64,000 nucleotides of DNA from assembly GCF_002214465.1 (NCBI RefSeq), contig NZ_CP015101.1:1061013-1125012 (forward strand). The letters run 5' to 3'. Positions 1 through 64,000 of the stretch are shown piece by piece. Position numbers and translations under genes: made by a program. The DNA is from Thermococcus barossii. Its GTDB lineage: Archaea; Methanobacteriota_B; Thermococci; Thermococcales; Thermococcaceae. Position 1 is the first letter of the stretch. The number at the start of each line of letters is the position of its first letter. Below the pieces are notes generated by a model. It saw nothing but the letters and a program-made list of their open reading frames with translations, searched no databases and had not been told where the DNA came from.

Positions 1-1
1 T

Positions 2-1015
2 TACAGCGCATTCACAAGCGGTTTCAACGTTGGCAGTCCACAGCTCGCTGCACTGGCCCTCATAATGCTCACCATCGCCATTCTGATGTTCCTTGGAATC
101 AGGAAGTACGTCAGCCTGCGCCAGTACGCGATGCTCAGCAAGGGTGGAAGGTGGAAGCCGAGGGTCGCCAAGCCCAAGGGCTGGCAGGCGGTGCTCATAT
201 ACCTCGTTGTCCTCCCGATGCTCCTCATCTCGATATTCCCGCAGGTGGGTGTGGTTCTCCTGGCATTCAGCGAGAGCTGGTCCGGAACGTGGCCGGAAGG
301 CTTCACAACGGCCCACATACAGAGCATCATCACCCAGCCGGACATCGAGAGGGTCATCATGAACAGCGTCATGTATTCGACCGCGGCTATAATCGTCATT
401 CTCCTGCTCTCTCTCACAGCGTCCTACGCCTCCAGCAGGTTCAAGAAGAGCAAGCTCGGTCCGGTTCTTGACAGTCTCTCAACAATACCCATAGCCGTCC
501 CCGGCATCGTCATAGCCATGAGCTATTTCTTCTTCTTCGCCAAGGTGTTCCCGGACACTCCCCTCGACCCAACAAACCTGCTCGGCTTCAACCCGGCGAT
601 GGTTCTCGTGCTGGCTTACTCCATCAGGCGTCTGCCCTTCGCGGCGCGCTCCATCTCGGCCGGAATCCAGCAGGTTCACGTGTCCCTTGAGGAGGCGGCT
701 CTCAACCTCGGCGCCGGAAGGTGGAAGGCACTCACCGGAATCCTCATGCCGCTGATACTCCTGAACCTCCTCGGTGGGGCAATGCTGAGCTTCGTCTACT
801 GTATGAGCGAGACCAGCGTCGGCATCACGCTTGGTTCAATAAACCCGGAGTACTACCCGATAACAGCAAGAATGGTCGAGCTGATGACGAGCGCCGTCGG
901 AAGCGCGAACCTCGCCGCCGCGCTCGGTGTCTTCCTCATGACCGTGCAGATCATAGCCATAGTCCTCGCCAACGTGATAACCAAGCAGAGGTACTCATTC
1001 ATAGGCCTGACATGA
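2..1015 (+). CDS. ABC transporter permease, iron(III)/thiamine-type (5' end outside window)
   Basis: The reading frame is open from the first bases, so this is the C-terminal part (about 337 residues) of a longer membrane protein. It would form the channel of an ABC importer driven by the ATPase that follows. Several hydrophobic segments are visible, plus a cytoplasmic EAA-type loop (EEAALNLGAGRW, around nt 690-725) that contacts the ATPase. The layout resembles the second half of the fused double permeases of ferric iron, thiamine or phosphonate importers, so the missing part may hold a second permease unit. The stop lies 10 nt before the probable ATPase start, indicating one operon. The substrate cannot be read from the sequence; the downstream surface phosphoesterase hints at a phosphorylated compound, which is inference only. 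Confidence 0.85.
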   Translation, partial: YSAFTSGFNVGSPQLAALALIMLTIAILMFLGIRKYVSLRQYAMLSKGGRWKPRVAKPKGWQAVLIYLVVLPMLLISIFPQVGVVLLAFSESWSGTWPEGFTTAHIQSIITQPDIERVIMNSVMYSTAAIIVILLLSLTASYASSRFKKSKLGPVLDSLSTIPIAVPGIVIAMSYFFFFAKVFPDTPLDPTNLLGFNPAMVLVLAYSIRRLPFAARSISAGIQQVHVSLEEAALNLGAGRWKALTGILMPLILLNLLGGAMLSFVYCMSETSVGITLGSINPEYYPITARMVELMTSAVGSANLAAALGVFLMTVQIIAIVLANVITKQRYSFIGLT

Positions 1016-1025
1016 GGTGGTTGGG

Positions 1026-2090
1026 ATGGTTGACGTCAAGCTTGAAAACATCGTTAAAACCTTCGGAGAAACGGTCGCCCTTAAGGGGATAGACCTTCAT
1101 ATAAAAGCGGGAGAGCTGTTCACGCTGCTTGGACCCAGCGGATGTGGAAAGTCGACGACGCTGAGGATCATAGCGGGCCTGGACTTTCCGGACAGCGGAA
1201 CGATATACTTCGGCGACGAGGAGGTCACCTACCTTCCCTCCAGCAAGCGCGGAGCGGTGCTCGTCTTCCAGAACTACGCCCTCTGGCCCCACATGACCGT
1301 CTTTGACAACGTAGCCTACGGTCTCAAGCTCAAGAAGCTCCCCAAGGAGGAGATAAGAAAGAAAGTCGAGTGGGCGCTTGAGCTGGTCAAGCTCAAGGGC
1401 TTCGAGGATCGCTACCCCACCCAGCTGAGCGGTGGCCAGCAGCAGCGCGTTGCCATCGCCAGGGCCCTCGTCGTGGAGCCGAAAGTTCTCCTCCTGGACG
1501 AGCCGCTGAGCAACCTCGACGCCAAGCTCCGCCTTGAGATGCGCTCCGAGATAAGGCGCATACAGCGCGAGCTCGGCATAACGGTGATTTACGTTACCCA
1601 CGACCAGGAGGAGGCCATGGCCATAAGCGACAGAATAGCCGTCATGAACGTCGGAACCGTCGAGCAGGTGGGGACGCCGAAGGAGATATACGAGAGCCCG
1701 AGGACCGAGTTCGTGGCGAGCTTCATGGGCAAGACCAACGTCATTCCTGCAAAGGTCGTGGAGAGGAACGGCGACCGCGTTACGGTGGAGTTCGAGGGCA
1801 TAAGGCTCGATGGACTGTACTACACGGGGGAGAGCGACAACGTTGTCATAGTCATCAGGCCGGAGAGGATACAGCTCAAGCCGGTGGAGAACGCCGTTTC
1901 CTTCACCGGAACCGTTGACCTCATCGAGTACTACGGATTCTTCATAGAGGTCGTTGGCCTCTTTGGGGACACCAGGATAATCGCAAGGACCATCAGCGAC
2001 AGGGAAGTGGCGGGACTCAGACCCCTGCAGGAGGTCACTTTCTACGTCGAGAGGGACGACATAATCGTCCTTCCAAAGCAGCAACTTTAA
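1026..2090 (+). CDS. ABC transporter ATP-binding protein (sugar/iron class, TOBE domain)
   Basis: This is the energising subunit (354 aa) of the importer whose permease lies just upstream. Walker A is GPSGCGKST near residue 37, followed by a Q-loop, the signature LSGGQQQR near residue 135 and Walker B LLLDEPLSNLD near 156. A C-terminal extension of about 110 residues fits a TOBE-type domain as in MalK, FbpC and PotA. ATG at 1026 is preferred over the GTG at 1017 because the GAGGTGG ribosome site at 1014-1020 sits at the right distance from it and family alignments start at MVDVKLEN. Length and motifs are normal, so it should be functional. Importer specificity is unknown. Confidence 0.93.
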   Translation: MVDVKLENIVKTFGETVALKGIDLHIKAGELFTLLGPSGCGKSTTLRIIAGLDFPDSGTIYFGDEEVTYLPSSKRGAVLVFQNYALWPHMTVFDNVAYGLKLKKLPKEEIRKKVEWALELVKLKGFEDRYPTQLSGGQQQRVAIARALVVEPKVLLLDEPLSNLDAKLRLEMRSEIRRIQRELGITVIYVTHDQEEAMAISDRIAVMNVGTVEQVGTPKEIYESPRTEFVASFMGKTNVIPAKVVERNGDRVTVEFEGIRLDGLYYTGESDNVVIVIRPERIQLKPVENAVSFTGTVDLIEYYGFFIEVVGLFGDTRIIARTISDREVAGLRPLQEVTFYVERDDIIVLPKQQL

Positions 2091-2122
2091 ATCCCCCTTT
2101 TCTATTCCCCTTTGGTGGTCGG

Positions 2123-2722
2123 ATGCTGGAGCTGTTTAGGGAGGGGCAGGTCTACGAGGTTCTGCTGGTCACGAAGTCAAACGTCACCCCCGTGGGTGTT
2201 GTGAGGAGAGGAAACCTGCTGTTCTTCAAGCTGTTCGGAGGGAAGAGTGCTGAGGAGCTTAAGGGGCATCCGTATGCATCGATACAGATAACAAACGACG
2301 CCGAGCTCCTCGTGAGACTCGGCCTGAACCTGCCGGTGAGCCTTGAGTTCGAGGAGAGCGGGGGCTTCAGATGGATTAGGGGACTCCCCGGATTCTACGG
2401 AAGGGTCGATGCCCGCGAAGAGCTCTACGAGGACGAGCTTGGGGAGACCACGATTCTGGCGTGCTCCCTGGCCCCGGAGGGGGAGATAAGGGGAAACCTC
2501 CCGAACAGACCCCTAAGCAGGGTGGACTGCGTGCTGATAGAGATGGCGGTTGACCTAACGCGGCTCCCTGTGGCCATTGAGAAGGGGAAAGACGAGGTGG
2601 CCAGAAGGCTTGGGAAACGAATAGAAGAAAATTACACCCTGTACAGACGGTTTGGGGGGAGTTCGGAAATCGCGGAAAGAATCGTGGAATGGGCTGGGGA
2701 GATTCTGGATGGAGTTTCATGA
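2123..2722 (+). CDS. DUF447 family protein
   Basis: A 199-residue soluble protein of the DUF447 type, found in archaea and some methylotrophs and thought to adopt a flavin-reductase-like split-barrel fold. Seen here: an N-terminal beta-rich part with a conserved-looking VTKSNVTPVG stretch and an ITNDAELLVRLGL stretch, then a helical C-terminus containing a predicted amphipathic repeat. No catalytic motif is visible and no function is established. It starts 32 nt after the ABC ATPase stop and ends 65 nt before the metallophosphoesterase start, so co-transcription with either is possible, but a TATA-like GCTTATAATT at 2749-2758 suggests the phosphoesterase has its own promoter. Confidence 0.75.
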   Translation: MLELFREGQVYEVLLVTKSNVTPVGVVRRGNLLFFKLFGGKSAEELKGHPYASIQITNDAELLVRLGLNLPVSLEFEESGGFRWIRGLPGFYGRVDAREELYEDELGETTILACSLAPEGEIRGNLPNRPLSRVDCVLIEMAVDLTRLPVAIEKGKDEVARRLGKRIEENYTLYRRFGGSSEIAERIVEWAGEILDGVS

Positions 2723-2787
2723 AAATCCCTTCCGGTATGGAAAGGAAAGCTTATAATTTAGTTGTACCACCTCTTCTTGGTGATACC

Positions 2788-4770
2788 ATGGCCGTTAAAA
2801 GAGCCATTGCAATAATTCTTGCCCTCCTCGCCGTTGCGGCGGTTTTATCGGCTCCAGTTAAGGCAGAGACCGCAGTGACTCCGGGCGACATCATTCTGAG
2901 GCCCCTACCGGGCGTTCCAGCGATTGGCCTTCCAGGGGACACGATAGAGGTGCAACCGGCAGAGGGCGTTTCAATCCAGGGATTACAGATAGTCTCGATT
3001 CTCCACGGTCCGTACGACCTCCAGATACTCGGAACCGAAAACGGAATCGTCAAGGCAAAGATACCTGAGGACATTGCCCCTGACGTGTACTTCCTTGTCG
3101 TTAAGAGCGACAAGGGAGAGGTGACCATTCCCAACGGCGTCTGGGTCATGAAGGAAGCTCCGGAGGTTCTCAAGATTGCCCAGGGAAGCGACTTCCACGT
3201 GACCAGCGGTTCGAAGATGGGCTTCGTGTGCGGGGAATACTTCCAGAAGAGCATCCCCGAGATACTCAAGTACTGCGACGACCCGATACCGATGCACAGC
3301 TACACGGCCACCGACAGCTTCATGACGTACTACGCCATGGTGGACAGCGGCGAGGTAAACCTCATGATAAGCACGGGCGACGACGTTGACACCAACGGCG
3401 ACAAGAAGGGCTATCAGCTCTTTGACCTGGCGATCCTCCACGGAACGGCCGCAGGGATGCCGTTCATAAGCATCAAGGGCAACCACGACCACCCGCCCAC
3501 CTACTACTCGAAGTACGTCGGTCCCAGGTACTTCTACGAGGTCATCGGGAACTTCCTCATAATCGGCCTTGACAGCCGCGGTGAGGAGAGGCATCCGGAG
3601 ATGGAACAGCTCCAGTGGATGGAGGACGTCCTGAAATCCCACCCGAACAAGACGGTCATAGTCCTCGTGCACCACCCGTTCTGGTACAAGACCGATGAGG
3701 GCAAGTACGGTACCATAAAGGGCTACACCGCTTTCGATGACAACGACTGGAACGCCCTCCTGAAATACGTCAGCTGGGACTGGGCAGGAAAGGAGGGTCA
3801 GTACCAGGACATAGCCAGGTACTTCCTCCAGCTCGTGGAGAAGTACAACGTCAGGCTCGTCCTGGCAGGCCACATACACCACGACAAGCCAATACTGTAC
3901 ATTGACAAGGACGGGAACGAACACTGGTTCTACACCCTGACCACCACGGGGGCGCCGGACAAAACAAGCAACCCGCCGAGCAAGGCGGACTTGTCCCATG
4001 GCTACGACGTCCCCTCATGGTATGGTTCCCAGGTCATATACGTTTACTCCAACGGCACCGTTGCTTTCCCAGAGGTGGGCGACGTTCTCCACCCGGGGAT
4101 AAGCTCCCTGCCCGTTCCCCAGGAGTTCGTCGTTCTCAGGCAGAACGGTGAAGATGGAAGCGCCGTGCACTTCTTCAACGACCTGGGCAAATCCGTCAGC
4201 GGTCCGATAGTGGTCGAAATACCCGAGGGAGCCAAGGTCGACCCCGACGCGACCACCATAACCTACAAGGTTATCGCCGAGAGGGAGATAGGCGGCAATT
4301 ACTACATGCTGCTGAACGTCACGGTGCCCGAGGGCGAGAGCCAGCTGGTGGTGGTCAAGGAGAAGGACACCCAGAAGCCGAGTGTCGAGTTCGGTTACAT
4401 CTCACCGAGGAAGCCGAAGCCGGGAACGCTCGTTAAGGTCTTCTTCGACGCCAGCGACAACGTCGGGATAAAGAGTGCCAAGGTTGAGGTCATTGAAAAC
4501 GGAAAGGTCGTGGCGACCTACCCAGCGTTCTCTACCAACCCCTGGGACGTCAAGGGCAACTACTTCAGCCAGTTCACGATAAACTCCTCGGAATTCACCC
4601 TGAGGGTTGTCGTTGAGGACTTCTACGGCAACAAGGGCGAGACCACGTACGAACACACTGCATCCACAACCACGACAACAAGTACTCCCTCTGAGGGCGG
4701 GGGCATCTGTGGCCCCGCGGCTCTGGTGGCTATGGCCCTTCTCCCGGCATTCCTCAGGAGAAGGAAGTGA
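2788..4770 (+). CDS. Surface-anchored calcineurin-like metallophosphoesterase (CGP-CTERM)
   Basis: Secreted 660-residue phosphoesterase. A signal peptide (about residues 1-26, KRAIAIILALLAV) is followed by a beta domain, then the metallophosphoesterase core with every metal-binding motif in order: SDFH (about 135), GDDVD (about 202), GNHDH (about 231), VHHPFW (about 294) and GHIHH (about 360). Two beta-sandwich-like domains follow, then a Thr/Ser-rich linker and the tail ICGPAALVAMALLPAFLRRRK, which is the CGP-CTERM signal used in Thermococcales for processing and lipid anchoring. Start chosen at ATG 2788 behind GGTGAT; an upstream in-frame start at 2689 would overlap the previous gene and bury the signal peptide. 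Its likely job is removing phosphate from an extracellular substrate, perhaps one taken up by the adjacent ABC importer (inference). Confidence 0.9.
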   Translation: MAVKRAIAIILALLAVAAVLSAPVKAETAVTPGDIILRPLPGVPAIGLPGDTIEVQPAEGVSIQGLQIVSILHGPYDLQILGTENGIVKAKIPEDIAPDVYFLVVKSDKGEVTIPNGVWVMKEAPEVLKIAQGSDFHVTSGSKMGFVCGEYFQKSIPEILKYCDDPIPMHSYTATDSFMTYYAMVDSGEVNLMISTGDDVDTNGDKKGYQLFDLAILHGTAAGMPFISIKGNHDHPPTYYSKYVGPRYFYEVIGNFLIIGLDSRGEERHPEMEQLQWMEDVLKSHPNKTVIVLVHHPFWYKTDEGKYGTIKGYTAFDDNDWNALLKYVSWDWAGKEGQYQDIARYFLQLVEKYNVRLVLAGHIHHDKPILYIDKDGNEHWFYTLTTTGAPDKTSNPPSKADLSHGYDVPSWYGSQVIYVYSNGTVAFPEVGDVLHPGISSLPVPQEFVVLRQNGEDGSAVHFFNDLGKSVSGPIVVEIPEGAKVDPDATTITYKVIAEREIGGNYYMLLNVTVPEGESQLVVVKEKDTQKPSVEFGYISPRKPKPGTLVKVFFDASDNVGIKSAKVEVIENGKVVATYPAFSTNPWDVKGNYFSQFTINSSEFTLRVVVEDFYGNKGETTYEHTASTTTTTSTPSEGGGICGPAALVAMALLPAFLRRRK

Positions 4771-4848
4771 GGTCTTCTCTTCTCCTTTTATAATCTCCCG
4801 CCTGCCATCCTGAGGGAAGAGTTTTTAAACCGTCCCCATAAGCCCACC

Positions 4849-5472
4849 ATGGTGATGAAGGTGAAGTTCAGGGGCAAGGCCTTTGGTAACATCGTGAGGA
4901 TGGAATTCGACATCCTCACGCTGAGCGAGCTTAAAATAGACGACCTGCGAGACTTCGATATAAACTCAATCAAGATAGAACTCAAGCCCACTTCTTCTGG
5001 TATCAAGGTCATCGGCATCTGGGAGGGTACTATAGAGGATGCCGGGGAGGGGATAAAGAAGGCCCTCCAGGAGAGCTACAAGCTCCGCGAGAGGATTCTG
5101 AACAGGATAAAGAGTAAAACTGAGGCTATAAGGAGCACTATGCACCAGCTCGGCTTTAAGGAGGCCGTTGAAGGCTACGGAAGCATTCTTCGTTTCACAA
5201 AGAAGGTCGGTGCGTACGAGATAATAGTCATAGCCTCGACGACAGAGGACGTTGTGCGCGTCGAGGTTTACGGCAATGATAAGAAGATAATAAGCCCGGA
5301 GATAGAGAGCATTTTCGAGGACGTCGAGGTCGAGGAGCTTGAGGTGTATGACTTCGAGGACAGCAAGGAGGAGAGGCTCGTCATAAACCTGGAGATACCA
5401 AAAAACGAGGAAAAGCCGGAGAGAAAGATAGTAGAAGCCATAAAAATGATAGAGAACATGCTGATGACATAG
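4849..5472 (+). CDS. Hypothetical protein, 207 aa
   Basis: Not recognised. The product is acidic and appears to have three parts: an N-terminal alpha/beta part, a central helix (about residues 60-90, KKALQESYKLRERILNRIKS) that may form a coiled coil, and a C-terminal beta part ending in a long helix. There is no signal peptide or membrane segment. A TATA-like TTTTAAA at 4823-4829 is centred about 23 nt before the ATG, suggesting a leaderless transcript. An alternative start is ATG 4855. Its stop directly abuts, tail to tail, the stop of the Mrr-repeat protein, so the two genes are convergent with no spacer. Coding is credible because the frame is open and codon use matches the neighbours. Confidence 0.7.
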   Translation: MVMKVKFRGKAFGNIVRMEFDILTLSELKIDDLRDFDINSIKIELKPTSSGIKVIGIWEGTIEDAGEGIKKALQESYKLRERILNRIKSKTEAIRSTMHQLGFKEAVEGYGSILRFTKKVGAYEIIVIASTTEDVVRVEVYGNDKKIISPEIESIFEDVEVEELEVYDFEDSKEERLVINLEIPKNEEKPERKIVEAIKMIENMLMT

Positions 5473-7611
5473 TCACTTGTATTTGCTATCCAGCTGAATC
5501 TGCTTCAGCTTCGCCGTTATTCCCTTTATAGGTGCCGTGTCTTCGCTTATTATTTTTCCTGTCCTGGTATCTATCCGAGCGTAGTAGAACCTCTCGGCGC
5601 CGGAGACCTTGATGTTTATGTACCCCCTGTCCTTGTAGTGGGTCAGCCGCTCGGTCTTGACCTCATCCTCCCCGAAGGCCATCCTCAGGTGCTCGTGGTA
5701 CATGGCCTCTATCGCCATCTCCGTGAAGCGCACGTTCTCTTCAATAACCTCTCCGGTGGTCCTGTGGAGAACCAGGGTTCCAATCTTCGTTTTGCCGGTG
5801 AACTCGACTTCCCAGTTGTCGTTCAGGGATATCGAGTCTATGCTCGCCTCCTCATCGATTTCTCTCGCGCGCTCCAAGGCTATCTTCTCGGCAAGTTCCT
5901 TCCTCAGGACGCGGTCAACCTCTTCAACGAGCTTACCGTCCTTGCTGAGACGTATTGTAACCACGTGCCTTTCATTCTCGGCCTTGAGTACGTACTCTGC
6001 ATCCTTTCCTTCAACGGAGGTTATCTCAAACTCTGGATACCTCTCGGCCACCAGTTCCTTGGCCCGCTCCGGGGTTATCTCAACGAGGTAGTCCAGAACG
6101 TCACCTGTGGCGCCGTCCACCTTAACTACCGCCCTGCCATCGGGGCTTTCAAGGGTCAGTTCCAGGTACTTGTGCTCCAGCACGCGGTACGAGCTCATTT
6201 CAAGGTTTCTGAGCGGAAAGTTACCCTCTATGACGTCCTTGGCATTTTTGAATGCCTCCTCCGGTGAGGGAAGCCTTCTGACCTCGGAGTGCTTTCCAGT
6301 GGTCAGGTCAACCTCAAGGACCGCTATTCCATCATCCAGCAGAATATCCGCCACGGCCACCTTCTTGCCCTTCTCAAGGTTCATCACTTTTCCACGCGGA
6401 TAGGTCTTTCTCAGGAGTTCGTCCAGCGCCTCGTCGCTCAGAAGGGCCTCAAGGCTGAGGGGCTTTCCCGTATACTCGTTGAAGGTAATCTCAAAGGAAA
6501 AACTCCTGGTTCTACCGGATATCTTCACCCTGCCCTTGTCCCTCTTCAGCTCCTTTTCAAGGACTTCCTCGCCGGTCTGCTTGAGGACTATTTCCTCGGT
6601 CTTTTCAATGAAGTATTCGTCAGGGAGGGGGCTTATCTCGAACTTAACCTCACCGCTTTCCAGATTGACGGTGGCCTTCGCTGTGTTCTCACCGACCTTA
6701 AGGTCGAGCTTGGCGAGCTTTGGGACGTAGACCTTCTTCCGTTCATGGATTGAAATCTTCCCCTCAGCAACCCCCAGCTCTCTGGCGGCCCGTTCCTTGA
6801 GTATCAGAACCGCCTCGCTCGGACTTATTGGAACCTCTATGTACCTCTCGGTCGCCTGGATGGTGGACGAGTCGTTGAGGAGGGCCTTTGTCACCGGGAC
6901 GCTGAGTTTCCTGTCCCCTGTTGCACGCAGAACTATGTCCTCCCCCGAGAAGACCACTGCCCTGTCCTTCTCCTCTCCTCCCTCCACAGACCAGGAGAAG
7001 ATGTAGGCGCTGGAGAGCGTCACGGAGAGTGCCTGAAGGCTCATCCCGGAGGGTTTGATTGGGTACTTAGACGAGGCAAAGGAGGCGACCTTTTTGAACA
7101 CCTCCTGGGCGGAAAACTCGTGGAGGAGAGGAGCATCGAGCTCAAATTCATTCAGGGGACTCTTTTTCTCGGATTTCCTCTTGGCGCTCTCGGCCATCTT
7201 GAGGAGCTCCTCCGGTGGCTCAAGGGAGTAGTTGTGGAAGAGCGAGATGAGCTTTTCCCCGTCCCAGGGGATTATCCTCCCCCTGTACTCCCTGGAGATG
7301 AGAACTTTGGCGTCCTTGGTGAACCCCGCGGTTGAGATGAGTATCCCCTTGTCAGCCTTGTACTTGTCCACGAGATCAGCGAAGACGTTGACGTCACGCG
7401 ATGATGCGAGCCCCTTCTGGTGAACGGCTATGACGAGCTTCTCCATGCCAGCTATGGGATCGTCCCTTATGGCCACGATGTCTATTCCCCAGTCCTTCTT
7501 GCTTGAAACCTTCTCGTACTCCCTGAAGCCCATTCTTTTGAGCAACTCGATTACGTTTTCAATGAGAACATCCTCAGGTGCCATCATTATTATATCCTGG
7601 GTCCACGGCAT
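5473..7611 (-). CDS. Mrr-like restriction-endonuclease domain fused to tandem PepSY-like repeats
   Basis: A 712-residue protein. Residues about 8-130 resemble the Mrr/archaeal restriction-endonuclease fold: helix LIENVIELLKRMGF, then WGIDIVAI (Asp of the PD-(D/E)XK core), VIAVHQKG (QxK motif) and GILISTAGFTKDA, which is typical of Mrr-type proteins. After a charged linker the rest is a string of beta-hairpin units each ending in a motif like D-x-x-TG-x-V/I (VDLTTGKH, VDGATGDV, HRTTGEVI, IDTRTGKI and others, at least seven), as in PepSY-like domains. ATG 7611 is preferred because GGGTGA precedes it. Mrr-type domains cleave modified DNA, whereas PepSY-like repeats usually bind peptides or inhibit proteases, so the combination is odd. 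There is no transmembrane segment. Function is unknown; a DNA-acting role is inferred from the N-terminus only. Confidence 0.72.
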   Translation of the reverse strand: MPWTQDIIMMAPEDVLIENVIELLKRMGFREYEKVSSKKDWGIDIVAIRDDPIAGMEKLVIAVHQKGLASSRDVNVFADLVDKYKADKGILISTAGFTKDAKVLISREYRGRIIPWDGEKLISLFHNYSLEPPEELLKMAESAKRKSEKKSPLNEFELDAPLLHEFSAQEVFKKVASFASSKYPIKPSGMSLQALSVTLSSAYIFSWSVEGGEEKDRAVVFSGEDIVLRATGDRKLSVPVTKALLNDSSTIQATERYIEVPISPSEAVLILKERAARELGVAEGKISIHERKKVYVPKLAKLDLKVGENTAKATVNLESGEVKFEISPLPDEYFIEKTEEIVLKQTGEEVLEKELKRDKGRVKISGRTRSFSFEITFNEYTGKPLSLEALLSDEALDELLRKTYPRGKVMNLEKGKKVAVADILLDDGIAVLEVDLTTGKHSEVRRLPSPEEAFKNAKDVIEGNFPLRNLEMSSYRVLEHKYLELTLESPDGRAVVKVDGATGDVLDYLVEITPERAKELVAERYPEFEITSVEGKDAEYVLKAENERHVVTIRLSKDGKLVEEVDRVLRKELAEKIALERAREIDEEASIDSISLNDNWEVEFTGKTKIGTLVLHRTTGEVIEENVRFTEMAIEAMYHEHLRMAFGEDEVKTERLTHYKDRGYINIKVSGAERFYYARIDTRTGKIISEDTAPIKGITAKLKQIQLDSKYK

Positions 7612-7692
7612 CACTCTCACCCATGAAAGCGAAATCAGGCACTAAAATATTTTTGAACCTCATTTTATAAATCTCTTTCCCCCGAAATCCGT

Positions 7693-7709
7693 TATCACCC
7701 GAAGTGTTC
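7693..7709. promoter_or_regulatory. Thermococcales glycolytic motif (TGM) upstream of pgk TATA box
   Basis: TATCAC, five bases, then GTGTTC, against the known consensus TATCAC-N5-GTGATA (10 of 12 matches). It lies directly upstream of the TATA-like TTTTTAAT at 7718-7725. The sugar-responsive regulator Tgr/TrmBL1 binds this motif; placement upstream of the TATA box is the activating (gluconeogenic) arrangement. Confidence 0.62.
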
Positions 7710-7756
7710 AAAATAAGTTTTTAATGGGGGGCATTTAACACCTGAATGGTGATGAA

Positions 7757-8992
7757 ATGTTCAGGCTCACGGACTTCAGCTATCACGACAGGACAGTGTT
7801 TCTGAGGACCGACCTGAATTCCCCGGTCAAGGATGGCAAAATCATCAGCGACGCCCGCTTTAGGGCGGTTCTCCCGACGATAATATACCTCCTTGAGCAC
7901 GGGGCCAAGCTCGTCATAGGAACACACCAAAGCAAGCCGTACAAGGGGGATTACATAACTACCGAGCAGCACGCCGAGATACTCAGCGGGCTCCTCGGCC
8001 AGGAGGTTGAATACGTCGAGGACATCTTCGGGAGGTACGCGAGAGAGAAGATAGGCTCGCTTAAACCCGGGGAGGCCATAATGCTCGAAAATCTCCGCTT
8101 TTCTGCAGAGGAGATCAAATACAAGCCGATTGAGGAATGTGAGAAAACTTTCTTCGTGAGGAAGCTTGCCCCGCTCATCGATTACGTCGTGAACGACGCC
8201 TTTGCCGCCGCCCACAGAAGCCAGCCATCGCTGGTGGGCTTCGCAAGGCTCAAGCCGATGATAATGGGTTTTCTGATGGAGAAAGAGGTCCGGGCGCTCA
8301 CAAAGGCCTATGAAACCCAGGAGAAGCCGAGGGTCTACGTTCTCGGAGGGGCGAAGGTGGACGATTCCCTCCGCGTGGCCGAGAACGTGCTGAGGAACGG
8401 CAGGGCGGAGGTCATACTCACCGGTGGACTTGTCGGTCACGTCTTCACCCTCGCCAAGGGCTTCCACCTCGGAGACACAAACCTGGAGTTCATGGAGAGG
8501 AGGGGCCTCCTCGAACTGGTGGACTGGGCCGAGGAGATACTCAACGACTTTTACCCCTACGTGAGGACTCCCGTTGATTTCGCCGTTGATTACAGGGGCG
8601 AGCGCGTTGAGGTTGACCTTCTGAGCGAGGAGAAGTGGCTTTTCGACGGGCACCCGATCCTCGACATCGGCTCCAGAACCGTTGAGAAGTACCGCGAGGT
8701 TCTGCTCAATGCCAAGATAATAGTGGCCAACGGGCCGATGGGCGTCTTCGAGCGCGAGGAGTTCGCGGTTGGAACGGTCGGAGTCTTCAGGGCGATAGGC
8801 GAGAGCAAAGCCTTCAGCATAGTCGGGGGAGGCCACTCAATAGCGAGCATCTACAAGCACAACATTACCGGAATAAGCCACGTCTCAACCGGTGGTGGCG
8901 CAATGCTGAGCTTCTTCGCCGGCGAAAAGCTCCCCGTCCTTGAGGCGTTCAAGGAGAGCTACGAGCGCTTCAAGGGTCTTCTCAAAGGGTAA
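7757..8992 (+). CDS. pgk: Phosphoglycerate kinase
   Basis: Interconverts 3-phosphoglycerate plus ATP with 1,3-bisphosphoglycerate plus ADP. In Thermococcales, where GAPOR bypasses this step in glycolysis, the enzyme mainly serves gluconeogenesis. Length (411 aa) and motifs are those of the archaeal enzyme: FLRTDLNSP near residue 14 and GTHQSKP near 57 for the triose substrate, GGAKVDDS near 196, and the nucleotide-site glycines GGGHSIA and STGGGAMLSFFAGE near the C-terminus. ATG 7757 follows GGTGATG at 7748-7754. The upstream region holds a TATA box and a TGM, so activation under gluconeogenic conditions is expected. Its 3' end overlaps the opposing membrane-protein gene by 11 nt. Confidence 0.97.
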   Translation: MFRLTDFSYHDRTVFLRTDLNSPVKDGKIISDARFRAVLPTIIYLLEHGAKLVIGTHQSKPYKGDYITTEQHAEILSGLLGQEVEYVEDIFGRYAREKIGSLKPGEAIMLENLRFSAEEIKYKPIEECEKTFFVRKLAPLIDYVVNDAFAAAHRSQPSLVGFARLKPMIMGFLMEKEVRALTKAYETQEKPRVYVLGGAKVDDSLRVAENVLRNGRAEVILTGGLVGHVFTLAKGFHLGDTNLEFMERRGLLELVDWAEEILNDFYPYVRTPVDFAVDYRGERVEVDLLSEEKWLFDGHPILDIGSRTVEKYREVLLNAKIIVANGPMGVFEREEFAVGTVGVFRAIGESKAFSIVGGGHSIASIYKHNITGISHVSTGGGAMLSFFAGEKLPVLEAFKESYERFKGLLKG

Positions 8993-9491
8993 ACAGCCAG
9001 ACGAGGAGAACGACCGCGAGTGTTCCCGCGAGGAGGAGCATCAGGAACCATTCCACCCTCTCCATCAACCTTCTGTTGGAGTAGAGAACGTGACCTACGA
9101 TTCCAAGGACAAAGGAAGCGGCTATGAGCACCCTTTCCTCCACGGATTCAACCCCCGCGAGGACGGCCTCAAGGCCCCAGAGGGCAAGGAGCAGAAGGAA
9201 GGCGCCGGCGATGAGGTAACCTCTCCTCATTCTCCTCGCGTTGGTGATGTAGAAGGTCGCAGCGAAGGCCACGAGGAAGACCACCATCGCCTGTATCTCC
9301 AGCGGCATTGGGATGGAGTTTGAGAGAATCAACCTCTCGTAAACCCACACAATCCCCGAAATTATCGTGGAAACTATCAGCGCCATCACGAAGATGTTGT
9401 GGACGTGGTCCGCTATCCCCAGGGCATCTTCGAGCTCCTCAATCTCCTCCCGTCCGGGTACTTTTCCCTCAGCTTCCGTTCTTCCAGCCAT
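8982..9491 (-). CDS. Membrane protein of unknown function, 169 aa
   Basis: Not recognised. A short acidic cytoplasmic N-terminus (REEIEELEDALGIADHVHN) is followed by about five hydrophobic segments, ending at a C-terminal hydrophobic tail that overlaps the end of pgk on the other strand. ATG 9491 is chosen; a GTG at 9500 is an alternative. A TATA-like CTTAAAT (minus strand, about 9522-9528) lies about 35 nt upstream. There are no catalytic residues to point at. Confidence 0.65.
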   Translation of the reverse strand: MAGRTEAEGKVPGREEIEELEDALGIADHVHNIFVMALIVSTIISGIVWVYERLILSNSIPMPLEIQAMVVFLVAFAATFYITNARRMRRGYLIAGAFLLLLALWGLEAVLAGVESVEERVLIAASFVLGIVGHVLYSNRRLMERVEWFLMLLLAGTLAVVLLVWLFTL

Positions 9492-9539
9492 TGAACCCAC
9501 GGAAGCAGTACGCGCTTGGGGGATTTAAGGCTACCGCGT

Positions 9540-10082
9540 TCAGTCCACACCGGTCTTCTCGTAAAGCCTCCGATAAACGCCCCTGAAATGAAAGAGCATG
9601 ATGACGGCATAGACCACCGCGAAGGACTTAAGGGGGAAATGGCCGCCGAGAAAGTGATTCAAGAGGAACAGCGTTGCCACGACGGCCAGGTACGTTATAA
9701 TGACGTTGAGGGTCGCCGCCAGCGTTGAGCCCCTGCGGTAGGCCAACCACACCCAGAAGGAAGAGTTGAGCGTTACCAGCCAGCGTAGCCTGAGGGGCTC
9801 CTCCGGTGAGACCTCGACGGAGTAAGAGTCCCTCAGCATCTCCTTTCGGAACGCGAGAGCGAGACCGGCCGTAAGCAGCATCATTCCAAACGAGCCGATT
9901 ATGAGGAGACCGCTGTCGAGAATTGCCCCGATGGATACTGTCACGGCCCAAGCCATGAATGCCAGATACACAACCAGCGATTCCAGGGAGAGCCGTCCCT
10001 TCCTGAAGAGACGGAAGGGATAGATGCCAAAGACCGAAACGCCAAGCACCAGCATGAAAGTGGGGAGGATCACCTCACTCAT
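9540..10082 (-). CDS. Membrane protein of unknown function, 180 aa
   Basis: Not recognised. The product has about five predicted transmembrane helices, with a charged loop in the middle (VEVSPEEPLRLRW, about residue 90). It starts at ATG 10082. A TATA-like element lies in the AT-rich gap at 10090-10140. The gene stands between two other small membrane-protein genes on the same strand, but the spacing (48 and 61 nt) gives little evidence for one operon. Confidence 0.65.
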   Translation of the reverse strand: MSEVILPTFMLVLGVSVFGIYPFRLFRKGRLSLESLVVYLAFMAWAVTVSIGAILDSGLLIIGSFGMMLLTAGLALAFRKEMLRDSYSVEVSPEEPLRLRWLVTLNSSFWVWLAYRRGSTLAATLNVIITYLAVVATLFLLNHFLGGHFPLKSFAVVYAVIMLFHFRGVYRRLYEKTGVD

Positions 10083-10143
10083 TCCGCATCGGAAGGTTTA
10101 GAACGTAAAAGAATAAAAGGATTTCGACTAAAAATTAAAAATC

Positions 10144-10452
10144 TCAGTATCCCATCAGCACACCGAAGATGACAGCTACCCACCAGACCTCAAGAAAGGC
10201 AAACCCCACAGTTGCCGTTCCTGTGACGAGCCACCCAACGAATATCGCGTAGGCTATCAGCGTCACGGCCACGTGAAGCCTCAGGAAGGTTCTGTTTATT
10301 TCCCTGCCGGCTTTCATCCAGCCGGTTAGGAGGGGCAGCCAGTCGAAGAACGCCCCGATGAGGGCGAAAAGGGGCTGGTTGAAAAAGACCGTGGGGATGA
10401 AGATGAGGCCCGCGAGGGCGACGCAGAGCATTGTGAGCACCTGCTTCCTCAT
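10144..10452 (-). CDS. Small membrane protein, 102 aa, at end of ABC-2 exporter operon
   Basis: Not recognised. It has about three hydrophobic helices with a basic loop (KAGREINRTFLRLH) between the second and third. It starts 11 nt after the ABC-2 permease stop, behind a GAGGTGAAG ribosome site, so it is very probably the last gene of the padR/ABC-2 exporter operon and may be an accessory membrane component. No conserved motif is visible. Confidence 0.68.
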   Translation of the reverse strand: MRKQVLTMLCVALAGLIFIPTVFFNQPLFALIGAFFDWLPLLTGWMKAGREINRTFLRLHVAVTLIAYAIFVGWLVTGTATVGFAFLEVWWVAVIFGVLMGY

Positions 10453-10463
10453 CTTTCTTCACC

Positions 10464-11228
10464 TCAGTCTATCGTGGCCTTCCTGAAGCCAAGTGCGGCA
10501 ATTCCCGCGAAGAGCGCGGCGAGGCCGATTAGCACCACCCAGTCGGTGACGATTCCGAAGGTCGGCTCGACCCCCGCAAGGTAATAGCGGGAGCCGTCCA
10601 CCGCGTAGGTGAGGGGGTTCACCTTCGCCAGCCACTGCATCCACTCGGGCATCGTCTTTATTGGGTAGAAAGCCCCGCTGAGGAACGTCATGGGGAGCAT
10701 TATCATCATGACGATCATCTGGAAGCCTTCCATGCTACTCATCTTGAGGGCTATCGCCACTCCCATGCCCGCTATGGCCAGGCCCACGAGGAAGCTCAAC
10801 CCCAGCGCCGGGAGTATTCCGCTCACCCTGAGGTCAGCCATCGTGAAGCTGAGTGCCAGGATTATGACGCCCTGTATCATGGCCATGAGCGCCCCTCCTG
10901 TGATTCTGCCGAGGATTGCCTCCGTCCTGCTTGCGGGAGCAACGAGAATCTCCTTCAGGAAGCCGAACTGCTTGTCCCAGATGAGCGTTATGCCCTGCAT
11001 GAAGCTCATGTTGAAGACCGTCATGGCTATTATTCCAGGCACCAGGTAGGTCATGTAGTCGACGCCTCCGAATATCGGAGCCGCCATGGGGTTGTCGAAG
11101 ACACCGCTCCAGCCCTTTCCGAAGAATATGAGCCAGATGAGCGGGTTGATTATACTTCCGATAACCCTCGCTCGTGAGCGGGAAAAGCGCTTCAGCTCGC
11201 GGTATATCATCGTGAGGAAGACCTGCAT
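10464..11228 (-). CDS. ABC-2 type exporter permease (DrrB-like)
   Basis: Membrane subunit (254 aa) of an ABC exporter. An N-terminal cytoplasmic segment (YRELKRFSRSRARVIGS) precedes six hydrophobic helices, as in daunorubicin-type DrrB permeases, with the family's conserved G-x-x-F-P/Y-like segment LSGAFYPIKTMPEWMQW near residue 195 between the last helices. The start ATG is 4 nt past the ATPase stop, with its ribosome site GGAGGTGATGG inside the ATPase 3' end, so translation is likely coupled. Drugs, lipids or peptides are known substrates of the family; the substrate here is not known. Confidence 0.88.
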   Translation of the reverse strand: MQVFLTMIYRELKRFSRSRARVIGSIINPLIWLIFFGKGWSGVFDNPMAAPIFGGVDYMTYLVPGIIAMTVFNMSFMQGITLIWDKQFGFLKEILVAPASRTEAILGRITGGALMAMIQGVIILALSFTMADLRVSGILPALGLSFLVGLAIAGMGVAIALKMSSMEGFQMIVMMIMLPMTFLSGAFYPIKTMPEWMQWLAKVNPLTYAVDGSRYYLAGVEPTFGIVTDWVVLIGLAALFAGIAALGFRKATID

Positions 11229-11232
11229 ACCA

Positions 11233-12210
11233 TCACCTCCTCATCCTCGCCTTCATTATCATCCTTGCCACGTTGGCCTCTCCGCCCTCGTCCCTGATTT
11301 CCCGGCCGGTGAGGTGCAGGAAGACGTCGTTGAGCGTCGGCCTGTGGTATGTGACTTCGAGGATTTTAACTCCGCTCTCCTTCGCCAGCTCGAAGAGCCT
11401 TGGAAGCGCCTCTGCCGCGTTGTCCACGTCCAGCCTGATCCTCCCGTCCGGGAGCATCTTGCAACCCTTAATGAAATCAGCCTTGAGGCACCTGAGTTCC
11501 TCCCTTGCCTGGAGCTTCAGGTAGATTATGTCGCTGCCGACGAGCTTTTTCAGTTCCTCCGCCGTCCCCTCGGCGATTATCTTCCCGTGATCCATTATCG
11601 CTATCCTGTCGGCTAACTGCTCGGCCTCATCCATGTAGTGGGTGGTGAGGAATATCGTCATGTTGTGCTCCTCCTTCATGGCCCTGATGTAGTCCCAGAT
11701 GTGCGCCCTGGTCTGTGGGTCGAGGCCTATGGTCGGCTCGTCGAGGAAGAGTATTTCGGGCTCGTGGAGCAGCGAGCGGGCTATCTCAAGCCTTCTCTGC
11801 ATTCCGCCCGAGAAGAACTTGACAGGCCTGTCCTTGAACTCCCACAGCTCGACAAACTTGAGGAGGCGCTCTATCTTCTCCTTCAGGTTCTCAACGCCGT
11901 ATATCCTGCCGTGAATGAGCATGTTCTCGTAGGCGGTGAGTTCCCTATCAACGCTTGGATCCTGGAAGACTATACCTATCTTCCTTCTGACTTCTATCGG
12001 TTCCTTGACGACGTCGTGGCCGGCGACTATGGCCTTCCCGGCCGTTGGCTTCAGCAACGTCGTGAGGACGTGAACCGTCGTGGTCTTCCCGGCCCCGTTC
12101 GGGCCGAGGAAGGCAAATATCTCTCCCTGCTTTACATCGAACGAAATACCCTTAACGGCCTCAAAGTCGCCGTACTTCTTAACGAGGTTCTCAACCTCAA
12201 TCGCCTTCAT
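11233..12210 (-). CDS. ABC-2 type exporter ATPase (DrrA-like)
   Basis: ATPase (325 aa) powering the adjacent DrrB-like permease. Walker A GPNGAGKTT is near residue 38, signature FSGGMQRR near 140, Walker B ILFLDEPTIGLD near 158, and the switch His lies in LTTHYMDEAEQ near 195. The roughly 90-residue C-terminal extension is typical of the DrrA family. ATG 12210 is chosen because a strong GGAGGTG lies 7-14 nt upstream; a TTG at 12225 is less likely. The start overlaps the end of the padR gene by 14 nt, so regulator and transporter form one transcript controlled by the PadR operator. Confidence 0.93.
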   Translation of the reverse strand: MKAIEVENLVKKYGDFEAVKGISFDVKQGEIFAFLGPNGAGKTTTVHVLTTLLKPTAGKAIVAGHDVVKEPIEVRRKIGIVFQDPSVDRELTAYENMLIHGRIYGVENLKEKIERLLKFVELWEFKDRPVKFFSGGMQRRLEIARSLLHEPEILFLDEPTIGLDPQTRAHIWDYIRAMKEEHNMTIFLTTHYMDEAEQLADRIAIMDHGKIIAEGTAEELKKLVGSDIIYLKLQAREELRCLKADFIKGCKMLPDGRIRLDVDNAAEALPRLFELAKESGVKILEVTYHRPTLNDVFLHLTGREIRDEGGEANVARMIMKARMRR

Positions 12211-12661
12211 AACTTCCACCTCCAAGAAGAATCAGCCTCAGCTCCCTCGCGCAGCCGGTGAAGAGCCTCTGAATCATCTCTCTCTGCTCGTCCGTCAGTT
12301 TGTCCGCAGACTCAAAGAATTCCCTGAAGGCAGCCCTCAGCTCGTCGCCGCCCAGCTCAAGGAAGGCCCTGTATGCACGCATTCTGCGCTTCACTTCATC
12401 CAGTTCCTCCGCGTGCTCTTCTAAGTACATCCTCCCCTTCTCCGTGAGGATGTATGTTTTTCTGTCCCGTGCTCCAGTTCCAGCTACCTTAATAAGCCCG
12501 CTTCTCCTCAGGGAGGAGAGTATTGGATAAACTGTTCCCGCGCTCAGTTTTATCCCGTAGAGGTTCTCAAGTTCGGACATTATTCCGTAGCCGTGCATCG
12601 GCTCCCGGAGGAGGTCCAACACGAGTATCTTCATGTAACCCTTGAAGCTCGGACGCTCCAT
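12197..12661 (-). CDS. PadR-family transcriptional repressor of the ABC-2 exporter operon
   Basis: A 154-residue regulator: an N-terminal winged helix (KILVLDLLREPMHGYGI, then a second helix and the SAGTVYPILSSLRRSGL recognition helix near residues 40-57) and a C-terminal helical dimerisation part, the normal PadR-s1/s2 plan. PadR proteins usually repress a linked multidrug exporter and release when a ligand binds. First gene of the operon padR, drrA-like ATPase, drrB-like permease, small membrane protein. A perfect inverted repeat lies directly upstream of its ribosome site, strongly suggesting autoregulation. GGGTGAG precedes the ATG. Confidence 0.9.
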   Translation of the reverse strand: MERPSFKGYMKILVLDLLREPMHGYGIMSELENLYGIKLSAGTVYPILSSLRRSGLIKVAGTGARDRKTYILTEKGRMYLEEHAEELDEVKRRMRAYRAFLELGGDELRAAFREFFESADKLTDEQREMIQRLFTGCARELRLILLGGGSYEGD

Positions 12662-12671
12662 CTATCTCACC

Positions 12672-12693
12672 CAATATATCGAACGATATATTG
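12672..12693. promoter_or_regulatory. Perfect palindromic operator of the PadR operon
   Basis: CAATATATCG, two bases (AA), then its exact reverse complement. On the minus strand the TATA-like TTTTTAAG (12694-12701) lies just upstream and the padR ATG at 12661 about 11 nt downstream, so the repeat covers the expected transcription start. This is the position of a repressor site; PadR is the obvious candidate ligand. Confidence 0.75.
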
Positions 12694-12750
12694 CTTAAAA
12701 AGATTGTGGTGGGAAGGCTTATTACTTTCCCATCCGATTGAGTTGTGGTG

Positions 12751-13188
12751 ATGAGTGTGAGGCTCGTTCTCAGACCCCTCTTCGAGGCAGAACTGCCGGC
12801 AGATTTCGGCGAGGTCATAAAGAACAAGCTCACCGGGAGGGAGGTCAGAACCGGGGAGGAGATTGAGGTTGAGCTCCTCGGAAAGCCACTGCGCTTTAAG
12901 GTTCTTCTGGCCGAGCCATCGCCGCTGAAGGTGGGCAGGAACACGAAGGTGGAGTTCTCGACAGGGGTTGCGGAGGTTTTGGACTTCGAGTTCGACGAGC
13001 CGGTGAGGGAAGTTGTTCCCTTTGATGGCGGCTTTGTCGTTGTGCTTAGCAGAAAGGTTCTAATTCTGAACCACATCGGGCAAAAGATTTATAGCGATGA
13101 GTTCGAGGAACTTAACGAAGTTAGGGTCTCCAAAGAAACAGTGGTGATAATCCATGACGGGAACAAAATCAGGCTCGTTAAGCCTTGA
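12751..13188 (+). CDS. Hypothetical beta-rich protein, 145 aa
   Basis: Not firmly recognised. The N-terminal half (RTGEEIEVELLGKPLRF, then VLLAEPSPLKVG) looks like the small beta-barrel modules seen in Cdc48/VAT N-domains, while the C-terminal half alternates short strands (GGFVVVLSRKVLILN, ETVVIIHDGNKIRLV) like a single propeller or PilZ-like sheet. No catalytic residues stand out. Start is uncertain between GTG 12745, ATG 12751 and GTG 12757. Its last 35 nt overlap the start of nth in another frame, so the two are translationally linked; a link to DNA repair is only contextual. Confidence 0.68.
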   Translation: MSVRLVLRPLFEAELPADFGEVIKNKLTGREVRTGEEIEVELLGKPLRFKVLLAEPSPLKVGRNTKVEFSTGVAEVLDFEFDEPVREVVPFDGGFVVVLSRKVLILNHIGQKIYSDEFEELNEVRVSKETVVIIHDGNKIRLVKP

Positions 13189-13879
13189 GGGCTTCACCTT
13201 CGATGAAACCTGGGAGGAGAAGAGGAAAAGGGCCGGGAGAATCGTCGAGATTTTGATGAAAACCTACCCGAGGGAGAGGCTCCTCATCGGCGACCCCTAC
13301 CGAACTCTGGTTCACTGCATTATCTCCCAGCGCATGCGCGATGAGGTTACCTACCGCGTCTGGGGGGAGCTGTTCGAGAGGTACCGCGACATCGAGACTA
13401 TAGCAAACACGCCGGTCGAGGAGATGCAGCGCTTTCTGAGGGAGCGTGGCGTCGGCCTCTGGAAGACAAAGGGTGAGTGGATAGTTAAGGCCTCGCGGAT
13501 AATCCTCGAAGAGTACGGCGGGAAGGTGCCCGATGACATTCATGAGCTCATGAAACTCCCGGGAATCGGGAGGAAGTGCGCCAACATCGTTTTAGCTTAC
13601 GGCTTCGGGAAGCAGGCTATCCCAGTTGATACCCACGTGAACAGGATAAGCAAGCGCCTCGGTTTGGCTCCACCGGGGGTTCCCCCGGAGAAGGTCGAGG
13701 AGTACCTGATGAGGCTAATCCCCAGGAAGAAGTGGATTTACGTGAACCACGCTATGGTCGACCACGGAAAGAACATATGCAACCCCATAAGGCCGAAGTG
13801 TGATTCCTGTCCGCTGAGGGAGCTGTGTCCCTACGCGAAGGGCCTCGTTACGGATGCGGATATAAAGGGAAAGGCTTAG
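13154..13879 (+). CDS. nth: Endonuclease III (DNA glycosylase/AP lyase)
   Basis: Removes oxidised pyrimidines and nicks abasic DNA in base-excision repair. The 241-residue product has the helix-hairpin-helix LMKLPGIGRKCANIV with the catalytic Lys (about residue 144), the GPD-type Asp in IPVDTHVNR (about 162) and the four-cysteine [4Fe-4S] loop near the C-terminus (C-x6-C-x2-C-x5-C in CNPIRPKCDSCPLRELC). An N-terminal extension of about 20 residues precedes the conserved WEEKRKRA, so a downstream start is possible, although no better ribosome site is visible. It overlaps the upstream gene by 35 nt and the opposing gene by 4 nt at its stop. Confidence 0.95.
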   Translation: MTGTKSGSLSLEGFTFDETWEEKRKRAGRIVEILMKTYPRERLLIGDPYRTLVHCIISQRMRDEVTYRVWGELFERYRDIETIANTPVEEMQRFLRERGVGLWKTKGEWIVKASRIILEEYGGKVPDDIHELMKLPGIGRKCANIVLAYGFGKQAIPVDTHVNRISKRLGLAPPGVPPEKVEEYLMRLIPRKKWIYVNHAMVDHGKNICNPIRPKCDSCPLRELCPYAKGLVTDADIKGKA

Positions 13880-14610
13880 GGCTCGCACTCATAGGGACAG
13901 TTATCCAGCCCGTACAGGAGATAAACCGCGGGAATCTCTATCTCGATTCTCCTTTTCTCGGATTTGAGGAATCCGGTTCTCAAGAGATACTCGATCTCCA
14001 GCCTAAACCTCATCCTGGCTTCGATGACCTTTACGTTCCTCGATCCTCTGACGTCGAGGGGAATGACGGGGGTAATGTCGAGGGGATCGCCCCACGTTGG
14101 TTTCAGAGCTTCGGCCCTGATAGCCTGCCAGATTTCGAGGCCGGGCACATAGGCCTCGGTTACCTCGAACCTGCCGTCGGCCGTTTTGAAGTACATGACG
14201 CCTTCCCTTTTGGGAAAGATGGGGTCAACTGAGACGTTGCTTACGTTCTCGGCAACGAAGAGGACCTTCCTTATTGCAATTGAGCCGTTCCTTGGCATCA
14301 GATGTATCGTGAAGTCCCCGGAAATCAAAAAATCATCGCATCCCACGTTCCTCATCGCCTCTGCAGAATATGAGAGCTCGATGAAAAGGTCACCCCTGCT
14401 TCTGAAGGAATAAAAGCCCAGCGGCTTCCAGTGCTCTATGATGCAGGAGAGGTTGCTCACGTTGGCCTCAAAGTTCCACGTGTCCAGCACGGCTTCACTT
14501 GTTTCCCCGGGCGAGGAGACGGTTCTTCCGTGAAGCCAGTCCGCCGAGTAGACCAGCAGCATGGCCACCAGCAGGCCAAACAGGAACACCCTGTCCTTCC
14601 GAGTCGGCAT
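13876..14610 (-). CDS. Membrane-anchored extracellular protein of unknown function, 244 aa
   Basis: Not recognised. A single N-terminal hydrophobic helix (VFLFGLLVAMLLVY, about residues 8-21) acts as signal or anchor, followed by about 215 residues of beta-rich extracytoplasmic sequence with possible N-glycosylation sites (NVSNLS, NVSNVS) and cysteine pairs near residues 43 and 78 and at the C-terminus (NCPYECEP). ATG 14610 is preferred over earlier starts because the TATA-like CTTTTTAT (minus strand, about 14636-14643) sits about 27 nt upstream, giving a leaderless message. Convergent with nth, overlapping it by 4 nt. Confidence 0.68.
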   Translation of the reverse strand: MPTRKDRVFLFGLLVAMLLVYSADWLHGRTVSSPGETSEAVLDTWNFEANVSNLSCIIEHWKPLGFYSFRSRGDLFIELSYSAEAMRNVGCDDFLISGDFTIHLMPRNGSIAIRKVLFVAENVSNVSVDPIFPKREGVMYFKTADGRFEVTEAYVPGLEIWQAIRAEALKPTWGDPLDITPVIPLDVRGSRNVKVIEARMRFRLEIEYLLRTGFLKSEKRRIEIEIPAVYLLYGLDNCPYECEP

Positions 14611-14658
14611 CGAATTTAAAACCATCAAGAATGATAAAAAGTTTTCGATGGAAAAAAG

Positions 14659-15237
14659 TCACTCCTCCTCTTCCACTTCCTCGCCGGCCAGCTTCCTCAG
14701 CCTGTCAAGGTCGGAGCCAACGGCTATGAGCACATCGCCTTCCTTTATGACGTCGTTCCGTCCCGGGTTGTAGATGTACCTGCTCCCGCGCTTTATGGCC
14801 AGAATCCTGGTTCCTATCTTGCTGGGGAGCTTGAGCTGTTCGAGGGTCTTGCCGTGAAGAACAGAGCCCCTGTGAACCGTCACCCTGCCGAGTTCCTCCT
14901 CACTCTCTTCCATTATCTTCCGGATTATCGGGTGCGGCTCAACGTCGCGGAGCACGAGGTCGGATATTTTGTAGGCGGCATCGCTTATCTGCTCGTTTAT
15001 CTCGGCCATGTCTATGACGCTGAGAAGCTTGAGCGGGTCTTCCTCCTTCTTGGCAAGCATCAGAGCGAGCTTCTTGACCTTGAGGGTCAGCTCGTCCATG
15101 CGCTCCTCAAGCAGGTAAACCTCCTCCGCTATGTCCTCGCTGTTGTACATCACCGAGGAAAAGGCCAGATCAACCATGAGCGATGAGAGGTCCTTCATCT
15201 CTATGAGGCAGTTCCTAATCTCTTCAAGCTCACTCAT
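14659..15237 (-). CDS. PhoU/TrkA-C domain protein, second of a pair
   Basis: A 192-residue soluble protein: residues 1-100 form a PhoU-like helical bundle (EEIRNCLIEMKDLSSLMVDL), and residues about 110-185 an RCK_C/TrkA-C beta domain (GSVLHGKTLEQLKLPSKIG, then GDVLIAVGSDLDRL). RCK_C domains sense ligands or ions in transport regulators. The gene overlaps its paralogue by 8 nt, with ribosome site AGGTGATGG inside that gene, so the two are made together and may form a heteromer. The divergent MgtE-type magnesium transporter nearby suggests control of cation transport (inference from context). There is no TrkA-N nucleotide-binding domain and no membrane segment. Confidence 0.85.
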   Translation of the reverse strand: MSELEEIRNCLIEMKDLSSLMVDLAFSSVMYNSEDIAEEVYLLEERMDELTLKVKKLALMLAKKEEDPLKLLSVIDMAEINEQISDAAYKISDLVLRDVEPHPIIRKIMEESEEELGRVTVHRGSVLHGKTLEQLKLPSKIGTRILAIKRGSRYIYNPGRNDVIKEGDVLIAVGSDLDRLRKLAGEEVEEEE

Positions 15238-15838
15238 TGCCCATCACCTTGATGTTGCCTCTGGCTATCTCCTTGAGGTAGTCTATGGAGGTGTTCGTTC
15301 CCCTTCCTATGAGTATGTCCCCCGGGAATATCTTGAAGTCCCCGTCGGGGTCGAAAATCCAGCGCTTGCCCCTTCTCACCGCGACTATCCATACTCCGGT
15401 GTTCGTGGCCAAATCCAGCTCCTCCAGGGTTTTGCCCACCAGTATCGAATCGGCCGAAACGTAGATTTTGCCTATTATCTCCTCGCTCCCGAGTATTGCT
15501 TCGGTTATGACTGGGTGAAGTTCAACACCTTCAAGAACCATCTTCGCCAGGTCCGCGGCGGCGTTGGACATGTCATCTATGGCGTGGGCCATGTGGAGGA
15601 TGGACGTTATCTGCTCGGCCTCCTTGGGGCTTCTAGCCGCCAAAACTGCGTGAACCATGAGGTGGTAGTTGAGCAGGTCGAGGTACTCCTCAAGCTCAAG
15701 CACCTCTTCGGCCATCTCCTCCTCGTTGAAGAGTATCGAGGAGTAGGCCAGGTCAACCATCAGCTCGGCGGTGTTCTTCATCTCAACGAAGATGTCCTTA
15801 ACGTTCCTCGGAACCTCGATTTCGTCCCACTCTTCCAC
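15230..15838 (-). CDS. PhoU/TrkA-C domain protein, first of a pair
   Basis: Paralogue (202 aa) of the following gene, with the same order: PhoU-like helices (VPRNVKDIFVEMKNTAELMV, VLELEEYLDLLNYHLMVHAV) then an RCK_C domain (ADSILVGKTLEELDLATNTG, GDILIGRGTNTSIDYL). It starts with GTG 15838 after GGTGAG. It is the upstream member of a two-gene operon that is transcribed away from the mgtE-like gene, sharing a roughly 110-bp intergenic region with it. Likely a cytoplasmic regulatory or sensory subunit for cation transport; the ligand is unknown. Confidence 0.85.
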   Translation of the reverse strand: MEEWDEIEVPRNVKDIFVEMKNTAELMVDLAYSSILFNEEEMAEEVLELEEYLDLLNYHLMVHAVLAARSPKEAEQITSILHMAHAIDDMSNAAADLAKMVLEGVELHPVITEAILGSEEIIGKIYVSADSILVGKTLEELDLATNTGVWIVAVRRGKRWIFDPDGDFKIFPGDILIGRGTNTSIDYLKEIARGNIKVMGNE

Positions 15839-15947
15839 CCGGCTCTCACCGATGGGGGAAGGAGGGGAAATCTTATTTAGTTTTCGCCTTCGAAAAGTTT
15901 AATACCCGCAAGGGCCAACGTCTACGGGGTGAGGGCAATGGAGAGTG

Positions 15948-17141
15948 ATGGCAGTGATCGGCAGGGAGGTCAGGGAGGAGCTGAAGGAAAAGGTCAAGGA
16001 AGCCTACAGAGTTACGCTGCCGTCCCTGTTTACATCCCAGATATTCGGCCTATTCGGCGGTACATTCCTGGGTAAGTACTTCGAGACCATAAGAACCCAG
16101 TTTCCCGGCCTTCTTGTGGTTCTGCCCGGAATAATGGGCCTCCGCGGGAACGTTTTCGGCTCGATGGCTTCCCGCTTCTCCACGATGCTCTATCTCGGTG
16201 ACCTTGAGCCATCCCTCCGTGACAGGAAGGTTCTCAAGGAGATAGTGCTCAGAATGCTCATCTCGCTCATTCCGATACTCCTTCTGTGGGCCATAGGCGT
16301 CGCCACCGGTGTGAGGAAGAACGCCTTCGACGTCCTCCTCATAGTCGTCACCTCAACGATACTGGTCTCCTTCATCCTCGGCTACTTCACCTCATTCGTG
16401 ACCATATTCTCCTTCAGGCGCGGCACAGACCCCGACAGCGTTGCGGCCCCGCTGGTCGCCTCAATGGGCGATTTCCTGACGGTTCCCTCGCTGGTGCTGT
16501 TCATCCTCCTCATAGAGCACTCCCCAGAGGGCTTCAGGGTCTTCAACTACGTCGTGCTCTTCCTGTTTGTCGTCGTCGCCGCGATAAGCAGGGTAAGGAA
16601 GGAGGAGTTCCTTGAACTCAAACAGGTCTTCATAACCATAACCGGGCTGGCGCTCCTCTCGACGATATCCGGTTCAATACTCGCCAGATTCAGCGGTGTG
16701 ATACAGGCCTCCGTGATACTGAGTTTCATCTACCCCTCGCTCCTCAGCAGTTTCGGCAACTACGGCTCGATAATAGCCGCGAAGACCTCAACGAAGCTTC
16801 ACCTCGGTGAGATAGAGGGCTTTCTCTGTCCCAAGGCGTTCACCGACATTCTGGCACTCTTCACGACCGCACCGGTCATTGGAACGACGAAGCTCTTAAT
16901 AGGAATAGCCCTCGTGAAGCTGACGACCGGTATGGCGGTTCCCGGCTCCGCGTGGGTAGTGGCTCTCACGTACCCGTTCATGGTCCTGTTCATCATGCTC
17001 TACTCCTACACGGTATCCTACTTCCTGTTCCGGAAGAACATAGACCCCGACCACGTTGCGATACCGCTCATCTCTAACAACAGCGACATATTCGGGACGA
17101 TATACGTCGTGCTGATGGCCAAGCTGATGGTGGGTGGTTGA
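15948..17141 (+). CDS. Mg2+/divalent-cation transporter with two MgtE-type membrane domains
   Basis: A 397-residue membrane protein made of two tandem MgtE (SLC41-like) domains. Each half carries the same diagnostic loop: GTDPDSVAAPLVASMGD (about residue 165) and NIDPDHVAIPLISNNSD (about 370), around pore helices; the first half also has GLRGNVFGSMASR. The cytoplasmic N and CBS domains of bacterial MgtE are absent, so gating may depend on separate proteins, plausibly the divergent PhoU/TrkA-C pair. Start is uncertain (GTG 15945, ATG 15948, GTG 15954); ATG 15948 has GGAG 5 nt upstream. A TATA-like TTTAATAC (15897-15904) lies upstream. It abuts the next gene with no gap. Confidence 0.88.
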   Translation: MAVIGREVREELKEKVKEAYRVTLPSLFTSQIFGLFGGTFLGKYFETIRTQFPGLLVVLPGIMGLRGNVFGSMASRFSTMLYLGDLEPSLRDRKVLKEIVLRMLISLIPILLLWAIGVATGVRKNAFDVLLIVVTSTILVSFILGYFTSFVTIFSFRRGTDPDSVAAPLVASMGDFLTVPSLVLFILLIEHSPEGFRVFNYVVLFLFVVVAAISRVRKEEFLELKQVFITITGLALLSTISGSILARFSGVIQASVILSFIYPSLLSSFGNYGSIIAAKTSTKLHLGEIEGFLCPKAFTDILALFTTAPVIGTTKLLIGIALVKLTTGMAVPGSAWVVALTYPFMVLFIMLYSYTVSYFLFRKNIDPDHVAIPLISNNSDIFGTIYVVLMAKLMVGG

Positions 17142-17909
17142 ATGATAGGCCTCTCCATGACCGCCTATTCCGGAAAGGACCTCTCCGGCCTGGAGGGATG
17201 GGTCCAGAGGGTAAGACAGCTGGGCTTCGATTTCGTCGAGATTCTGAGCGAATGGCCCCACTACCTGACGAGGAACAACTACCGCCTCTTCGCGGAGGTT
17301 CTTGACGGCTGGAGCATGAAGAGAACCGTTCACGCCCCGTTCAGCGACCTCAACATAGGCTCCTTCAACGACAGAATTAGAAAAGCGTCTCTGGAGATAA
17401 TCAGAGAGAGCATAGAACTGGCGGCCGAGATAGATGCGCTCTCAGTCACGATACACCCCGGCCACTGCTCGCCGGTGAGCGTGAGGAACAGGCGAAAGTA
17501 CCTGGAGATACACAGGGAGTCCCTGAGGAAAATCGCCGAATGGGGACTGGAGTACGGGGTCAGGATTGGCGTTGAAAACATGCCCCGCTTCGTAATCCTC
17601 GATGCACAGACGTGCGAGAGGCTGTGGGAGATACTTGGAGACGTTGAGATTGGAGTGACCTTCGACGTCGGGCACCTGAACACCACAACAGGGAATTTTG
17701 AGCGCTTCATCGAGCTCTTTGGGGACAGGATAGTCCATGTCCACCTCCACGATAACCGCGGCGAGAGAGACGAGCATCTCGCCCTGGGAGACGGCACCGT
17801 TCCGTGGGCCAGGGTGCTCCCAAAGCTCCCCAAGGTGACGTGGGCCCTCGAAGTCAACGACCTCGAATCCGCCCGGAGAAGCTTCGAATTTTTGAAAAGC
17901 CTGCATTGA
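17142..17909 (+). CDS. Sugar-phosphate isomerase/epimerase family protein (TIM barrel)
   Basis: A 255-residue xylose-isomerase-like TIM barrel (AP endonuclease 2 superfamily). Seen: HAPFSDLNIGS near residue 66, VTIHPGHCSPV near 104, GVENMPR near 144, FDVGHLNTT near 174, VHVHLHDNRGERDEHLALG near 199 and WALEVND near 236. These supply the His/Glu/Asp metal ligands. ATG follows directly after the mgtE stop (no gap), so translation is coupled, although a functional link with magnesium transport is not obvious. Members include sugar isomerases, inosose dehydratases and endonuclease IV-like enzymes; the specific substrate cannot be told. Confidence 0.82.
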   Translation: MIGLSMTAYSGKDLSGLEGWVQRVRQLGFDFVEILSEWPHYLTRNNYRLFAEVLDGWSMKRTVHAPFSDLNIGSFNDRIRKASLEIIRESIELAAEIDALSVTIHPGHCSPVSVRNRRKYLEIHRESLRKIAEWGLEYGVRIGVENMPRFVILDAQTCERLWEILGDVEIGVTFDVGHLNTTTGNFERFIELFGDRIVHVHLHDNRGERDEHLALGDGTVPWARVLPKLPKVTWALEVNDLESARRSFEFLKSLH

Positions 17910-17955
17910 TGGACTTTTCAGTTCATTGGCGTCCAGTTTTTACAAAACGCAACTC

Positions 17956-17963
17956 TTTTATAC
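17956..17963 (+). promoter_or_regulatory. TATA box of the acyl-CoA synthetase operon
   Basis: TTTTATAC centred about 53 nt before the alpha-subunit ATG, predicting transcription from near 17986 and a leader of about 27 nt that contains the strong ribosome site GGAGGG (18001-18006). A very strong-looking archaeal promoter. Confidence 0.6.
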
Positions 17964-18012
17964 ATTTAAAATGAAGTTCTTGCGAGAAGCAGTTTCTGGC
18001 GGAGGGATACCA

Positions 18013-19431
18013 ATGGCGGAAAAGATAGTTGAGGAAATGAAGCCTTTCTTCGACCCGAAGGCGGTCGCTATCATCGGAGCAACCAACAAGAAAGGGAAGG
18101 TTGGAAACGTCATATTTGAGAACTTCAAGATGAACAAGGAGCGCGGAATCTTCAAGGGCAACATCTATCCGGTGAACCCGAAGCTTGACGAGATTGAGGG
18201 CTACAAGGTCTACAAGAGCGTTGATGAGCTCCCCGAGGACACCGACCTGGCCGTTATCTCGATTCCAGCCCCGTTTGTTCCCGATACAATGAGGGCCATA
18301 GCAAAGAAAGGGATAAAGGCGGTAATAATCATCACAGGCGGCTTCGGTGAGCTTGGCGAGGAAGGGAAGAAGCTGGAGCGCGAAATCTACGAGATAGCAA
18401 AGGCCAATGGAATAAGGGTCATAGGCCCGAACTGCGTTGGCGTTTACGTTCCAGACACCGGCGTTGACACGGTCTTCCTGCCGGAGAGCAAGATGGACAG
18501 GCCGAAGAGCGGGCCCATTGCCTTTGTCAGCCAGAGCGGTGCCTTCGCCGCTGCGATGCTCGACTGGGCTGCGATGGCGGGTATAGGCATAGGCAAGATG
18601 GTCAGCTACGGGAACAAGCTCGACGTTGACGACGCCGACCTTATGGACTATTTCATCCACGACGATGGAATAAACGTCGTCACCTTCTACATCGAGGGAG
18701 TCAAGGACGGCAGGAAGTTCATAGAGAGCGCCAAGAGGATAACCAAGGTTAAGCCCGTCATAGCTCTCAAGAGCGGAAGGACCGAGTACGGGGCCAAGGC
18801 AGCCTCAAGCCACACCGGTTCACTCGCTGGAGCAGACACGATTTACGATGCGGTCTTCAAGCAGACCGGAATAATCCGTGCCGAGGACTTCGAGCACATG
18901 TTCGACCTGGCGAAGGCCTTCGCCGCGCTTAAGGACAAGCTCCCGAAGGGCGACAGGATAGGAATCATCACCGACGGCGGTGGAGCCGGCGTTATGGCCA
19001 GCGATGCCGTTGCCAAGTTCGGCCTTAAAATGGCCGACCTCAGCGAGGAGACGATAAAGTTCCTGAGGGAGAACTTCCCGCCGCACGCGGTTCCAGGCAA
19101 CCCCACCGACGTGGTTGGAGACACCGACGCGGAGCGCTACAGGATAGCCATCGAGGGCTTCGTGAACGACCCGAACGTCGATGCGATACTTGTCATAGTC
19201 CTGTTCCAGGTTCCGCTCCTTGAGGAGGAGAAGATAATCGACATCCTCGCCGAATACCAGAAGAAGAGCGACAAGCCCATCGTTGCCGTTGCCATGGGTG
19301 GTAAGAAGACCGATCACTACGCCAGAATCCTTGAGGAGAAGGGAGTTCCCGTTTACCCGACCCCCGAGAGGGGCGTCCGCGCCCTGGCGGGCCTTGTCAA
19401 GTACGCTGAATACCTCAGGAGGGGGGCCTGA
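18013..19431 (+). CDS. ADP-forming acyl-CoA synthetase, alpha subunit
   Basis: Converts acyl-CoA plus ADP and phosphate to acid plus CoA and ATP, the main energy-conserving step of peptide and sugar fermentation in Thermococcales. The 472-residue alpha subunit has the CoA-binding Rossmann domain (AIIGATNKKGKVGN near residue 20, VNPK, GPNCVGV near 138), the succinyl-CoA-ligase-like domain (FVSQSGAFAA near 171) and the phosphohistidine of ASSHTGSLAG (His about 267). ATG 18013 behind GGAGGG is preferred over the frame's earlier in-frame codons, which lie before or over the TATA box. The beta subunit follows 27 nt later. Several isoforms exist in these organisms (acetyl-, aryl-, branched-chain-specific); which one this is cannot be said. 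Confidence 0.93.
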   Translation: MAEKIVEEMKPFFDPKAVAIIGATNKKGKVGNVIFENFKMNKERGIFKGNIYPVNPKLDEIEGYKVYKSVDELPEDTDLAVISIPAPFVPDTMRAIAKKGIKAVIIITGGFGELGEEGKKLEREIYEIAKANGIRVIGPNCVGVYVPDTGVDTVFLPESKMDRPKSGPIAFVSQSGAFAAAMLDWAAMAGIGIGKMVSYGNKLDVDDADLMDYFIHDDGINVVTFYIEGVKDGRKFIESAKRITKVKPVIALKSGRTEYGAKAASSHTGSLAGADTIYDAVFKQTGIIRAEDFEHMFDLAKAFAALKDKLPKGDRIGIITDGGGAGVMASDAVAKFGLKMADLSEETIKFLRENFPPHAVPGNPTDVVGDTDAERYRIAIEGFVNDPNVDAILVIVLFQVPLLEEEKIIDILAEYQKKSDKPIVAVAMGGKKTDHYARILEEKGVPVYPTPERGVRALAGLVKYAEYLRRGA

Positions 19432-19458
19432 CCCCTCCAATCTTCCGGTGGTGGTATC

Positions 19459-20220
19459 ATGAAGGAGGAAGCCCTTAAAGTTATTGAAGAGGTTTTGAAG
19501 TCCGGAAGGACTTCGCTCGTTGAGTACGAGGCAAAGCAGGTTCTCAAAGCCTACGGCCTCCCGGTTCCGGAGGAAAAGCTCGCCAAGACACTGGACGAGG
19601 CACTCAAGTACGCCGAGGAAATCGGCTACCCCGTTGCCATGAAGCTTATGTCCCCGCAGATTCTCCACAAGAGCGACGCCAAGGTCGTCCTTCTCAACAT
19701 CAAGACCCCCGAGGAGCTGAAGGAGAAGTGGGAGGTTATCCACGAGAACGCGAGGAAATACCGCCCGGACGCTGAAATCCTCGGCGTCCTAATAGCCCCG
19801 ATGCTTAAGCCCGGCAGAGAGGTAATCATCGGCGTTACCGAGGACCCGCAGTTCGGTCACGCGCTCATGTTCGGTCTCGGTGGAATCTTCGTCGAGGTGC
19901 TCAAGGACGTCACCTTCAGGATAATTCCGATAACCGAGCGCGACGCCAGGAAGATGATAACCGAGATCAAGAGCTACCCGATTCTCGCTGGAGCGCGCGG
20001 TGAGGAGCCGGCCGACATCGATGCAATAGTTGAGCTACTCCTTAAGGTCAGCGAACTCGTGAACGACCTCGATGCTTACATCAAGGAGATGGACCTCAAC
20101 CCGGTCTTCGTCTACGAGAAGGGCAAGGGTGCCGTGGTGGTTGACGCCAGGATAATCGTCAAGGAGCCCACCGAGAAGAAAGAGGAGATAAGCAGCGAGT
20201 ACAGGGAGAGGTGCGCCTAA
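19459..20220 (+). CDS. ADP-forming acyl-CoA synthetase, beta subunit
   Basis: The ATP-grasp beta subunit (253 aa) paired with the upstream alpha subunit in the alpha2-beta2 enzyme. Seen: N-terminal SLVEYEAKQVLKAYGLPVP, then ILHKSDAKVV with the second phosphohistidine (about residue 70), the ATP-binding FGLGGIFVEVLKD near 135 and MDLNPVFVYEKG near 212. Length is slightly above the family's 230-240, with an extra charged tail (KEPTEKKEEISSEYRERCA). Linked genes for both subunits indicate stoichiometric expression. A T-rich stretch follows directly. Confidence 0.93.
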   Translation: MKEEALKVIEEVLKSGRTSLVEYEAKQVLKAYGLPVPEEKLAKTLDEALKYAEEIGYPVAMKLMSPQILHKSDAKVVLLNIKTPEELKEKWEVIHENARKYRPDAEILGVLIAPMLKPGREVIIGVTEDPQFGHALMFGLGGIFVEVLKDVTFRIIPITERDARKMITEIKSYPILAGARGEEPADIDAIVELLLKVSELVNDLDAYIKEMDLNPVFVYEKGKGAVVVDARIIVKEPTEKKEEISSEYRERCA

Positions 20221-20246
20221 TTTCATTTTTTCAAACTTTTTCTTCC
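20221..20246 (+). terminator. T-rich terminator after the acyl-CoA synthetase operon
   Basis: Three runs of T (TTTC, TTTTTT, TTTTTC) directly after the beta-subunit stop, inside the 3' end of the opposing MFS gene. Archaeal termination needs oligo-T without a hairpin, so this fits, but no transcript evidence is available. Confidence 0.45.
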
Positions 20247-21350
20247 AGGGCGGGCAAAAAGGAACAGCCCCAACGACAGGATTCCAAATACCCCTATGAA
20301 GGCAAAGCCGGTTCTAAGGCCCAAAAATCCGATTAAGACGGGCCCCAGGGCCTGACCGATATCCTTTATGCTCTCCAGAAATCCCAGTGCCGTTCCGCGA
20401 AGCCTCGATACCTCGGTGGCCAGGGGCTTCGTTGAGGCCTCGCTTATCGATGCACCCACCGAGAAAAGCACCGCACCCAGAACCACAAGAGAAAGGGAGT
20501 CTGAAAGGGCGAACACAAACATCGCCAGGCCAACCATCGTCATGCCAGCCAATATCGGTTTGATTCTTCCCACCCTGTCGCTTAGGTAGCCCACGTAGGG
20601 CTTGACGACCGCCATTATGGCTATCTCAACGGTGAGTATCAGCCCGGAGAGCCACGCCTTGTCCTGGAGGTAGTAGAATAGGGGTAGAAAGGTCTCTATG
20701 CCCTGGTAGGCCATGTAAACGGCCGCGTCCAGAAGGCCTATCAGGAGGAGTTCCCCGCTGAACGTGAACTCAAACCTCTTCAGCTCTTCACCAGTTTCAG
20801 GGAACCTGAAGGTAAGGGCAAAAACAACCAGTCCCGTCAGTGAGCAGAGGACAAAGACCACCGAGAACCCCAGGAAATAGATGATGCTCCCTGCAAGAAC
20901 AGGAGCGAGGGCGCGGCCAACGAGAGTTGATGAGCTCAGGAAGCCCATGAAGGTGCCCTTACGGTCCGGGTACAGGTCACTGACCAATGCGAAGGACACC
21001 GGGACGAAGATTGCCGTCGCAACACCGTAGTAGACCCTGACAAGGGCGAGGCTTAGCGCGTTGTCTGTGAGAAAGTACAGCAGGGGGGCGCTGAGAAAAA
21101 CGAACCCCGCCATCTTGAGGAGCTTCCTCCTCCCGTAAACGTCGCTGAGGAGGCCCGACGCAAAGTTCATGAAGATACCCGTCACCGTCGAGGCGGCGGC
21201 AACGAGACCTATTTCCCCCTTTCCAAGACCGAGGCTCTGGGCGTAGAGGGGCAGCGTTGGCGACTTGCTCATCGTCGAACCTAAGATTGCGAAGAACCCG
21301 GCGATGAGGATGATGTAGAGAGTCCTGGAACCGGTTTTCACCCTCCGCAT
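20223..21350 (-). CDS. MFS transporter
   Basis: A 375-residue permease with 12 predicted helices. The MFS signature loop between helices 2 and 3 is visible (GLLSDVYGRRKLLK near residue 63), and its counterpart in the second half is GYLSDRVGRIKPIL near 250. It resembles drug:proton antiporters, but no residue tells the substrate. Convergent with the acyl-CoA synthetase operon (2-nt gap). It follows the 114-aa membrane-protein gene by 25 nt and may belong to the old operon headed by the truncated cysteine-synthase-like gene. Confidence 0.87.
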   Translation of the reverse strand: MRRVKTGSRTLYIILIAGFFAILGSTMSKSPTLPLYAQSLGLGKGEIGLVAAASTVTGIFMNFASGLLSDVYGRRKLLKMAGFVFLSAPLLYFLTDNALSLALVRVYYGVATAIFVPVSFALVSDLYPDRKGTFMGFLSSSTLVGRALAPVLAGSIIYFLGFSVVFVLCSLTGLVVFALTFRFPETGEELKRFEFTFSGELLLIGLLDAAVYMAYQGIETFLPLFYYLQDKAWLSGLILTVEIAIMAVVKPYVGYLSDRVGRIKPILAGMTMVGLAMFVFALSDSLSLVVLGAVLFSVGASISEASTKPLATEVSRLRGTALGFLESIKDIGQALGPVLIGFLGLRTGFAFIGVFGILSLGLFLFARPGRKSLKK

Positions 21351-21375
21351 CTCCGACCAGCTATAAAAATATCCA

Positions 21376-21720
21376 TCAGTCTTTCGTTTCGCCTTTGGGC
21401 TTTTCTTCCCCCTCCTCTTCCTTCACCACCGCCTTGATGTAGCTAAGGATGTCGTGGATTATGAAGAAGCTTATCGCCACCTCAACCAAGGCCATGGGGT
21501 TACCCGCTATAAGGAAGAGCAGGGCAAAAAAGAACGTCACACCAGCATATATGAGGGCAACCTTGATGGCGGTCTTGTTTTCAATTCCAACTCCATAGCC
21601 AAGCCCCATGTTGAATATCGCAAAGGTCAGGTAAATCGGCGATGCCAGGTAATAAGCGTAGTAGAGGAGCAGAAACCCGCTGAGAAAAAGGAGAGACGAG
21701 GCAACCCTGAGCCGTTTCAT
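21376..21720 (-). CDS. Small membrane protein of unknown function, 114 aa
   Basis: Not recognised. Three or four hydrophobic helices are followed by a very acidic-basic tail (KAVVKEEEGEEKPKGETKD). Its ATG overlaps the TGA of the truncated cysteine-synthase-like gene (ATGA), showing that it was once translationally coupled to that gene. The original promoter has probably been lost with the truncation, so expression is in doubt. Confidence 0.62.
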   Translation of the reverse strand: MKRLRVASSLLFLSGFLLLYYAYYLASPIYLTFAIFNMGLGYGVGIENKTAIKVALIYAGVTFFFALLFLIAGNPMALVEVAISFFIIHDILSYIKAVVKEEEGEEKPKGETKD

Positions 21721-21965
21721 ATCATCCCCAAGTAGCTTTCAAAGACCTCCACGTATTTAAACCCATCGTCGGGGAAGATGAGGACGTAGGTTTCCTCACC
21801 GAATTCGCTGGAGATTTTCTCGTGCGCCTTGACCACCGCTCCAGAGCTGAGTCCTATCAAGAGACCGTCCCTGCGCGCCACGCTGAAGGCGCCTTCAATA
21901 GCTTCGTTCCGGGTGATTTCAACGATCCTATCCGCCTCAACCTGAAGATACCGCTTGGGCTTGTC
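21717..21965 (-). pseudogene. C-terminal remnant of a cysteine synthase-like PLP enzyme
   Basis: Reading the minus strand gives about 82 codons that end in a normal stop but have no start: DGLLIGLSSGAVVKAH and YVLIFPDDGFKYVEVFESYL match the last quarter of O-acetylserine/O-phosphoserine sulfhydrylases, where the GLSSGA loop and the IFPDDG stretch bind the cofactor and substrate. An in-frame TGA occurs at 21966-21968, and beyond it no homology remains: the sequence changes to low-GC DNA of the adjoining island. The catalytic Lys and the first three quarters of the enzyme are missing. The gene was evidently cut by insertion or deletion at about 21965. Confidence 0.75.
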
Positions 21966-22112
21966 TCAAGGCGCTTTATGTTTGAATGCCTGGCGTAACT
22001 CCAACAGTTGATATGTCATTCAAATGCCAGTTTTAATCTTAGTATTCTGCAGGCAAAAGTGTTATATGCAATTCTCAATAATTATAGTTGATAACCTCTT
22101 TGGGGAGGGCAA

Positions 22113-22286
22113 ATGGGGAAGTGGGTAACGATGCTCCTACCTGGGCTTCTCCTCCTGGGCGGCTTTCATACCCTCAAAGCGGAAGCAACACAAACCACCG
22201 GCCAAGTCCAGGCAACCCCTCAGGACTGCTCCCGCATCGACGTTAACGTCCTTCTAAAGAGGGTAGCTGGCCGGCCGGGGGTATAG
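22113..22286 (+). CDS. Short secreted peptide, 57 aa, first gene of the propeller island
   Basis: Starts with ATG behind GGGGAGGG (22102-22109); a TATA-like GTTATATGC lies at 22061-22069. The product begins with a signal peptide (MLLPGLLLLGGFHTLKA, about residues 7-23), leaving a mature peptide of about 34 residues with one Cys. The stop is 3 nt before the start of the next gene, so it heads an operon of four. It may be a real small exported protein or the stump of a longer one; the abrupt end in RVAGRPGV favours neither. Confidence 0.5.
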   Translation: MGKWVTMLLPGLLLLGGFHTLKAEATQTTGQVQATPQDCSRIDVNVLLKRVAGRPGV

Positions 22287-22289
22287 TCC

Positions 22290-23324
22290 ATGAATGTAAT
22301 GAGAAAGTACCCGGTATTGTTTTTATTTTTGCTCATTCTAATTTTAGCGACCTCGGTTGTTTATGAAGAATATCCAAAGCTTAGCAACAACAATGAAGCA
22401 ACCTCCTGGGAAGTGTCCACTAAAGAAGAAACAGAGCAGACTCCAACAGCAATAAAGGACAACTCCACTCAAACACCCCTGCCCGGCCCCTTGATCGAAC
22501 TCGATGAAGGGTTTAAAGGAGTGAATCTCTCAGGAAAGTCCAGAGGTTTTATCACGTGTCCGCAGTGGTTAGAGGTCAGATGGAGGCGAGATATTTCACT
22601 GAATAACACCGTTCTCCTTAACTTCACCCTCTTTGTCAACAACACCCCTTATCTCAACCTAATCCTGGAAGAGTTTTCCGGCTCCTACTTCTGCATTCCT
22701 GAGGGAGTAGTCGTGTATTCATACTACCCAGGAGAGCGGAGAAGCTCCATGGCGCTGTTTGACTACAACCTGACCCCGCTATGGAGAACCGAGCATGGGG
22801 GTTCGCCAGTTGCGTACAAAAACGGAAGTATAATTCTCCTCGGAGAAGACTGCCTTTACCTGATAAACGTGGAAACCGGTAAACTCCGTAAGAGGATTTG
22901 TGTGCATGAGTACATCTCTCATTTCAAGTTTGTGGGTGATAGGTTGTACATAACGGCGGCTCATCTCAAAGGCAAGGCCCACCTTTACGTTTTTGAGGGC
23001 AGTGACAGGAGGGAAGTCCCCATCATAAACATTCCAACTTTCGAACTCGTTGGAATACGAATGCCCTTCGATGTGAATGAAAAGTATATTGCAGTGGCCT
23101 ACTTTCTGTATCCAACCGACGGAGCCGAGAAAAACGGCGTTTGCGTGTTCACAGCAGATAGCCTAAGGAAAATCGCCTGCAGGGAGTTTGAGGAGGGAGA
23201 GAGGCCGCTAAAAGTCAAACTCGCGGGAAACGTGGTTTACGTCCAAACAACCAATGGGGTGAAAGCATACAAGATACTAAGTTTGGAACAATCTAGCATG
23301 CAGGGGACTGACGACGAGGTGTAG
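22290..23324 (+). CDS. Secreted beta-propeller-like protein, tandem paralogue 1 (344 aa)
   Basis: First of three tandem paralogues. An N-terminal membrane segment or signal (LFLFLLILILATSVV, about residues 9-23) is followed by a Thr/Pro-rich spacer (EQTPTAIKDNSTQTPLPG), then a beta-rich extracytoplasmic domain with PQQ-type propeller features: FDYNLTPLWRTEHG, DCLYLINVETGKLRKR and VKLAGNVVYVQTTNGVKAYKI near the end. Several Asn-x-Thr/Ser sites and paired cysteines fit a glycosylated, disulfide-stabilised surface protein. Base composition is clearly more AT-rich than the flanking genes. The last roughly 70 nt belong to an exact 89-bp repeat shared with the next gene. Function unknown. Confidence 0.72.
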   Translation: MNVMRKYPVLFLFLLILILATSVVYEEYPKLSNNNEATSWEVSTKEETEQTPTAIKDNSTQTPLPGPLIELDEGFKGVNLSGKSRGFITCPQWLEVRWRRDISLNNTVLLNFTLFVNNTPYLNLILEEFSGSYFCIPEGVVVYSYYPGERRSSMALFDYNLTPLWRTEHGGSPVAYKNGSIILLGEDCLYLINVETGKLRKRICVHEYISHFKFVGDRLYITAAHLKGKAHLYVFEGSDRREVPIINIPTFELVGIRMPFDVNEKYIAVAYFLYPTDGAEKNGVCVFTADSLRKIACREFEEGERPLKVKLAGNVVYVQTTNGVKAYKILSLEQSSMQGTDDEV

Positions 23325-23344
23325 ACTATGGACAAAAAGAAAAA
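23256..23344 (+). repeat. 89-bp exact direct repeat, copy 1
   Basis: Bases 23256-23344 are identical to 24210-24298. The unit covers the last codons of a propeller paralogue, its stop, the 3-nt gap, and the first 17 nt of the next gene. Flanking coding sequence is only moderately similar, so the perfect identity points to recent duplication or gene conversion. Confidence 0.9.
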
Positions 23345-24278
23345 GGCAATAATCTTAGGATTTGTTCTTCTGCTCCTGTTTTATTTTTCTCCCAAGGGAC
23401 TACTAATACCCACAAATGCAAAGGGAATATCTTTTGGGGACAGTATCTCAGGGTTCCTGCCGTGTCCACAAAACCTTCAAGTGAGAGCAGAATACTACCA
23501 ATACCGGCTCGATCACTTTGTTAACTTTACACTCTCCTACGATGAAAGCAGGAGGGCAAACATAACCCTTGAAGGTGTCTCTGGGGAACATATTTGCATT
23601 CCAGAAGGGGTTTTTGTTTATTCGTATTACCTGGGTGATCCTGCGATGGGAATCAATGCTGCATTGTTTGATTACAACCTGAGTCTTAAATGGTGGCGAC
23701 ACTTCGATGGTTTTCCTGACCAATATGTGCAGAACTGTCTTGTGTTCGTTAAATCCGACCCGTACGGCTCGAATTCTTGCATTTATTTTGTGGAACCGTC
23801 AACGGGAAGCATAAAGGAAAGGTATTGCCTTGGTGTCCCCAAAGCCCACATTTCCCGTGTTCAAATCGTTGATAACAGGGTATATGTTACCCTGGGGTAT
23901 TACAGTGTTGGAACCTTCTCTGGAGAGACAAAGGCATTTTTATACCTCATAAATGGGAACGATGTGAAGGGAAAAGAAGTTGCCACTATCGAAGGTCATC
24001 CCCTTGGGGTTAGATTGCCGCTCGACACAAACGGAAAATACGTGGCTGTAGCATACTATCTCCACGATGATATGGAAAACGAGAAGAACGGAGTCTGCGT
24101 TTTCACCGCGGGTAAGCTAATCAAAATCGCCTGCAAGGAATTTGGAGAGTGGGAGCGGCCGATAAATGTTAAACTTGAAGGAAACATCGTTTACGTCCAG
24201 ACTACGAGGGGGGTGAAAGCATACAAGATACTAAGTTTGGAACAATCTAGCATGCAGGGGACTGACGACGAGGTGTAG
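23328..24278 (+). CDS. Secreted beta-propeller-like protein, tandem paralogue 2 (316 aa)
   Basis: Same plan as its neighbours: short basic start (MDKKKKAII), hydrophobic segment (LGFVLLLLFYFSPKGLL), then propeller-like repeats (LFDYNLSLKWWRHFDG, CIYFVEPSTGSIKERYC, LEGNIVYVQTTRGVKAYKI). It ends in the same tail, SLEQSSMQGTDDEV, as paralogue 1, because the 3' ends of both genes and the starts of their downstream neighbours lie within identical 89-bp copies. N-glycosylation sites and six or more cysteines are visible. The gene looks intact. The role at the cell surface is unknown. Confidence 0.72.
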   Translation: MDKKKKAIILGFVLLLLFYFSPKGLLIPTNAKGISFGDSISGFLPCPQNLQVRAEYYQYRLDHFVNFTLSYDESRRANITLEGVSGEHICIPEGVFVYSYYLGDPAMGINAALFDYNLSLKWWRHFDGFPDQYVQNCLVFVKSDPYGSNSCIYFVEPSTGSIKERYCLGVPKAHISRVQIVDNRVYVTLGYYSVGTFSGETKAFLYLINGNDVKGKEVATIEGHPLGVRLPLDTNGKYVAVAYYLHDDMENEKNGVCVFTAGKLIKIACKEFGEWERPINVKLEGNIVYVQTTRGVKAYKILSLEQSSMQGTDDEV

Positions 24279-24298
24279 ACTATGGACAAAAAGAAAAA
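24210..24298 (+). repeat. 89-bp exact direct repeat, copy 2
   Basis: Second copy of the unit at 23256-23344, offset by 954 bp, which is a multiple of three. Recombination between the copies would delete or add one whole gene while preserving every reading frame. Confidence 0.9.
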
Positions 24299-25184
24299 AT
24301 TAGCAACCTTGGGATTTGTTCTCTTGGCCTTGGTATATTTCCTGCCCAAAGGCCTGCTTACTCCGGTAAATCCCGATGAAGCGTCTTTTGACGGCCTTAA
24401 TGTCTCAGCAAAGTGTGGCTCCCTGAATATTCAGACCGCCTCCATTCTTGAGAATTTCTCCTGTGTTTTTACGGTTTCATCGGCAAATGGGACACAGACC
24501 GTTAACTACACTCTGCAGGGTATAAGTAGTGGATATCTCTGTGCCCGTGAAGGATTACTTCTGTATGCGTACTTCACATCGGATAGTCAATCCTCGATGA
24601 TTTTCCTCGACTACAACCTCAGCGAGAAGTGGAGACGGGAGCTTCCAGCGTATCCGCTCAACTACACAGGCGAAGGACTGATTCTCGTGAGCAACCCAAC
24701 CTTTGGTTCTTCTGGGAGTTCATGCGTCTACGTTTTGAACATCTCAACCGGTCGGCTTTCTGGCTGGTTCTGTCCCGATGTGCTCGGAGGCCATGTCTCG
24801 GACGTTAAAATCACAGGAGGCAGAATATACGTCACCATTGGAGAGCCGAGAAGACCTCCGCTGGAGACCCACGCGTTGATATACATGAAAGACGGCGAGA
24901 AAGTCAAAAAAGCGGAAATTACCAGCATTTCGGGGGAGGGCGTGGGCATCAGACTTCTCATAGATGCCAACGAGAAGTATGCCGTTGTATCTTACTTCCT
25001 AGCCAACGAAAGAGGGGATGAGAAGAACGGAATTTGCGTCTTTACAGCGGGGAGCTTAAGGAAAATCGCCTGCAAAGAGTTCAAAGAGGGAGAACGCCCA
25101 ACAAAAGTCAAACTCACGGGAAACATCGTTTACGTCCAAACAACCAACGGGGTGAAAGCCTACAAAATATTCAGCCTGTGGTAA
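24282..25184 (+). CDS. Secreted beta-propeller-like protein, tandem paralogue 3 (300 aa)
   Basis: Third member. N-terminus MDKKKKLATLGFVLL is nearly the same as paralogue 2, then come a shorter ectodomain with FLDYNLSEKWRRELPA, CVYVLNISTGRLSGWFC and VKLTGNIVYVQTTNGVKAYKI. It ends in FSLW without the SSMQGTDDEV tail of the first two, so it may represent the ancestral 3' end. Base composition is nearer to the host average than in paralogues 1 and 2. Three-nt gaps between the genes indicate a single operon. Confidence 0.72.
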   Translation: MDKKKKLATLGFVLLALVYFLPKGLLTPVNPDEASFDGLNVSAKCGSLNIQTASILENFSCVFTVSSANGTQTVNYTLQGISSGYLCAREGLLLYAYFTSDSQSSMIFLDYNLSEKWRRELPAYPLNYTGEGLILVSNPTFGSSGSSCVYVLNISTGRLSGWFCPDVLGGHVSDVKITGGRIYVTIGEPRRPPLETHALIYMKDGEKVKKAEITSISGEGVGIRLLIDANEKYAVVSYFLANERGDEKNGICVFTAGSLRKIACKEFKEGERPTKVKLTGNIVYVQTTNGVKAYKIFSLW

Positions 25185-25225
25185 TGGATGGCGTTTCAAG
25201 ATGCCGGTGTGAGGTGAGCGGATGT

Positions 25226-25816
25226 TTAGAGCACACCTTCTCTAACAAGTCTCTCCCTTATCCTCTCAAACTCACCGAGTGAACCCCTCACTATCGGATA
25301 CCTCGGAACGAAGGGGCACGATTCTTCAGGTTCGATGCTTATATCGAACGTGCCAATCTCCTTAGCAATTCTAACTATCTCTTCCTTGTCAAGACCAATA
25401 AGCGGCCTCAGGATCGGAAGGTCGCTAGCCCTGCTTATTATCATAAGGTTGTCAAGGGTCTGGGAAGCAACTTGGCCGAGGGAATCGCCTGTGACTATAG
25501 CTCTTGCCCCAATCTCATGTCCCACCCTGCACGCCTTCCTGAGCATCATGTATTTACAGAAGAGGCACGTCCACTTTCCCTTTCCAATCTCCGCCAGCTT
25601 CGAAAAAACCGGTGCCTGTTCCTCGTAGGCATCTACTATAACCGCCTCATTCAGCTTTCCGTACTTTCCGAGAACCTCGCAGAGCTCAAAAACCTTGGAC
25701 TCCTTCGTACCGCTCTGCCGGAAGTGAACGGGGGTTATCTCAAAGCCTTTCCTGAGCATGAGGTATATCGCCACGGGCGAGTCTATGCCCGAACTGAGCA
25801 GCGCCACCGCTTTCAT
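25226..25816 (-). CDS. Stand-alone ThiI-type PP-loop sulfurtransferase domain, 196 aa
   Basis: Contains only the adenylating PP-loop part of ThiI: ALLSSGIDSPVAIYLMLRKG at the N-terminus (SGGxDS-like ATP loop), WTCLFCKYMMLR with CxxC near residue 84, GDSLGQVASQT near 110, LDKEEIVRIAKEIGTF near 142 and a further Cys in PEESCPFVPRYP near 162. It lacks the NFLD/THUMP tRNA-binding domains and any rhodanese domain. A full-length ThiI lies 2.2 kb away on the same strand. It might act on tRNA with another protein providing binding, or on a different substrate. The ATG start is clear; the 3' end faces the propeller island. Confidence 0.82.
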   Translation of the reverse strand: MKAVALLSSGIDSPVAIYLMLRKGFEITPVHFRQSGTKESKVFELCEVLGKYGKLNEAVIVDAYEEQAPVFSKLAEIGKGKWTCLFCKYMMLRKACRVGHEIGARAIVTGDSLGQVASQTLDNLMIISRASDLPILRPLIGLDKEEIVRIAKEIGTFDISIEPEESCPFVPRYPIVRGSLGEFERIRERLVREGVL

Positions 25817-25858
25817 GTTCGGAAGAAGGGATGGGAGATATATGAAGCTTTCCTCAAC

Positions 25859-26509
25859 TTAAGGTTGGAGTCCACCAGAACTGATCTCGATTCCCCAAAC
25901 CTTTGATTCGTACGGGACCCCAAACATCAGGTACAGCTCGTAGTTAACCCTCCATACTCTCAGAAATTCCTTGAACCGGTAAGTGGCCTCCACAGGCAGA
26001 AGGACGACCCATGGGGCCAGATAATGTCCCTCCAGTTCTTTCAGTATACCACTTTTCCCATCCCTCCCGCGAAGTGCGAAGCTGAATTTGTTCCTCTCGT
26101 TCTTTGTCATCCCCCTGACATCGAGGACGAACAGCGCGTATCCCTCTCCGTTCATCAGCTCATGAACTGGCCGTTTTCTAATCAGGGAATAGCCAGTAAT
26201 CACTATCCCCGGAACAGCAAGGTAGTTGGGATTCCACATTTGCTCAAGGTTTATCGCCTTAACGTCCAGCTTTTCGTGGGGAAACCCTGTATCTACCAGC
26301 ATCTCCTTGAACTCAAAGGAGAGTTCAAACCTCTCAGAATCGTCCGCCCCCCGGAGCACGACCATGAAGTCAAAATCGTTGGGGGAGTCTTTCCCCTGGG
26401 TCGTGGATCCATACAGAACCACATCAAAGACCTTTCCATGCTCCCTCTTGAATTTACTCGCGGCCTCTTCCAGTTCACTTAATCCTATCGGTAAGTTTGA
26501 GAACTTCAT
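25859..26509 (-). CDS. Nucleotidyltransferase-fold protein (MNT, likely antitoxin partner of HEPN)
   Basis: A 216-residue protein with the polymerase-beta-type nucleotidyltransferase core: VVLYGSTTQGKDSPNDFDFMVV (residues about 30-50) supplies the GS motif and the two metal-binding Asp of D-x-D. MNT proteins paired with HEPN proteins act as antitoxins by adding AMP to the toxin. Here the start overlaps the 3' end of a HEPN-like gene by 35 nt. The C-terminal half (FLRVWRVNYELYLMFG) is longer than in minimal MNTs (about 100-140 residues), so it may have extra functions. The third catalytic Asp is probably in HEKLDVKAI, near residue 80. Confidence 0.78.
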   Translation of the reverse strand: MKFSNLPIGLSELEEAASKFKREHGKVFDVVLYGSTTQGKDSPNDFDFMVVLRGADDSERFELSFEFKEMLVDTGFPHEKLDVKAINLEQMWNPNYLAVPGIVITGYSLIRKRPVHELMNGEGYALFVLDVRGMTKNERNKFSFALRGRDGKSGILKELEGHYLAPWVVLLPVEATYRFKEFLRVWRVNYELYLMFGVPYESKVWGIEISSGGLQP

Positions 26510-26817
26510 TCCTCAACGCCCCCACCTCATTTTCTGTGAGCCGTCTTTCATACGCGTCCCGGTAAAAATCAAAGAACTTACTGACAACGCGGTACAGATC
26601 ACGGTAGTGAAGCCTCAGAATTGCAAATCGTTCACTGTGGTTCTTGGGTTCAAGATTCAGATCACGCTTGATGATGTAGTCGCATATCCCAACAAGGGCT
26701 TTGAAATACAGTATCGATGCGGAATTGTATCTGCCTTTTTGAAGGCGTCTTCCCCGTCTCTATGTATTCCCAGATATTTGCCTTCAGGTCATCAAGACTC
26801 ACAGGCACATTTCTCAC
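26475..26817 (-). pseudogene. HEPN-domain protein with a frameshift (partner of MNT)
   Basis: Two minus-strand frames join into one sensible protein of about 114 residues: the first frame from GTG 26817 gives VPVSLDDLKANIWEYIETGKTPS, the second gives GRYNSASILYFKALVGICDY and, further on, SERFAILRLH, containing the HEPN R-x6-H motif, ending at TAA/TGA 26475-26477. The switch falls in a run of five T (26736-26740); removing one base restores a single frame. The HEPN RNase toxin is therefore inactive as read, unless the run is a sequencing error or a slippage site. TATA-like CTTAAATA (minus strand, about 26846-26853) predicts a leaderless message. It overlaps the MNT start by 35 nt. Confidence 0.68.
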
Positions 26818-26847
26818 CGTGTAGTCATGCCTACAACAGCACGGTAT

Positions 26848-27416
26848 TTAAGGATTTCTGTAGGAATTCCTACGGGTGCCAAACTGGAGCAGGCCGATGT
26901 AAACAAACCAGGTCAGTATCGTGGAGGCACCGATGAGCTCAGGAATCGCGAGGCCCTTAAAGATCCCAGCCTTCACGAGGTATAGCATCAGAGCGAAGGT
27001 GAGAACCGCCAGAACGCTCCAGACGTAGCCGGCGAAGAGCCCCTTCCGTCCGAGCTTTATGCCAACTATCGCTATATCCGCCAGGGCCAGAACGTAGAAG
27101 AAGACCGCCGCCGGGCGTGCGGCGCGTACTCCTCAGGAAAAACTCCAACGAGGAACAGGAGAACCATCGCGAGGGGCATCAGGTAAGCCAGACCGTTCCT
27201 CAGCGCACCGAGGGAGGCCACAAAACCCAGAACGGCAAAGACCATCAAAAAACCGTTGAAGTAGTAGTTCACCGGATTCCGTATTGAACCCATGTCGCTC
27301 AGGGCGTTGTCTGTGAACGAAAACCACGGGTTCTGGTTCACAACGATGAGGAGTCCGACGATGAAGATGAGCGGGAGGAAGATGGCCACGTACGACCATA
27401 AACGCTGAAGAGTCAT
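26848..27416 (-). pseudogene. DUF998 family membrane protein with a frameshift
   Basis: The first frame from ATG 27416 encodes typical DUF998 sequence (DNALSDMGSIRNPVNYYFNG, GVFPEEYAPHA) and then runs into nonsense; continuing in the next frame from about 27115 gives AAVFFYVLALADIAIVG and two more helices, ending at TAA 26848-26850. Lack of one base in the GC-rich stretch at about 27111-27120 explains it. The complete protein would have about 188 residues and six helices. DUF998 members are uncharacterised membrane proteins. The last bases overlap the promoter of the HEPN gene. Real decay and sequencing error cannot be separated from one sequence. Confidence 0.72.
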
Positions 27417-27421
27417 GGGGA

Positions 27422-27799
27422 TCACTTCACAAATTCCACGTTTTCCATGTTTACAAACTCCTTATCGCCCGTGAGAAACCTCATTTCCATGTCCTTTGCT
27501 AGAACGTAACCCAGACAATCTATCAAAGAAAGCTTTTTCCCTTCCTTTTTGGCCCGAAGTCTTAGGGTTGATGCCCGGACGTAATGCGTTGTATCGGGCG
27601 TCAGGATAATAAAAACGCTCCTCACGAGTTCCACGATAGCTTTAGCTTTCTTCTCTCCAAAGTCCCTTGTCAGGGCATACGACAGCTCTAGCAGGTTGAA
27701 TTCGGTTGTATACAGTTCCTCTTCAGCATATGTTGAGTAGTTGGGGTTTCCTCTGAGGATTTCAACGAGGGCGTAGGTATCGGCGAAGAACTTAGCCAT
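27422..27799 (-). CDS. PIN-domain ribonuclease toxin, VapC family
   Basis: A 125-residue PIN protein with all acidic residues expected for the metal site: FADTYALVE (Asp about 6), TEFNLLELSYAL (Glu about 37), LIDCLGYVLAK (Asp about 91) and LTGDKEF (Asp about 109). VapC toxins cut tRNA or rRNA when freed from their antitoxin. The start overlaps the end of the VapB-like gene by 8 nt, the classic toxin-antitoxin order (antitoxin first). It looks intact. Confidence 0.88.
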   Translation of the reverse strand: MAKFFADTYALVEILRGNPNYSTYAEEELYTTEFNLLELSYALTRDFGEKKAKAIVELVRSVFIILTPDTTHYVRASTLRLRAKKEGKKLSLIDCLGYVLAKDMEMRFLTGDKEFVNMENVEFVK

Positions 27800-27965
27800 G
27801 TGCCTCCCTCAGTTCATCCTTCAGCTTTTGAGGGTCAACGTCCCAGTCCTTCAGAATTCCAAAGACTTCAACCTTTATGAGCACCCTGCTCTTTTCAGGC
27901 AGGTTGAGCTTTTTTACAGGTTTTAAAATTCCGTTTTCATACACGGCCTCAACGACTATTGGCAC
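27792..27965 (-). CDS. VapB-type antitoxin (DUF104/AF2212-like), 57 aa
   Basis: Small protein beginning MPIVVEAVYENGILKPVKKL, the DUF104 pattern of a short beta domain that dimerises and binds DNA, and ending in a helix (DPQKLKDELREAHG) that would insert into the PIN toxin. GTG 27965 is selected because GGGGTGAG (27969-27976) lies immediately upstream; a TTG at 27983 would add six residues and swallow that site. The toxin gene overlaps it by 8 nt. Confidence 0.82.
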   Translation of the reverse strand: MPIVVEAVYENGILKPVKKLNLPEKSRVLIKVEVFGILKDWDVDPQKLKDELREAHG

Positions 27966-28007
27966 GTTCTCACCCCATAACAACTTGTTTTTTCCATTTT
28001 TAACCTT

Positions 28008-29150
28008 TCAGCACTCTCCCTTCCCCGGCTCTTCACCAAAAACCGCCTTGTAGAGCTTCCTGAACTCCTCCCACGAGCCCCTGATAACCGGATGCCTCGG
28101 TATGAACGGAATCTCGTCCTCAGGCAGGGTTGAGAGCTCGAAGGTTCCTATCTCCTTCGCTATCCTGACGATTTCCTCCTTGTCCATGCCGATGAGCGGG
28201 CGGTAAATCGGCAAATCGCTCGCCTGGCTGACGATGTACATGTTCTCAAGGGTCTGTGAAGCCACCTGCCCGAGGGAGTCGCCCATAACGATGCCTTTAG
28301 CTCCGAAGTCCTTCGCTATTTTATCGGCGTGCCTAACCATCATGAACTTGCAGAAGACGCAGGTGTACTTCTCCTTTCCAAGCTCGCGAAGCTTTTCGAG
28401 TATTCTCTCACGTTCTTCGGGCTTGATCACCACAAGTTCGCCCTTTCCTCCATAGTGGTACTTCTTGAGCTGATTCCATATTCTCCGGACCTTTTCGAGG
28501 GTCTTTTCGCCCATGTATATGTGGACGGGAATAACCTCAACGCCGCGCTTCATCATGAGGAAAGCGGCAACCGGCGAATCTATACCGCCGCTAAGCAGTG
28601 CCACCACCTTGCCCTGCGTCCCTATCGGCAGTCCTCCCCAGGCCTTAACCTTGTCCACGAAGACGTACGCTTTGCCCTCCATCAGCTCGACGCCGACCTC
28701 GATGTCGTAGTGGTGAAGGTTTACCTCGCTTTCCTCGTTCTCCAGGATGTATTCGCCCACCCTGGCCTGAACCTCGGGACTCTTGAGCGGGAACTCCTTG
28801 GTTATACGCCTCGCAGTGACGCGGAATTTTAGCTTCTCAAGGCCCAGCTCGCGCTTCTTCCTCCTGAAGAGCTTGAGGGCAGTTCTATTGATTTTCTCCA
28901 TCTCCGCCTCTATCTCCATCGCCGGTGAGAGGGATACTATTCCAAAAACCCTCCGGAGTACTTCAACTGCCTCCTTTGCCCTGTTCGTCTTCACCAGAAC
29001 CCTCCCGTGCTTCGCCTCGACCTTCTTGAACTCTACTCCTTCGCTCACCAGAGCCTCTCGTATGTTGTTCATGAGTATGTTCTCGAACCATCTCCTTGTC
29101 TGCCTCGATTTGGTTCCAATCTCACCGTACCTGACTATGACGACGTTCAT
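28008..29150 (-). CDS. thiI: tRNA 4-thiouridine synthase ThiI
   Basis: A 380-residue enzyme that adenylates U8 of tRNA and inserts sulfur. Domain order: NFLD-like and THUMP RNA-binding part (residues 1-165, from MNVVIVRYGEIGTKS), then the PP-loop ATPase (ALLSGGIDSPVAAFLMMKRG near 190), CxxC in YTCVFCKFMM near 277, GDSLGQVASQT near 304. The bacterial rhodanese domain is absent, as usual in archaea. In place of the third Cys of the stand-alone paralogue it has PEDEIPFIPRHP. It begins 4 nt downstream of the stop of a small membrane-protein gene. Confidence 0.93.
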   Translation of the reverse strand: MNVVIVRYGEIGTKSRQTRRWFENILMNNIREALVSEGVEFKKVEAKHGRVLVKTNRAKEAVEVLRRVFGIVSLSPAMEIEAEMEKINRTALKLFRRKKRELGLEKLKFRVTARRITKEFPLKSPEVQARVGEYILENEESEVNLHHYDIEVGVELMEGKAYVFVDKVKAWGGLPIGTQGKVVALLSGGIDSPVAAFLMMKRGVEVIPVHIYMGEKTLEKVRRIWNQLKKYHYGGKGELVVIKPEERERILEKLRELGKEKYTCVFCKFMMVRHADKIAKDFGAKGIVMGDSLGQVASQTLENMYIVSQASDLPIYRPLIGMDKEEIVRIAKEIGTFELSTLPEDEIPFIPRHPVIRGSWEEFRKLYKAVFGEEPGKGEC

Positions 29151-29154
29151 GCTC

Positions 29155-29484
29155 TCACCCCAGTGCGTGCGGGAACTTGATGACTATCTCCACGTACTTC
29201 TGGATGACGACGTAGAGGACCACCGAAATTAGGTAGGATGACAGCAGAATCAGCTCGTTCATTTCGAAGATGTGGGCCGCTATGGTCTTGGCCCTCGGCG
29301 TGGCGTCAACGATGGCACGCATATATTTTCTTTTGAGCCAGTGGTTGATCTGGATGGCCAGAATGAGCAGGAGAACCCCGACTAGCCCCCACATCTTGCC
29401 CAGGGCCAGCATCAGGAAGAGCGTCGAGGCCACTATTATCCAGCCGCCGATGACTCCGAGCAGTATCACGAACTCTATCATCAT
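29155..29484 (-). CDS. Small membrane protein of unknown function, 109 aa
   Basis: Not recognised. Hydrophobic helices cover about residues 3-50 (two or three) and 78-98, separated by a basic stretch (HWLKRKYMRAIVDATPRAKT). It starts at ATG 29484 behind GGTGGA. Directly upstream of thiI (4-nt gap), so probably co-transcribed with it, without a known functional link. Confidence 0.62.
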   Translation of the reverse strand: MMIEFVILLGVIGGWIIVASTLFLMLALGKMWGLVGVLLLILAIQINHWLKRKYMRAIVDATPRAKTIAAHIFEMNELILLSSYLISVVLYVVIQKYVEIVIKFPHALG

Positions 29485-29522
29485 TCCACCAGTTTGAGTT
29501 GAGGGGGAGGGAATAAAAACGT

Positions 29523-30131
29523 TTAGATGAAGACCAGCACATCGTCGAGGGCCTTTCTCCTTCTTCTCGGTTTGACTTCCATCCTGGGGTAGCCCACCGG
29601 AATGATGCCAACGAGGTAGTGGTTTTCATCGAGGCCCGCCAGCTCGCGAACTTCCTCCTCTATCCCCGGAAAATTCGTAACGCCGATGTAGACCGTTCCG
29701 AGGCCCAGCTCAACCGCCTTGAGCATGAGGTTCTGGATGGCCATCGCGGCGCTCTCAACGCTCCAGATGAATTCAAGCTCATCGAAGTCCTCCCCCGGGA
29801 GGAACCGAACGCGCCTGTCGATGAAGACCGCCACGTAGACCGGCGCACGGTACATCCCCCGCTCGTACATTCGCTTTCTGAGCTTCTCTATCTTCTCCTC
29901 CGCCAGGTTCACCGCGCGGTAGTACCTTATCATGCCCTCGGCTATGAGGCTGTACAGCTTCTCCCTCGCGTCTTTGCTCCGGAAAACCACGAACTTCCAG
30001 TTTTCAAGGCCGCTTGCGGTTGGTGCCCTCACAGCAGCCTCGATAAGTGCCCTCACATGCTCATCGGGAACGTCCTCCTCCTCAAAGTACCGCACGGAAG
30101 CCCTTCCGAATATCGCATCATCAAGCTTCAC
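29523..30131 (-). CDS. Nitroreductase-family flavoprotein, 202 aa
   Basis: FMN-dependent oxidoreductase fold: RASVRYFEEEDVPDEHV at the N-terminus (Arg/Ser contacts to FMN phosphate), ASGLENWKFVVFRS near residue 39, SVESAAMAIQNLMLKAVELG near 124 and GIIPVGYPRME near 180. Length is typical. It presumably reduces nitro compounds, quinones or flavins with NAD(P)H; no specificity can be assigned. It stands alone, with promoters on both sides, divergent from the maleate-isomerase-like gene. Confidence 0.88.
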   Translation of the reverse strand: MKLDDAIFGRASVRYFEEEDVPDEHVRALIEAAVRAPTASGLENWKFVVFRSKDAREKLYSLIAEGMIRYYRAVNLAEEKIEKLRKRMYERGMYRAPVYVAVFIDRRVRFLPGEDFDELEFIWSVESAAMAIQNLMLKAVELGLGTVYIGVTNFPGIEEEVRELAGLDENHYLVGIIPVGYPRMEVKPRRRRKALDDVLVFI

Positions 30132-30226
30132 ACTACCACCGGTATATCCTCCTCGCCGGCCTTAATCAGCCTTTCCAAAACCAAAGGTTTAAGAGAATTC
30201 CAGCGTAACACCGCAGAGGTGAAAGC

Positions 30227-30940
30227 ATGTACGGATGGAGAGGCAGGCTCGGGCTTATTGTACCCTCATCAAACACCACAATGGAGATGGAGCTTCACGG
30301 CGCCCTTCCCGATGGGGTTTCGCTCCACACCGCGAGGGTTCCGCTGAAGAACGTCACCGAGGAAGAGCTCGTCAAAATGAACACCCTCGCCGTCGAGGCG
30401 GCAAGACTTCTGAGCGACGCCGGTGTGGAGATGATTCTGTACGGATGCACCAGCGGCTCGTTCATTGGCGGGAAAGACTACGAGAAGGAGCTTGAGTCAA
30501 AGATAGAGGAGGAGGTAAACGTTCCGGTGGTCAGCACCAGCACCGCCGTTGTCGAGGCCCTCAGGATACTCGATGCGAGGGACATACTCGTGATAACCCC
30601 CTACACCGACGAGATAAACCAGCGGGAAAGGGAGTTCCTTGAGGCCAACGAGTTCAGCGTGCTCGACATAAGGGGGCTTGGAATAGAGGACAACACCCAG
30701 ATTGGGAAACTCGAACCCCACGAGGCCTACCGCCTTGCGAAGGCGAGTTTCATGGACGAGGCCGACGCGGTCTTCATCAGCTGCACGAACCTGAGAACCT
30801 TCGAGATAATCGAGCCCCTTGAGGAAGACCTCGGTATCCCGGTAGTTACGAGCAACCAGGCATCGCTGTGGCTGGCACTCAGAGAGATGGACATCATGGA
30901 AAGAATCCCCTGGCTTGGAAGGCTCTTCACCGAGTTCTGA
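30227..30940 (+). CDS. Maleate cis-trans isomerase / Asp-Glu racemase superfamily enzyme
   Basis: A 237-residue protein starting GRLGLIVPSSNTTMEMEL, the hallmark of maleate isomerase and arylmalonate decarboxylase relatives. The two catalytic cysteines are visible: ILYGCTSGSFIGG (about residue 74) and VFISCTNLRTFEII (about 187). The family isomerises maleate to fumarate or racemises dicarboxylic acids through a Cys pair. No adjacent catabolic genes help to fix the substrate. RBS GAGGTG lies 6 nt before ATG 30227, and TATA-like GTTTAAGAG lies at 30185-30193. Confidence 0.85.
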   Translation: MYGWRGRLGLIVPSSNTTMEMELHGALPDGVSLHTARVPLKNVTEEELVKMNTLAVEAARLLSDAGVEMILYGCTSGSFIGGKDYEKELESKIEEEVNVPVVSTSTAVVEALRILDARDILVITPYTDEINQREREFLEANEFSVLDIRGLGIEDNTQIGKLEPHEAYRLAKASFMDEADAVFISCTNLRTFEIIEPLEEDLGIPVVTSNQASLWLALREMDIMERIPWLGRLFTEF

Positions 30941-31009
30941 GCCTTTAACATTTTTCTGCCAATTTCTTCCGAAATCCTTTTAAGAATCCACCCGCATTCT
31001 CTAAGGATT

Positions 31010-31026
31010 AATCACTGAGGGTGATA
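31010..31026. promoter_or_regulatory. Thermococcales glycolytic motif (TGM) downstream of pfkC TATA box
   Basis: AATCAC, five bases, GTGATA: 11 of 12 matches to TATCAC-N5-GTGATA. The TATA-like CTTTTAAG is at 30977-30984, so the motif overlaps the expected transcription start and the ribosome site. That is the repressing arrangement described for glycolytic genes controlled by Tgr/TrmBL1. Confidence 0.75.
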
Positions 31027-31029
31027 CAA

Positions 31030-32409
31030 ATGGGGCTCCTCGACGATGCCAGGGAACTTTCGATATACACCGCATACAACACGAACGTCGATGCGATAAC
31101 CTTCCTGGACGAGGAGACGGTGCAGGGCCTGATAGACGAGTTCGGGGCCGAGGCCGTAAGGAAAAGGATGGACGAGTACCCAAGGGAGATAAACGAGCCC
31201 CTCGACTTCGTTGCGAGACTCGTTCACGCCCTCAAGACGGGGAAACCCATGGCTGTGCCTCTGGTGAACGAGGAGCTCCACACGTGGTTTGACTCCCACT
31301 TCAAATACGACATCGAGAGGATGGGTGGCCAGGCTGGAATAATAGCAAATCTCCTGGCCAGCCTAGATTTCAGGAGGGTGATAGTCTACACCCCCCACCT
31401 CGCGAGGAAGCAGGCCGAGATGTTCGTGGACAGGCCGAACCTCCTCTATCCGGTGGTTGAGGACGGGAGGCTGACCTTCAGGCACCCGCGCGAGGCCTAC
31501 CGCGAGAATGACCCGATAAAGGTGAACCGCATTTTCGAGTTCCGCGCCGGGACGACATTTAAGCTGGGAAGCGAGAGGATCACCATCCCCTTCTCCGGCC
31601 GCTTCATAGTCTCGGCGAGGTTTGAGAGCATAAGGATATACACCGAACCGGAGTTGAAGCCCTTCCTGCCGGAAATAGGCCTCCAGGTTGACGGGGCGAT
31701 CCTTTCAGGTTATCAGGGCATAAAGCTCCGCTATTCGGACGGCAAGGATGCGAACCACTACCTCAGGGAGGCGAAGAGGGACATACTCCTGCTCAAGCGG
31801 GAGAAGGACGTTAAAGTTCACCTGGAGTTTGCCTCGATACAGAACCGCGAGCTTAGGAAGAAGGTCATCTACAACCTCTTCCCCCTGGTTGACAGCGTTG
31901 GCATGGACGAGGCCGAGATAGCCCACGTCCTCAACGCCCTCGGCTACTCCAAGCTCGCCGAGAGGATATTCACATACAACCGCATAGAGGACACCGTCCT
32001 GGGCGGAAAAATCCTCGTGGACGAGATGAACCTCGAGGTGCTCCAGATACACACGATTTACTACATCATGTATATAACCCATGCCGACAACCCGCTCAGT
32101 GAAGGAGAGCTGAGGAGCAGTCTTGAGCTCGCAACTACCCTGGCAGCGGCGAGGGCATCCCTCGGGGACATAACTAGCCCGGAGGACTTCAAGATCGGCA
32201 TGAAAGTCCCGTACAACGAGTACGGCGAATTTGTGAAGCTCCGCTTTGAGGAGGCCAAGAGGCGTCTGAGAACCCGGGAGTACAAGGTCGTCATAATCCC
32301 GACGAGACTCGTCAGAAACCCCGTTTCAACGGTCGGTCTGGGCGATACCATTTCCGCTGGGGCATTTACGAGCTACCTAGCGATGCTGAGGAAGAAGGGG
32401 AAGCTATGA
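31030..32409 (+). CDS. pfkC: ADP-dependent phosphofructokinase
   Basis: Phosphorylates fructose 6-phosphate with ADP in the modified Embden-Meyerhof pathway of Thermococcales. The 459-residue protein matches the Pyrococcus/Thermococcus enzyme throughout: RELSIYTAYNTNVDAI at the N-terminus, YPREINEPLDFVARLVHALK near residue 48, RMGGQAGIIANL near 99, GAILSGYQGI near 225 and the catalytic NPVSTVGLGDTISAGAF (GxGD with the base Asp near 440). ATG 31030 is used because GAGGGTGAT precedes it; the GTG at 31021 is part of that site. Regulation by sugar through the TGM is expected. Confidence 0.96.
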   Translation: MGLLDDARELSIYTAYNTNVDAITFLDEETVQGLIDEFGAEAVRKRMDEYPREINEPLDFVARLVHALKTGKPMAVPLVNEELHTWFDSHFKYDIERMGGQAGIIANLLASLDFRRVIVYTPHLARKQAEMFVDRPNLLYPVVEDGRLTFRHPREAYRENDPIKVNRIFEFRAGTTFKLGSERITIPFSGRFIVSARFESIRIYTEPELKPFLPEIGLQVDGAILSGYQGIKLRYSDGKDANHYLREAKRDILLLKREKDVKVHLEFASIQNRELRKKVIYNLFPLVDSVGMDEAEIAHVLNALGYSKLAERIFTYNRIEDTVLGGKILVDEMNLEVLQIHTIYYIMYITHADNPLSEGELRSSLELATTLAAARASLGDITSPEDFKIGMKVPYNEYGEFVKLRFEEAKRRLRTREYKVVIIPTRLVRNPVSTVGLGDTISAGAFTSYLAMLRKKGKL

Positions 32410-32438
32410 ATAGTCGATTTTTAGCACTGCACTGTTCT

Positions 32439-33281
32439 TTATTCCATCAACCCCTCTATCAGCCTCGCCTTTTCCTGGGCCTTTCTCAGATGCTCGACGG
32501 TGACCTTCGTGTATATCTGTGTCGTTGAAAGGTTCGAATGACCGAGGAGCTCCTGGATGGCCCTTATGTCAACGCCGTTTTCGAGCATGTGGGTGGCAAA
32601 GCTGTGGCGGAGCATATGAGGTGTGACTTTGATCCCAGCTTTTTCACCGTATTTCCTGAGGAGGTACCACACGGTGTTCGGAGTAATCCTGTCCTTCTTT
32701 TCGCGCCTGTCTTCGACGATGAGATATTCACTGTCGTCATTGCGTCCCTCAAGGTAAGACTTAATCTCTCCAAGGAGGAATGCTGGGATTGGAACGACCC
32801 TGTCTTTGGCGCCCTTTCCTCCGCGGACGACTATGAGCGAGCGCTCAAAGTCGACATCGCCCTTCTTGAGGTTGCAGAGCTCGCTGACGCGAAGACCGGC
32901 ACCGTAGAGGAGAAGAAATATCAACCTATCGCGCTTCCTCGTTGGGGGAATGACAGAGAGGAGCTTCCTGACCTCCTCCCTCGTCAGGGCCTTCGGAAGG
33001 CTCCGTGGGACCTTTGGAGGCTTGAGCTTTTCGGCTTCCTCATCATAGCCCTCAAAGCGGAAGTAGGAGCGGAGGGCCTGGACGACGAGGTTTAGACTCT
33101 TGTTGGAGTAGCCCTGACGTCTGAGCTTTGCGAGAAAACGGAGAGCGGAGCGCGCGTTTGGTTTTCCGCCCCACTCCAGGTATCGTCCCACATAGTAGGA
33201 GTACATCCTAATCGTGTTCGGACTCTTGCCCTCCAGATCGAGGTATGTCTCGTACTCCTCAAGCGTCTCTTTAAGTTCCAT
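32439..33281 (-). CDS. xerA: Tyrosine recombinase XerA
   Basis: Site-specific recombinase (280 aa) that resolves chromosome dimers at dif in archaea. N-terminal SAM-like core-binding domain ([18 protein letters not shown]), then the catalytic domain with [12 protein letters not shown] (Arg), GGKGAKDR (Lys), [12 protein letters not shown] (His-x-x-Arg), [16 protein letters not shown] (His and the nucleophilic Tyr near 261). Full-length. The ATG lies one base after the stop of the TOPRIM/coiled-coil gene, so both are on one transcript. A dif site was not seen in the window. Confidence 0.93.
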
Positions 33282-33282
33282 A

Positions 33283-34176
33283 TCACAGCCCCTTCAGGAG
33301 TCCCTCGATGTCGTCGGGCTTCACCTCTGCGTCCTCAACGACCCCCGGCCCCTCGGGTGGCTTCGGTGGCCTGGGTGGCTCCTCCGTAGGTGGTTTGGGA
33401 ACTTCCCCGGGCTCCTCCCTGATGGAAAGGCTGAGGTAAACCGTCCTGAGAAGCTCGTCCACGAGTCCCTTATCCTCGGCAAAGATGTAGCCCTGGCCGA
33501 CTATAACCCTACCAGCCAGACCGAGCTTCTCAACGGCTTTTCCTATGTAAGTCTCGTCAGGGACCGGTTCGGCGGGGAAGAGGGACTTCCAGGCCTCCTC
33601 AATGCGGTATATGTTCTTGGCGCTCTCAAGCAGAGCCTTTAGACCCTCGTTCTCCTCCTTGAGCCTCGTGTTCTCCTCCCTCAGCTCCTCAAGTGTCTTT
33701 GTGAGCGCCTCGTACTCCTCGCGGAGTTTCCTGTACTCCTCAGCAAGGCCGTCGTAGCGCCCCTTGAGGTCAAGGAGCTGGTTCCTCAGAGCCATGTATT
33801 CGGGGAGTATCTGGAGGCTCTTGAGACCCGCCCTCACAAGGGTGTTCTTAAGCTCCTTCCTGACGAGTTCAACATCAACGTGCTCCAGATCGTGGCCGAG
33901 GGGAAGCTTCATTCTTTCAACGTGCCCGACCATCTCACCCAGCTCGCTGAAAAGCCTCTCGGCGAGATCCCTTCCAACCCTATCCGCGTCGGTCGCGATG
34001 ATTAAAAGGTCCGCTCCAGCGGCGGCACTCTTTGCTATCTCGACGTTCGTTGTCGGAATTATCGAGGATATCGTTATGTTGTATTCACTTCCAAGTGCAA
34101 GACCCTGAAGGGCTTTGCTTACCACCTCAACATCGCTCGCGCCTTCAACCAGAATTCTAACATCGACTATGGCCAT
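33283..34176 (-). CDS. TOPRIM-domain protein with coiled coil and Pro-rich tail
   Basis: A 297-residue protein in three parts. Residues 1-95 form a TOPRIM fold: [13 protein letters not shown] (catalytic Glu) and [17 protein letters not shown] (D-x-D), as in OLD nucleases, primases and small TOPRIM proteins. Residues about 125-190 are a long coiled coil ([20 protein letters not shown]). The end is a Pro/Glu-rich tail ([15 protein letters not shown]) and a short acidic helix. TOPRIM domains handle DNA or RNA phosphodiesters. The location directly before xerA in one operon suggests chromosome maintenance, which is inference. It starts at ATG 34176 after GGTGGTG. Confidence 0.82.
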
Positions 34177-34274
34177 TCACACCACCTAATTCTCTCTCCC
34201 CCTCCGGGTTTAAAACGCTTCCGCGTGGAGGTCACGCTTATAAGGAAAACGAATATAGGAACATGGAGGGGAGC

Positions 34275-35513
34275 ATGGAAACGCTAACCGGGGCCATAGA
34301 TATCGTGGTATCTATCCTCCATCTCATCTGGTTATTTTCGGCCGCAGTTATCTACCCGGTGTTTTTCTACTACATAGCTCTGACGATGGCGGGTTTGAGG
34401 TACAACTCAAGGTTCAAGCAACCTGTAATCCCGGATGAGCTTCCCTTTGTCACCATCCTCATCCCGGCGAGAAACGAGGCGGTGGTGATAAGGGACACGC
34501 TCCTGGCGATGGCAAACCTCGACTATCCCAAGGACAAACTGGAGGTTCTCCTGCTCGACGACGGTTCCACGGACGAGACAGTGAGGATAGCGGAGGAGGT
34601 GGCGAGGGAGCATCCCTTCATCAGGGTGGTTCGCGTTGAGGGCGGTGGAAGGGGAAAGAGCTACGTTCTGAACTACGGCCTTAAACTGGCAAAGGGAGAG
34701 GTTATAGCGGTCTACGACGCCGACAACAGGCCGGAGCCGGGGGCGCTCAAGGGCCTGGTGGCGATGCTGAGCGACGAGACGCCGGCGGTGACCGGAAAAG
34801 TCCGGACGATAAACTGGAACAGGAACATCCTCACACGGTTTATATGCATGGAGTACCTGTACTTCCAGCTGGCCGGCCAGAGCGGAAAGAGCAAACTCTA
34901 CAGGACGGCCGTACTTCCTGGAACGAACTTCGTAATCAGGAGGGACCTGCTCGAAGAGCTCGGAGGATGGGACGAAGAGGCGCTCGCCGAGGACTTGGAG
35001 ATGTCCTTCAGGATAATAGCCCTGGGAAAGAGAATAGCCTACAACCCACTCGCGGTCACTTGGGAACAGGAGCCGGAGAGCTGGCGTGTGTGGTTCAGGC
35101 AGAGAACCCGCTGGGCGGCCGGAAACGTCTACACCGTGAGGGAGCACATAAAGAGGTTTCACGAGATTCCTGGCTGGGGCCTGCGCTTTGACCTGCTCCT
35201 CACGCTGATGGTGTACTACCTCCTTGCGATAGCCGTCATCGTGGCGGACGTGGCCTTCGTGGCACTTTTGATAACCCTCGGAAACGTCACGTGGTTCACG
35301 GGGCTTATTCTGAGCTTTGTGTACCTTTCGTTCCTGCTGGAGATTTTCGCAGGCCTCTACGACGGGAAGATAAGGAGCATCGGCTGCTGGCTCCTCGCAC
35401 CGCTCATGTACTACACATACTCTCAGATATGGATATTAATCTCCCTCGCTGGCCTGTGGGAGGCGAGAAAGGCCAAGAAGGTGTGGTACAAGACGCCGAG
35501 AACCGCGGTTTAG
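34275..35513 (+). CDS. Membrane glycosyltransferase, family 2 (processive synthase-like)
   Basis: A 412-residue integral membrane enzyme. One or two N-terminal helices precede the GT-A domain: TILIPARNEAVVIRDTL (about residue 60), LLLDDGSTDET (about 94), VIAVYDADNRPEPG (DxD, about 150), EDLEMSFRI (catalytic acidic residue, about 240) and RQRTRWAAGN (Q-x-x-RW, about 276). Three or four C-terminal helices follow. These motifs are shared with cellulose, hyaluronan and poly-GlcNAc synthases, so it may extrude a polysaccharide or build a lipid-linked sugar. Start uncertain: ATG 34263 would be leaderless from the TATA at 34238-34245, ATG 34275 has GGAGGGG upstream. The stop overlaps the sfsA stop by 4 nt. 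Confidence 0.88.
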   Translation: METLTGAIDIVVSILHLIWLFSAAVIYPVFFYYIALTMAGLRYNSRFKQPVIPDELPFVTILIPARNEAVVIRDTLLAMANLDYPKDKLEVLLLDDGSTDETVRIAEEVAREHPFIRVVRVEGGGRGKSYVLNYGLKLAKGEVIAVYDADNRPEPGALKGLVAMLSDETPAVTGKVRTINWNRNILTRFICMEYLYFQLAGQSGKSKLYRTAVLPGTNFVIRRDLLEELGGWDEEALAEDLEMSFRIIALGKRIAYNPLAVTWEQEPESWRVWFRQRTRWAAGNVYTVREHIKRFHEIPGWGLRFDLLLTLMVYYLLAIAVIVADVAFVALLITLGNVTWFTGLILSFVYLSFLLEIFAGLYDGKIRSIGCWLLAPLMYYTYSQIWILISLAGLWEARKAKKVWYKTPRTAV

Positions 35514-36217
35514 AGCTCCACCCTAAGAACAGGTCTATCCAGGATCACCTCGCCGGTGGGAAGGAGGGACAGGCTGAGCGCCCGGATTTCAACGCCCGCC
35601 TTGTTGGCCTCCCTTAGGAGCTTCGCTATCTCCGGATCGCCTTTGACGTACGGCTTGAACTTCTCTACGCCAGGCATCGCTCCGATAAAGAAGATCATCG
35701 CGTTTTTCCCTGCCTTTGCAAGCCCTATCAGCTCCCTGACGTGCTTTTGACCCCTGACGCTTGGGCAGTCGGGGTACATCGCGTACTCGCCCCTCTCACC
35801 ACCCCTGAGAACGGCGCTCTTCATCTCGGCGTATATCTCTCCCTCGGGACACTCGAAGAGGTAGTCGAGGCGAGATTTGCCGACGCGGACTTCCTTCCTT
35901 TTTATTGAGCAGTCCCTCAGCCAGGGGATAAGGTTAAGCTCAACGGCCCTCTCGAAGGCCTTCGCCTGAGTCCTCGTGTCTATCACCGCTCCCTTTCCGC
36001 CCAGGTCTTCAAAAGCGAGCAGAACGAAATCGGTCTTGCCCCCTCTCTTCGGGAAACAGAAGGCCCTCTTTCCCGGAATCATGAATTCCTCCAAGCGACC
36101 GGTGTTGGTTACGAGGGCTTTTCTGGTTTCTCCGTTGACTTTGACAAGCGCCACGAAGCGGTTGAGCCTTTCGAGGAAAACGCAGGGGACCACGTTCAGT
36201 TTCAGCAAAACCTGCAT
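35510..36217 (-). CDS. sfsA: DNA/RNA nuclease SfsA
   Basis: A 235-residue member of the SfsA family, originally named for sugar fermentation stimulation and now regarded as a nucleic-acid-binding nuclease of the PD-(D/E)XK type. Seen: NRFVALVKVNGETRKALVTN near the start, the OB-like N-terminal part, RVGKSRLDYLFE near 110 and IYAEMKSAVL (Glu and Lys of the active site) near 128, YPDCPSVRGQKHVREL near 148. ATG 36217 is chosen because homologues start near LLKLNVVPC; an upstream start at 36247 would add ten poorly conserved residues. Confidence 0.88.
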   Translation of the reverse strand: MQVLLKLNVVPCVFLERLNRFVALVKVNGETRKALVTNTGRLEEFMIPGKRAFCFPKRGGKTDFVLLAFEDLGGKGAVIDTRTQAKAFERAVELNLIPWLRDCSIKRKEVRVGKSRLDYLFECPEGEIYAEMKSAVLRGGERGEYAMYPDCPSVRGQKHVRELIGLAKAGKNAMIFFIGAMPGVEKFKPYVKGDPEIAKLLREANKAGVEIRALSLSLLPTGEVILDRPVLRVEL

Positions 36218-36284
36218 AGTGAACCCCACACTTCTTCGGGGGAACATCTTTTAACGGTAGCGCTCCATCCAGTACGGTGGGAAC

Positions 36285-36896
36285 ATGCTCCCTGAGGAGT
36301 TCATCAAATACGCGTTTGAGGAGAGGGTCGAGGGCATAAAGCGCCTGCTGGACGGAAAGTTCGGGCCAGAGGTTCTGATAAGCTTCACGCGCCACAATGC
36401 AGCGATAATCACCTGTGGGCCGGCGGGAGTCAACGGTTCCATCAAGGGCGTTGGCTTCATCCACAGGAAGGAGCTGCTCGAAGAAACAATTGAAAAGATG
36501 TGGGAAGAGCTCAGGAGGCCGTACAGCCCAATGGAAGCCGGGAAGTTTCTGCTGGAGGAAATCTACGTGAGGGAGAAGATAGACTTCACCAAGCTGGTTT
36601 CCCTCGAACTGGCCAGGAAGCACACGTGGACTAACCTGAGGGAGGGGAAAAAGGAAGCTACGGTGCTTTTCTTCACCCCTCCGAGCACCTCCTACGAGGT
36701 GAGGTGCGAGGTCGAGATACACGAGTCCGGCCCGGTGTGGGAGTACACCAACGCCCTCCACGACATCTTTCATCGGCCGAAGAAGCCGAGGGACTGGAGC
36801 AGAACTCCTGCGTACCTCTTCAAAATTCGGGAGATATACGACAACGGCGAGGATAAGATGGGGATCAAGATTTATCCCCTGGACGATTCCCTGTGA
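36285..36896 (+). CDS. Hypothetical protein, 203 aa
   Basis: Not recognised. A soluble alpha/beta protein: helical start (EEFIKYAFEERVEGIKRLLD), a strand-rich stretch with ITCGPAGVNGSIKG (about residue 42), helices around 60-95, and a second beta part (TYEVRCEVEIHESGP) with conserved-looking HDIFHRPKKPRDWSRTPAYL near 158. The His/Asp/Trp-rich motif could be a binding site, but no family can be named. The start codon lies in an AT-poor gap without a strong ribosome site. It is followed by the TET peptidase gene, which has its own promoter. Confidence 0.65.
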   Translation: MLPEEFIKYAFEERVEGIKRLLDGKFGPEVLISFTRHNAAIITCGPAGVNGSIKGVGFIHRKELLEETIEKMWEELRRPYSPMEAGKFLLEEIYVREKIDFTKLVSLELARKHTWTNLREGKKEATVLFFTPPSTSYEVRCEVEIHESGPVWEYTNALHDIFHRPKKPRDWSRTPAYLFKIREIYDNGEDKMGIKIYPLDDSL

Positions 36897-36932
36897 GCGC
36901 ACCTAAAACCTTAAATATCCGAGGCATGAGCA

Positions 36933-38363
<1,431 letters not shown>

Positions 38364-38412
38364 ACCCTTCACCTGGGGAAAAGTTAAAAGCGAGCCGTTA
38401 AAACTCTTTCCC

Positions 38413-40341
38413 ATGAGTGATGCCGGCGAAGGGTTCGAGTACTTTCCCTACGAGGAGCTAAGGCCCCACCAGAGGGAATTCATAGACCTCGTTGCGGAGG
38501 CTGTTAAAAACGGGGAGAACGCCATAATAGAGGCTCCAACGGGATTCGGAAAGACCGTGAGCGTTCTGGCGGGAATCCTCCCCCATGCCAAGGAAATGGG
38601 CTACAAGGTTCTCTACCTGGCCAGAACCCACAGGCAGATGGACAGGGTTATAGAGGAGTTGAAGGCGATAAACCGGAAGAGCCCCGTTTCCGGCGTAGAG
38701 TTACGGAGCAGGAAAGACCTGTGCCTTCATACGTACCTCACCCAGTTCACGAGCGATGCATACACCGCCATGGTCGTCTGCAAGAACCTGAAGAAGCTTG
38801 GAAAATGCGAGTTCTACGAGAACGAGAAGAAGAAAAAGATCGAGTTCGACGAGCTGGTGAAGTTCTTCCTGGGTGAGCCGAGTCATCCGGCGGAGATTCT
38901 AAACTATGCGGAAACCCTGGAGCTTTGTCCCTACGACCTAACGAGAAGGGTGGCCGAGAAGGCCGACGTTATAGTTGCCAGCTACCTGTACCTCCTCAGC
39001 CCCTCGATAAGGGAGAACTTCATGAGCTCGCTCGACGTTGACTACTCCGACCTGATAGTCGTCTTTGACGAGGCCCACAACCTGCCGGATCAGGCCATCT
39101 CGGCCCTAAGCGACAGGATAAGCATACACACGGTTAACAGGGCCATAAAGGAGGCAGACGAGTACAACGAGCACGAGATAGCCAACTTTCTCAGCATCTT
39201 TGGCAGGGGACTGGAGATACTTTACGACGAAAAGCTCAAGGACAGGGACGTTCAGGAAACCCCGATTCAGCCGGAGCTCGTCTTCGCCCACGTCGTTGAC
39301 ATCCTGAGCCTCGACACCAGAAGGCTCGTCAGGATACTGAACGACATGGTAGCCGTTGGCGACGCCATAAGGGAGGACAGGATAGAGAAGGGAAAGCCCC
39401 CACGCTCCTACATCGGCCGCGTTGGGGAGTTCCTGCTCTTCTGGCTCTCACTCATCGGACGGGAGGACTACCTCTTCCTCATGAGCAGGGATAAAGGCCT
39501 GAGCCTTGAGCTGGTCGCCCTGGATCCCTCGAAAGCCCTGAGCTTCATCAAAAACGTCCAGAGCACGGTGTTCATGTCGGGGACCCTGACCCCGATGGAG
39601 GCCTTTCGCGATGTCATGGGTATCGAGAAAGCCAAGCTGAAGAAGTTCCCGAGGATGGTAAAGCGCGAGAACGCACAGGTTCTGGTTGCCAAGGACGTCT
39701 CGACCCGCGGCGATGAGCGCTCCCTCCAAGTTTACAGGCGCATGGTGGAGTACATCGTCGATGCTGTCAGGCTGATACCGAAGAACGTCGGCGTCTTTAC
39801 GGCTTCCTATGAGGTCCTCCAGGGGCTTCTCTCGGCGAACCTGCAGGTTCGTCTCGAGGAGACCGGAAAGGCTATATTCATTGAGAAGCAGGGAGCCAGC
39901 TCGGCGGAGAACGACGCGATGGTGGCGAGCTTCAAGGCCCACGCAAAGGGCAACGGCGCGGTTCTGCTCGGTGTAATGGGCGGCAGGAACAGCGAGGGGC
40001 AGGACTACAGCGGTGACGAGATGAACGGGGTTATACTCGTTGGAATTCCTTACGCGAGGCCAACGCCGAGGGTTCAGGCCCAGATAAGGTACTTCGAGCG
40101 GAAGTTCCCCGGAAAGGGGCGCTACTACGGTTACTATCTGCCCGCCCACAGGAAGCTCGTCCAGGCCGCCGGGAGGGTGCATCGCTCGGCCGAGGAGAAG
40201 GGCAGCATAGTGGTTCTCGACTACCGCCTGCTGTGGAACTCCATCAAGAAGGACCTCCCCGACTGGATGCGTGAGAGTATAAGGCCCGTGGACCGCGAGA
40301 GAATGAGGCTGTACCTGAGACGGTTCTGGGAAGCGCGCTGA
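38413..40341 (+). CDS. XPD/Rad3-family DNA helicase
   Basis: 5'-3' iron-sulfur DNA helicase (642 aa) used in nucleotide-excision repair and perhaps transcription. Motif I EAPTGFGKTVS near residue 47; the [4Fe-4S] cysteines KDLCLHTYL, MVVCKNLKK, GKCEFYE and LELCPYDL (about 103-180); DEAH in VVFDEAHNLPD near 220; SGTLTPMEAF near 396; motif V/VI GVILVGIPYARP near 545 and VQAAGRVHRSAEEKG near 585. ATG 38413 is favoured because GTTAAAAC (38396-38403) sits as a TATA box close upstream, giving a short or no leader, and the family's conserved start is YEELRPHQREF. Confidence 0.93.
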   Translation: MSDAGEGFEYFPYEELRPHQREFIDLVAEAVKNGENAIIEAPTGFGKTVSVLAGILPHAKEMGYKVLYLARTHRQMDRVIEELKAINRKSPVSGVELRSRKDLCLHTYLTQFTSDAYTAMVVCKNLKKLGKCEFYENEKKKKIEFDELVKFFLGEPSHPAEILNYAETLELCPYDLTRRVAEKADVIVASYLYLLSPSIRENFMSSLDVDYSDLIVVFDEAHNLPDQAISALSDRISIHTVNRAIKEADEYNEHEIANFLSIFGRGLEILYDEKLKDRDVQETPIQPELVFAHVVDILSLDTRRLVRILNDMVAVGDAIREDRIEKGKPPRSYIGRVGEFLLFWLSLIGREDYLFLMSRDKGLSLELVALDPSKALSFIKNVQSTVFMSGTLTPMEAFRDVMGIEKAKLKKFPRMVKRENAQVLVAKDVSTRGDERSLQVYRRMVEYIVDAVRLIPKNVGVFTASYEVLQGLLSANLQVRLEETGKAIFIEKQGASSAENDAMVASFKAHAKGNGAVLLGVMGGRNSEGQDYSGDEMNGVILVGIPYARPTPRVQAQIRYFERKFPGKGRYYGYYLPAHRKLVQAAGRVHRSAEEKGSIVVLDYRLLWNSIKKDLPDWMRESIRPVDRERMRLYLRRFWEAR

Positions 40342-40464
40342 GAAAAGCGATTCCCTATCCAGCGTTCTTCGAAACCACCGGAAGGACAACCTTGGGTATA
40401 AACTCCCTCCACAGACCTCCAGAGAGGAGAATTCAAAAGGCCAGCGAGCGTAAAGAGGTCGATG

Positions 40465-40572
40465 TGGTGCCGGGGCGGGGCTTTGAACCCCGGACCTCTC
40501 GGTTTCTCAGGCTTCCCCGAAGGGAAGCGGCCCTATGAGCCGAGCGCTCTGACCAGGCTAAGCTACCCCGGC
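40465..40572 (-). tRNA. tRNA-Met (CAT, elongator) with 30-nt intron and encoded CCA
   Basis: On the minus strand the 7-bp acceptor stem GCCGGGG/CCCCGGC pairs 40566-40572 with 40469-40475. The anticodon stem CTCGG/CCGAG encloses a 37-nt stretch: loop CT-CAT-A, an intron of about 30 nt inserted after position 37, then the final A. Discriminator A and CCA (40465-40467) are encoded. The intron position and the hairpin it forms are normal for the tRNA endonuclease bulge-helix-bulge. Mature length about 75 nt. The 5' end lacks initiator features, so elongator Met is preferred; Ile2 (modified CAT) is not fully excluded. Confidence 0.9.
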
Positions 40573-40661
40573 ACTGACCGAGCGCCCGGGTTATACCTTC
40601 AGGAGGGCATTTTTAAATCTTTCGATGAGCACTAAACCGGCGTTTTCCCCTCGGGGAGTTG

Positions 40662-40669
40662 TTTATAAG
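40662..40669 (+). promoter_or_regulatory. TATA box of the transglutaminase-like lipoprotein gene
   Basis: TTTATAAG is centred 24-25 nt before ATG 40690, so the predicted transcript begins at or next to the start codon (leaderless); no ribosome site is present, which agrees. Confidence 0.6.
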
Positions 40670-40689
40670 CTCATCCGGCAATCAGTTCT

Positions 40690-41865
40690 ATGATGAAAAG
40701 CTTCCTCACGACACTTATAATCGCATCCATGGTCATCGTCGCCGGTTGCCTCTCGGTTACTCCGGGGACCAGAACGCCGGGAGGCGTGGAGTATCCCTCT
40801 ACGACTTCGGAGACTTCATCGCCCTCAACTCCAACGCCTGCCACCACACCTCCAGTGACCTGGACAAATCCCCTCGTGAAATGGGAGAACGCAACGATAT
40901 CCCTGCCAAGCCAGGACGCCGAGCTCAACTGTCCGGGAATACTCTGGCGCTATCTCCTGAAGGATGCCCTCGAATGCATGCTGAGCGGAAAGGAGCTCGA
41001 TGTGATTTCACCCCTAGCAGAGCAACTGAAGGGTGAGAACCTGCCACAAAGCGTCTGGAACGTTCTGGAGTGGGAGGGGGAGTGGCTGAGCTACGACTGG
41101 GAAAAGGCCAGCCAGCCCTTTGCGAAGGTCATAATATACCCCGACGGCAGGCAGGAGGTCGTTGAGGGGCAGAACAACACCATTCAGACCCCCTACGAGA
41201 CGATAATGCGGAGAAAGGGAGTGTGCACCGACTACACGATCCTAACCGATGCCCTCCTTCTCGCGATGAACCACTCGCCGGTATATGCAATGGCGATAAA
41301 CCTCACCGACCTCGGGCATGCAACGGCGCTGGTGAAGATAGGCGGCTGGTACTTTGCCCTTGACCAGCACCTCCCCCCGATGGATCTTGGCGCCTACTAC
41401 CGCTACTGGGAGAGACAGGGGAGTACGATAATCAACTCCACGCTCTACGAGATAACGCCCGGCGAAAACCAGGCAAACGTGAAAAACCTGGGAACGATCA
41501 GAGGGGAGGAGTTCCTCAAGCAGGACTACACGATGACTGACGCTGACGCCAGGAACCTGGCCTACTCAATGATGAACGTTTTCTACGGCGATTTTGGCCT
41601 GAAAGCCGACGACTCCCTGACCAGTCTCTCGGACGGAAGGCTTCCCAAGGGCTACAAAGCGGGCTGGACGTGGGGAGTCACGTACTATCACCTGGCCGAC
41701 TACTACCACCCATTCTTCCAGGAACAATACACCGAGTGGCTAGTTTCCCAGATGCTCTCAAACCAGGAGTTCTCAAGCTACGTTCAGAAAAGCAACAGCC
41801 TGTGGATAGAGGTTAAGATAGAGGGCAACGACCTCGTCGTCACCATCTACCTCGGGAGTTCTTAG
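40690..41865 (+). CDS. Lipoprotein with transglutaminase-like domain
   Basis: A 391-residue exported protein. The signal peptide ends in a lipobox-like VIVAGCLS (Cys about 20), followed by a Ser/Thr/Pro linker (TSETSSPSTPTPATTPP), then a mixed domain with the papain-like transglutaminase triad in order: RKGVCTDYTILTDALL (Cys about 179), LGHATALVKIGG (His about 217) and YFALDQHLPP (Asp about 230). Such proteins may be peptidases or cross-linking enzymes acting on the cell surface. ATG 40690 is leaderless. The last 26 nt overlap the opposing DEAD helicase gene. Confidence 0.83.
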   Translation: MMKSFLTTLIIASMVIVAGCLSVTPGTRTPGGVEYPSTTSETSSPSTPTPATTPPVTWTNPLVKWENATISLPSQDAELNCPGILWRYLLKDALECMLSGKELDVISPLAEQLKGENLPQSVWNVLEWEGEWLSYDWEKASQPFAKVIIYPDGRQEVVEGQNNTIQTPYETIMRRKGVCTDYTILTDALLLAMNHSPVYAMAINLTDLGHATALVKIGGWYFALDQHLPPMDLGAYYRYWERQGSTIINSTLYEITPGENQANVKNLGTIRGEEFLKQDYTMTDADARNLAYSMMNVFYGDFGLKADDSLTSLSDGRLPKGYKAGWTWGVTYYHLADYYHPFFQEQYTEWLVSQMLSNQEFSSYVQKSNSLWIEVKIEGNDLVVTIYLGSS

Positions 41866-43078
41866 AGTAACTCCGGGAGTTTCCTGAATAGCGGGAGTTC
41901 CCCCTTCTCCCACTTCTTCTGTAGCCGTCGGAACGGCCGTGTTCGTACCTCTCCTGGTATTCCTTTGGTATCTCCTCGCTCAGCTCGGACTTCCTTATCT
42001 CCACCCCTGCGACCTGGGCGATGTAGCGCAGCCTCTTGAACTCGCCGGGCATGATGAAGGTTATCGCCCTTCCGCGCTTCCCCATCCTGCCGGTCCTGCC
42101 TATCCTGTGGACGTAGTCCTCCGCTGTCATGGGCAGGGAGTAGTTCACGATGTGACTTATGTCCTGGACGTCGAGGCCCCTCGCGGCGACGTCGGTGGCG
42201 ACAAGAATTCTCGTCCGCTTTGTTTTGAAGCGCCAGAAGGTTCTCTCGCGCGCTGCTTGGCTCATGTCGCCGTTCAAGGCCTCGGCACTGTAGCCCTGCC
42301 TCCTGAGTTTCTCGCTCAGCTCCCTGGTTTCCCTCTTGGTGGCGCAGAAGACTATGCCGTAGAAGTCCCCATCGAGTATCTTCTTCAGCACGGTGAACTT
42401 CCTCGCAGGAACGACCTCGACGTACTCCTGGTCCACCATTTCGGGCACGAGCTCGTCGCTACTCACGCTCACGACCTCGTAGTCCCCCATGTAGCGCCCA
42501 GCGAGCCTTCTTATCTCTGGCGGCATCGTGGCCGAGAACATCAGCACCCTCTTCCTCCTCGGAGTCTCACGGAAGATCGCCTCTATGGCGTCTATGAATC
42601 CCATGTCGAGCATCCTGTCGGCCTCATCGAGGATGAAGAACCTGACGGAGCTCAGGTCGAGGGTTCCACGCCTTATGTGGTCGAGAATCCTTCCGGGGGT
42701 TCCAACTACGACATGAGTCCCTCGCTCGAGGGCCCTTATCTGCGGTCCTATCGGCTGGCCACCGTAGACCGCATAAACGTAAACCCTCTTCCTCCCGCGG
42801 AGGCTCTTGATTTCATCGGCCACCTGGAGGGCCAGCTCCCTCGTGGGTGTCAGGATTATCGCCTGAACCGCCTTAACCTTCGGGTCAATCGCCTCGATTA
42901 TGGGGAGCGCAAATGCCGCGGTCTTTCCAGTTCCCGTTTGGGACTGTCCGATTATATCCACGCCGCCCGATAGAAGACGCGGTATGACCTCCCTCTGAAT
43001 GTCCGTTGGGGTCTCAAAACCCTTCTGCCTGACGGCCACTAACGTGGCCTCGGATAAACCCAAGCTTTCAAAACTCAT
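41840..43078 (-). CDS. DEAD-box RNA helicase
   Basis: ATP-dependent RNA helicase (412 aa) for RNA remodelling and cold adaptation. Q motif FETPTDIQREVIP near residue 20, motif I SQTGTGKTAAF near 45, PTRELALQ near 82, DEAD in FILDEADRMLDMG near 150, SATMPPEI near 183, and motif VI DYVHRIGRTGRMG near 323. The C-terminus is an Arg/Gly/Ser/Tyr-rich tail (GYRRSGRRGNSRYSGNSRSY) that would bind RNA nonspecifically. The start is ATG 43078. It sits between tRNA-Lys and the lipoprotein gene. Confidence 0.94.
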   Translation of the reverse strand: MSFESLGLSEATLVAVRQKGFETPTDIQREVIPRLLSGGVDIIGQSQTGTGKTAAFALPIIEAIDPKVKAVQAIILTPTRELALQVADEIKSLRGRKRVYVYAVYGGQPIGPQIRALERGTHVVVGTPGRILDHIRRGTLDLSSVRFFILDEADRMLDMGFIDAIEAIFRETPRRKRVLMFSATMPPEIRRLAGRYMGDYEVVSVSSDELVPEMVDQEYVEVVPARKFTVLKKILDGDFYGIVFCATKRETRELSEKLRRQGYSAEALNGDMSQAARERTFWRFKTKRTRILVATDVAARGLDVQDISHIVNYSLPMTAEDYVHRIGRTGRMGKRGRAITFIMPGEFKRLRYIAQVAGVEIRKSELSEEIPKEYQERYEHGRSDGYRRSGRRGNSRYSGNSRSYSKNSRGRW

Positions 43079-43147
43079 TTTCCTAACTCCTTACGTTACT
43101 CAAACGCATCCCTTCTCAAACGGAACGCGTCGAGAAGAAACGCGGTC

Positions 43148-43225
43148 TGGCGGGCCGGGGGGGATTCGAACCCCCGACCACGGGATTAAGAGTCCCGCGC
43201 TCTAACCATGCTGAGCTACCGGCCC
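43148..43225 (-). tRNA. tRNA-Lys (CTT), CCA encoded
   Basis: Minus strand: acceptor GGGCCGG (43219-43225) pairs with its complement next to discriminator G (43151); CCA at 43148-43150. Anticodon stem CGGGA/TCCCG with loop CT-CTT-AA, and T-loop GGTTCGAATCC are all in place; no intron. A TATA-like AATTTATAAAG element for this strand lies at about 43252-43262. Confidence 0.95.
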
Positions 43226-43335
43226 TCAACCCGAAGTCATAGACGGGAGGTTGCTTTATAAATTTTTTGGTCAGAGGGAGAAAATAGAGCAGGGAAAACT
43301 TTATAAAGCCTCTCCGAGCGTTATACTTTGGCAAC

Positions 43336-43423
43336 GCGGGGGTTGCCGAGCCTGGTCAAAGGCGCGGGATTGAGGGTCCCGTCCCGTAGGGGTTCCGGGG
43401 TTCAAATCCCCGCCCCCGCACCA
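43336..43423 (+). tRNA. tRNA-Leu (GAG), CCA encoded
   Basis: Acceptor GCGGGGG (43336-43342) pairs with 43413-43419; discriminator A 43420, CCA 43421-43423. Anticodon loop TT-GAG-GG on stem CGGGA/TCCCG, a long variable arm as in class II tRNAs, and T-loop GGTTCAAATCC. TATA-like TTTATAAAG is at 43298-43306, about 34 nt upstream. No intron. Confidence 0.95.
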
Positions 43424-43508
43424 CAGAAACTTTTCTAGCCCCGATTGCCAAAAGGCTTGAACGAGGGACGAAGGCAGAAAAGGGGAGCGGATTGCCCCGG
43501 GAGAAGAG

Positions 43509-44123
43509 CTACCATCCGTAGCCGTAGGTCATCGCCATCAGGCGGCGCTTTATCCGTTTTCCGTAGTAGTAGCCTATCGCCATTCCGACGAGAAGCCCTC
43601 CGAGGTGGGCGTACACGTTGACGCTCGGCATGATGCTGTTTATCAGGAAGAGCACGAAGGCGTTTATTAGCGCCCCCTGCATGTTGCCACCAACGACGCC
43701 GGTTATGATTATCAGCGTTCCAACTATGCCAAAAAGGGCCCCGCTCGCGCCTGCGCTCACCGAGTTGGCTGGAAGCAGGAAGAGCGTCAGCAGGTTGCCG
43801 GCCAGACCCGAGACGAGATAGACCATGACGAGCCTCTTCGGTCCGATGATTCCCTCAAGCTGCCTGCCCATCATAATGAGGAAGTACATGTTGAAGCCTA
43901 TGTGGAGTATTCCCACGTGCACGAACATCGCGGTGACGAGCTGCCACCACCAGCCGTAGTTGAGGACGGCGTAGTTCCACTGGCCGAGCCTCGCCAAGAC
44001 GTCGATGCTTATACTGAAGGGGTTCCCGCTGAGTATCGACTCCAGGATGTATACCGAGACGTTTATCAGGAAGAGTGTGAAGGTTGCCCTCCCGTAGCGG
44101 TGGGTAAAGCCTTCAAGGCCCAT
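43509..44123 (-). CDS. Rhomboid intramembrane serine protease
   Basis: A 204-residue six-helix protease that cuts transmembrane helices. Catalytic Ser is in GASGALFGIVG (about residue 127) and the paired His in YAHLGGLLVG (about 173); the WWW/HVGILHIGFNMYFL segment near 58-82 is the usual L1/H2 region. It has a short basic C-terminal tail (KRIKRRLMAMTYGYGW). Its start overlaps the inositol-phosphatase stop by 11 nt, so it is last in a three-gene operon with DUF63 and the phosphatase. Confidence 0.93.
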   Translation of the reverse strand: MGLEGFTHRYGRATFTLFLINVSVYILESILSGNPFSISIDVLARLGQWNYAVLNYGWWWQLVTAMFVHVGILHIGFNMYFLIMMGRQLEGIIGPKRLVMVYLVSGLAGNLLTLFLLPANSVSAGASGALFGIVGTLIIITGVVGGNMQGALINAFVLFLINSIMPSVNVYAHLGGLLVGMAIGYYYGKRIKRRLMAMTYGYGW

Positions 44124-44883
44124 TTTCCAGCTCCTCCAGGATTATATCGAGTAGGTAGCGGTCGTTAACGGCTATGACGTTTGTCTTGGTCGTGGCGTCG
44201 AGCCTCAGCTCCAGCTCCTTTCCCCCCTCGTCCGCAACTATGGCTCCGGCTTCCCTGGCTATGAGCACCCCCGCCGCTATGTCCGTCGTTCTCACGTAGT
44301 TCCTTATGTCCAGGACGCCGTCGAGGGCACCCTTGGCGAGGTACGTCAGCTCCACGGCTATCGCGCCCAGGACGCGAACCCGTTTGACCCTCCGTATTAA
44401 TCCCAGACACCTTCCGCGCGTGTAGAAGCTCAGCGCCTCCTTCCCTCGCTCGGGTTTTCTGACCTTTATAGGCTTTCCGTTCATGTAGGCGCCCCCTCCC
44501 GGAAGGGCCTCGTAGAAAGTTCTCGTAACGAACTCGTATATCGCACCGTAAACGGGCCTGTTCTTCCTGAACACAGCAAAACTAAAGGCGAATATTGGTA
44601 TCCCCGCGGCGAAGTTGTAGGAACCGTCTATCGGGTCAACGATGACCGTGTAGTCGCTCCCGTTGTCTATGAAGCCTATCTCCTCGCTGACGATGTTGAC
44701 CCCAAGCGGCTGGAGCCTGCCAAGGACGACATCCTCGGCGACCTTGTCAACGTACTTCGTAACGTCTCCGCTGACGTTTTCCCCTATGGTCTCCCCCGCG
44801 CTGGGGGTGCCGAAGAGGGGCATCACTTCCTTCTCAACCTCCCTCGCGGTTTCGAGGGCAATCTCGTTCCATGGAATCTCCAT
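44113..44883 (-). CDS. Inositol monophosphatase / fructose-1,6-bisphosphatase family enzyme
   Basis: Mg-dependent phosphatase (256 aa). Metal-site motifs: VSEEIGF (about residue 65), VDPIDGSYNF (DPxDGS, about 83) and RTTDIAAGVLIAREAGAIV (about 196). Archaeal members of this kind are dual enzymes acting on fructose 1,6-bisphosphate and inositol 1-phosphate; fully gluconeogenic flux is usually attributed to the separate type V FBPase in Thermococcales, so the inositol role is plausible (inference). ATG 44883 follows GGTGG with correct spacing and begins one base after the DUF63 stop; an earlier GTG would overlap that stop. Confidence 0.9.
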   Translation of the reverse strand: MEIPWNEIALETAREVEKEVMPLFGTPSAGETIGENVSGDVTKYVDKVAEDVVLGRLQPLGVNIVSEEIGFIDNGSDYTVIVDPIDGSYNFAAGIPIFAFSFAVFRKNRPVYGAIYEFVTRTFYEALPGGGAYMNGKPIKVRKPERGKEALSFYTRGRCLGLIRRVKRVRVLGAIAVELTYLAKGALDGVLDIRNYVRTTDIAAGVLIAREAGAIVADEGGKELELRLDATTKTNVIAVNDRYLLDIILEELENGP

Positions 44884-44884
44884 A

Positions 44885-45694
44885 TCAACCACCCATGAGC
44901 ATTATCAGCAGGTTTCTCGTTCCCGGCCCAAAGCCGAGGATGAACATGGTGAGCTTCACGAAGTTTATTAAATCAGGGTCCTCATCCGCCATGGCCCTGT
45001 CGAGTATCCAGACGATGGGGAGCAGTATCAGGAACTTCTCGGCGTATATCACCGCCGGCGTTCCGAAGGTATCCATCAGCCACCTCGCGAGGACGTGCTG
45101 CTCCCAGAAGCCGAGGAACTGGATTCCCACGAAGGTGGTCGTCGCGTCGTAGAAGTGCGTGTAGAAGAGGATCGAGTTATCCCTGACGAGGGCAAGCTTC
45201 TTCGAGACGAGCCATATAAAGCCCTCCGCCACCACCAGCGCCGGGATAAAGTACCTGAAGACCTCCGGATTGAAGCTAACCTTATCCAGGTTTATTATCA
45301 GGACGAAGACGAGTCCGCCGAGCAGAACCCACCCGAAGTCCCGATAGAGGGGATAGAGCCTCTCGCCGGGGCAGTGCCTCCAGACGACGTAGAGGGAAGC
45401 TATTGCAAAGGCCGCTATAACGAAGTAGCCGCCGGGGCTGACAGTCAGGTAGGTTCTCGGCAGTATTCCCACGTCCGTCATGCTCCTCATCAGCGGGCCG
45501 AGGATTATGTAGGGGATGAGGGCCCTGAAGAAGCGGTCGTCAACCTTTATTTCCATCCGTTTGAGCATCCGGTAGAGGAGTATAACCGCTATGCCGAGTA
45601 TTATGGCATAGACAACCGTGTTCACGGGGTTGTAACCCTGGTTCTCCTGTATCGGCCTGATGAAGTACTCGTAAAAGAACTCGTAGAGCCCCAT
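44885..45694 (-). CDS. DUF63 family membrane protein
   Basis: A 269-residue protein with about eight helices, recognised as DUF63, a family restricted to archaea: PIQENQGYNPVNTVVYA at the N-terminus, RALIPYIILGPLMRSMTD near 75, FYTHFYDATTTFVGIQF near 180 and DRAMADEDPDLINFVKL near 235. It is consistently a membrane protein of unknown role. ATG 45694 is used because GGTGGTCGA precedes it; the frame is open further upstream without a ribosome site. First gene of the operon with the phosphatase and rhomboid. Confidence 0.85.
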   Translation of the reverse strand: MGLYEFFYEYFIRPIQENQGYNPVNTVVYAIILGIAVILLYRMLKRMEIKVDDRFFRALIPYIILGPLMRSMTDVGILPRTYLTVSPGGYFVIAAFAIASLYVVWRHCPGERLYPLYRDFGWVLLGGLVFVLIINLDKVSFNPEVFRYFIPALVVAEGFIWLVSKKLALVRDNSILFYTHFYDATTTFVGIQFLGFWEQHVLARWLMDTFGTPAVIYAEKFLILLPIVWILDRAMADEDPDLINFVKLTMFILGFGPGTRNLLIMLMGG

Positions 45695-45767
45695 TCGACC
45701 ACCATAGACGGTTGTTCCGATAGCCTTAAAGCTTTTCCCACCCATAGTTATCCGGACGGTGATTGAG

Positions 45768-46808
45768 ATGCATCTGATGCAGCTGCCCAGGGAAGTGCTC
45801 TTGGGCGAGAATCTGAAGGGAGAAGTCGTTAATGTCGCGAGGAGGCTCGGCCTGGGCGAGAGGGCTTTGGTACTCTACGGGCCGAAGACCAGAGAGATAG
45901 CCGGCAGGGACATCGAGAAGAGCCTCGGAGAATCGTTTGACGTGAGTGGCCTTGTGATAAGGGAGGCCAGCATGGAGGAAGTCGAGAGAACACTGGCTAA
46001 AATCAGGGATGAGAACGTCAACTGGCTCATAGCGGTCGGCGGCGGGAGCATAATAGACGTCGCCAAGCTCGCCTCGTTTAGGGCGGGGATTCCCTTCATC
46101 AGCTTTCCGACAACGGCCTCCCACGACGGCATAGCGAGCGCCAACGCCTCCATCAGAGACCTCGGAACCAAGACCTCGGTCAAGGCCGTGCCGCCGATAG
46201 CGGTCATAGCGGACGTCAAGGTAATCAAAACCGCCCCCTACCGTTACCTCGCGGCCGGCGTTGGTGACATGATAAGCAACCTGACGGCGGTGAAAGACTG
46301 GCAGCTGGCCCACAGGATAAAGGGCGAATACTACAGCGAGTACGCGGCCTCGCTCAGCCTGATGAGCGCCAAGATGGTGATAAAGAACGCGGACATAATA
46401 AGGCTGGGCAACGAGGAGAGCGTGAGGAAGGTGGTGAAGGGCCTCATCTCCTGTGGCGTTGCGATGAGCATAGCGGGCTCTTCGAGACCTGCCAGCGGGG
46501 CGGAGCACCTCTTCAGCCATGCGCTTGATGCAATAGCACCAAAACCAGCCCTCCACGGCGAGCAGGTGGGCGTTGGGACGATAATAATGGCCTACCTCCA
46601 CGGCCTCAAGTGGGAGAGGATTAGGGAAACCTTAAAGAAGGTGGGGGCGCCAACTAACGCATACGAGCTGGGAATCGACCCGGAATATATCATTGAGGCC
46701 CTCACGATTGCCCACACGATAAGGCCCGAGAGGTACACGATCCTCGGAAAAGACGGTCTTACGCGAGAGGCAGCCGAAAAGGCCGCTAAAATCACCGGAG
46801 TCATCTGA
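45768..46808 (+). CDS. egsA: sn-glycerol-1-phosphate dehydrogenase
   Basis: Reduces dihydroxyacetone phosphate to sn-glycerol 1-phosphate, setting the stereochemistry of archaeal membrane lipids. The 346-residue protein has the NAD(P)-binding IAVGGGSIIDVAKL near residue 89, ISFPTTASHDGIASANAS near 111 (metal Asp), and the two metal-binding His regions EHLFSHALDAIAP near 245 and PALHGEQVGVG near 262. ATG 45768 follows GGTGATTGAG; GTG 45759 lies inside it. Its product feeds the GGGP synthase encoded near the right end of this window. Confidence 0.96.
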   Translation: MHLMQLPREVLLGENLKGEVVNVARRLGLGERALVLYGPKTREIAGRDIEKSLGESFDVSGLVIREASMEEVERTLAKIRDENVNWLIAVGGGSIIDVAKLASFRAGIPFISFPTTASHDGIASANASIRDLGTKTSVKAVPPIAVIADVKVIKTAPYRYLAAGVGDMISNLTAVKDWQLAHRIKGEYYSEYAASLSLMSAKMVIKNADIIRLGNEESVRKVVKGLISCGVAMSIAGSSRPASGAEHLFSHALDAIAPKPALHGEQVGVGTIIMAYLHGLKWERIRETLKKVGAPTNAYELGIDPEYIIEALTIAHTIRPERYTILGKDGLTREAAEKAAKITGVI

Positions 46809-46835
46809 CGATCATCACTCACGGAGGTGTTTGAA

Positions 46836-47270
46836 ATGGCAATAATCACGTTAGTTGGGGAAAAGCTGGCAAGGCCTGGGGTTGAATTCATATATTACGG
46901 CCCGGCAGAACCGTGCAAAACGTGCAAGCTGGCAGGAGTATGCGTTGGGAACCTCGAACCGGGAAGGAGGTATAAAATTCTCCGCGTAAGGAGCATGCCC
47001 TCGCACTCCTGTCCCCTCCACGAGGGAAAGGTGCGCGTCGTCGAGGTCGTCGAACCGAGCATAGAGGTCGCAATAGAGCCGAGGCTTGCAATAGCTGGCT
47101 CTGTGATAAAGCTCCACTTCGCGGACTGCAGCGAAGGGGAAAAGGCGGACCTATTCAGGCCGGAAGGCCTCTTCGAGGGCGACCACGTGAAGATAATAGA
47201 AATCCTCGATGACGTCGAGTGCAACGGCAAGACCTACAAAGTGGTTAAGGTCATGCGCAAGAAGGAGTAA
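46836..47270 (+). CDS. UPF0179 family protein, Cys-rich
   Basis: A 144-residue archaeal protein of the UPF0179 group. It contains eight cysteines, notably [17 protein letters not shown] (C-x2-C-x5-C, about residue 30), HSCPLHEGK near 60, [11 protein letters not shown] and [10 protein letters not shown], suggesting bound zinc or an iron-sulfur cluster. The function is unestablished. ATG 46836 follows CGGAGGTG. It begins 27 nt after egsA and is probably in the same operon. Confidence 0.83.
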
Positions 47271-47274
47271 CTCC

Positions 47275-48276
47275 CTATTCTTTTTCCACTTTTGCGAACG
47301 CAATCAGCTCTTCTCCCCCCGTTCTGATCCTGTAGGCCCGCATCTCTCCGTCAAGGAATTTCCTTATCGCTGCCAGCATCCTCTCCCGCCGCCTCAGGAG
47401 TTCCTGTGCCTCCTCAACGCTCACCGCCTCAAACCTCAGCCTCTCCCCCGGCCGGCTCTGGGCGACCAGGGGGAGGTCAGCCGCTGCAACGACGGCTATC
47501 TTCGCGTAGCCGCCGGTCGTCTGGGCATCGCGGAGCATCACTATCGGCTTTCCGCTGGCCGGAACCTGGACGGCACCGGGGGGAACCGCGTCCGTGACTA
47601 TGTCAGCGCCCTTTTCGGAGTGCTCTATCGCCGGCCCATCGAGGCGGTAGCCCATCCTGTCAGACTCGGGCGTCACGGTGTAGGCCTCGCTCAGGAAGGT
47701 CTCGATTCCCATCTCAGTGAAGTGGTCGAGGTCAGGGCCGAGAACGACGCGAACAGTCTTTTCCTCAGCCGAATAGTCCGGCCTCAGCTCCGGTGGGAGG
47801 TGTCTCCCATCCCTTCCTGTTAGTATCGCGTGGCCGAGGTTCAGTCTCTCGCCGGCCTTCAGCGGCCTTCCGAGGCCGGCCCTCGGATAGGTTGAGCAGC
47901 TTCCGAGGAGAGGCCTGCATTTTATCCCGCCGGCGAATGCTATGTAGCCGTAAAGGCCGCTCTTTAAAGTGCCAACCTCAAGGATGTCGCCGCGCTTTGC
48001 CCAGTAACTAGTCCAGGGTTCAATCGGAACTCCATTGAGCCTTAAGTCAACGTCTCCCGCAACGGCAAAGACAGCAGAGACGTTGAACTTTATCGTCGGC
48101 CCGGCGAGGAGGAACTCAAGAACCGGCGCGTCCGCAGGATTGCCAACGAGATAATTTGCCAGCCTTGCACTCACGTCGTCCACCGCTCCAGCCACAGGGA
48201 TTCCAAGCTTTCTGTAGCCAAAACGGCCGGAGTCCTGAACGGTGAGCAGCGATGGCACCTTGAGGAGCTCAATCAT
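47275..48276 (-). CDS. pxpC: 5-oxoprolinase subunit C (biotin-dependent carboxyltransferase family)
   Basis: Third subunit (333 aa) of the ATP-dependent 5-oxoprolinase that opens pyroglutamate to glutamate. It starts MIELLKVPSLLTVQDSGRFG, the diagnostic family start, with GIPVAGAVDDVSARLANYLV near residue 28, and VLEFLLAGPTIKF, WAKRGDILEVGTLKSGLYGY, LLGSCSTYPRAGLGR and MLRDAQTTGGYAKIAVV further on. ATG 48276 is chosen over upstream in-frame starts because those overlap pxpB deeply; it overlaps pxpB by 8 nt. Last of the pxpA-pxpB-pxpC operon. Confidence 0.9.
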   Translation of the reverse strand: MIELLKVPSLLTVQDSGRFGYRKLGIPVAGAVDDVSARLANYLVGNPADAPVLEFLLAGPTIKFNVSAVFAVAGDVDLRLNGVPIEPWTSYWAKRGDILEVGTLKSGLYGYIAFAGGIKCRPLLGSCSTYPRAGLGRPLKAGERLNLGHAILTGRDGRHLPPELRPDYSAEEKTVRVVLGPDLDHFTEMGIETFLSEAYTVTPESDRMGYRLDGPAIEHSEKGADIVTDAVPPGAVQVPASGKPIVMLRDAQTTGGYAKIAVVAAADLPLVAQSRPGERLRFEAVSVEEAQELLRRRERMLAAIRKFLDGEMRAYRIRTGGEELIAFAKVEKE

Positions 48277-48964
48277 CCCTCCGCCCCCATTCCCCCTCGT
48301 ACAGTTCCCTGAACTCATACTCATCAACGGGCACAAACTTAACCCTGTCCCCCGGCTGGAGGAGCGTCGGCGGCTCTTTCTCCGGATTGAAGAGCCTGAG
48401 CGGCGTCCTTCCAATCAGCCGCCAGCCGCCGGGACTCTCGATGGGATAGATGCCCGTCTGCTTTCCTGCTATCCCAACACTTCCGGCGGGAACCTTTAAG
48501 CGCGGTCTTTCGAGGCGTGGCGCGGCTATCCTCTCGTCCATGCCGCCGAGGTATGCGAAGCCCGGCAGAAAGCCGAGGAAGTAGACGCGGTAAACCGGTT
48601 TGGAGTGAATCTCAATGACGTCATCAACGCTCAGGCCGCTGTGCTTTGCCACGAACTCGATGTCAGGTCCGTATTCACCCCCATAAACGACCGGGATTTC
48701 AAGGAGCCTGCCCTCAAACTCCTCGCTGGTAACCTGGAGAAGGGGCTTGACGGCAGCGACGACCTCGGAATAGCCAGCCCTGAGAGGGTCATAGAAAACG
48801 TAGACGGTTGAGTAAGCCGGTACCACCTCAACGAGCCATTCAAAGCCGGTTTTCTCTATCGCTCTCGCTACCGCGTGAACTCTCCTGTTTACCTCATCGT
48901 CTATGACCTCGCCAAGGGAGATGACCAGTGCCGAGTCGCCGGCGGGTTTTATTGTCGGTTCCAT
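48269..48964 (-). CDS. pxpB: 5-oxoprolinase subunit B (KipI-like)
   Basis: Second subunit (231 aa): PAGDSALVISLGEVID at the N-terminus, EIPVVYGGEYGPDIE near 92, the conserved GFLPGFAYLGG near 130 and AGSVGIAGKQTGIYPIES near 158. In bacteria PxpB with PxpC forms the ATP-using part of 5-oxoprolinase, and KipI relatives inhibit a histidine kinase; the context with pxpA and pxpC fits the enzyme. It starts 4 nt after the pxpA stop. Confidence 0.91.
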   Translation of the reverse strand: MEPTIKPAGDSALVISLGEVIDDEVNRRVHAVARAIEKTGFEWLVEVVPAYSTVYVFYDPLRAGYSEVVAAVKPLLQVTSEEFEGRLLEIPVVYGGEYGPDIEFVAKHSGLSVDDVIEIHSKPVYRVYFLGFLPGFAYLGGMDERIAAPRLERPRLKVPAGSVGIAGKQTGIYPIESPGGWRLIGRTPLRLFNPEKEPPTLLQPGDRVKFVPVDEYEFRELYEGEWGRRDD

Positions 48965-48968
48965 GTTC

Positions 48969-49736
48969 TCACCGCACGATTTCCCCCATGGGAACTACCT
49001 TAACGCCTTCCTCCTCAAGAACCTCCCTGATGTGCTTCGCTATCTCCACCGCCTCCGGGTTGTCGCCGTGGACGCAGATGGTATCTGCCTTGAGCTCGAC
49101 CCACTCGCCGTTTATCGCCCTGACTCCACCGTTCTTGACCATTGAGATGACGCGCTCGGCTATCGCTTCCTTGTCGTGTATGATCGCTCCCGGCCTCGAC
49201 CGGGGAACTAGAGTGCCATCAGGGTTGTACGCGCGATCGGCGAAGACCTCGTGGGCAACCTTAACTCCCAGCTCCTCCGCTATCTCAGCCGGCCGTGAGC
49301 CCGAGAGGGTAACGAATATCAGGTTCCTATCGAAGTCCGCTATCCCCTCGATGACGGCCCTCGCGAGCTCTTCCTCTTTGACAAGGGCGTTGTAGAGTGC
49401 CCCGTGGGGCTTGACGTGCTGGAGCTCGATCCCTTCAGCCCTTGTGAACGCGTAGAGCGCCCCAATCTGGTAGAGGATGTAGTTCCTCGCTTCCTCAGGG
49501 GTGAGCCTCATGTAGCGTCTTCCAAAACCAAGCAGGTCCGGATAACCCGGGTGTGCCCCAACGGCAACGCCTTTCTCCTTCGCGAGCCTTACCGTCTTCC
49601 TCATAACCACCGGGTCGCCGGCGTGCCAGCCCGTCGCTACGTTCGCGCTCGTGATGTAGTTCATGACCTCATCGTCGAGGCCGAGCCTGTACCTCCCAAA
49701 GCTCTCGCCGAGGTCGGAGTTCAGGTCAACCTTCAT
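48969..49736 (-). CDS. pxpA: 5-oxoprolinase subunit A (LamB/YcsF family)
   Basis: First subunit (255 aa): [20 protein letters not shown] at the start, [15 protein letters not shown] near 38 (substrate-site His), [15 protein letters not shown] near 65, [12 protein letters not shown] near 103 and [18 protein letters not shown] near 220. These match PxpA. ATG 49736 behind GGTGGTGGG is better than 49754. It heads the three-gene operon; together the subunits salvage pyroglutamate, which forms quickly from glutamine at high temperature. Confidence 0.92.
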
Positions 49737-49795
49737 TCCCACCACCGGCTTCATTTCGACGGAAATCTAAAAAAGGGTTTCTCCGAGTTTAGGCC

Positions 49796-50302
49796 ATGAA
49801 GGTTCAGGTTATCGATGCGGCGGTCTTCATTCAGGGGCTTGACGTTGAGGGCGTCACATCTCCGGGGGTTGTTAAGGAGGTGAAAGACCCCGAGTCCAGG
49901 CTCTTCTTAGAAGGCCTGATAAGCGCAGGGAAGGTCAAGGTTCTCGTTCCCTCAAAGGAGAGCATTGAGGCCGTTAAGGAAGCGGCAAGGGGAACCGGCG
50001 AGCTCGGCGAGCTGAGTGAAGCCGATATCGAGATTCTTGCCCTGGCGTATGAGCTCAAGGGAGTCCTCTTCACCGACGACTATAACCTGCAGAACATTGC
50101 AAAAACCCTGGGGATAGAGTTCAAAACACTCAAGCGCGGGATAAAGAGAGTCATCCGCTGGAACTACGTCTGCATCGGCTGCGGGAAGCGTTTCTCAGAG
50201 ATGCCGCTGGAAGGCGTCTGTCCGGACTGCGGCAGCCCGGTGAGGCTGATACCGAGGAAGAAGCGCCGGAGAAAACGCCCCGGACGGGCTCGGCGCTCAT
50301 AG
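49796..50302 (+). CDS. nob1: rRNA endonuclease Nob1 (PIN plus zinc ribbon)
   Basis: A 168-residue protein for 16S rRNA 3'-end maturation. The PIN domain comprises [10 protein letters not shown] (Asp about 6), [14 protein letters not shown] (Glu/Asp about 80-84) and [16 protein letters not shown] (Asp about 98). A zinc ribbon follows: [10 protein letters not shown] and [12 protein letters not shown] (two CxxC pairs near 123 and 137). The C-terminus is highly basic ([14 protein letters not shown]) for RNA binding. The start is ATG 49796. On the opposite strand, guide-RNA candidates begin at its 3' end. Confidence 0.92.
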
Positions 50303-50350
50303 GGTACGTCACAACCGCAAAGCGGTTCAGCCCGTCTTGGAATCGTCACG
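50290..50350 (-). ncRNA. Candidate C/D box guide sRNA (degenerate boxes), overlapping nob1 3' end
   Basis: On the minus strand: C-like GTGACGA (50343-50349), exactly 12 nt, a perfect CTGA as D' (50327-50330), an ACCGC/GCGGT hairpin spacer, a C'-like GTGACGT, 12 nt, and CCGA as a weak D. The 12-nt guide TTCCAAGACGGG is complementary over nine bases to CCCGTCTTG, which I recall as part of a strongly conserved large-subunit rRNA segment. The boxes deviate from consensus, hence moderate confidence. Confidence 0.35.
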
Positions 50351-50364
50351 GCCCGCCCGGGACG

Positions 50365-50421
50365 GCGTCAGGGCCAGTCCTCGTCATCACGATGCTCGGT
50401 GCAATTCGCTGTCATCATCCG
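50365..50421 (-). ncRNA. C/D box guide sRNA
   Basis: Minus strand, 5' to 3': C box ATGATGA (50412-50418), a 12-nt guide CAGCGAATTGCA, D' CCGA, five bases, C' GTGATGA (50384-50390), a 12-nt guide CGAGGACTGGCC, D box CTGA (50368-50371). Both guides have the exact 12-nt spacing of archaeal C/D sRNAs, and only D' deviates by one base. Expected 2'-O-methylation targets are the As at position five in TGCAATTCGCTG and GGCCAGTCCTCG. It lies in the only non-coding gap between nob1 and the coiled-coil pair. Confidence 0.7.
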
Positions 50422-50425
50422 CGGT

Positions 50426-50833
50426 TCAACCTTGCAGGTAGTAGGATATAAGCTTTCTCAGCTCGAGGTTGCGCTCGGGCTTCATTCTCAGAAACCTCTT
50501 AAGCCCGCTGTTCTCGGCTATTAGGCCCGAGAGCTCGATGGCGAGTATCTTGTTGTCCTCGCTCAGGCCATAGGCCTTGAAGCGGAGCGGGGCATATTCC
50601 TTCTCAAGCGCCCACGTTTTCTCCTCAAGCTCCTTCACCTTCTTCTCAAGCTCCTCAAGGTTCCCTTTCGGCTCACGGAACTCGCCAGTTAAAGCTATCT
50701 CAACGACCCTCTCGGGAGAAACGCCGTAGCGCTCGGCAAGCTCCTCAATCTTCTTCCACAGGCTCTCATCGAGCTCAACCTCGATTTTCCCGAAGCCCTT
50801 CTCGGACCTGATGATGAGCCTCACTTCGTTCAC
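50426..50833 (-). CDS. Coiled-coil protein with RHH-like N-terminus, 135 aa
   Basis: Not assigned to a family. The N-terminal part (RLIIRSEKGFGKIEVELDES, then a helix and AERYGVSPERVVEIALTG) resembles a ribbon-helix-helix DNA-binding arrangement. A coiled coil (NLEELEKKVKELEEKTWALE) and a mixed C-terminus follow. GTG 50833 has GGAG 7 nt upstream. The start lies within one of two short palindromes, consistent with autoregulation by an RHH-type protein (inference). It is downstream of another coiled-coil gene in the same direction. Confidence 0.62.
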   Translation of the reverse strand: MNEVRLIIRSEKGFGKIEVELDESLWKKIEELAERYGVSPERVVEIALTGEFREPKGNLEELEKKVKELEEKTWALEKEYAPLRFKAYGLSEDNKILAIELSGLIAENSGLKRFLRMKPERNLELRKLISYYLQG

Positions 50834-50866
50834 ACTCCATGAACGACTTGTTCACGATCCGTGAAC
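50827..50866. promoter_or_regulatory. Two adjacent palindromes of the GTTCA/TGAAC type
   Basis: CGTTCA-N7-TGAACG (50827-50845) and GTTCACG-N3-CGTGAAC (50850-50866), four bases apart, so four copies of the same half-site. They span the end of the upstream coiled-coil gene and the start of the next. This is a plausible operator for a dimeric regulator. Confidence 0.5.
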
Positions 50867-51181
50867 TTTCTCAAGCTCCCGCTTTCTCTCCTCAACGGCC
50901 TTCCTCAGCTCCTCGTTCTCCTTTCTCAACCTGTCGCGCTCGCCCATCATGAACTCCTTGTCCCTCAAAGCCTTCTCGTAGAACTCCCTAAGCTCTTCAA
51001 TCTCCCCCTCCATCTCGCGGAGCTTCTCCTCCAGCTTGGAGACCCTCTCCCTCAGGAGGTCCTCACGCTCCGCCTTCAGCGTTTCTTCAACCCTTGAAAG
51101 GTTCCCCTCGATGAGCGCCTCAACGTCCCTCCCCTTCAGGGACTTGAACTTCTCCTTGGACAGGGATATCTCCAGCCTCAT
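50852..51181 (-). CDS. Coiled-coil protein, 109 aa
   Basis: Not recognised. The N-terminus MRLEISLSKEKFKSLKGRDV resembles that of small antitoxin-like proteins, and nearly all the rest (about residues 28-105) is a charged coiled coil (KLEEKLREMEGEIEELREFY). No membrane segment. It is preceded by a VapBC pair (15-nt gap after the toxin stop) and followed by a second coiled-coil gene; all four genes point the same way and may be one operon. Confidence 0.6.
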   Translation of the reverse strand: MRLEISLSKEKFKSLKGRDVEALIEGNLSRVEETLKAEREDLLRERVSKLEEKLREMEGEIEELREFYEKALRDKEFMMGERDRLRKENEELRKAVEERKRELEKVHGS

Positions 51182-51195
51182 GGTTCCTCACGCGA

Positions 51196-51633
51196 TCAGA
51201 GCCATTCAAGGAATTCCTCGGGACTCATCATCGTGATTTCTTCCCCTGCTTTCCTCCGAAAGTCCTCGTCCCGGGTTATGAGGGCGTCACACTTCGATGC
51301 GAGTGCAGACGCGAGTGCTACCGAGTCATAGGGGTCAGTTCCAAGTGTCAGCTGGAAGGAGAAGGCATCGATCAAAACAAGCTCGTTAGGGACGTAGACC
51401 TCTATGCCAACGTCCTCGATCTCCTTGACCCTCTCCGGGCTGACGTTGTTTCTCTTGAAGACGTGGGCACCCTCCATCAGTGTGAATATCGAAACTACAC
51501 CCTCAACCCTCTCGGATTCAACGAGCTCCAGGATTTTTAGTGGAGCTTCCCACAACCTGGCCCCGGTTTTTGGGTCTTCCTCCTTGAACCAGACGTTCAG
51601 GAGGACGTTCGTGTCGATGTACACCCTAATCAT
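51196..51633 (-). CDS. PIN-domain ribonuclease toxin, VapC family
   Basis: A 145-residue PIN protein: RVYIDTNVLLNVWF (Asp about 7), SIFTLMEGAHVFKRN (Glu about 54), TDPYDSVALASALASKCDAL (Asp about 103) and ITRDEDFRR (Asp about 122). All acidic residues needed for Mg-dependent RNA cleavage are present. The ATG overlaps the end of a small upstream gene by 8 nt, the arrangement of an antitoxin followed by its toxin. Confidence 0.86.
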   Translation of the reverse strand: MIRVYIDTNVLLNVWFKEEDPKTGARLWEAPLKILELVESERVEGVVSIFTLMEGAHVFKRNNVSPERVKEIEDVGIEVYVPNELVLIDAFSFQLTLGTDPYDSVALASALASKCDALITRDEDFRRKAGEEITMMSPEEFLEWL

Positions 51634-51781
51634 ACCCTTCCTCCCTGAGTTTCCTTATCAGCTCGACGCTCGTCATGCCCTCCGGTAGTTTTCCCTCGAG
51701 TATCCCGAGCATCTTTCCGGCGGAGCCTTTCTTGGGGGTCCTCTTTCTCCGGGTTTCCATTATGAGGGTAAGGGTTTTCAT
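51626..51781 (-). CDS. VapB-like antitoxin, 51 aa
   Basis: A short gene read directly from the minus strand, ending in TAG 51626-51628 and overlapping the VapC start by 8 nt. The product is basic at first (METRRKRTPKKGSAGKMLGI) and ends in a predicted helix (SVELIRKLREEGYD) that would wrap the toxin. ATG 51781 has GGTGG upstream; an in-frame ATG at 51793 would add four residues. No family name can be given beyond antitoxin by position. Confidence 0.7.
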   Translation of the reverse strand: MKTLTLIMETRRKRTPKKGSAGKMLGILEGKLPEGMTSVELIRKLREEGYD

Positions 51782-51805
51782 GTCCACCAGCATCCCACCA
51801 CCAGC

Positions 51806-52654
51806 CTAACTTCGGCGGTTTTGTATTTTAAACTTCCTCTCCAGCTCGGTCTTCCTGTCGTAGCAGGAGATGTAAAATGCCAGAAGCCCCTTCCACTTCC
51901 CGTATGGTTCAATGACCTCACGGACGTCCTTTTCCGTAACCTCTTTAGGACTTCTCCCAAAAATCTTTGCTATTCCCCTTCTCAGCCCTAAGTCTCCCGC
52001 AGGATAGACGTTCTTCCTGAGGCCGTAGGCGAGGAACAGCTCGGCGCTCCACTTCCCTATTCCGTGGAACTTCGTGAGGTATTTTACCGCGTCATCAACG
52101 CCCCAGTCCCAGAGCTCAAGGTCGAGCTTTCCGCTCAGGTACAGCTCCGTGAGGCCCTTTATGTAGCCGGCGCGGTAGCCGAGCTTCGCTTTTTTGAGCT
52201 CCTCCTCACTCAGAGACGCTATTCTCTCGGGGCGCGGAAAGGTGTAGATGCCCCCAACGGGCTCTCCTGCCAGTTCGACGAGGTTTCTAATCGTCCTCTG
52301 GGCGAACTCGAAGCTGACCTGCTGCTGGGCTATCACCTCAACCAGGGCCTGGTACGGGCTCGGCGCTGCTGGAACCGTCAGGCCGTAGAACTCCTCCACG
52401 AGGAACGCGAAGGGGGAGTCGCTTATCTCGGCGTAGAAGGAGTCCAGATCGGTGTCGAGGCCGAGGATGAAGATGAGCCTCTCCTTAGCTTCCTTTCTCT
52501 CCCGCCGGCCCCAGGAGTCCGGAAAAATGAAACTCTCCCCATCGTAGCCGGCTATGCCGCCCTCAAAGGCCTGGTAGAATGTCCCGTCCTTAAATATCCA
52601 CGTGCCGTTGCGTATCATCTCTTGAGCAGTCTTTTTCAGGTCAATCTCAGCCAT
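51806..52654 (-). CDS. AlkA-like DNA glycosylase (HhH-GPD)
   Basis: A 282-residue base-excision enzyme, most like 3-methyladenine/hypoxanthine glycosylases. The N-terminal beta domain is followed by the helical core: PSPYQALVEVIAQQQVSFEF near residue 97, the helix-hairpin-helix TKFHGIGKWSAELFLAYGL near 195 and the catalytic Asp in YPAGDLGLRRGIAKIFG near 220. No iron-sulfur cluster motif, which separates it from Nth. Its start overlaps the small upstream gene by 19 nt. Confidence 0.9.
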   Translation of the reverse strand: MAEIDLKKTAQEMIRNGTWIFKDGTFYQAFEGGIAGYDGESFIFPDSWGRRERKEAKERLIFILGLDTDLDSFYAEISDSPFAFLVEEFYGLTVPAAPSPYQALVEVIAQQQVSFEFAQRTIRNLVELAGEPVGGIYTFPRPERIASLSEEELKKAKLGYRAGYIKGLTELYLSGKLDLELWDWGVDDAVKYLTKFHGIGKWSAELFLAYGLRKNVYPAGDLGLRRGIAKIFGRSPKEVTEKDVREVIEPYGKWKGLLAFYISCYDRKTELERKFKIQNRRS

Positions 52655-52935
52655 CGGTCGAGCCTAACGGGGTTCTCCCTTATATCCTTTAGGGTCGAGA
52701 CGTAGAGCCTCCTTCCGTCAACCGAGCGCTTGATTTGAAGTTCTCCCCTCTCTTCAAGAAAACGAAGGGCATCTTTAATGTCCTCGGCGCGGACGTCGAA
52801 GTTCCGCTTGAGGAACTCCCAGTACGGCTCGCGGTTGGAATACCTCGCCGCCTCTCTCACGAGCTTCCATGCCCGCTCAACTTTCTCATTATCCTTGGAA
52901 ACCCGGTAGAGCTTGGCCAGGATCTTCAAACTCAT
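52636..52935 (-). CDS. Small winged-helix-like protein, 99 aa
   Basis: Not recognised with certainty. All-helical start (KILAKLYRVSKDNEKVERAW), then FDVRAEDIKDALRFLEERGE followed by LQIKRSVDGRRLYVST, which looks like a winged helix with its beta wing. It could be a DNA-binding regulator or a repair partner. TATA-like TTTATATAT (minus strand, about 52955-52963) lies about 24-28 nt before the ATG, so the message is leaderless. First gene of a two-gene operon with the AlkA-like glycosylase (19-nt overlap). Confidence 0.65.
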   Translation of the reverse strand: MSLKILAKLYRVSKDNEKVERAWKLVREAARYSNREPYWEFLKRNFDVRAEDIKDALRFLEERGELQIKRSVDGRRLYVSTLKDIRENPVRLDRWLRLT

Positions 52936-53026
52936 GTTAAAAGATTGGCGCCCAATATATAAATCACTTTTGGAGGACAGGCAAAAGATTTAAACCCTCC
53001 AGTAGTATTAGTATCAGGCGGTACGG

Positions 53027-54364
53027 ATGAGGCCGAGGTTTGCCCTTATAGCCCTGCTGATGCTCATCATGCTCCTTCCGAGCGTCCATGCCCAGAGCAA
53101 CGTTGTTTACGTGGCCAAGGTTGACGGCATGATAACCGGCTACACAGTTGACCAGTTCGACAGATACATCAGCGAGGCCGAGAAGAACAACGCGGAGGCA
53201 ATAATAATCGAGCTCAACACCCCCGGCGGACGGGGGGATGCGATGCAGGCCATCGTTACGAGGATACAGAACGCGAAGGTTCCGGTCATAATCTACGTTC
53301 ACCCCTCGGGAGGAATGGCAGCCTCTGCCGGGACGTACATAGCCCTCAGCTCTCATCTCATAGCAATGACGCCGGGCACGGTCATAGGGGCATGCAGGCC
53401 GATACTCGGCTACGGACAGAACGGGAGTATAGTTGAAGCCCCACCAAAGATAACCAACTTCTACGTGGCCTACATCCGTGAGCTCGCGAGGATGAGCGGA
53501 AGGAACGAGACACTCGCGGAGGAGTTCATAACCAAGGACAGGAGTGTAACGCCAGAGGAGGCGCTGAGGTACGGCGTCATCGAGGTCATCGCGACGAACG
53601 TTGACGAACTCCTCCAGAAGGCCGATGGGATGGAGACAAAAGTTCCCGTGGCCGGAAAGGGAAAGGTGACACTACACCTCAGGAACGCGGAACTCGTGTA
53701 CATTGAGCCGTCCTTCAGGGATACGGTCGTCAAGTACATAACCGACCCCACAATAGCATACCTCCTCCTCAACCTTGGATTCATCGGCCTCATATTCGGC
53801 TTTTTAACCCCCGGCTGGCACGTTCCTGAGACTGTGGGCGCGATAATGCTGGTTCTCGGCCTCATAGGTCTGGGATACTTCGGTTACAGCAGCGCCGCGC
53901 TGATACTCATAGTCCTCGCCATGATATTCTTCATAGCCGAAGCGCTGACACCGACTTTCGGCCTGTTCACCGTGGCGGGCGTCATAACGTTCATCCTGGG
54001 TGGAATCATGCTCTTCAGCGGAGACGGGGGTGAATACCTGGTGACTGGTGAAACGTACTCGATACTCAGAATAGCCATCATCGTCATGGCGATACTCCTC
54101 GGGCTGTTCTTCCTCTTCGGTGCAGCGACCGTGGTCAGGGCACACAGGAAAAAACCTGAGGCCGGAATGGAGGAACTTGTAGGGGAAGTTGGCAAGGTAG
54201 TTGAAGACCTTGACCCCGAGGGAGTCGTCAAGCTCCACGGTGAACTCTGGAAGGCGGAAAGCAAGGATGGAAAGAGGATACCCGTCGGAGAAAAAGTCCG
54301 GGTTGTTGAAGTCAAGGGACTCACCCTTATAGTCGAAAGAATTGATGAAAGGAGGGAGGAGTGA
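53027..54364 (+). CDS. NfeD-family membrane serine protease (stomatin-cleaving type)
   Basis: A 445-residue membrane protease equivalent to Pyrococcus 1510-N. Signal peptide (residues 1-22), then the ClpP-like domain with nucleophile in [10 protein letters not shown] (Ser about 100) and general base in APPKITNFY (Lys about 141), the same 41-residue spacing as the characterised Ser-Lys dyad. Four to five transmembrane helices (about 245-370) and a C-terminal OB-fold NfeD domain ([20 protein letters not shown]) follow. It is followed 2 nt later by stomatin, its known substrate and partner. Starts at ATG 53027; TATA-like GATTTAAAC is at 52988-52996. Confidence 0.93.
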
Positions 54365-54366
54365 GT

Positions 54367-55215
54367 ATGGCCATTGTAAGTGCCGGAAACATTGTATTGG
54401 CCATAGTTTTGTTGTTTGTGTTGATTATACTGGCAAGCGCCATAAAGATAGTCAAGGAGTACGAGAGGGCAGTGATATTCCGTCTCGGAAGAATAGTGGG
54501 GGCCAGAGGTCCAGGGCTGTTCTTCATAATCCCGATATTCGAAAAAGCTGTGATAGTTGACCTGCGTACAAGGGTTCTCGACGTTCCGGTCCAGGAAACC
54601 ATAACCAAGGACAACGTCCCGGTCAGGGTTAACGCGGTCGTTTACTTCAGGGTCATAGACCCTGTAAAGGCGGTTACGCAGGTCAGCAACTACATAATGG
54701 CCACCAGCCAGATAGCCCAGACGACGCTGAGGAGCGTCATAGGCCAGGCACACCTCGACGAGCTGCTCAGCGAGAGGGAGAAGCTCAACCTCCAGCTCCA
54801 GAAGATAATCGACGAGGCAACCGACCCGTGGGGAATTAAAGTCAGCACCGTCGAGATAAAGGACGTCGAGCTTCCGAGCGGAATGCAGAGGGCAATGGCG
54901 AGGCAGGCAGAGGCAGAGCGTGAAAGAAGGGCCAGGATACTTCTTGCAGAGGCAGAGCGCCAGGCGGCTGAAAAACTCCGCGAGGCCGCTGAGATAATCA
55001 GCGAACATCCGATGGCACTTCAGCTCAGGACGCTTCAGACGATAAGCGACGTGGCCAGCGACAAGAGCAACGTCATCGTCCTCACCCTGCCGATGGAGAT
55101 GCTCAAGCTCTTCAGGAGCCTCGGTGAGACTGCCGAGGTGGCAAAGATAAAACTGGCGAAAGAGATACGGGAGGAAGCTGAAAAGGAGGCCGAGGCAGAG
55201 ACCGGGCAGGAGTAA
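54367..55215 (+). CDS. Stomatin/SPFH-domain membrane protein
   Basis: A 282-residue protein: N-terminal membrane segment ([20 protein letters not shown]), SPFH domain ([20 protein letters not shown], then [20 protein letters not shown] near 75) and a long helical coiled-coil stretch with many Glu/Ala ([20 protein letters not shown] near 185) before a hydrophobic end. Stomatins form membrane oligomers and organise microdomains. The C-terminal hydrophobic segment [11 protein letters not shown] near 238 is the region cut by the partner protease in Pyrococcus. ATG 54367 follows GGAGGAG and is preferred over GTG 54361. Confidence 0.93.
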
Positions 55216-55226
55216 GGTGCGAATGG

Positions 55227-55250
55227 CTTTTCTTCCATCTTTTCTTTTCC
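55227..55250 (+). terminator. Pyrimidine-rich terminator after the NfeD/stomatin operon
   Basis: Three T-rich runs (CTTTTCTTCC, ATCTTTTC, TTTTCC) begin 11 nt after the stomatin stop. This fits archaeal oligo-T termination; a separate promoter for the MinD-like gene follows. Confidence 0.45.
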
Positions 55251-55390
55251 ATCTCTGGATGAACCGCAAAAAATAAAAGCATTGCCTGCATACTTCATAC
55301 ACACAGAGGCATCACTCCGTATAAAATTGAAGAAGTTCAGGAACGCTTTATGGGAAAGGGCGGTCACCGCTCATACCGGGGGTGTTAACT

Positions 55391-56170
55391 TTGGAAGGTC
55401 GCTCAATTGTTTTTGCATCGGGAAAGGGTGGAACTGGTAAAACAACGACTGTTGCCAATCTGGGTGTTGCCCTGGCCCAGTTTGGAAAGGAGGTCATCCT
55501 GCTGGATGCGGATATAACCATGGCGAATCTCAGCCTTGTTCTCGGTATGGAGGACATCCCAATAACGCTCCACGATGTTCTGGCAGGAGAGGCCGATCTC
55601 AGGGATGCAATCTATGAGGGCCCGGCCGGGGTTAAGGTCATCCCCGGTGGACTGAGCCTTGAGAAGATAAAGAAGGCCAAGCCGGAGAGGCTCAGGCAGC
55701 TGATCAGAGAAATTGGTCAAATGGCGGATTTCGTCCTTATCGATGCCCCTGCGGGCCTTGAGATGACGTCCGTTACCGCGCTCCTCATTGGAAAGGAGCT
55801 TATAATCGTAACGAACCCGGAGATATCTGCCATCACCGACTCGCTCAAAACCAAGCTTATCGCCGAGAAACTCGGAACACTTCCACTCGGTGCGATACTT
55901 AACAGGGTAACCAACGAGAAGACCGAACTGACCCAGGAGGAAATAGAGGCAATCCTCGAAGTGCCCGTCCTCGCAATGATACCGGAGGACCCGGAGGTCA
56001 AGCGTGCTTCCGCCTACGGTGTGCCCCTCGTCATCAAGAACCCGACCAGCCCGGCAGCGATAGCCATCAAGCAGCTCGCTGCCAAGCTCGCGGGAATCAA
56101 GTGGCAGGCACCCGAGCCAGAGAGCCCGATAAAGAGGGTGTTCAAAGCACTGTTTGGGGGGAAGAGGTAA
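55391..56170 (+). CDS. MinD/ParA-family ATPase with C-terminal amphipathic helix
   Basis: A 259-residue P-loop ATPase: deviant Walker A ASGKGGTGKTT near residue 9 (signature Lys), switch I LLDADITMANLS near 39, IDAPAGLEM near 118 and TNPEISAITDS near 140. The last residues, SPIKRVFKALFGGKR, form a basic amphipathic helix like the membrane-targeting sequence of bacterial MinD. TTG 55391 has GGGGGTG 8 nt upstream; GTG 55382 is the alternative start. A TATA-like GCTTTATG lies at 55344-55351. The downstream membrane-protein gene overlaps its stop. It probably positions something at the membrane; the cargo is unknown. Confidence 0.87.
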   Translation: MEGRSIVFASGKGGTGKTTTVANLGVALAQFGKEVILLDADITMANLSLVLGMEDIPITLHDVLAGEADLRDAIYEGPAGVKVIPGGLSLEKIKKAKPERLRQLIREIGQMADFVLIDAPAGLEMTSVTALLIGKELIIVTNPEISAITDSLKTKLIAEKLGTLPLGAILNRVTNEKTELTQEEIEAILEVPVLAMIPEDPEVKRASAYGVPLVIKNPTSPAAIAIKQLAAKLAGIKWQAPEPESPIKRVFKALFGGKR

Positions 56171-56418
56171 TGGCCGAGGCACTGCTCTACGGAATAGTGA
56201 TAATCCTCATAGTGCTCAACATAGTCCTCCTCATGCTCTACTACTCAGCCAAAAGCAACCCGTACTACGTCGTTTACGACGAGGAAACCAAGAGCGCCCT
56301 TAAGAGGCGTGTCACCAGCCTGAAGGAGGACCTTGAGAGCGAGCTCGTCGATTTCGACGTTGAAGAGTGGGAGAAGACCCTTGAGGAGTCAATAGACGAG
56401 GAAGTCAGAAACCTCTGA
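56170..56418 (+). CDS. Small membrane protein linked to the MinD-like ATPase, 82 aa
   Basis: Not recognised. One N-terminal helix (LLYGIVIILIVLNIVLLMLYY) is followed by a charged cytoplasmic part rich in Glu/Lys (SALKRRVTSLKEDLESELVD) that looks helical. Its ATG shares one base with the MinD-like stop (TAATG), so translation is coupled and the two products are probably partners: the membrane protein could recruit or anchor the ATPase. Confidence 0.65.
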   Translation: MAEALLYGIVIILIVLNIVLLMLYYSAKSNPYYVVYDEETKSALKRRVTSLKEDLESELVDFDVEEWEKTLEESIDEEVRNL

Positions 56419-56508
56419 GCTTTTCTGTCCCTTTTGTTATTAAACATTTCTGGGGCGTTAAATTTTAAAAACCCTCTTATACTAATTCTGTTTTGGAGGT
56501 GGGGCGCT

Positions 56509-56757
56509 ATGAAGGTTAGGCTCGGCTATCCAGACAGGATAGTCGAGGTGGAGGATAAGGTAGTCCGCGTTTTCAAGGGCAGACTCGTAAGCGCCCCACT
56601 GAGCGAGGTCGTTGGCTACTACCTCCGGGGAGAGGGGCTCCTGCCACCTGCGGTCAAGGAGATAGTCCCAGATGTCGTGAGGGTTCTCCTCAGCACCGGC
56701 GAGCTTCAGAACATCACAACTCCGGTTGCAGAGTACGGCCATGGCCTCAGCACCTGA
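56509..56757 (+). CDS. Hypothetical protein, 82 aa
   Basis: Not recognised. A compact protein with a beta-rich start (VRLGYPDRIVEVEDKVVRVF) followed by helices (LSEVVGYYLRGEGLLPPAVK) and PDVVRVLLSTGELQNITTP. ATG 56509 has GGAGGTGGGG directly upstream, a very strong ribosome site; TTAAATTTTAAAAA at 56458-56471 supplies the promoter. Isolated between two other transcription units. Confidence 0.65.
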   Translation: MKVRLGYPDRIVEVEDKVVRVFKGRLVSAPLSEVVGYYLRGEGLLPPAVKEIVPDVVRVLLSTGELQNITTPVAEYGHGLST

Positions 56758-56883
56758 CACTTTTACATTTCTCTGCCAAGCTCCATGAACGGCTGTGCTC
56801 ATTTTGATGGCCAATCAGTTGAAAACATTTAAGTACTCTTCTGTCCAATACTGTGAACTCGTGTGTGAAAGGGAGGGATAGGT

Positions 56884-58395
56884 ATGAAGGCCAAGATTAG
56901 AATACTCGACATGTACAGCGGGAGGTACTCAGTCTTCATCAACGAGAAGGAAGCCAAGAAAGCCAAGCTCCACCCGGATGACCTCGTAAAGATTGAGGCA
57001 GGAAAGAAAACGGTCTACGGAAGCGTCGTTGTAAGCAACCTCGTGAAGGAAGGGGAGATAGGAATAAGCAGGGACATACTCGGACTCCACAGCTTCTCCG
57101 AGGGAGAAGTCGTTACGGTCATACCAAGCGGCACCCCGGAGAGCGTTCGCTACATAAAGAAGAAGATGCACGGAGGAAAGCTCAGAAAGGTCGAGATAGA
57201 GGCGATAGTCAAGGACATTGTAGACAGGAAGCTCCGTGACATCGAGATAAGTTCCTTCGTCACGTCGCTTGAGATAAACGGCCTCGATATGGATGAGATA
57301 GCGGCTCTAACAATAGCCATGGCCGAGACAGGAGATATGCTCGACATAGACAGAAAGCCCATAATGGACGTCCACAGCATAGGCGGCGTTCCAGGAAACA
57401 AGACCAACATACTCGTCGTGCCCATCGTTGCCGCGGCTGGCTTGACTATACCCAAGACCAGCTCAAGGGCAATAACCAGCGCCGCTGGGACGGCTGATGT
57501 CGTCGAGGTCTTCGCCGAGGTAAGCTTCTCCCTCGACGAGATAAAGCGCATCGTGGAGAAGATAGGCGCCTGTATGGTCTGGGGAGGGGCTCTGAACCTT
57601 GCCCCTGCCGATGACATCACGATAAAGTCTGAGCGCGCCCTCAGCATTGACCCCACCGGACTTATGCTTGCGAGCATAATGTCAAAGAAGTACGCGATGG
57701 GAAGCCAGTACGTGCTCATCGACATCCCGACCGGAAAGGGTGTCAAGGTTGAGACCGTTGAGCAGGCAAGGGCCCTGGCAAGGGACTTCATAGAGCTGGG
57801 CAGAAGGCTCGGCCAGTACGTTGAGGTGGCCATAACCTACGGCGGTCAGCCGATTGGTCACACCGTCGGCCCGGCGCTTGAGGCGAGAGAGGCCCTCTCG
57901 GCCCTCATGACCGGAAAAGGACCAGGAAGCCTGATAGAGAAAGCCACAGGGCTGGCGGGGATACTTCTTGAGATGGGCGGCGTTGCACCGACGGGAATGG
58001 GCAAGAAGATGGCGAGGGAAATTCTGGAGAGCGGAAAGGCCTACGAGAAGATGAGGGAAATCATAGAGGAGCAGGGTGGAAACCCAGACATCAAACCGGA
58101 GGAGATACCCATAGGCGACAAAACGTACACCTTCACGGCCCCTATCAGTGGCTACATAACCGGGATAGACAACAAGGCCATAACTGGAATAGCGAGGGCC
58201 GCAGGCGCCCCAGAGGATAAGGGAGCGGGAATAGAGCTCTACGTGAAAGTTGGAGAGAAGGTCAAGGAGGGAGATCCCCTCTTCACGATACGGGCCGAAA
58301 GCGAGGCCAGACTCGATCAGGCGATAGTACTCGCCAGGAGAACTGAGCCGATAAGGATAGAGGGAATGGTTCTACAGAGGATAGGGAACATCTGA
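56884..58395 (+). CDS. AMP phosphorylase
   Basis: A 503-residue archaeal enzyme that phosphorolyses AMP (also CMP/UMP) to base plus ribose 1,5-bisphosphate, which enters central metabolism through ribose-bisphosphate isomerase and type III RuBisCO. Residues 1-84 form an extra N-terminal domain ([20 protein letters not shown]), as in the Thermococcus kodakarensis enzyme of the same length. The thymidine-phosphorylase core follows: [14 protein letters not shown] near 163, [20 protein letters not shown] near 190, and [13 protein letters not shown]-type C-terminal segments. Starts at ATG 56884 with AGGGAGG upstream. It is convergent with the DUF2095 gene. Confidence 0.94.
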
Positions 58396-58396
58396 C

Positions 58397-58783
58397 TCAT
58401 TCCCTCTTTCTGTGCCTCTCGTACCATCCCCACTCTTTTTTGGAGCCGAAGGCCCTCACGCCCTTCTGGACAAGGGTTATGCGCAGTTCCTTGGCCATCT
58501 CGTGGGTTATCTCCCCGTGCTCCTCCATCCAGTTGATTATCTCAAGGGCCTCCTCGTCGGTCTCGCATCTCCGGAGGAAGTCTATAACGGTTGGGTTGTA
58601 GCCGGAGAAATCCCGCACCTCCTCATCAAGAACCTGCTCCTCGTTGGTTCTGTAGGCCTCAATGGGAACTCCCTCCTCCTCAAGCTCCCTCGCCAGAGCA
58701 GGAAAGCGCTCTTCAAATTCTTCTTTGTCGTATTCCTGCCAGGCAAACTCATCAACGGGGCGCTTCTTTTTCTTTTCGTCCAT
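58397..58783 (-). CDS. DUF2095 family protein
   Basis: A 128-residue highly acidic protein, recognised as DUF2095: DEFAWQEYDKEEFEERFPAL near the start, FSGYNPTVIDFLRRCETDEE near 58, MEEHGEITHEMAKELRITL near 87, and GVRAFGSKKEWGWYERH at the end. The family is archaeal with unknown function. No cysteines or membrane segments of note. Its stop sits 1 nt from the AMP phosphorylase stop on the other strand. Confidence 0.82.
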   Translation of the reverse strand: MDEKKKKRPVDEFAWQEYDKEEFEERFPALARELEEEGVPIEAYRTNEEQVLDEEVRDFSGYNPTVIDFLRRCETDEEALEIINWMEEHGEITHEMAKELRITLVQKGVRAFGSKKEWGWYERHRKRE

Positions 58784-58845
58784 TCACCACACACCTAATG
58801 CAACTGGGATTGAGGGTTTATAAACTCTGAGTGGGAGTCACTTTC

Positions 58846-59310
58846 ATGAGGGGTACGTACTTCCTGGTTATTTATCTGCCCAAAGAAAGCGAGATAACGA
58901 CGAAAGGGCGCAGGTTTCGCCTGAGGGGCGGATACTACGTCTACGTGGGCTCCGCCATGAACTCCCTGGAGAAAAGGATCGCCAGACACTTCCGGAGGGA
59001 CAAAAAGCTCCACTGGCACATAGACTTTCTCCTGAAGGAGGGGGAACTCCTGAGGGCGTACATGATTCCAAGCGAGGAGAGGCTTGAGGAGAGACTATCC
59101 GTCGAGGTTTCCAAGTATGGTGAGCCCGTGAAAGGCTTTGGAGCCGGCGACGTCAGGGTGGAAACAAACCTCTACAGATTCGATGAAGAACCGGATGTCA
59201 TTCTCACCAGAATCCTCAGAGGGCTGGGTCTGAAATGGAAAAGGGTTAAAAGCGAGAGGGAAGCTATAGAATTCGGTGAGAAAAATGAAGCTCGAACTGG
59301 GGAGAGTTGA
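58846..59310 (+). CDS. DUF123 / GIY-YIG nuclease-like protein, 154 aa
   Basis: A small protein with the GIY-YIG fold of the DUF123 type: GTYFLVIYLPKESEI (first strand), RLRGGYYVYVGSAMNSLEKR (YxG motif and the helix carrying Arg), then HWHIDFLLKEGELL and RLEERLSVEV (Glu). DUF123 members are thought to be structure-selective or single-stranded DNA-acting nucleases, but biochemical evidence is limited. ATG 58846 follows GGAGTC; GTG 58831 is an alternative. The gene overlaps the start of GGGP synthase by 26 nt. Confidence 0.83.
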   Translation: MRGTYFLVIYLPKESEITTKGRRFRLRGGYYVYVGSAMNSLEKRIARHFRRDKKLHWHIDFLLKEGELLRAYMIPSEERLEERLSVEVSKYGEPVKGFGAGDVRVETNLYRFDEEPDVILTRILRGLGLKWKRVKSEREAIEFGEKNEARTGES

Positions 59311-60046
59311 ATCATACATTCACGCGAAGCTCAAAAGGGAGAAGCTCCACTTCGTTCTTCTCGACCCCGATGACGTTGACCCCGAAACGGCGGGCAAGAT
59401 AGCAAGAATGAGCGAAGAGATAGGCGTTGATGCAATAATGATAGGTGGCTCCACCGGGGCCGAGGGAGACGTTCTGGACGGAGTTGTGAGGGCAATAAGG
59501 GAAAGCTCGAACCTTCCAACGATACTCTTCCCGGGTTCGCACGGTGGAATAAGCAGGTACGCCGATGCTATTTTCTTCATGAGCCTTCTCAATTCGACCA
59601 ACCCATTTTTTATAACAGGCTCTCAGGCGCTTGGAGCTTTTACTGTCAAGCGCTACGGAATAGAGCCTATTCCAATGGCCTACCTAATCATTGAGCCCGG
59701 CGAGACCGTCGGCTGGGTGGGCGATGCAAAACCGATACCAAGACACAAGCCAAAGATAGCCGCGGCCTACGCCCTAGCCGGCCAGTACCTCGGAATGCGT
59801 TTCGTCTATCTTGAAGCTGGAAGCGGTGCACCGCAGCCCGTTCCCCCCGAGATGATATCCCTCGTCAGGAAAGTCATAGACGTTCCTCTTATCGTCGGCG
59901 GTGGGATAAGAACCGAAAAGCAGGCGAGGGCGGCAGTCGAGGCCGGTGCCGACATAATAGTGACGGGGACTGCCATAGAAAAGGCGGACTCGCTTGAGAG
60001 TGCGAGAGAAAAGCTGGAAGAACTGAACAGGGGGATAAAGGGTTAA
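59285..60046 (+). CDS. Geranylgeranylglyceryl phosphate synthase
   Basis: Joins glycerol 1-phosphate to geranylgeranyl diphosphate, the first ether bond of archaeal lipids. The 253-residue TIM barrel carries FVLLDPDDVDPETA near residue 23 (Mg-binding), GVDAIMIGGSTGAEGD near 48, LFPGSHGGIS near 83, AYLIIEPGETVGWVGD near 132, YLEAGSGAPQPVPPEMI near 180 and IVGGGIRTEKQARAAVEAGA near 205 (phosphate-binding loops). ATG 59285 follows GGTGAG. It overlaps the DUF123 gene by 26 nt. The substrate glycerol 1-phosphate is made by EgsA, encoded at 45.8 kb. Confidence 0.95.
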   Translation: MKLELGRVESYIHAKLKREKLHFVLLDPDDVDPETAGKIARMSEEIGVDAIMIGGSTGAEGDVLDGVVRAIRESSNLPTILFPGSHGGISRYADAIFFMSLLNSTNPFFITGSQALGAFTVKRYGIEPIPMAYLIIEPGETVGWVGDAKPIPRHKPKIAAAYALAGQYLGMRFVYLEAGSGAPQPVPPEMISLVRKVIDVPLIVGGGIRTEKQARAAVEAGADIIVTGTAIEKADSLESAREKLEELNRGIKG

Positions 60047-60282
60047 GCCTCGGAGAGAACCTTGAAGGTTATCTTTCCGTTTTTGATTATCTTTTTGAGC
60101 TCCGAAAGAAGCCTGGGAGCGTCGTCCTCGACTACCTCCATTCTGATTTCGCTGATGCCCTCCAGGGTGGGCGGGAAGAAGTGTATGTCCCTAATCTTGC
60201 CCCTAACCTTCTCATAAAGGCGGCCTAGAATCTTTCCCCTTCCCTCGTAGGGCAATTTAATGTCGAGTTCGACAATTTGCAT
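60043..60282 (-). CDS. Hypothetical protein, 79 aa
   Basis: Not recognised. A small alpha/beta protein with ferredoxin-like alternation: VELDIKLPYEGRGKIL, RDIHFFPPTLEGISEIRMEV, LLSELKKIIKNGKITFKVL. This is the ACT/BMC-like pattern, but no ligand residues can be named. ATG 60282 is chosen with GGTGAT just upstream; the frame is open four codons more. It is convergent with GGGP synthase (3-nt overlap). Confidence 0.62.
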   Translation of the reverse strand: MQIVELDIKLPYEGRGKILGRLYEKVRGKIRDIHFFPPTLEGISEIRMEVVEDDAPRLLSELKKIIKNGKITFKVLSEA

Positions 60283-60433
60283 ACCTATCACCACTCTATC
60301 CTATGAAAGAAGGCCTATATAACCCTTTTCATGAGCGGGAATTATTGAATCCCACCAGGTATATTCCCCACGGTTATAAGACCCACCGCAAGACTTTTCT
60401 TTTATCGCTTCGATTTTTATCGTGGTGATAACC

Positions 60434-61279
60434 GTGCGTGCCTTCATATCCCTCGACCTTGAGGGTCTGCCGTACATAGTAAGCAGGGAGCACCTATTCG
60501 TTAAAGGTGCCCTCTACTCCGAGGCCCGGAAGATAGCAACCGAGATAGTCAAAGTGACGGCTGAGACCCTCCACCACGAACTGGGCTTTGAAGAGGTCAT
60601 CATAGCCGACAGCCATGGCCCGATGGTCAACATACTGCCCGAGGACACTCCGGACTACATTGAGCTGGTGAGGGGCTTTCCGAGGCCGCTCAGCATGGTG
60701 GCTTTCGCGAAGGGAAGCGACGCCGCGCTCTTCCTCGGCTACCACGCCAAGGCGGGGACCGATAGAGCGACCTTCGACCACACCTACAGCGGGGCGAGCA
60801 TAGACAGTTTGGAAATCAACGGGATTGAGGTAAGCGAGTTCCTGCTCAACGCCTACATTTTGGGAAGCTGGGGAATCCCCGTGATCCTTGTGGGAGGGGA
60901 TAGAAGGCTCCTCGAAACGGACGTTAAGACCTTCACCCCCTGGGCTGTCAGCGTCCCATTCAAAGAGTCCTCCTCACGCTACGCCGCCAAGAGCCCTGGA
61001 ATGAGGAGAATAAAGACCATGCTGCGGGAGGGCGTGATAGAGGCCGTCGAGCGGCTGAAGAGAGGAGAGGCAAAGCCCCTCGTTACCAGAGAGCCGGTCC
61101 ACGTAAAAGTCCGCTTCCTGAGGAGCGATATGGCAGACACCGCCGAGCTGCTGCCGTTCGTGAATCGCATAGACGGGAAAACGGTCGAGTTCGAGGCGAA
61201 GACCGTTGAGGAAGCCTACAAGGTCTTCGAGCTGCTGACCCTTGCCGCCGCAGGGGTGAACGCTATCGTCACGAGGTGA
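60434..61279 (+). CDS. M55 family D-aminopeptidase (DppA-like)
   Basis: A 281-residue zinc peptidase. MRAFISLDLEGLPYIVSREH at the N-terminus (Asp and Glu ligands), VIIADSHGPMVNILPED near 57 (DSHG, His ligand), LFLGYHAKAGTDRATFDHTY near 100 (two His ligands) and LNGIE-type substrate region near 125 match DppA. The family releases N-terminal D-amino acids in bacteria; archaeal substrates are not known. GTG 60434 is used because GGTGAT ends 5 nt upstream; GTG 60422 is the alternative. A TATA-like TTTTATC (60412-60420 region) lies close upstream. Confidence 0.87.
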   Translation: MRAFISLDLEGLPYIVSREHLFVKGALYSEARKIATEIVKVTAETLHHELGFEEVIIADSHGPMVNILPEDTPDYIELVRGFPRPLSMVAFAKGSDAALFLGYHAKAGTDRATFDHTYSGASIDSLEINGIEVSEFLLNAYILGSWGIPVILVGGDRRLLETDVKTFTPWAVSVPFKESSSRYAAKSPGMRRIKTMLREGVIEAVERLKRGEAKPLVTREPVHVKVRFLRSDMADTAELLPFVNRIDGKTVEFEAKTVEEAYKVFELLTLAAAGVNAIVTR

Positions 61280-61287
61280 TCCAGAAG

Positions 61288-61357
61288 TGTGCCCCCGGGG
61301 AGCGAAGGGAGGTCACGGCTCGCCGAAGCGCTCACCTCCCCGCGGTTTCCCGGGGGC
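61288..61357 (-). ncRNA. Candidate H/ACA box guide RNA
   Basis: A long hairpin between the peptidase and hef: outer stem of 9 GC pairs (61291-61299 with 61349-61357), internal loops of 8 and 7 nt, an inner stem GGGAGGT/ACCTCCC and an apical part with TGA/GTGA elements resembling a K-turn. On the minus strand the outer stem is followed directly by ACA (61288-61290), 16 nt from the inner stem, as in archaeal pseudouridylation guides. The plus strand also offers an ACA one base after the stem, so orientation is not certain. Confidence 0.5.
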
Positions 61358-61382
61358 AACATAATCTTTCCAGAATTTCGAC

Positions 61383-63743
61383 TTAAGCTTTGTCCTCGTC
61401 CTCCACGTAGGGTGCCGTTATTACTTTCCTTATCTCCCTCGCCTTCTTTGGACCAATGCCTTCGACCTCCCGGAGTTCTTCCTCGGTGGCGGTGAAAACC
61501 CTCTCAACGTTACCGAAGTGCTTCAGCAGTCTTTTGGCGAGCGTCGCTGAGACGCTGGGCAGACCCTCAACTATCAAACGCTGTCTCCCAGCGAGCGTTA
61601 AAGCCTTCTTCTCGCTCCTCAGGCGGACTTCCTTCTTCCGCTCCTCCTGCTCGCGCTTGGCCATTAGATATATGAACTGCGCGGTCTCCCCGGTTCCGGA
61701 CGAGAACAGTATCGGCACGCCCCAGTCAATGGTAACGGCCGCTATCGCGCCTCTGATAGCGTTGGGGTGGACATTCCTTACCCCGTAGAGCTCGCCCTCG
61801 ATTATTATCACTGGCTTCTCATAGGCCCTCTTGAGGCGCTCAACCTGGTCAAAAAGGCGGCCGTCTATTATCGACTGGATGAAGTCGTTGGCGCTCTTTC
61901 TCTCTATCCCCACCTCCTCGCTGACCACATAGTCGGCAACGTCGAGGGTTCTGACTTCTATCTCCGCCCCAAGCTCCTTGAGGTGCTTGGGCACGCCACT
62001 CCTGAGCTCGCGGTTGTCCACATAGACGACGATTCCCTTCGGCTTCTTCACGAAGACCGGCTTTATTGGGAGCTTTTCGTAGACCTCCTCCTTGGAAGGC
62101 TCGGTCTTTTCGGCCTTTTTCGGCTTTTCCACCTTCTTTGGCTTGAGAAACGCATCAAGCGGGGTTATCTTCCCCTTCGAGGGCATTTCAACACTCTCCG
62201 GGACCTTTTCTCTTATTTCAGCCCAGTGTGGATGAGCTTTCTCAAGTTCGCGCGCTATCTTCCTTATAGCATCAAACATCCCTTTCTCCTTTCTCCGGGA
62301 ACTCCAGTAGTAAGCCTCATCACGCGTTCCCTTTGCCATAAGGATTATGACCCTCCCCGGCCTGTGTCTGCCGGTTCTTCCGCGCCTCTGGATGCTCCTT
62401 ATGGCGGAAGGAACCGGCTCGTAGAAGACCACCAGATCAACCTCGGGAACGTCCAGCCCCTCCTCACCCACACTCGTTGCCACGAGAACGTTGAACTCGC
62501 CCCTGGAAAAACGCTCCAGGATTTCCTTCTGCTCCCTTTGGCTCATGCCCTTATCGTTGCTCCTGGTGGCCTGTCCGATGAAGCGCTCGGCAGATATCCC
62601 CTCCCCGCGAAGAACCTCGACGATCTTCCTCCCTGTGTCGCGATAGTTGGTGAAGACGATGATTTTTGAGTCCGGCTTTTTCTTCAGCTGCTCGCTCACG
62701 AGTTCCCTCAGCTTCTCCATCTTCGGGTGGTCGAGACCGAGCTCCTTCGCCTGGACGAGGAGATAGATGACCTTCCTCATGCGCGGGTCTTCCATGAGCT
62801 GTCTGCTCGACTTCGTCCTTTTATCCTCGCGGAGCTTCTTTAGGTACGCCCTGAGTGCGGTCAGCCCCTGCGTCTCCAGCAGTTCTATCGCATGCTGAAG
62901 CTTCACAGCCTTGGCCTGATGCATCCTCAGGCGACCAAGCTCGTAGTTTCCCCTCGCCACCTCCCGGTTTATCTTTGAACCCGCCTGGAGGACTTCCTTC
63001 TTCGAGATATCCGGCGAATACGTGCTCACCAGTTTGAACTGGGCGAGGGGCTTGAGGCTTTCCTTGAGCATCTCACGGAGGAGAGAGCGGACTTCCTTGT
63101 AGATGCCTGGAAGCTCAACCCTGACCCATTCGAAGGTCATTCTCTGAACGTAGGGCCTGACGTCCGGCGAGCTCTCGGTTCTTATCTCGATGTGCTCTAT
63201 TCCAAGGTTCTTCACTATCTCGCGTATCCTCATCTCGTCGCTTCCTGGGGAGGCGGTGAGGCCAAGAACAAGCGGATGTCTGGCGGTTTTGAGGTACTCC
63301 CTCGCTATGAAGACGTAGGAGTAGTTGCCCACCGCCCTGTGGGCCTCATCAAAAACCAGCAGGACAACGTCCTCCAGCGATATCTTTCCGGTGAGAATAT
63401 CGTTTTCAACAGTTTGAGGCGTGGCGGTGATGACGGTACTCTCCCTCCACACCTCAGCCCTCTTTTCGGGCGAAAGCTCGCCGGTGAGGACGTTGATTTT
63501 CTCCGGCGGGAGGTTGAAGAGCTTTCTAAAGCTCTCGGCGTGCTGGAGCGCGAGGGGCTTCGTCGGGGCGAGCATGAGAACCTTACCGCCGTACTTTGAG
63601 AGCCGGTAGTCGGCTATGAGCATTGCTATAAGGGTCTTTCCTAATCCGGTCGGCAGGACGACGAGGCAGTTGGTTTCTTTACAGCGCGCGTAGATGACCT
63701 CCTGATAAACGCGGGGCTCGATTATATCGCGACGAAGGTACAT
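61383..63743 (-). CDS. hef: Hef helicase-nuclease
   Basis: Archaeal relative (786 aa) of FANCM/XPF that processes stalled replication forks. Superfamily 2 helicase: VLPTGLGKTLIA near 28, VFDEAHRAVGNY near 125, LTASPG near 156, IRSIQRRGRTGRHRPGR near 444; thumb-like insert between the helicase domains. After a Lys/Glu-rich linker comes the XPF nuclease: YVDNRELRSGVP near 582 and GIERKSANDFIQSI (ERK-x3-D) near 620, then tandem helix-hairpin-helix (EGIGPKKAREIRKV). ATG 63743 matches the Pyrococcus start and is 25 nt from the centre of a palindromic TATA box, hence leaderless; the longer upstream frame is not credible. Confidence 0.95.
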   Translation of the reverse strand: MYLRRDIIEPRVYQEVIYARCKETNCLVVLPTGLGKTLIAMLIADYRLSKYGGKVLMLAPTKPLALQHAESFRKLFNLPPEKINVLTGELSPEKRAEVWRESTVITATPQTVENDILTGKISLEDVVLLVFDEAHRAVGNYSYVFIAREYLKTARHPLVLGLTASPGSDEMRIREIVKNLGIEHIEIRTESSPDVRPYVQRMTFEWVRVELPGIYKEVRSLLREMLKESLKPLAQFKLVSTYSPDISKKEVLQAGSKINREVARGNYELGRLRMHQAKAVKLQHAIELLETQGLTALRAYLKKLREDKRTKSSRQLMEDPRMRKVIYLLVQAKELGLDHPKMEKLRELVSEQLKKKPDSKIIVFTNYRDTGRKIVEVLRGEGISAERFIGQATRSNDKGMSQREQKEILERFSRGEFNVLVATSVGEEGLDVPEVDLVVFYEPVPSAIRSIQRRGRTGRHRPGRVIILMAKGTRDEAYYWSSRRKEKGMFDAIRKIARELEKAHPHWAEIREKVPESVEMPSKGKITPLDAFLKPKKVEKPKKAEKTEPSKEEVYEKLPIKPVFVKKPKGIVVYVDNRELRSGVPKHLKELGAEIEVRTLDVADYVVSEEVGIERKSANDFIQSIIDGRLFDQVERLKRAYEKPVIIIEGELYGVRNVHPNAIRGAIAAVTIDWGVPILFSSGTGETAQFIYLMAKREQEERKKEVRLRSEKKALTLAGRQRLIVEGLPSVSATLAKRLLKHFGNVERVFTATEEELREVEGIGPKKAREIRKVITAPYVEDEDKA

Positions 63744-63764
63744 ATGCCTATATCCTCGGCGAAG

Positions 63765-63772
63765 TTTATAAA
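63765..63772. promoter_or_regulatory. Single palindromic TATA box between hef and a divergent gene
   Basis: TTTATAAA is its own reverse complement. Its centre is 25.5 nt from the hef ATG (minus) and 24.5 nt from the ATG at 63793 (plus), so both genes would be leaderless from one shared box. Confidence 0.6.
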
Positions 63773-63792
63773 TTCTCGGACGAACCCCTGCC

Positions 63793-64000
63793 ATGCTCCT
63801 CACGAGGCACGCAAAGGAAAGATTAGCCAAGAGGCTCGCGAAGAGGAGGAAACTTGAGAGGATCTACTCGGAGCTGTGGGCCTTCCTCGACCGCTCTCGA
63901 AGGATCGACGTGAACGAAAAGGTGGTGATCTTCACCGACGGCAGAAAGAGTCTGGTATGTGCCAGGCTCGAATGCGAGAGGCTTTCTCTGGAGGAGATCA
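63793..64000 (+). CDS. Hypothetical protein, N-terminal part (runs off window)
   Basis: Not recognised with certainty. The frame is open from ATG to the window edge (69 codons): basic helical start ([20 protein letters not shown], then [15 protein letters not shown]), then strands ([18 protein letters not shown]). The opening HAKERLAKR is reminiscent of DUF4258/RelE-like small proteins, but that is a weak resemblance. It shares a TATA box with hef and appears leaderless. Confidence 0.55.

Follow-up and report, generated by a model that had tools for sequence, protein, structure and literature searches.

A Thermococcales protein family predicted to join an Mrr-type fold, altered at its canonical active site, to an array of PepSY-like units

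The window (the whole stretch of 64,000 nucleotides that was analyzed) encodes a protein in which, we conclude with high confidence, an N-terminal Mrr-type domain that has lost its canonical active site is followed by eight PepSY-like units and a basic C-terminal helix. This anatomy is much firmer than the functional part of our account, a cytosolic, non-catalytic scaffold or inhibitor, which stands about an even chance of being right. The family is real, inherited, and specific to the Thermococcales. Automatic pipelines would label it "restriction endonuclease" even though all its members lack the canonical active site.

Results

Features of the gene and its surroundings are collected in Table 1. 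An in-frame GTG at 7620 on the minus strand is an alternative start that would give a protein of 715 amino acids, and residue numbers throughout (protein P0001) count from this GTG, 3 residues longer than the ATG form. An AlphaFold2 model of the full chain, built with 13 sequences, had a mean pLDDT of 89.1 and consisted of an N-terminal alpha/beta domain, eight units, and a C-terminal helix; its pTM of 0.49 makes the relative placement of the domains uncertain, and the alignment from which the structures described here were predicted is shallow. Statistics throughout are uncorrected for the number of comparisons. The sequence-only reading had proposed an Mrr pattern at the N terminus fused to at least seven PepSY-like repeats and had looked to a full-chain prediction for both. 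Each part was borne out by the model, with the repeat count now at eight.

Table 1. Coordinates of the pseudo-Mrr/PepSY-array gene, its parts, and its neighborhood (window positions, except for the scars, which are numbered within their own loci)
Feature	Positions	Strand	Basis or remark
CDS, pseudo-Mrr/PepSY-array protein	5473..7611	-	712 aa, from the ATG at 7611 to a stop codon that ends at 5473
Mrr_cat (PD-(D/E)XK fold) domain, residues 23-127	7240..7554	-	PF04471, model, BFVD matches
D47, first catalytic position	7480..7482	-	Alignment: kept in 34/34 orthologs
A65, at the Gln/Glu position of the catalytic QxK motif	7426..7428	-	Alignment
H67, at the Lys position of the catalytic QxK motif	7420..7422	-	Alignment
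PepSY-like unit 1, elaborated, weakest assignment	6835..7110	-	AF2 model
PepSY-like unit 2	6634..6822	-	AF2 model; profile similarity to unit 4
PepSY-like unit 3	6439..6621	-	AF2 model; profile similarity to unit 7
PepSY-like unit 4	6271..6435	-	AF2 model; profile similarity to unit 6, E=4e-6
PepSY-like unit 5	6076..6264	-	AF2 model
PepSY-like unit 6	5905..6072	-	PF11396 match, residues 515-564; AF2 model; profile comparison
PepSY-like unit 7	5725..5901	-	AF2 models; Foldseek to PepSY structures
PepSY-like unit 8	5530..5721	-	PF03413 match, residues 654-693; AF2 models; Foldseek
Conserved basic C-terminal helix (within KGITAKLKQIQLDSKYK)	5482..5520	-	Ortholog alignment, AF2 model
Convergent 207-aa hypothetical gene	4849-5472		Abuts stop codon of array gene; highly conserved
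Two deletion scars between pgk and the 207-aa neighbor, gene-less genomes	L093 243-335; L094 266-376		

The N-terminal domain has the PD-(D/E)XK/Mrr fold. Pfam Mrr_cat (PF04471) matched it at E=1.5e-16, well above the cut-off, and structural comparison with BFVD found a resemblance to phage restriction endonucleases (rmsd of 1.9-3.7 A over 119-134 columns). Intact Mrr relatives used as alignment controls carry the catalytic motif D...Q-x-K, which appears as YLQAK in a plasmid restriction endonuclease (L084) and as IQVK in Mrr proteins of the Thermococcaceae (L086, L087). The window protein reads IAVH at the same site, and its three positions are D-A-H. While the first D is invariant among orthologs, the Q/E position is A in 13, K in 16, L in 4, and S in 1, and none of the 34 aligned orthologs has E, D, or Q at this metal-ligand position. 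The K position is H in 25, the window protein among them, and K in 9. The sequence-only reading had named a lack of conserved active-site residues in homologs as evidence against its nuclease, and these counts show such a lack.

The domain is nevertheless constrained. The dN/dS of the REase domain was 0.037-0.125 in five pairwise comparisons and, in most pairs, no higher than that of the rest of the protein. Because strong purifying selection persists despite loss of the canonical active site, we take the domain to be a pseudo-nuclease under constraint, presumably kept for some role other than cutting. It is net acidic, and a charge of -4 does not seem to favor DNA binding. The PADLOC profiles PDC-S02 and mREase_IV matched only the Mrr region of the protein and, covering profile positions 214-323 of 346 and 423-510 of 544, fell short of a whole-profile match.

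In the AF2 model, the six units from 3 to 8 are each a helix plus four strands, unit 2 has a single long first strand, and unit 1 is the least certain of the eight. When units 7-8 were modeled alone with the C-terminal helix (pLDDT 95.4, pTM 0.83), the best Foldseek match in the PDB was 4exr at E=4e-4, the sole match with E<0.001; lower in the list were 5boi (YpeB), 4hbr, 4k61, 4ipb, and 4fr9 (DUF2874/BLIP-like). The models and these matches agree on the PepSY fold of a helix with antiparallel strands. Whole-chain TM-scores of units 7-8 to the PDB matches were low (0.28-0.35). Such values would be expected from matches of individual units in a different tandem arrangement, and the modeled orientation does seem to differ from that in the matched PepSY structures. 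Separately, the top Foldseek matches of the entire chain were beta-propeller peptidases (TM 0.07-0.08, rmsd >29 A), which we rejected as an artifact of repeated four-stranded sheets.

Of the two profile searches that the sequence-only reading had suggested, PF04471 succeeded as described, and PepSY (PF03413) reached E=6e-4 and 20.5 bits in the window protein, below the Pfam gathering score of 24. That score was passed by some relatives, namely, the copy in genome G078 (25.9 bits) and the paralog L044 (26.2 bits), and PepSY was matched in 13 of 22 orthologs with a best E value of 5e-7. PepSY_like (PF11396) matched the window protein at E=0.006, also below its curated cut-off. Comparison of unit profiles with one another supported repeat homology for some pairs (U4/U6, E=4e-6; U3/U7, 8e-5; U2/U4, 1.2e-4) but not for every pair. 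Across orthologs, the basic C-terminal segment is the best-conserved part of the alignment. Searching the PDB by sequence, with profiles of the whole family and of the N domain, brought up nothing but chance hits, and no relative.

The protein is apparently cytoplasmic. Judged by hydropathy alone, it has no signal or transmembrane segment (highest 19-residue mean, 1.5), in agreement with the sequence-only reading, and so the hydrophobic segment that would mark the extracytoplasmic location of PepSY domains is missing.

Matches to the gene were found in 65 of 94 Thermococcaceae genomes and in five of six genera, and extending the search to all 115 genomes in the set for the phylum added no carriers. 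A pattern-based scan of contigs returned records of Thermococcaceae/Thermococci only, at a low sensitivity that missed most known carrier genomes. No relatives were found among viral contigs and phages, and plasmids gave bare Mrr domains of Pseudoalteromonas and no full relative. Two weak "C-terminal-only" hits (G058:C43 and G069:C1) lie inside open reading frames resembling an RNA methyltransferase and were dismissed as chance. The literature searched, on Thermococcus PepSY/Mrr proteins and on inactive restriction endonucleases with NACHT, holds no description of the family; the earlier statement that no characterized system has this architecture thus stands for that literature.

Sixteen genomes of one genus carry a paralog of about 30-35% identity, which occupies a separate locus, in most cases next to purA. 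In a midpoint-rooted tree the paralogs form their own clade with support of 1.0. Members (L043-L050, L053, and L067-L070) are full-length, with the nuclease core deleted. The PepSY array is kept and the C-terminal helix is recognizable. The D is lost and the K-bearing segment deleted, such that all three catalytic residues are gone in 13 of 13 paralogs, and none of the four scanned with Pfam matched Mrr_cat.

The gene and pgk lie side by side and divergently in almost every carrier. Most carriers also have the convergent 207-aa hypothetical gene, which has no significant match in Pfam or NCBIfam. We considered this neighbor as a partner and rejected it, as it persists after loss of the gene and is replaced in some carriers by an HD-domain-like gene. 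Pairwise distances of the protein correlate as well with pgk distances (Spearman 0.83) as with distances of the convergent neighbor (0.83). Their mean is 0.50, versus 0.21 for pgk; the protein evolves more than twice as fast. Between pgk and the array gene, positions 7693-7709 on the plus strand (TATCACCCGAAGTGTTC) match the Thermococcales glycolytic motif TATCAC-N5-GTGATA with 2 mismatches. The motif occurs upstream with at most 3 mismatches in 26 of 34 orthologs, a level of match also seen in about 11% of shuffled versions of the window stretch. The site probably serves the regulator of pgk and might also act on the array gene.

Twenty genomes without the gene were examined, some of them incomplete, as were some of those used for synteny. 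The pgk gene directly adjoins the 207-aa neighbor in 11 and the HD-domain-like gene in 3, and the remaining 6, all of genus g3, have neither neighbor. Remnants persist at two of the empty sites, residues 1-31 in G034 and residues 615-651 in G059. Broken copies occur in G028, G041, and G056 and split copies in G019 and G081; where a genome is a draft, such a copy could be an assembly error. Because of the empty sites and the two scars, we attribute the uneven presence of the gene at least in part to loss, whereas the sequence-only reading had offered patchy distribution as a sign of defense. Genus g3 has only two copies (L037 in G005 and L029 in G008); neither is near pgk, and the tree places one within g1, which suggests horizontal transfer. 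Apart from these two off-locus copies there was no sign of a defense-island or mobile context with patchy horizontal spread, and no conserved defense neighbor was found at the locus. We conclude that this is not a mobile defense gene but a dispensable inherited one that has been lost cleanly and repeatedly and occasionally transferred. Frequent loss implies a dispensable function and may leave room for roles in stress or defense. Elsewhere in the window, positions 22001-28000 have a lower G+C content (0.46-0.49, versus about 0.55) and are possibly an acquired segment.

Discussion

Taken as a whole, the observations are best explained by a cytosolic, non-catalytic binding scaffold or adaptor that is not a nuclease, and we consider this as likely to be right as wrong. 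The pseudo-nuclease domain would be a non-cutting module for binding or dimerization, and its partner could be nucleic acid or another subunit. The array may bind protein or peptide partners, by analogy with extracytoplasmic PepSY/YpeB/BLIP-like domains; BLIP-like and propeptide PepSY domains are protein or peptide binders. The whole protein would then act as a cytoplasmic adaptor or an inhibitor-type scaffold. A bolder version, which we hold tentatively and at less than even chance, is that the family is an undescribed intracellular class of PepSY arrays in which the pseudo-nuclease anchors a multi-unit binding rod and the PepSY fold serves as a cytosolic regulator; one candidate role is to inhibit a protease or another enzyme in the cytosol.

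Whether the protein nonetheless belongs to defense was considered in two forms. The sequence-only reading had raised a defense protein whose Mrr-type nuclease is active and is triggered by a protein ligand; the array would be the sensor. The strong Mrr_cat match, the matches to PDC-S02 and mREase_IV, and the retention of D47 speak for such an enzyme, but QxK is lost in all orthologs, the gene sits at a fixed housekeeping locus with a pgk-like pattern of divergence and no conserved defense neighbor, and phages hold no relatives while plasmids hold bare Mrr domains only; we regard it as very improbable. Less improbable, but still unlikely, is a non-catalytic antiviral sensor or decoy that binds a viral protein and signals or blocks without cutting. 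Fast divergence and repeated loss fit a gene in conflict, and the domain is related to defense nucleases. Against this, synteny is stable, defense neighbors are absent, purifying selection is strong, and the pairwise counts give no sign of diversification.

Catalysis might also survive in altered form, as a re-tooled nuclease with a changed site made of D47 and H67 or, in the deeper genera, of KxK. In its favor, all 34 orthologs keep the D, and the confinement of their Lys position to H or K is not random. Against it, the metal-ligand position is free to be A, K, L, or S, which is what one would expect if no metal catalysis took place, and the paralog drops the site altogether. Moreover, we know of no PD-(D/E)XK enzyme with a site of either type. 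The re-tooled enzyme is thus a poor prospect, a shade better than the gated nuclease. Finally, characterized PepSY proteins are mostly extracytoplasmic, and the structures matched here include lipoprotein and periplasmic proteins, such that an exported or surface protein might have been expected. The chain, however, has no hydrophobic segment at its N terminus or internally and is fused to an intracellular nuclease fold, and we rank export lowest among the possibilities discussed. The non-catalytic scaffold or adaptor remains our preferred reading.

A selected pseudo-nuclease joined to a cytosolic PepSY array is a genetically testable case, and Thermococcus kodakarensis is a tractable model in the lineage (PMC7137780). 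The eight-unit chain, coming from a hyperthermophile, should lend itself well to structure determination and pull-down. The ligands of PepSY domains are poorly known.

How the family relates to known systems differs by domain. With the Mrr_cat restriction endonucleases (PF04471; the Pseudoalteromonas plasmid enzyme WP_010554750.1; L086 and L087), it shares fold and motif order, and the conserved D and a GF(T/S)K segment are common to intact enzymes and the family. Unlike those enzymes, the family has QxK replaced in every ortholog and a PepSY array attached, and it resides at the pgk locus, whereas the plasmid enzyme has restriction-modification neighbors. NA-iREase1 (PF22722, the NACHT-associated inactive restriction endonuclease), likewise an inactivated REase fold to judge from its Pfam name, was matched by 22 of 22 aligned orthologs; for the window protein the match was above cut-off (E=9e-7), yet it scored below Mrr_cat. 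Unlike in the NA-iREase1 context, the window protein has no NACHT domain in its chain and has the PepSY array instead. With PepSY/YpeB/BLIP-like proteins (PF03413 and PF11396; 4exr, 5boi, 4hbr, 4k61, and 4fr9), the fold of the unit is common, as judged by Foldseek for units 7-8 and by weak Pfam matches, but the window protein carries eight such units in one chain, without a signal peptide and fused to a nuclease fold.
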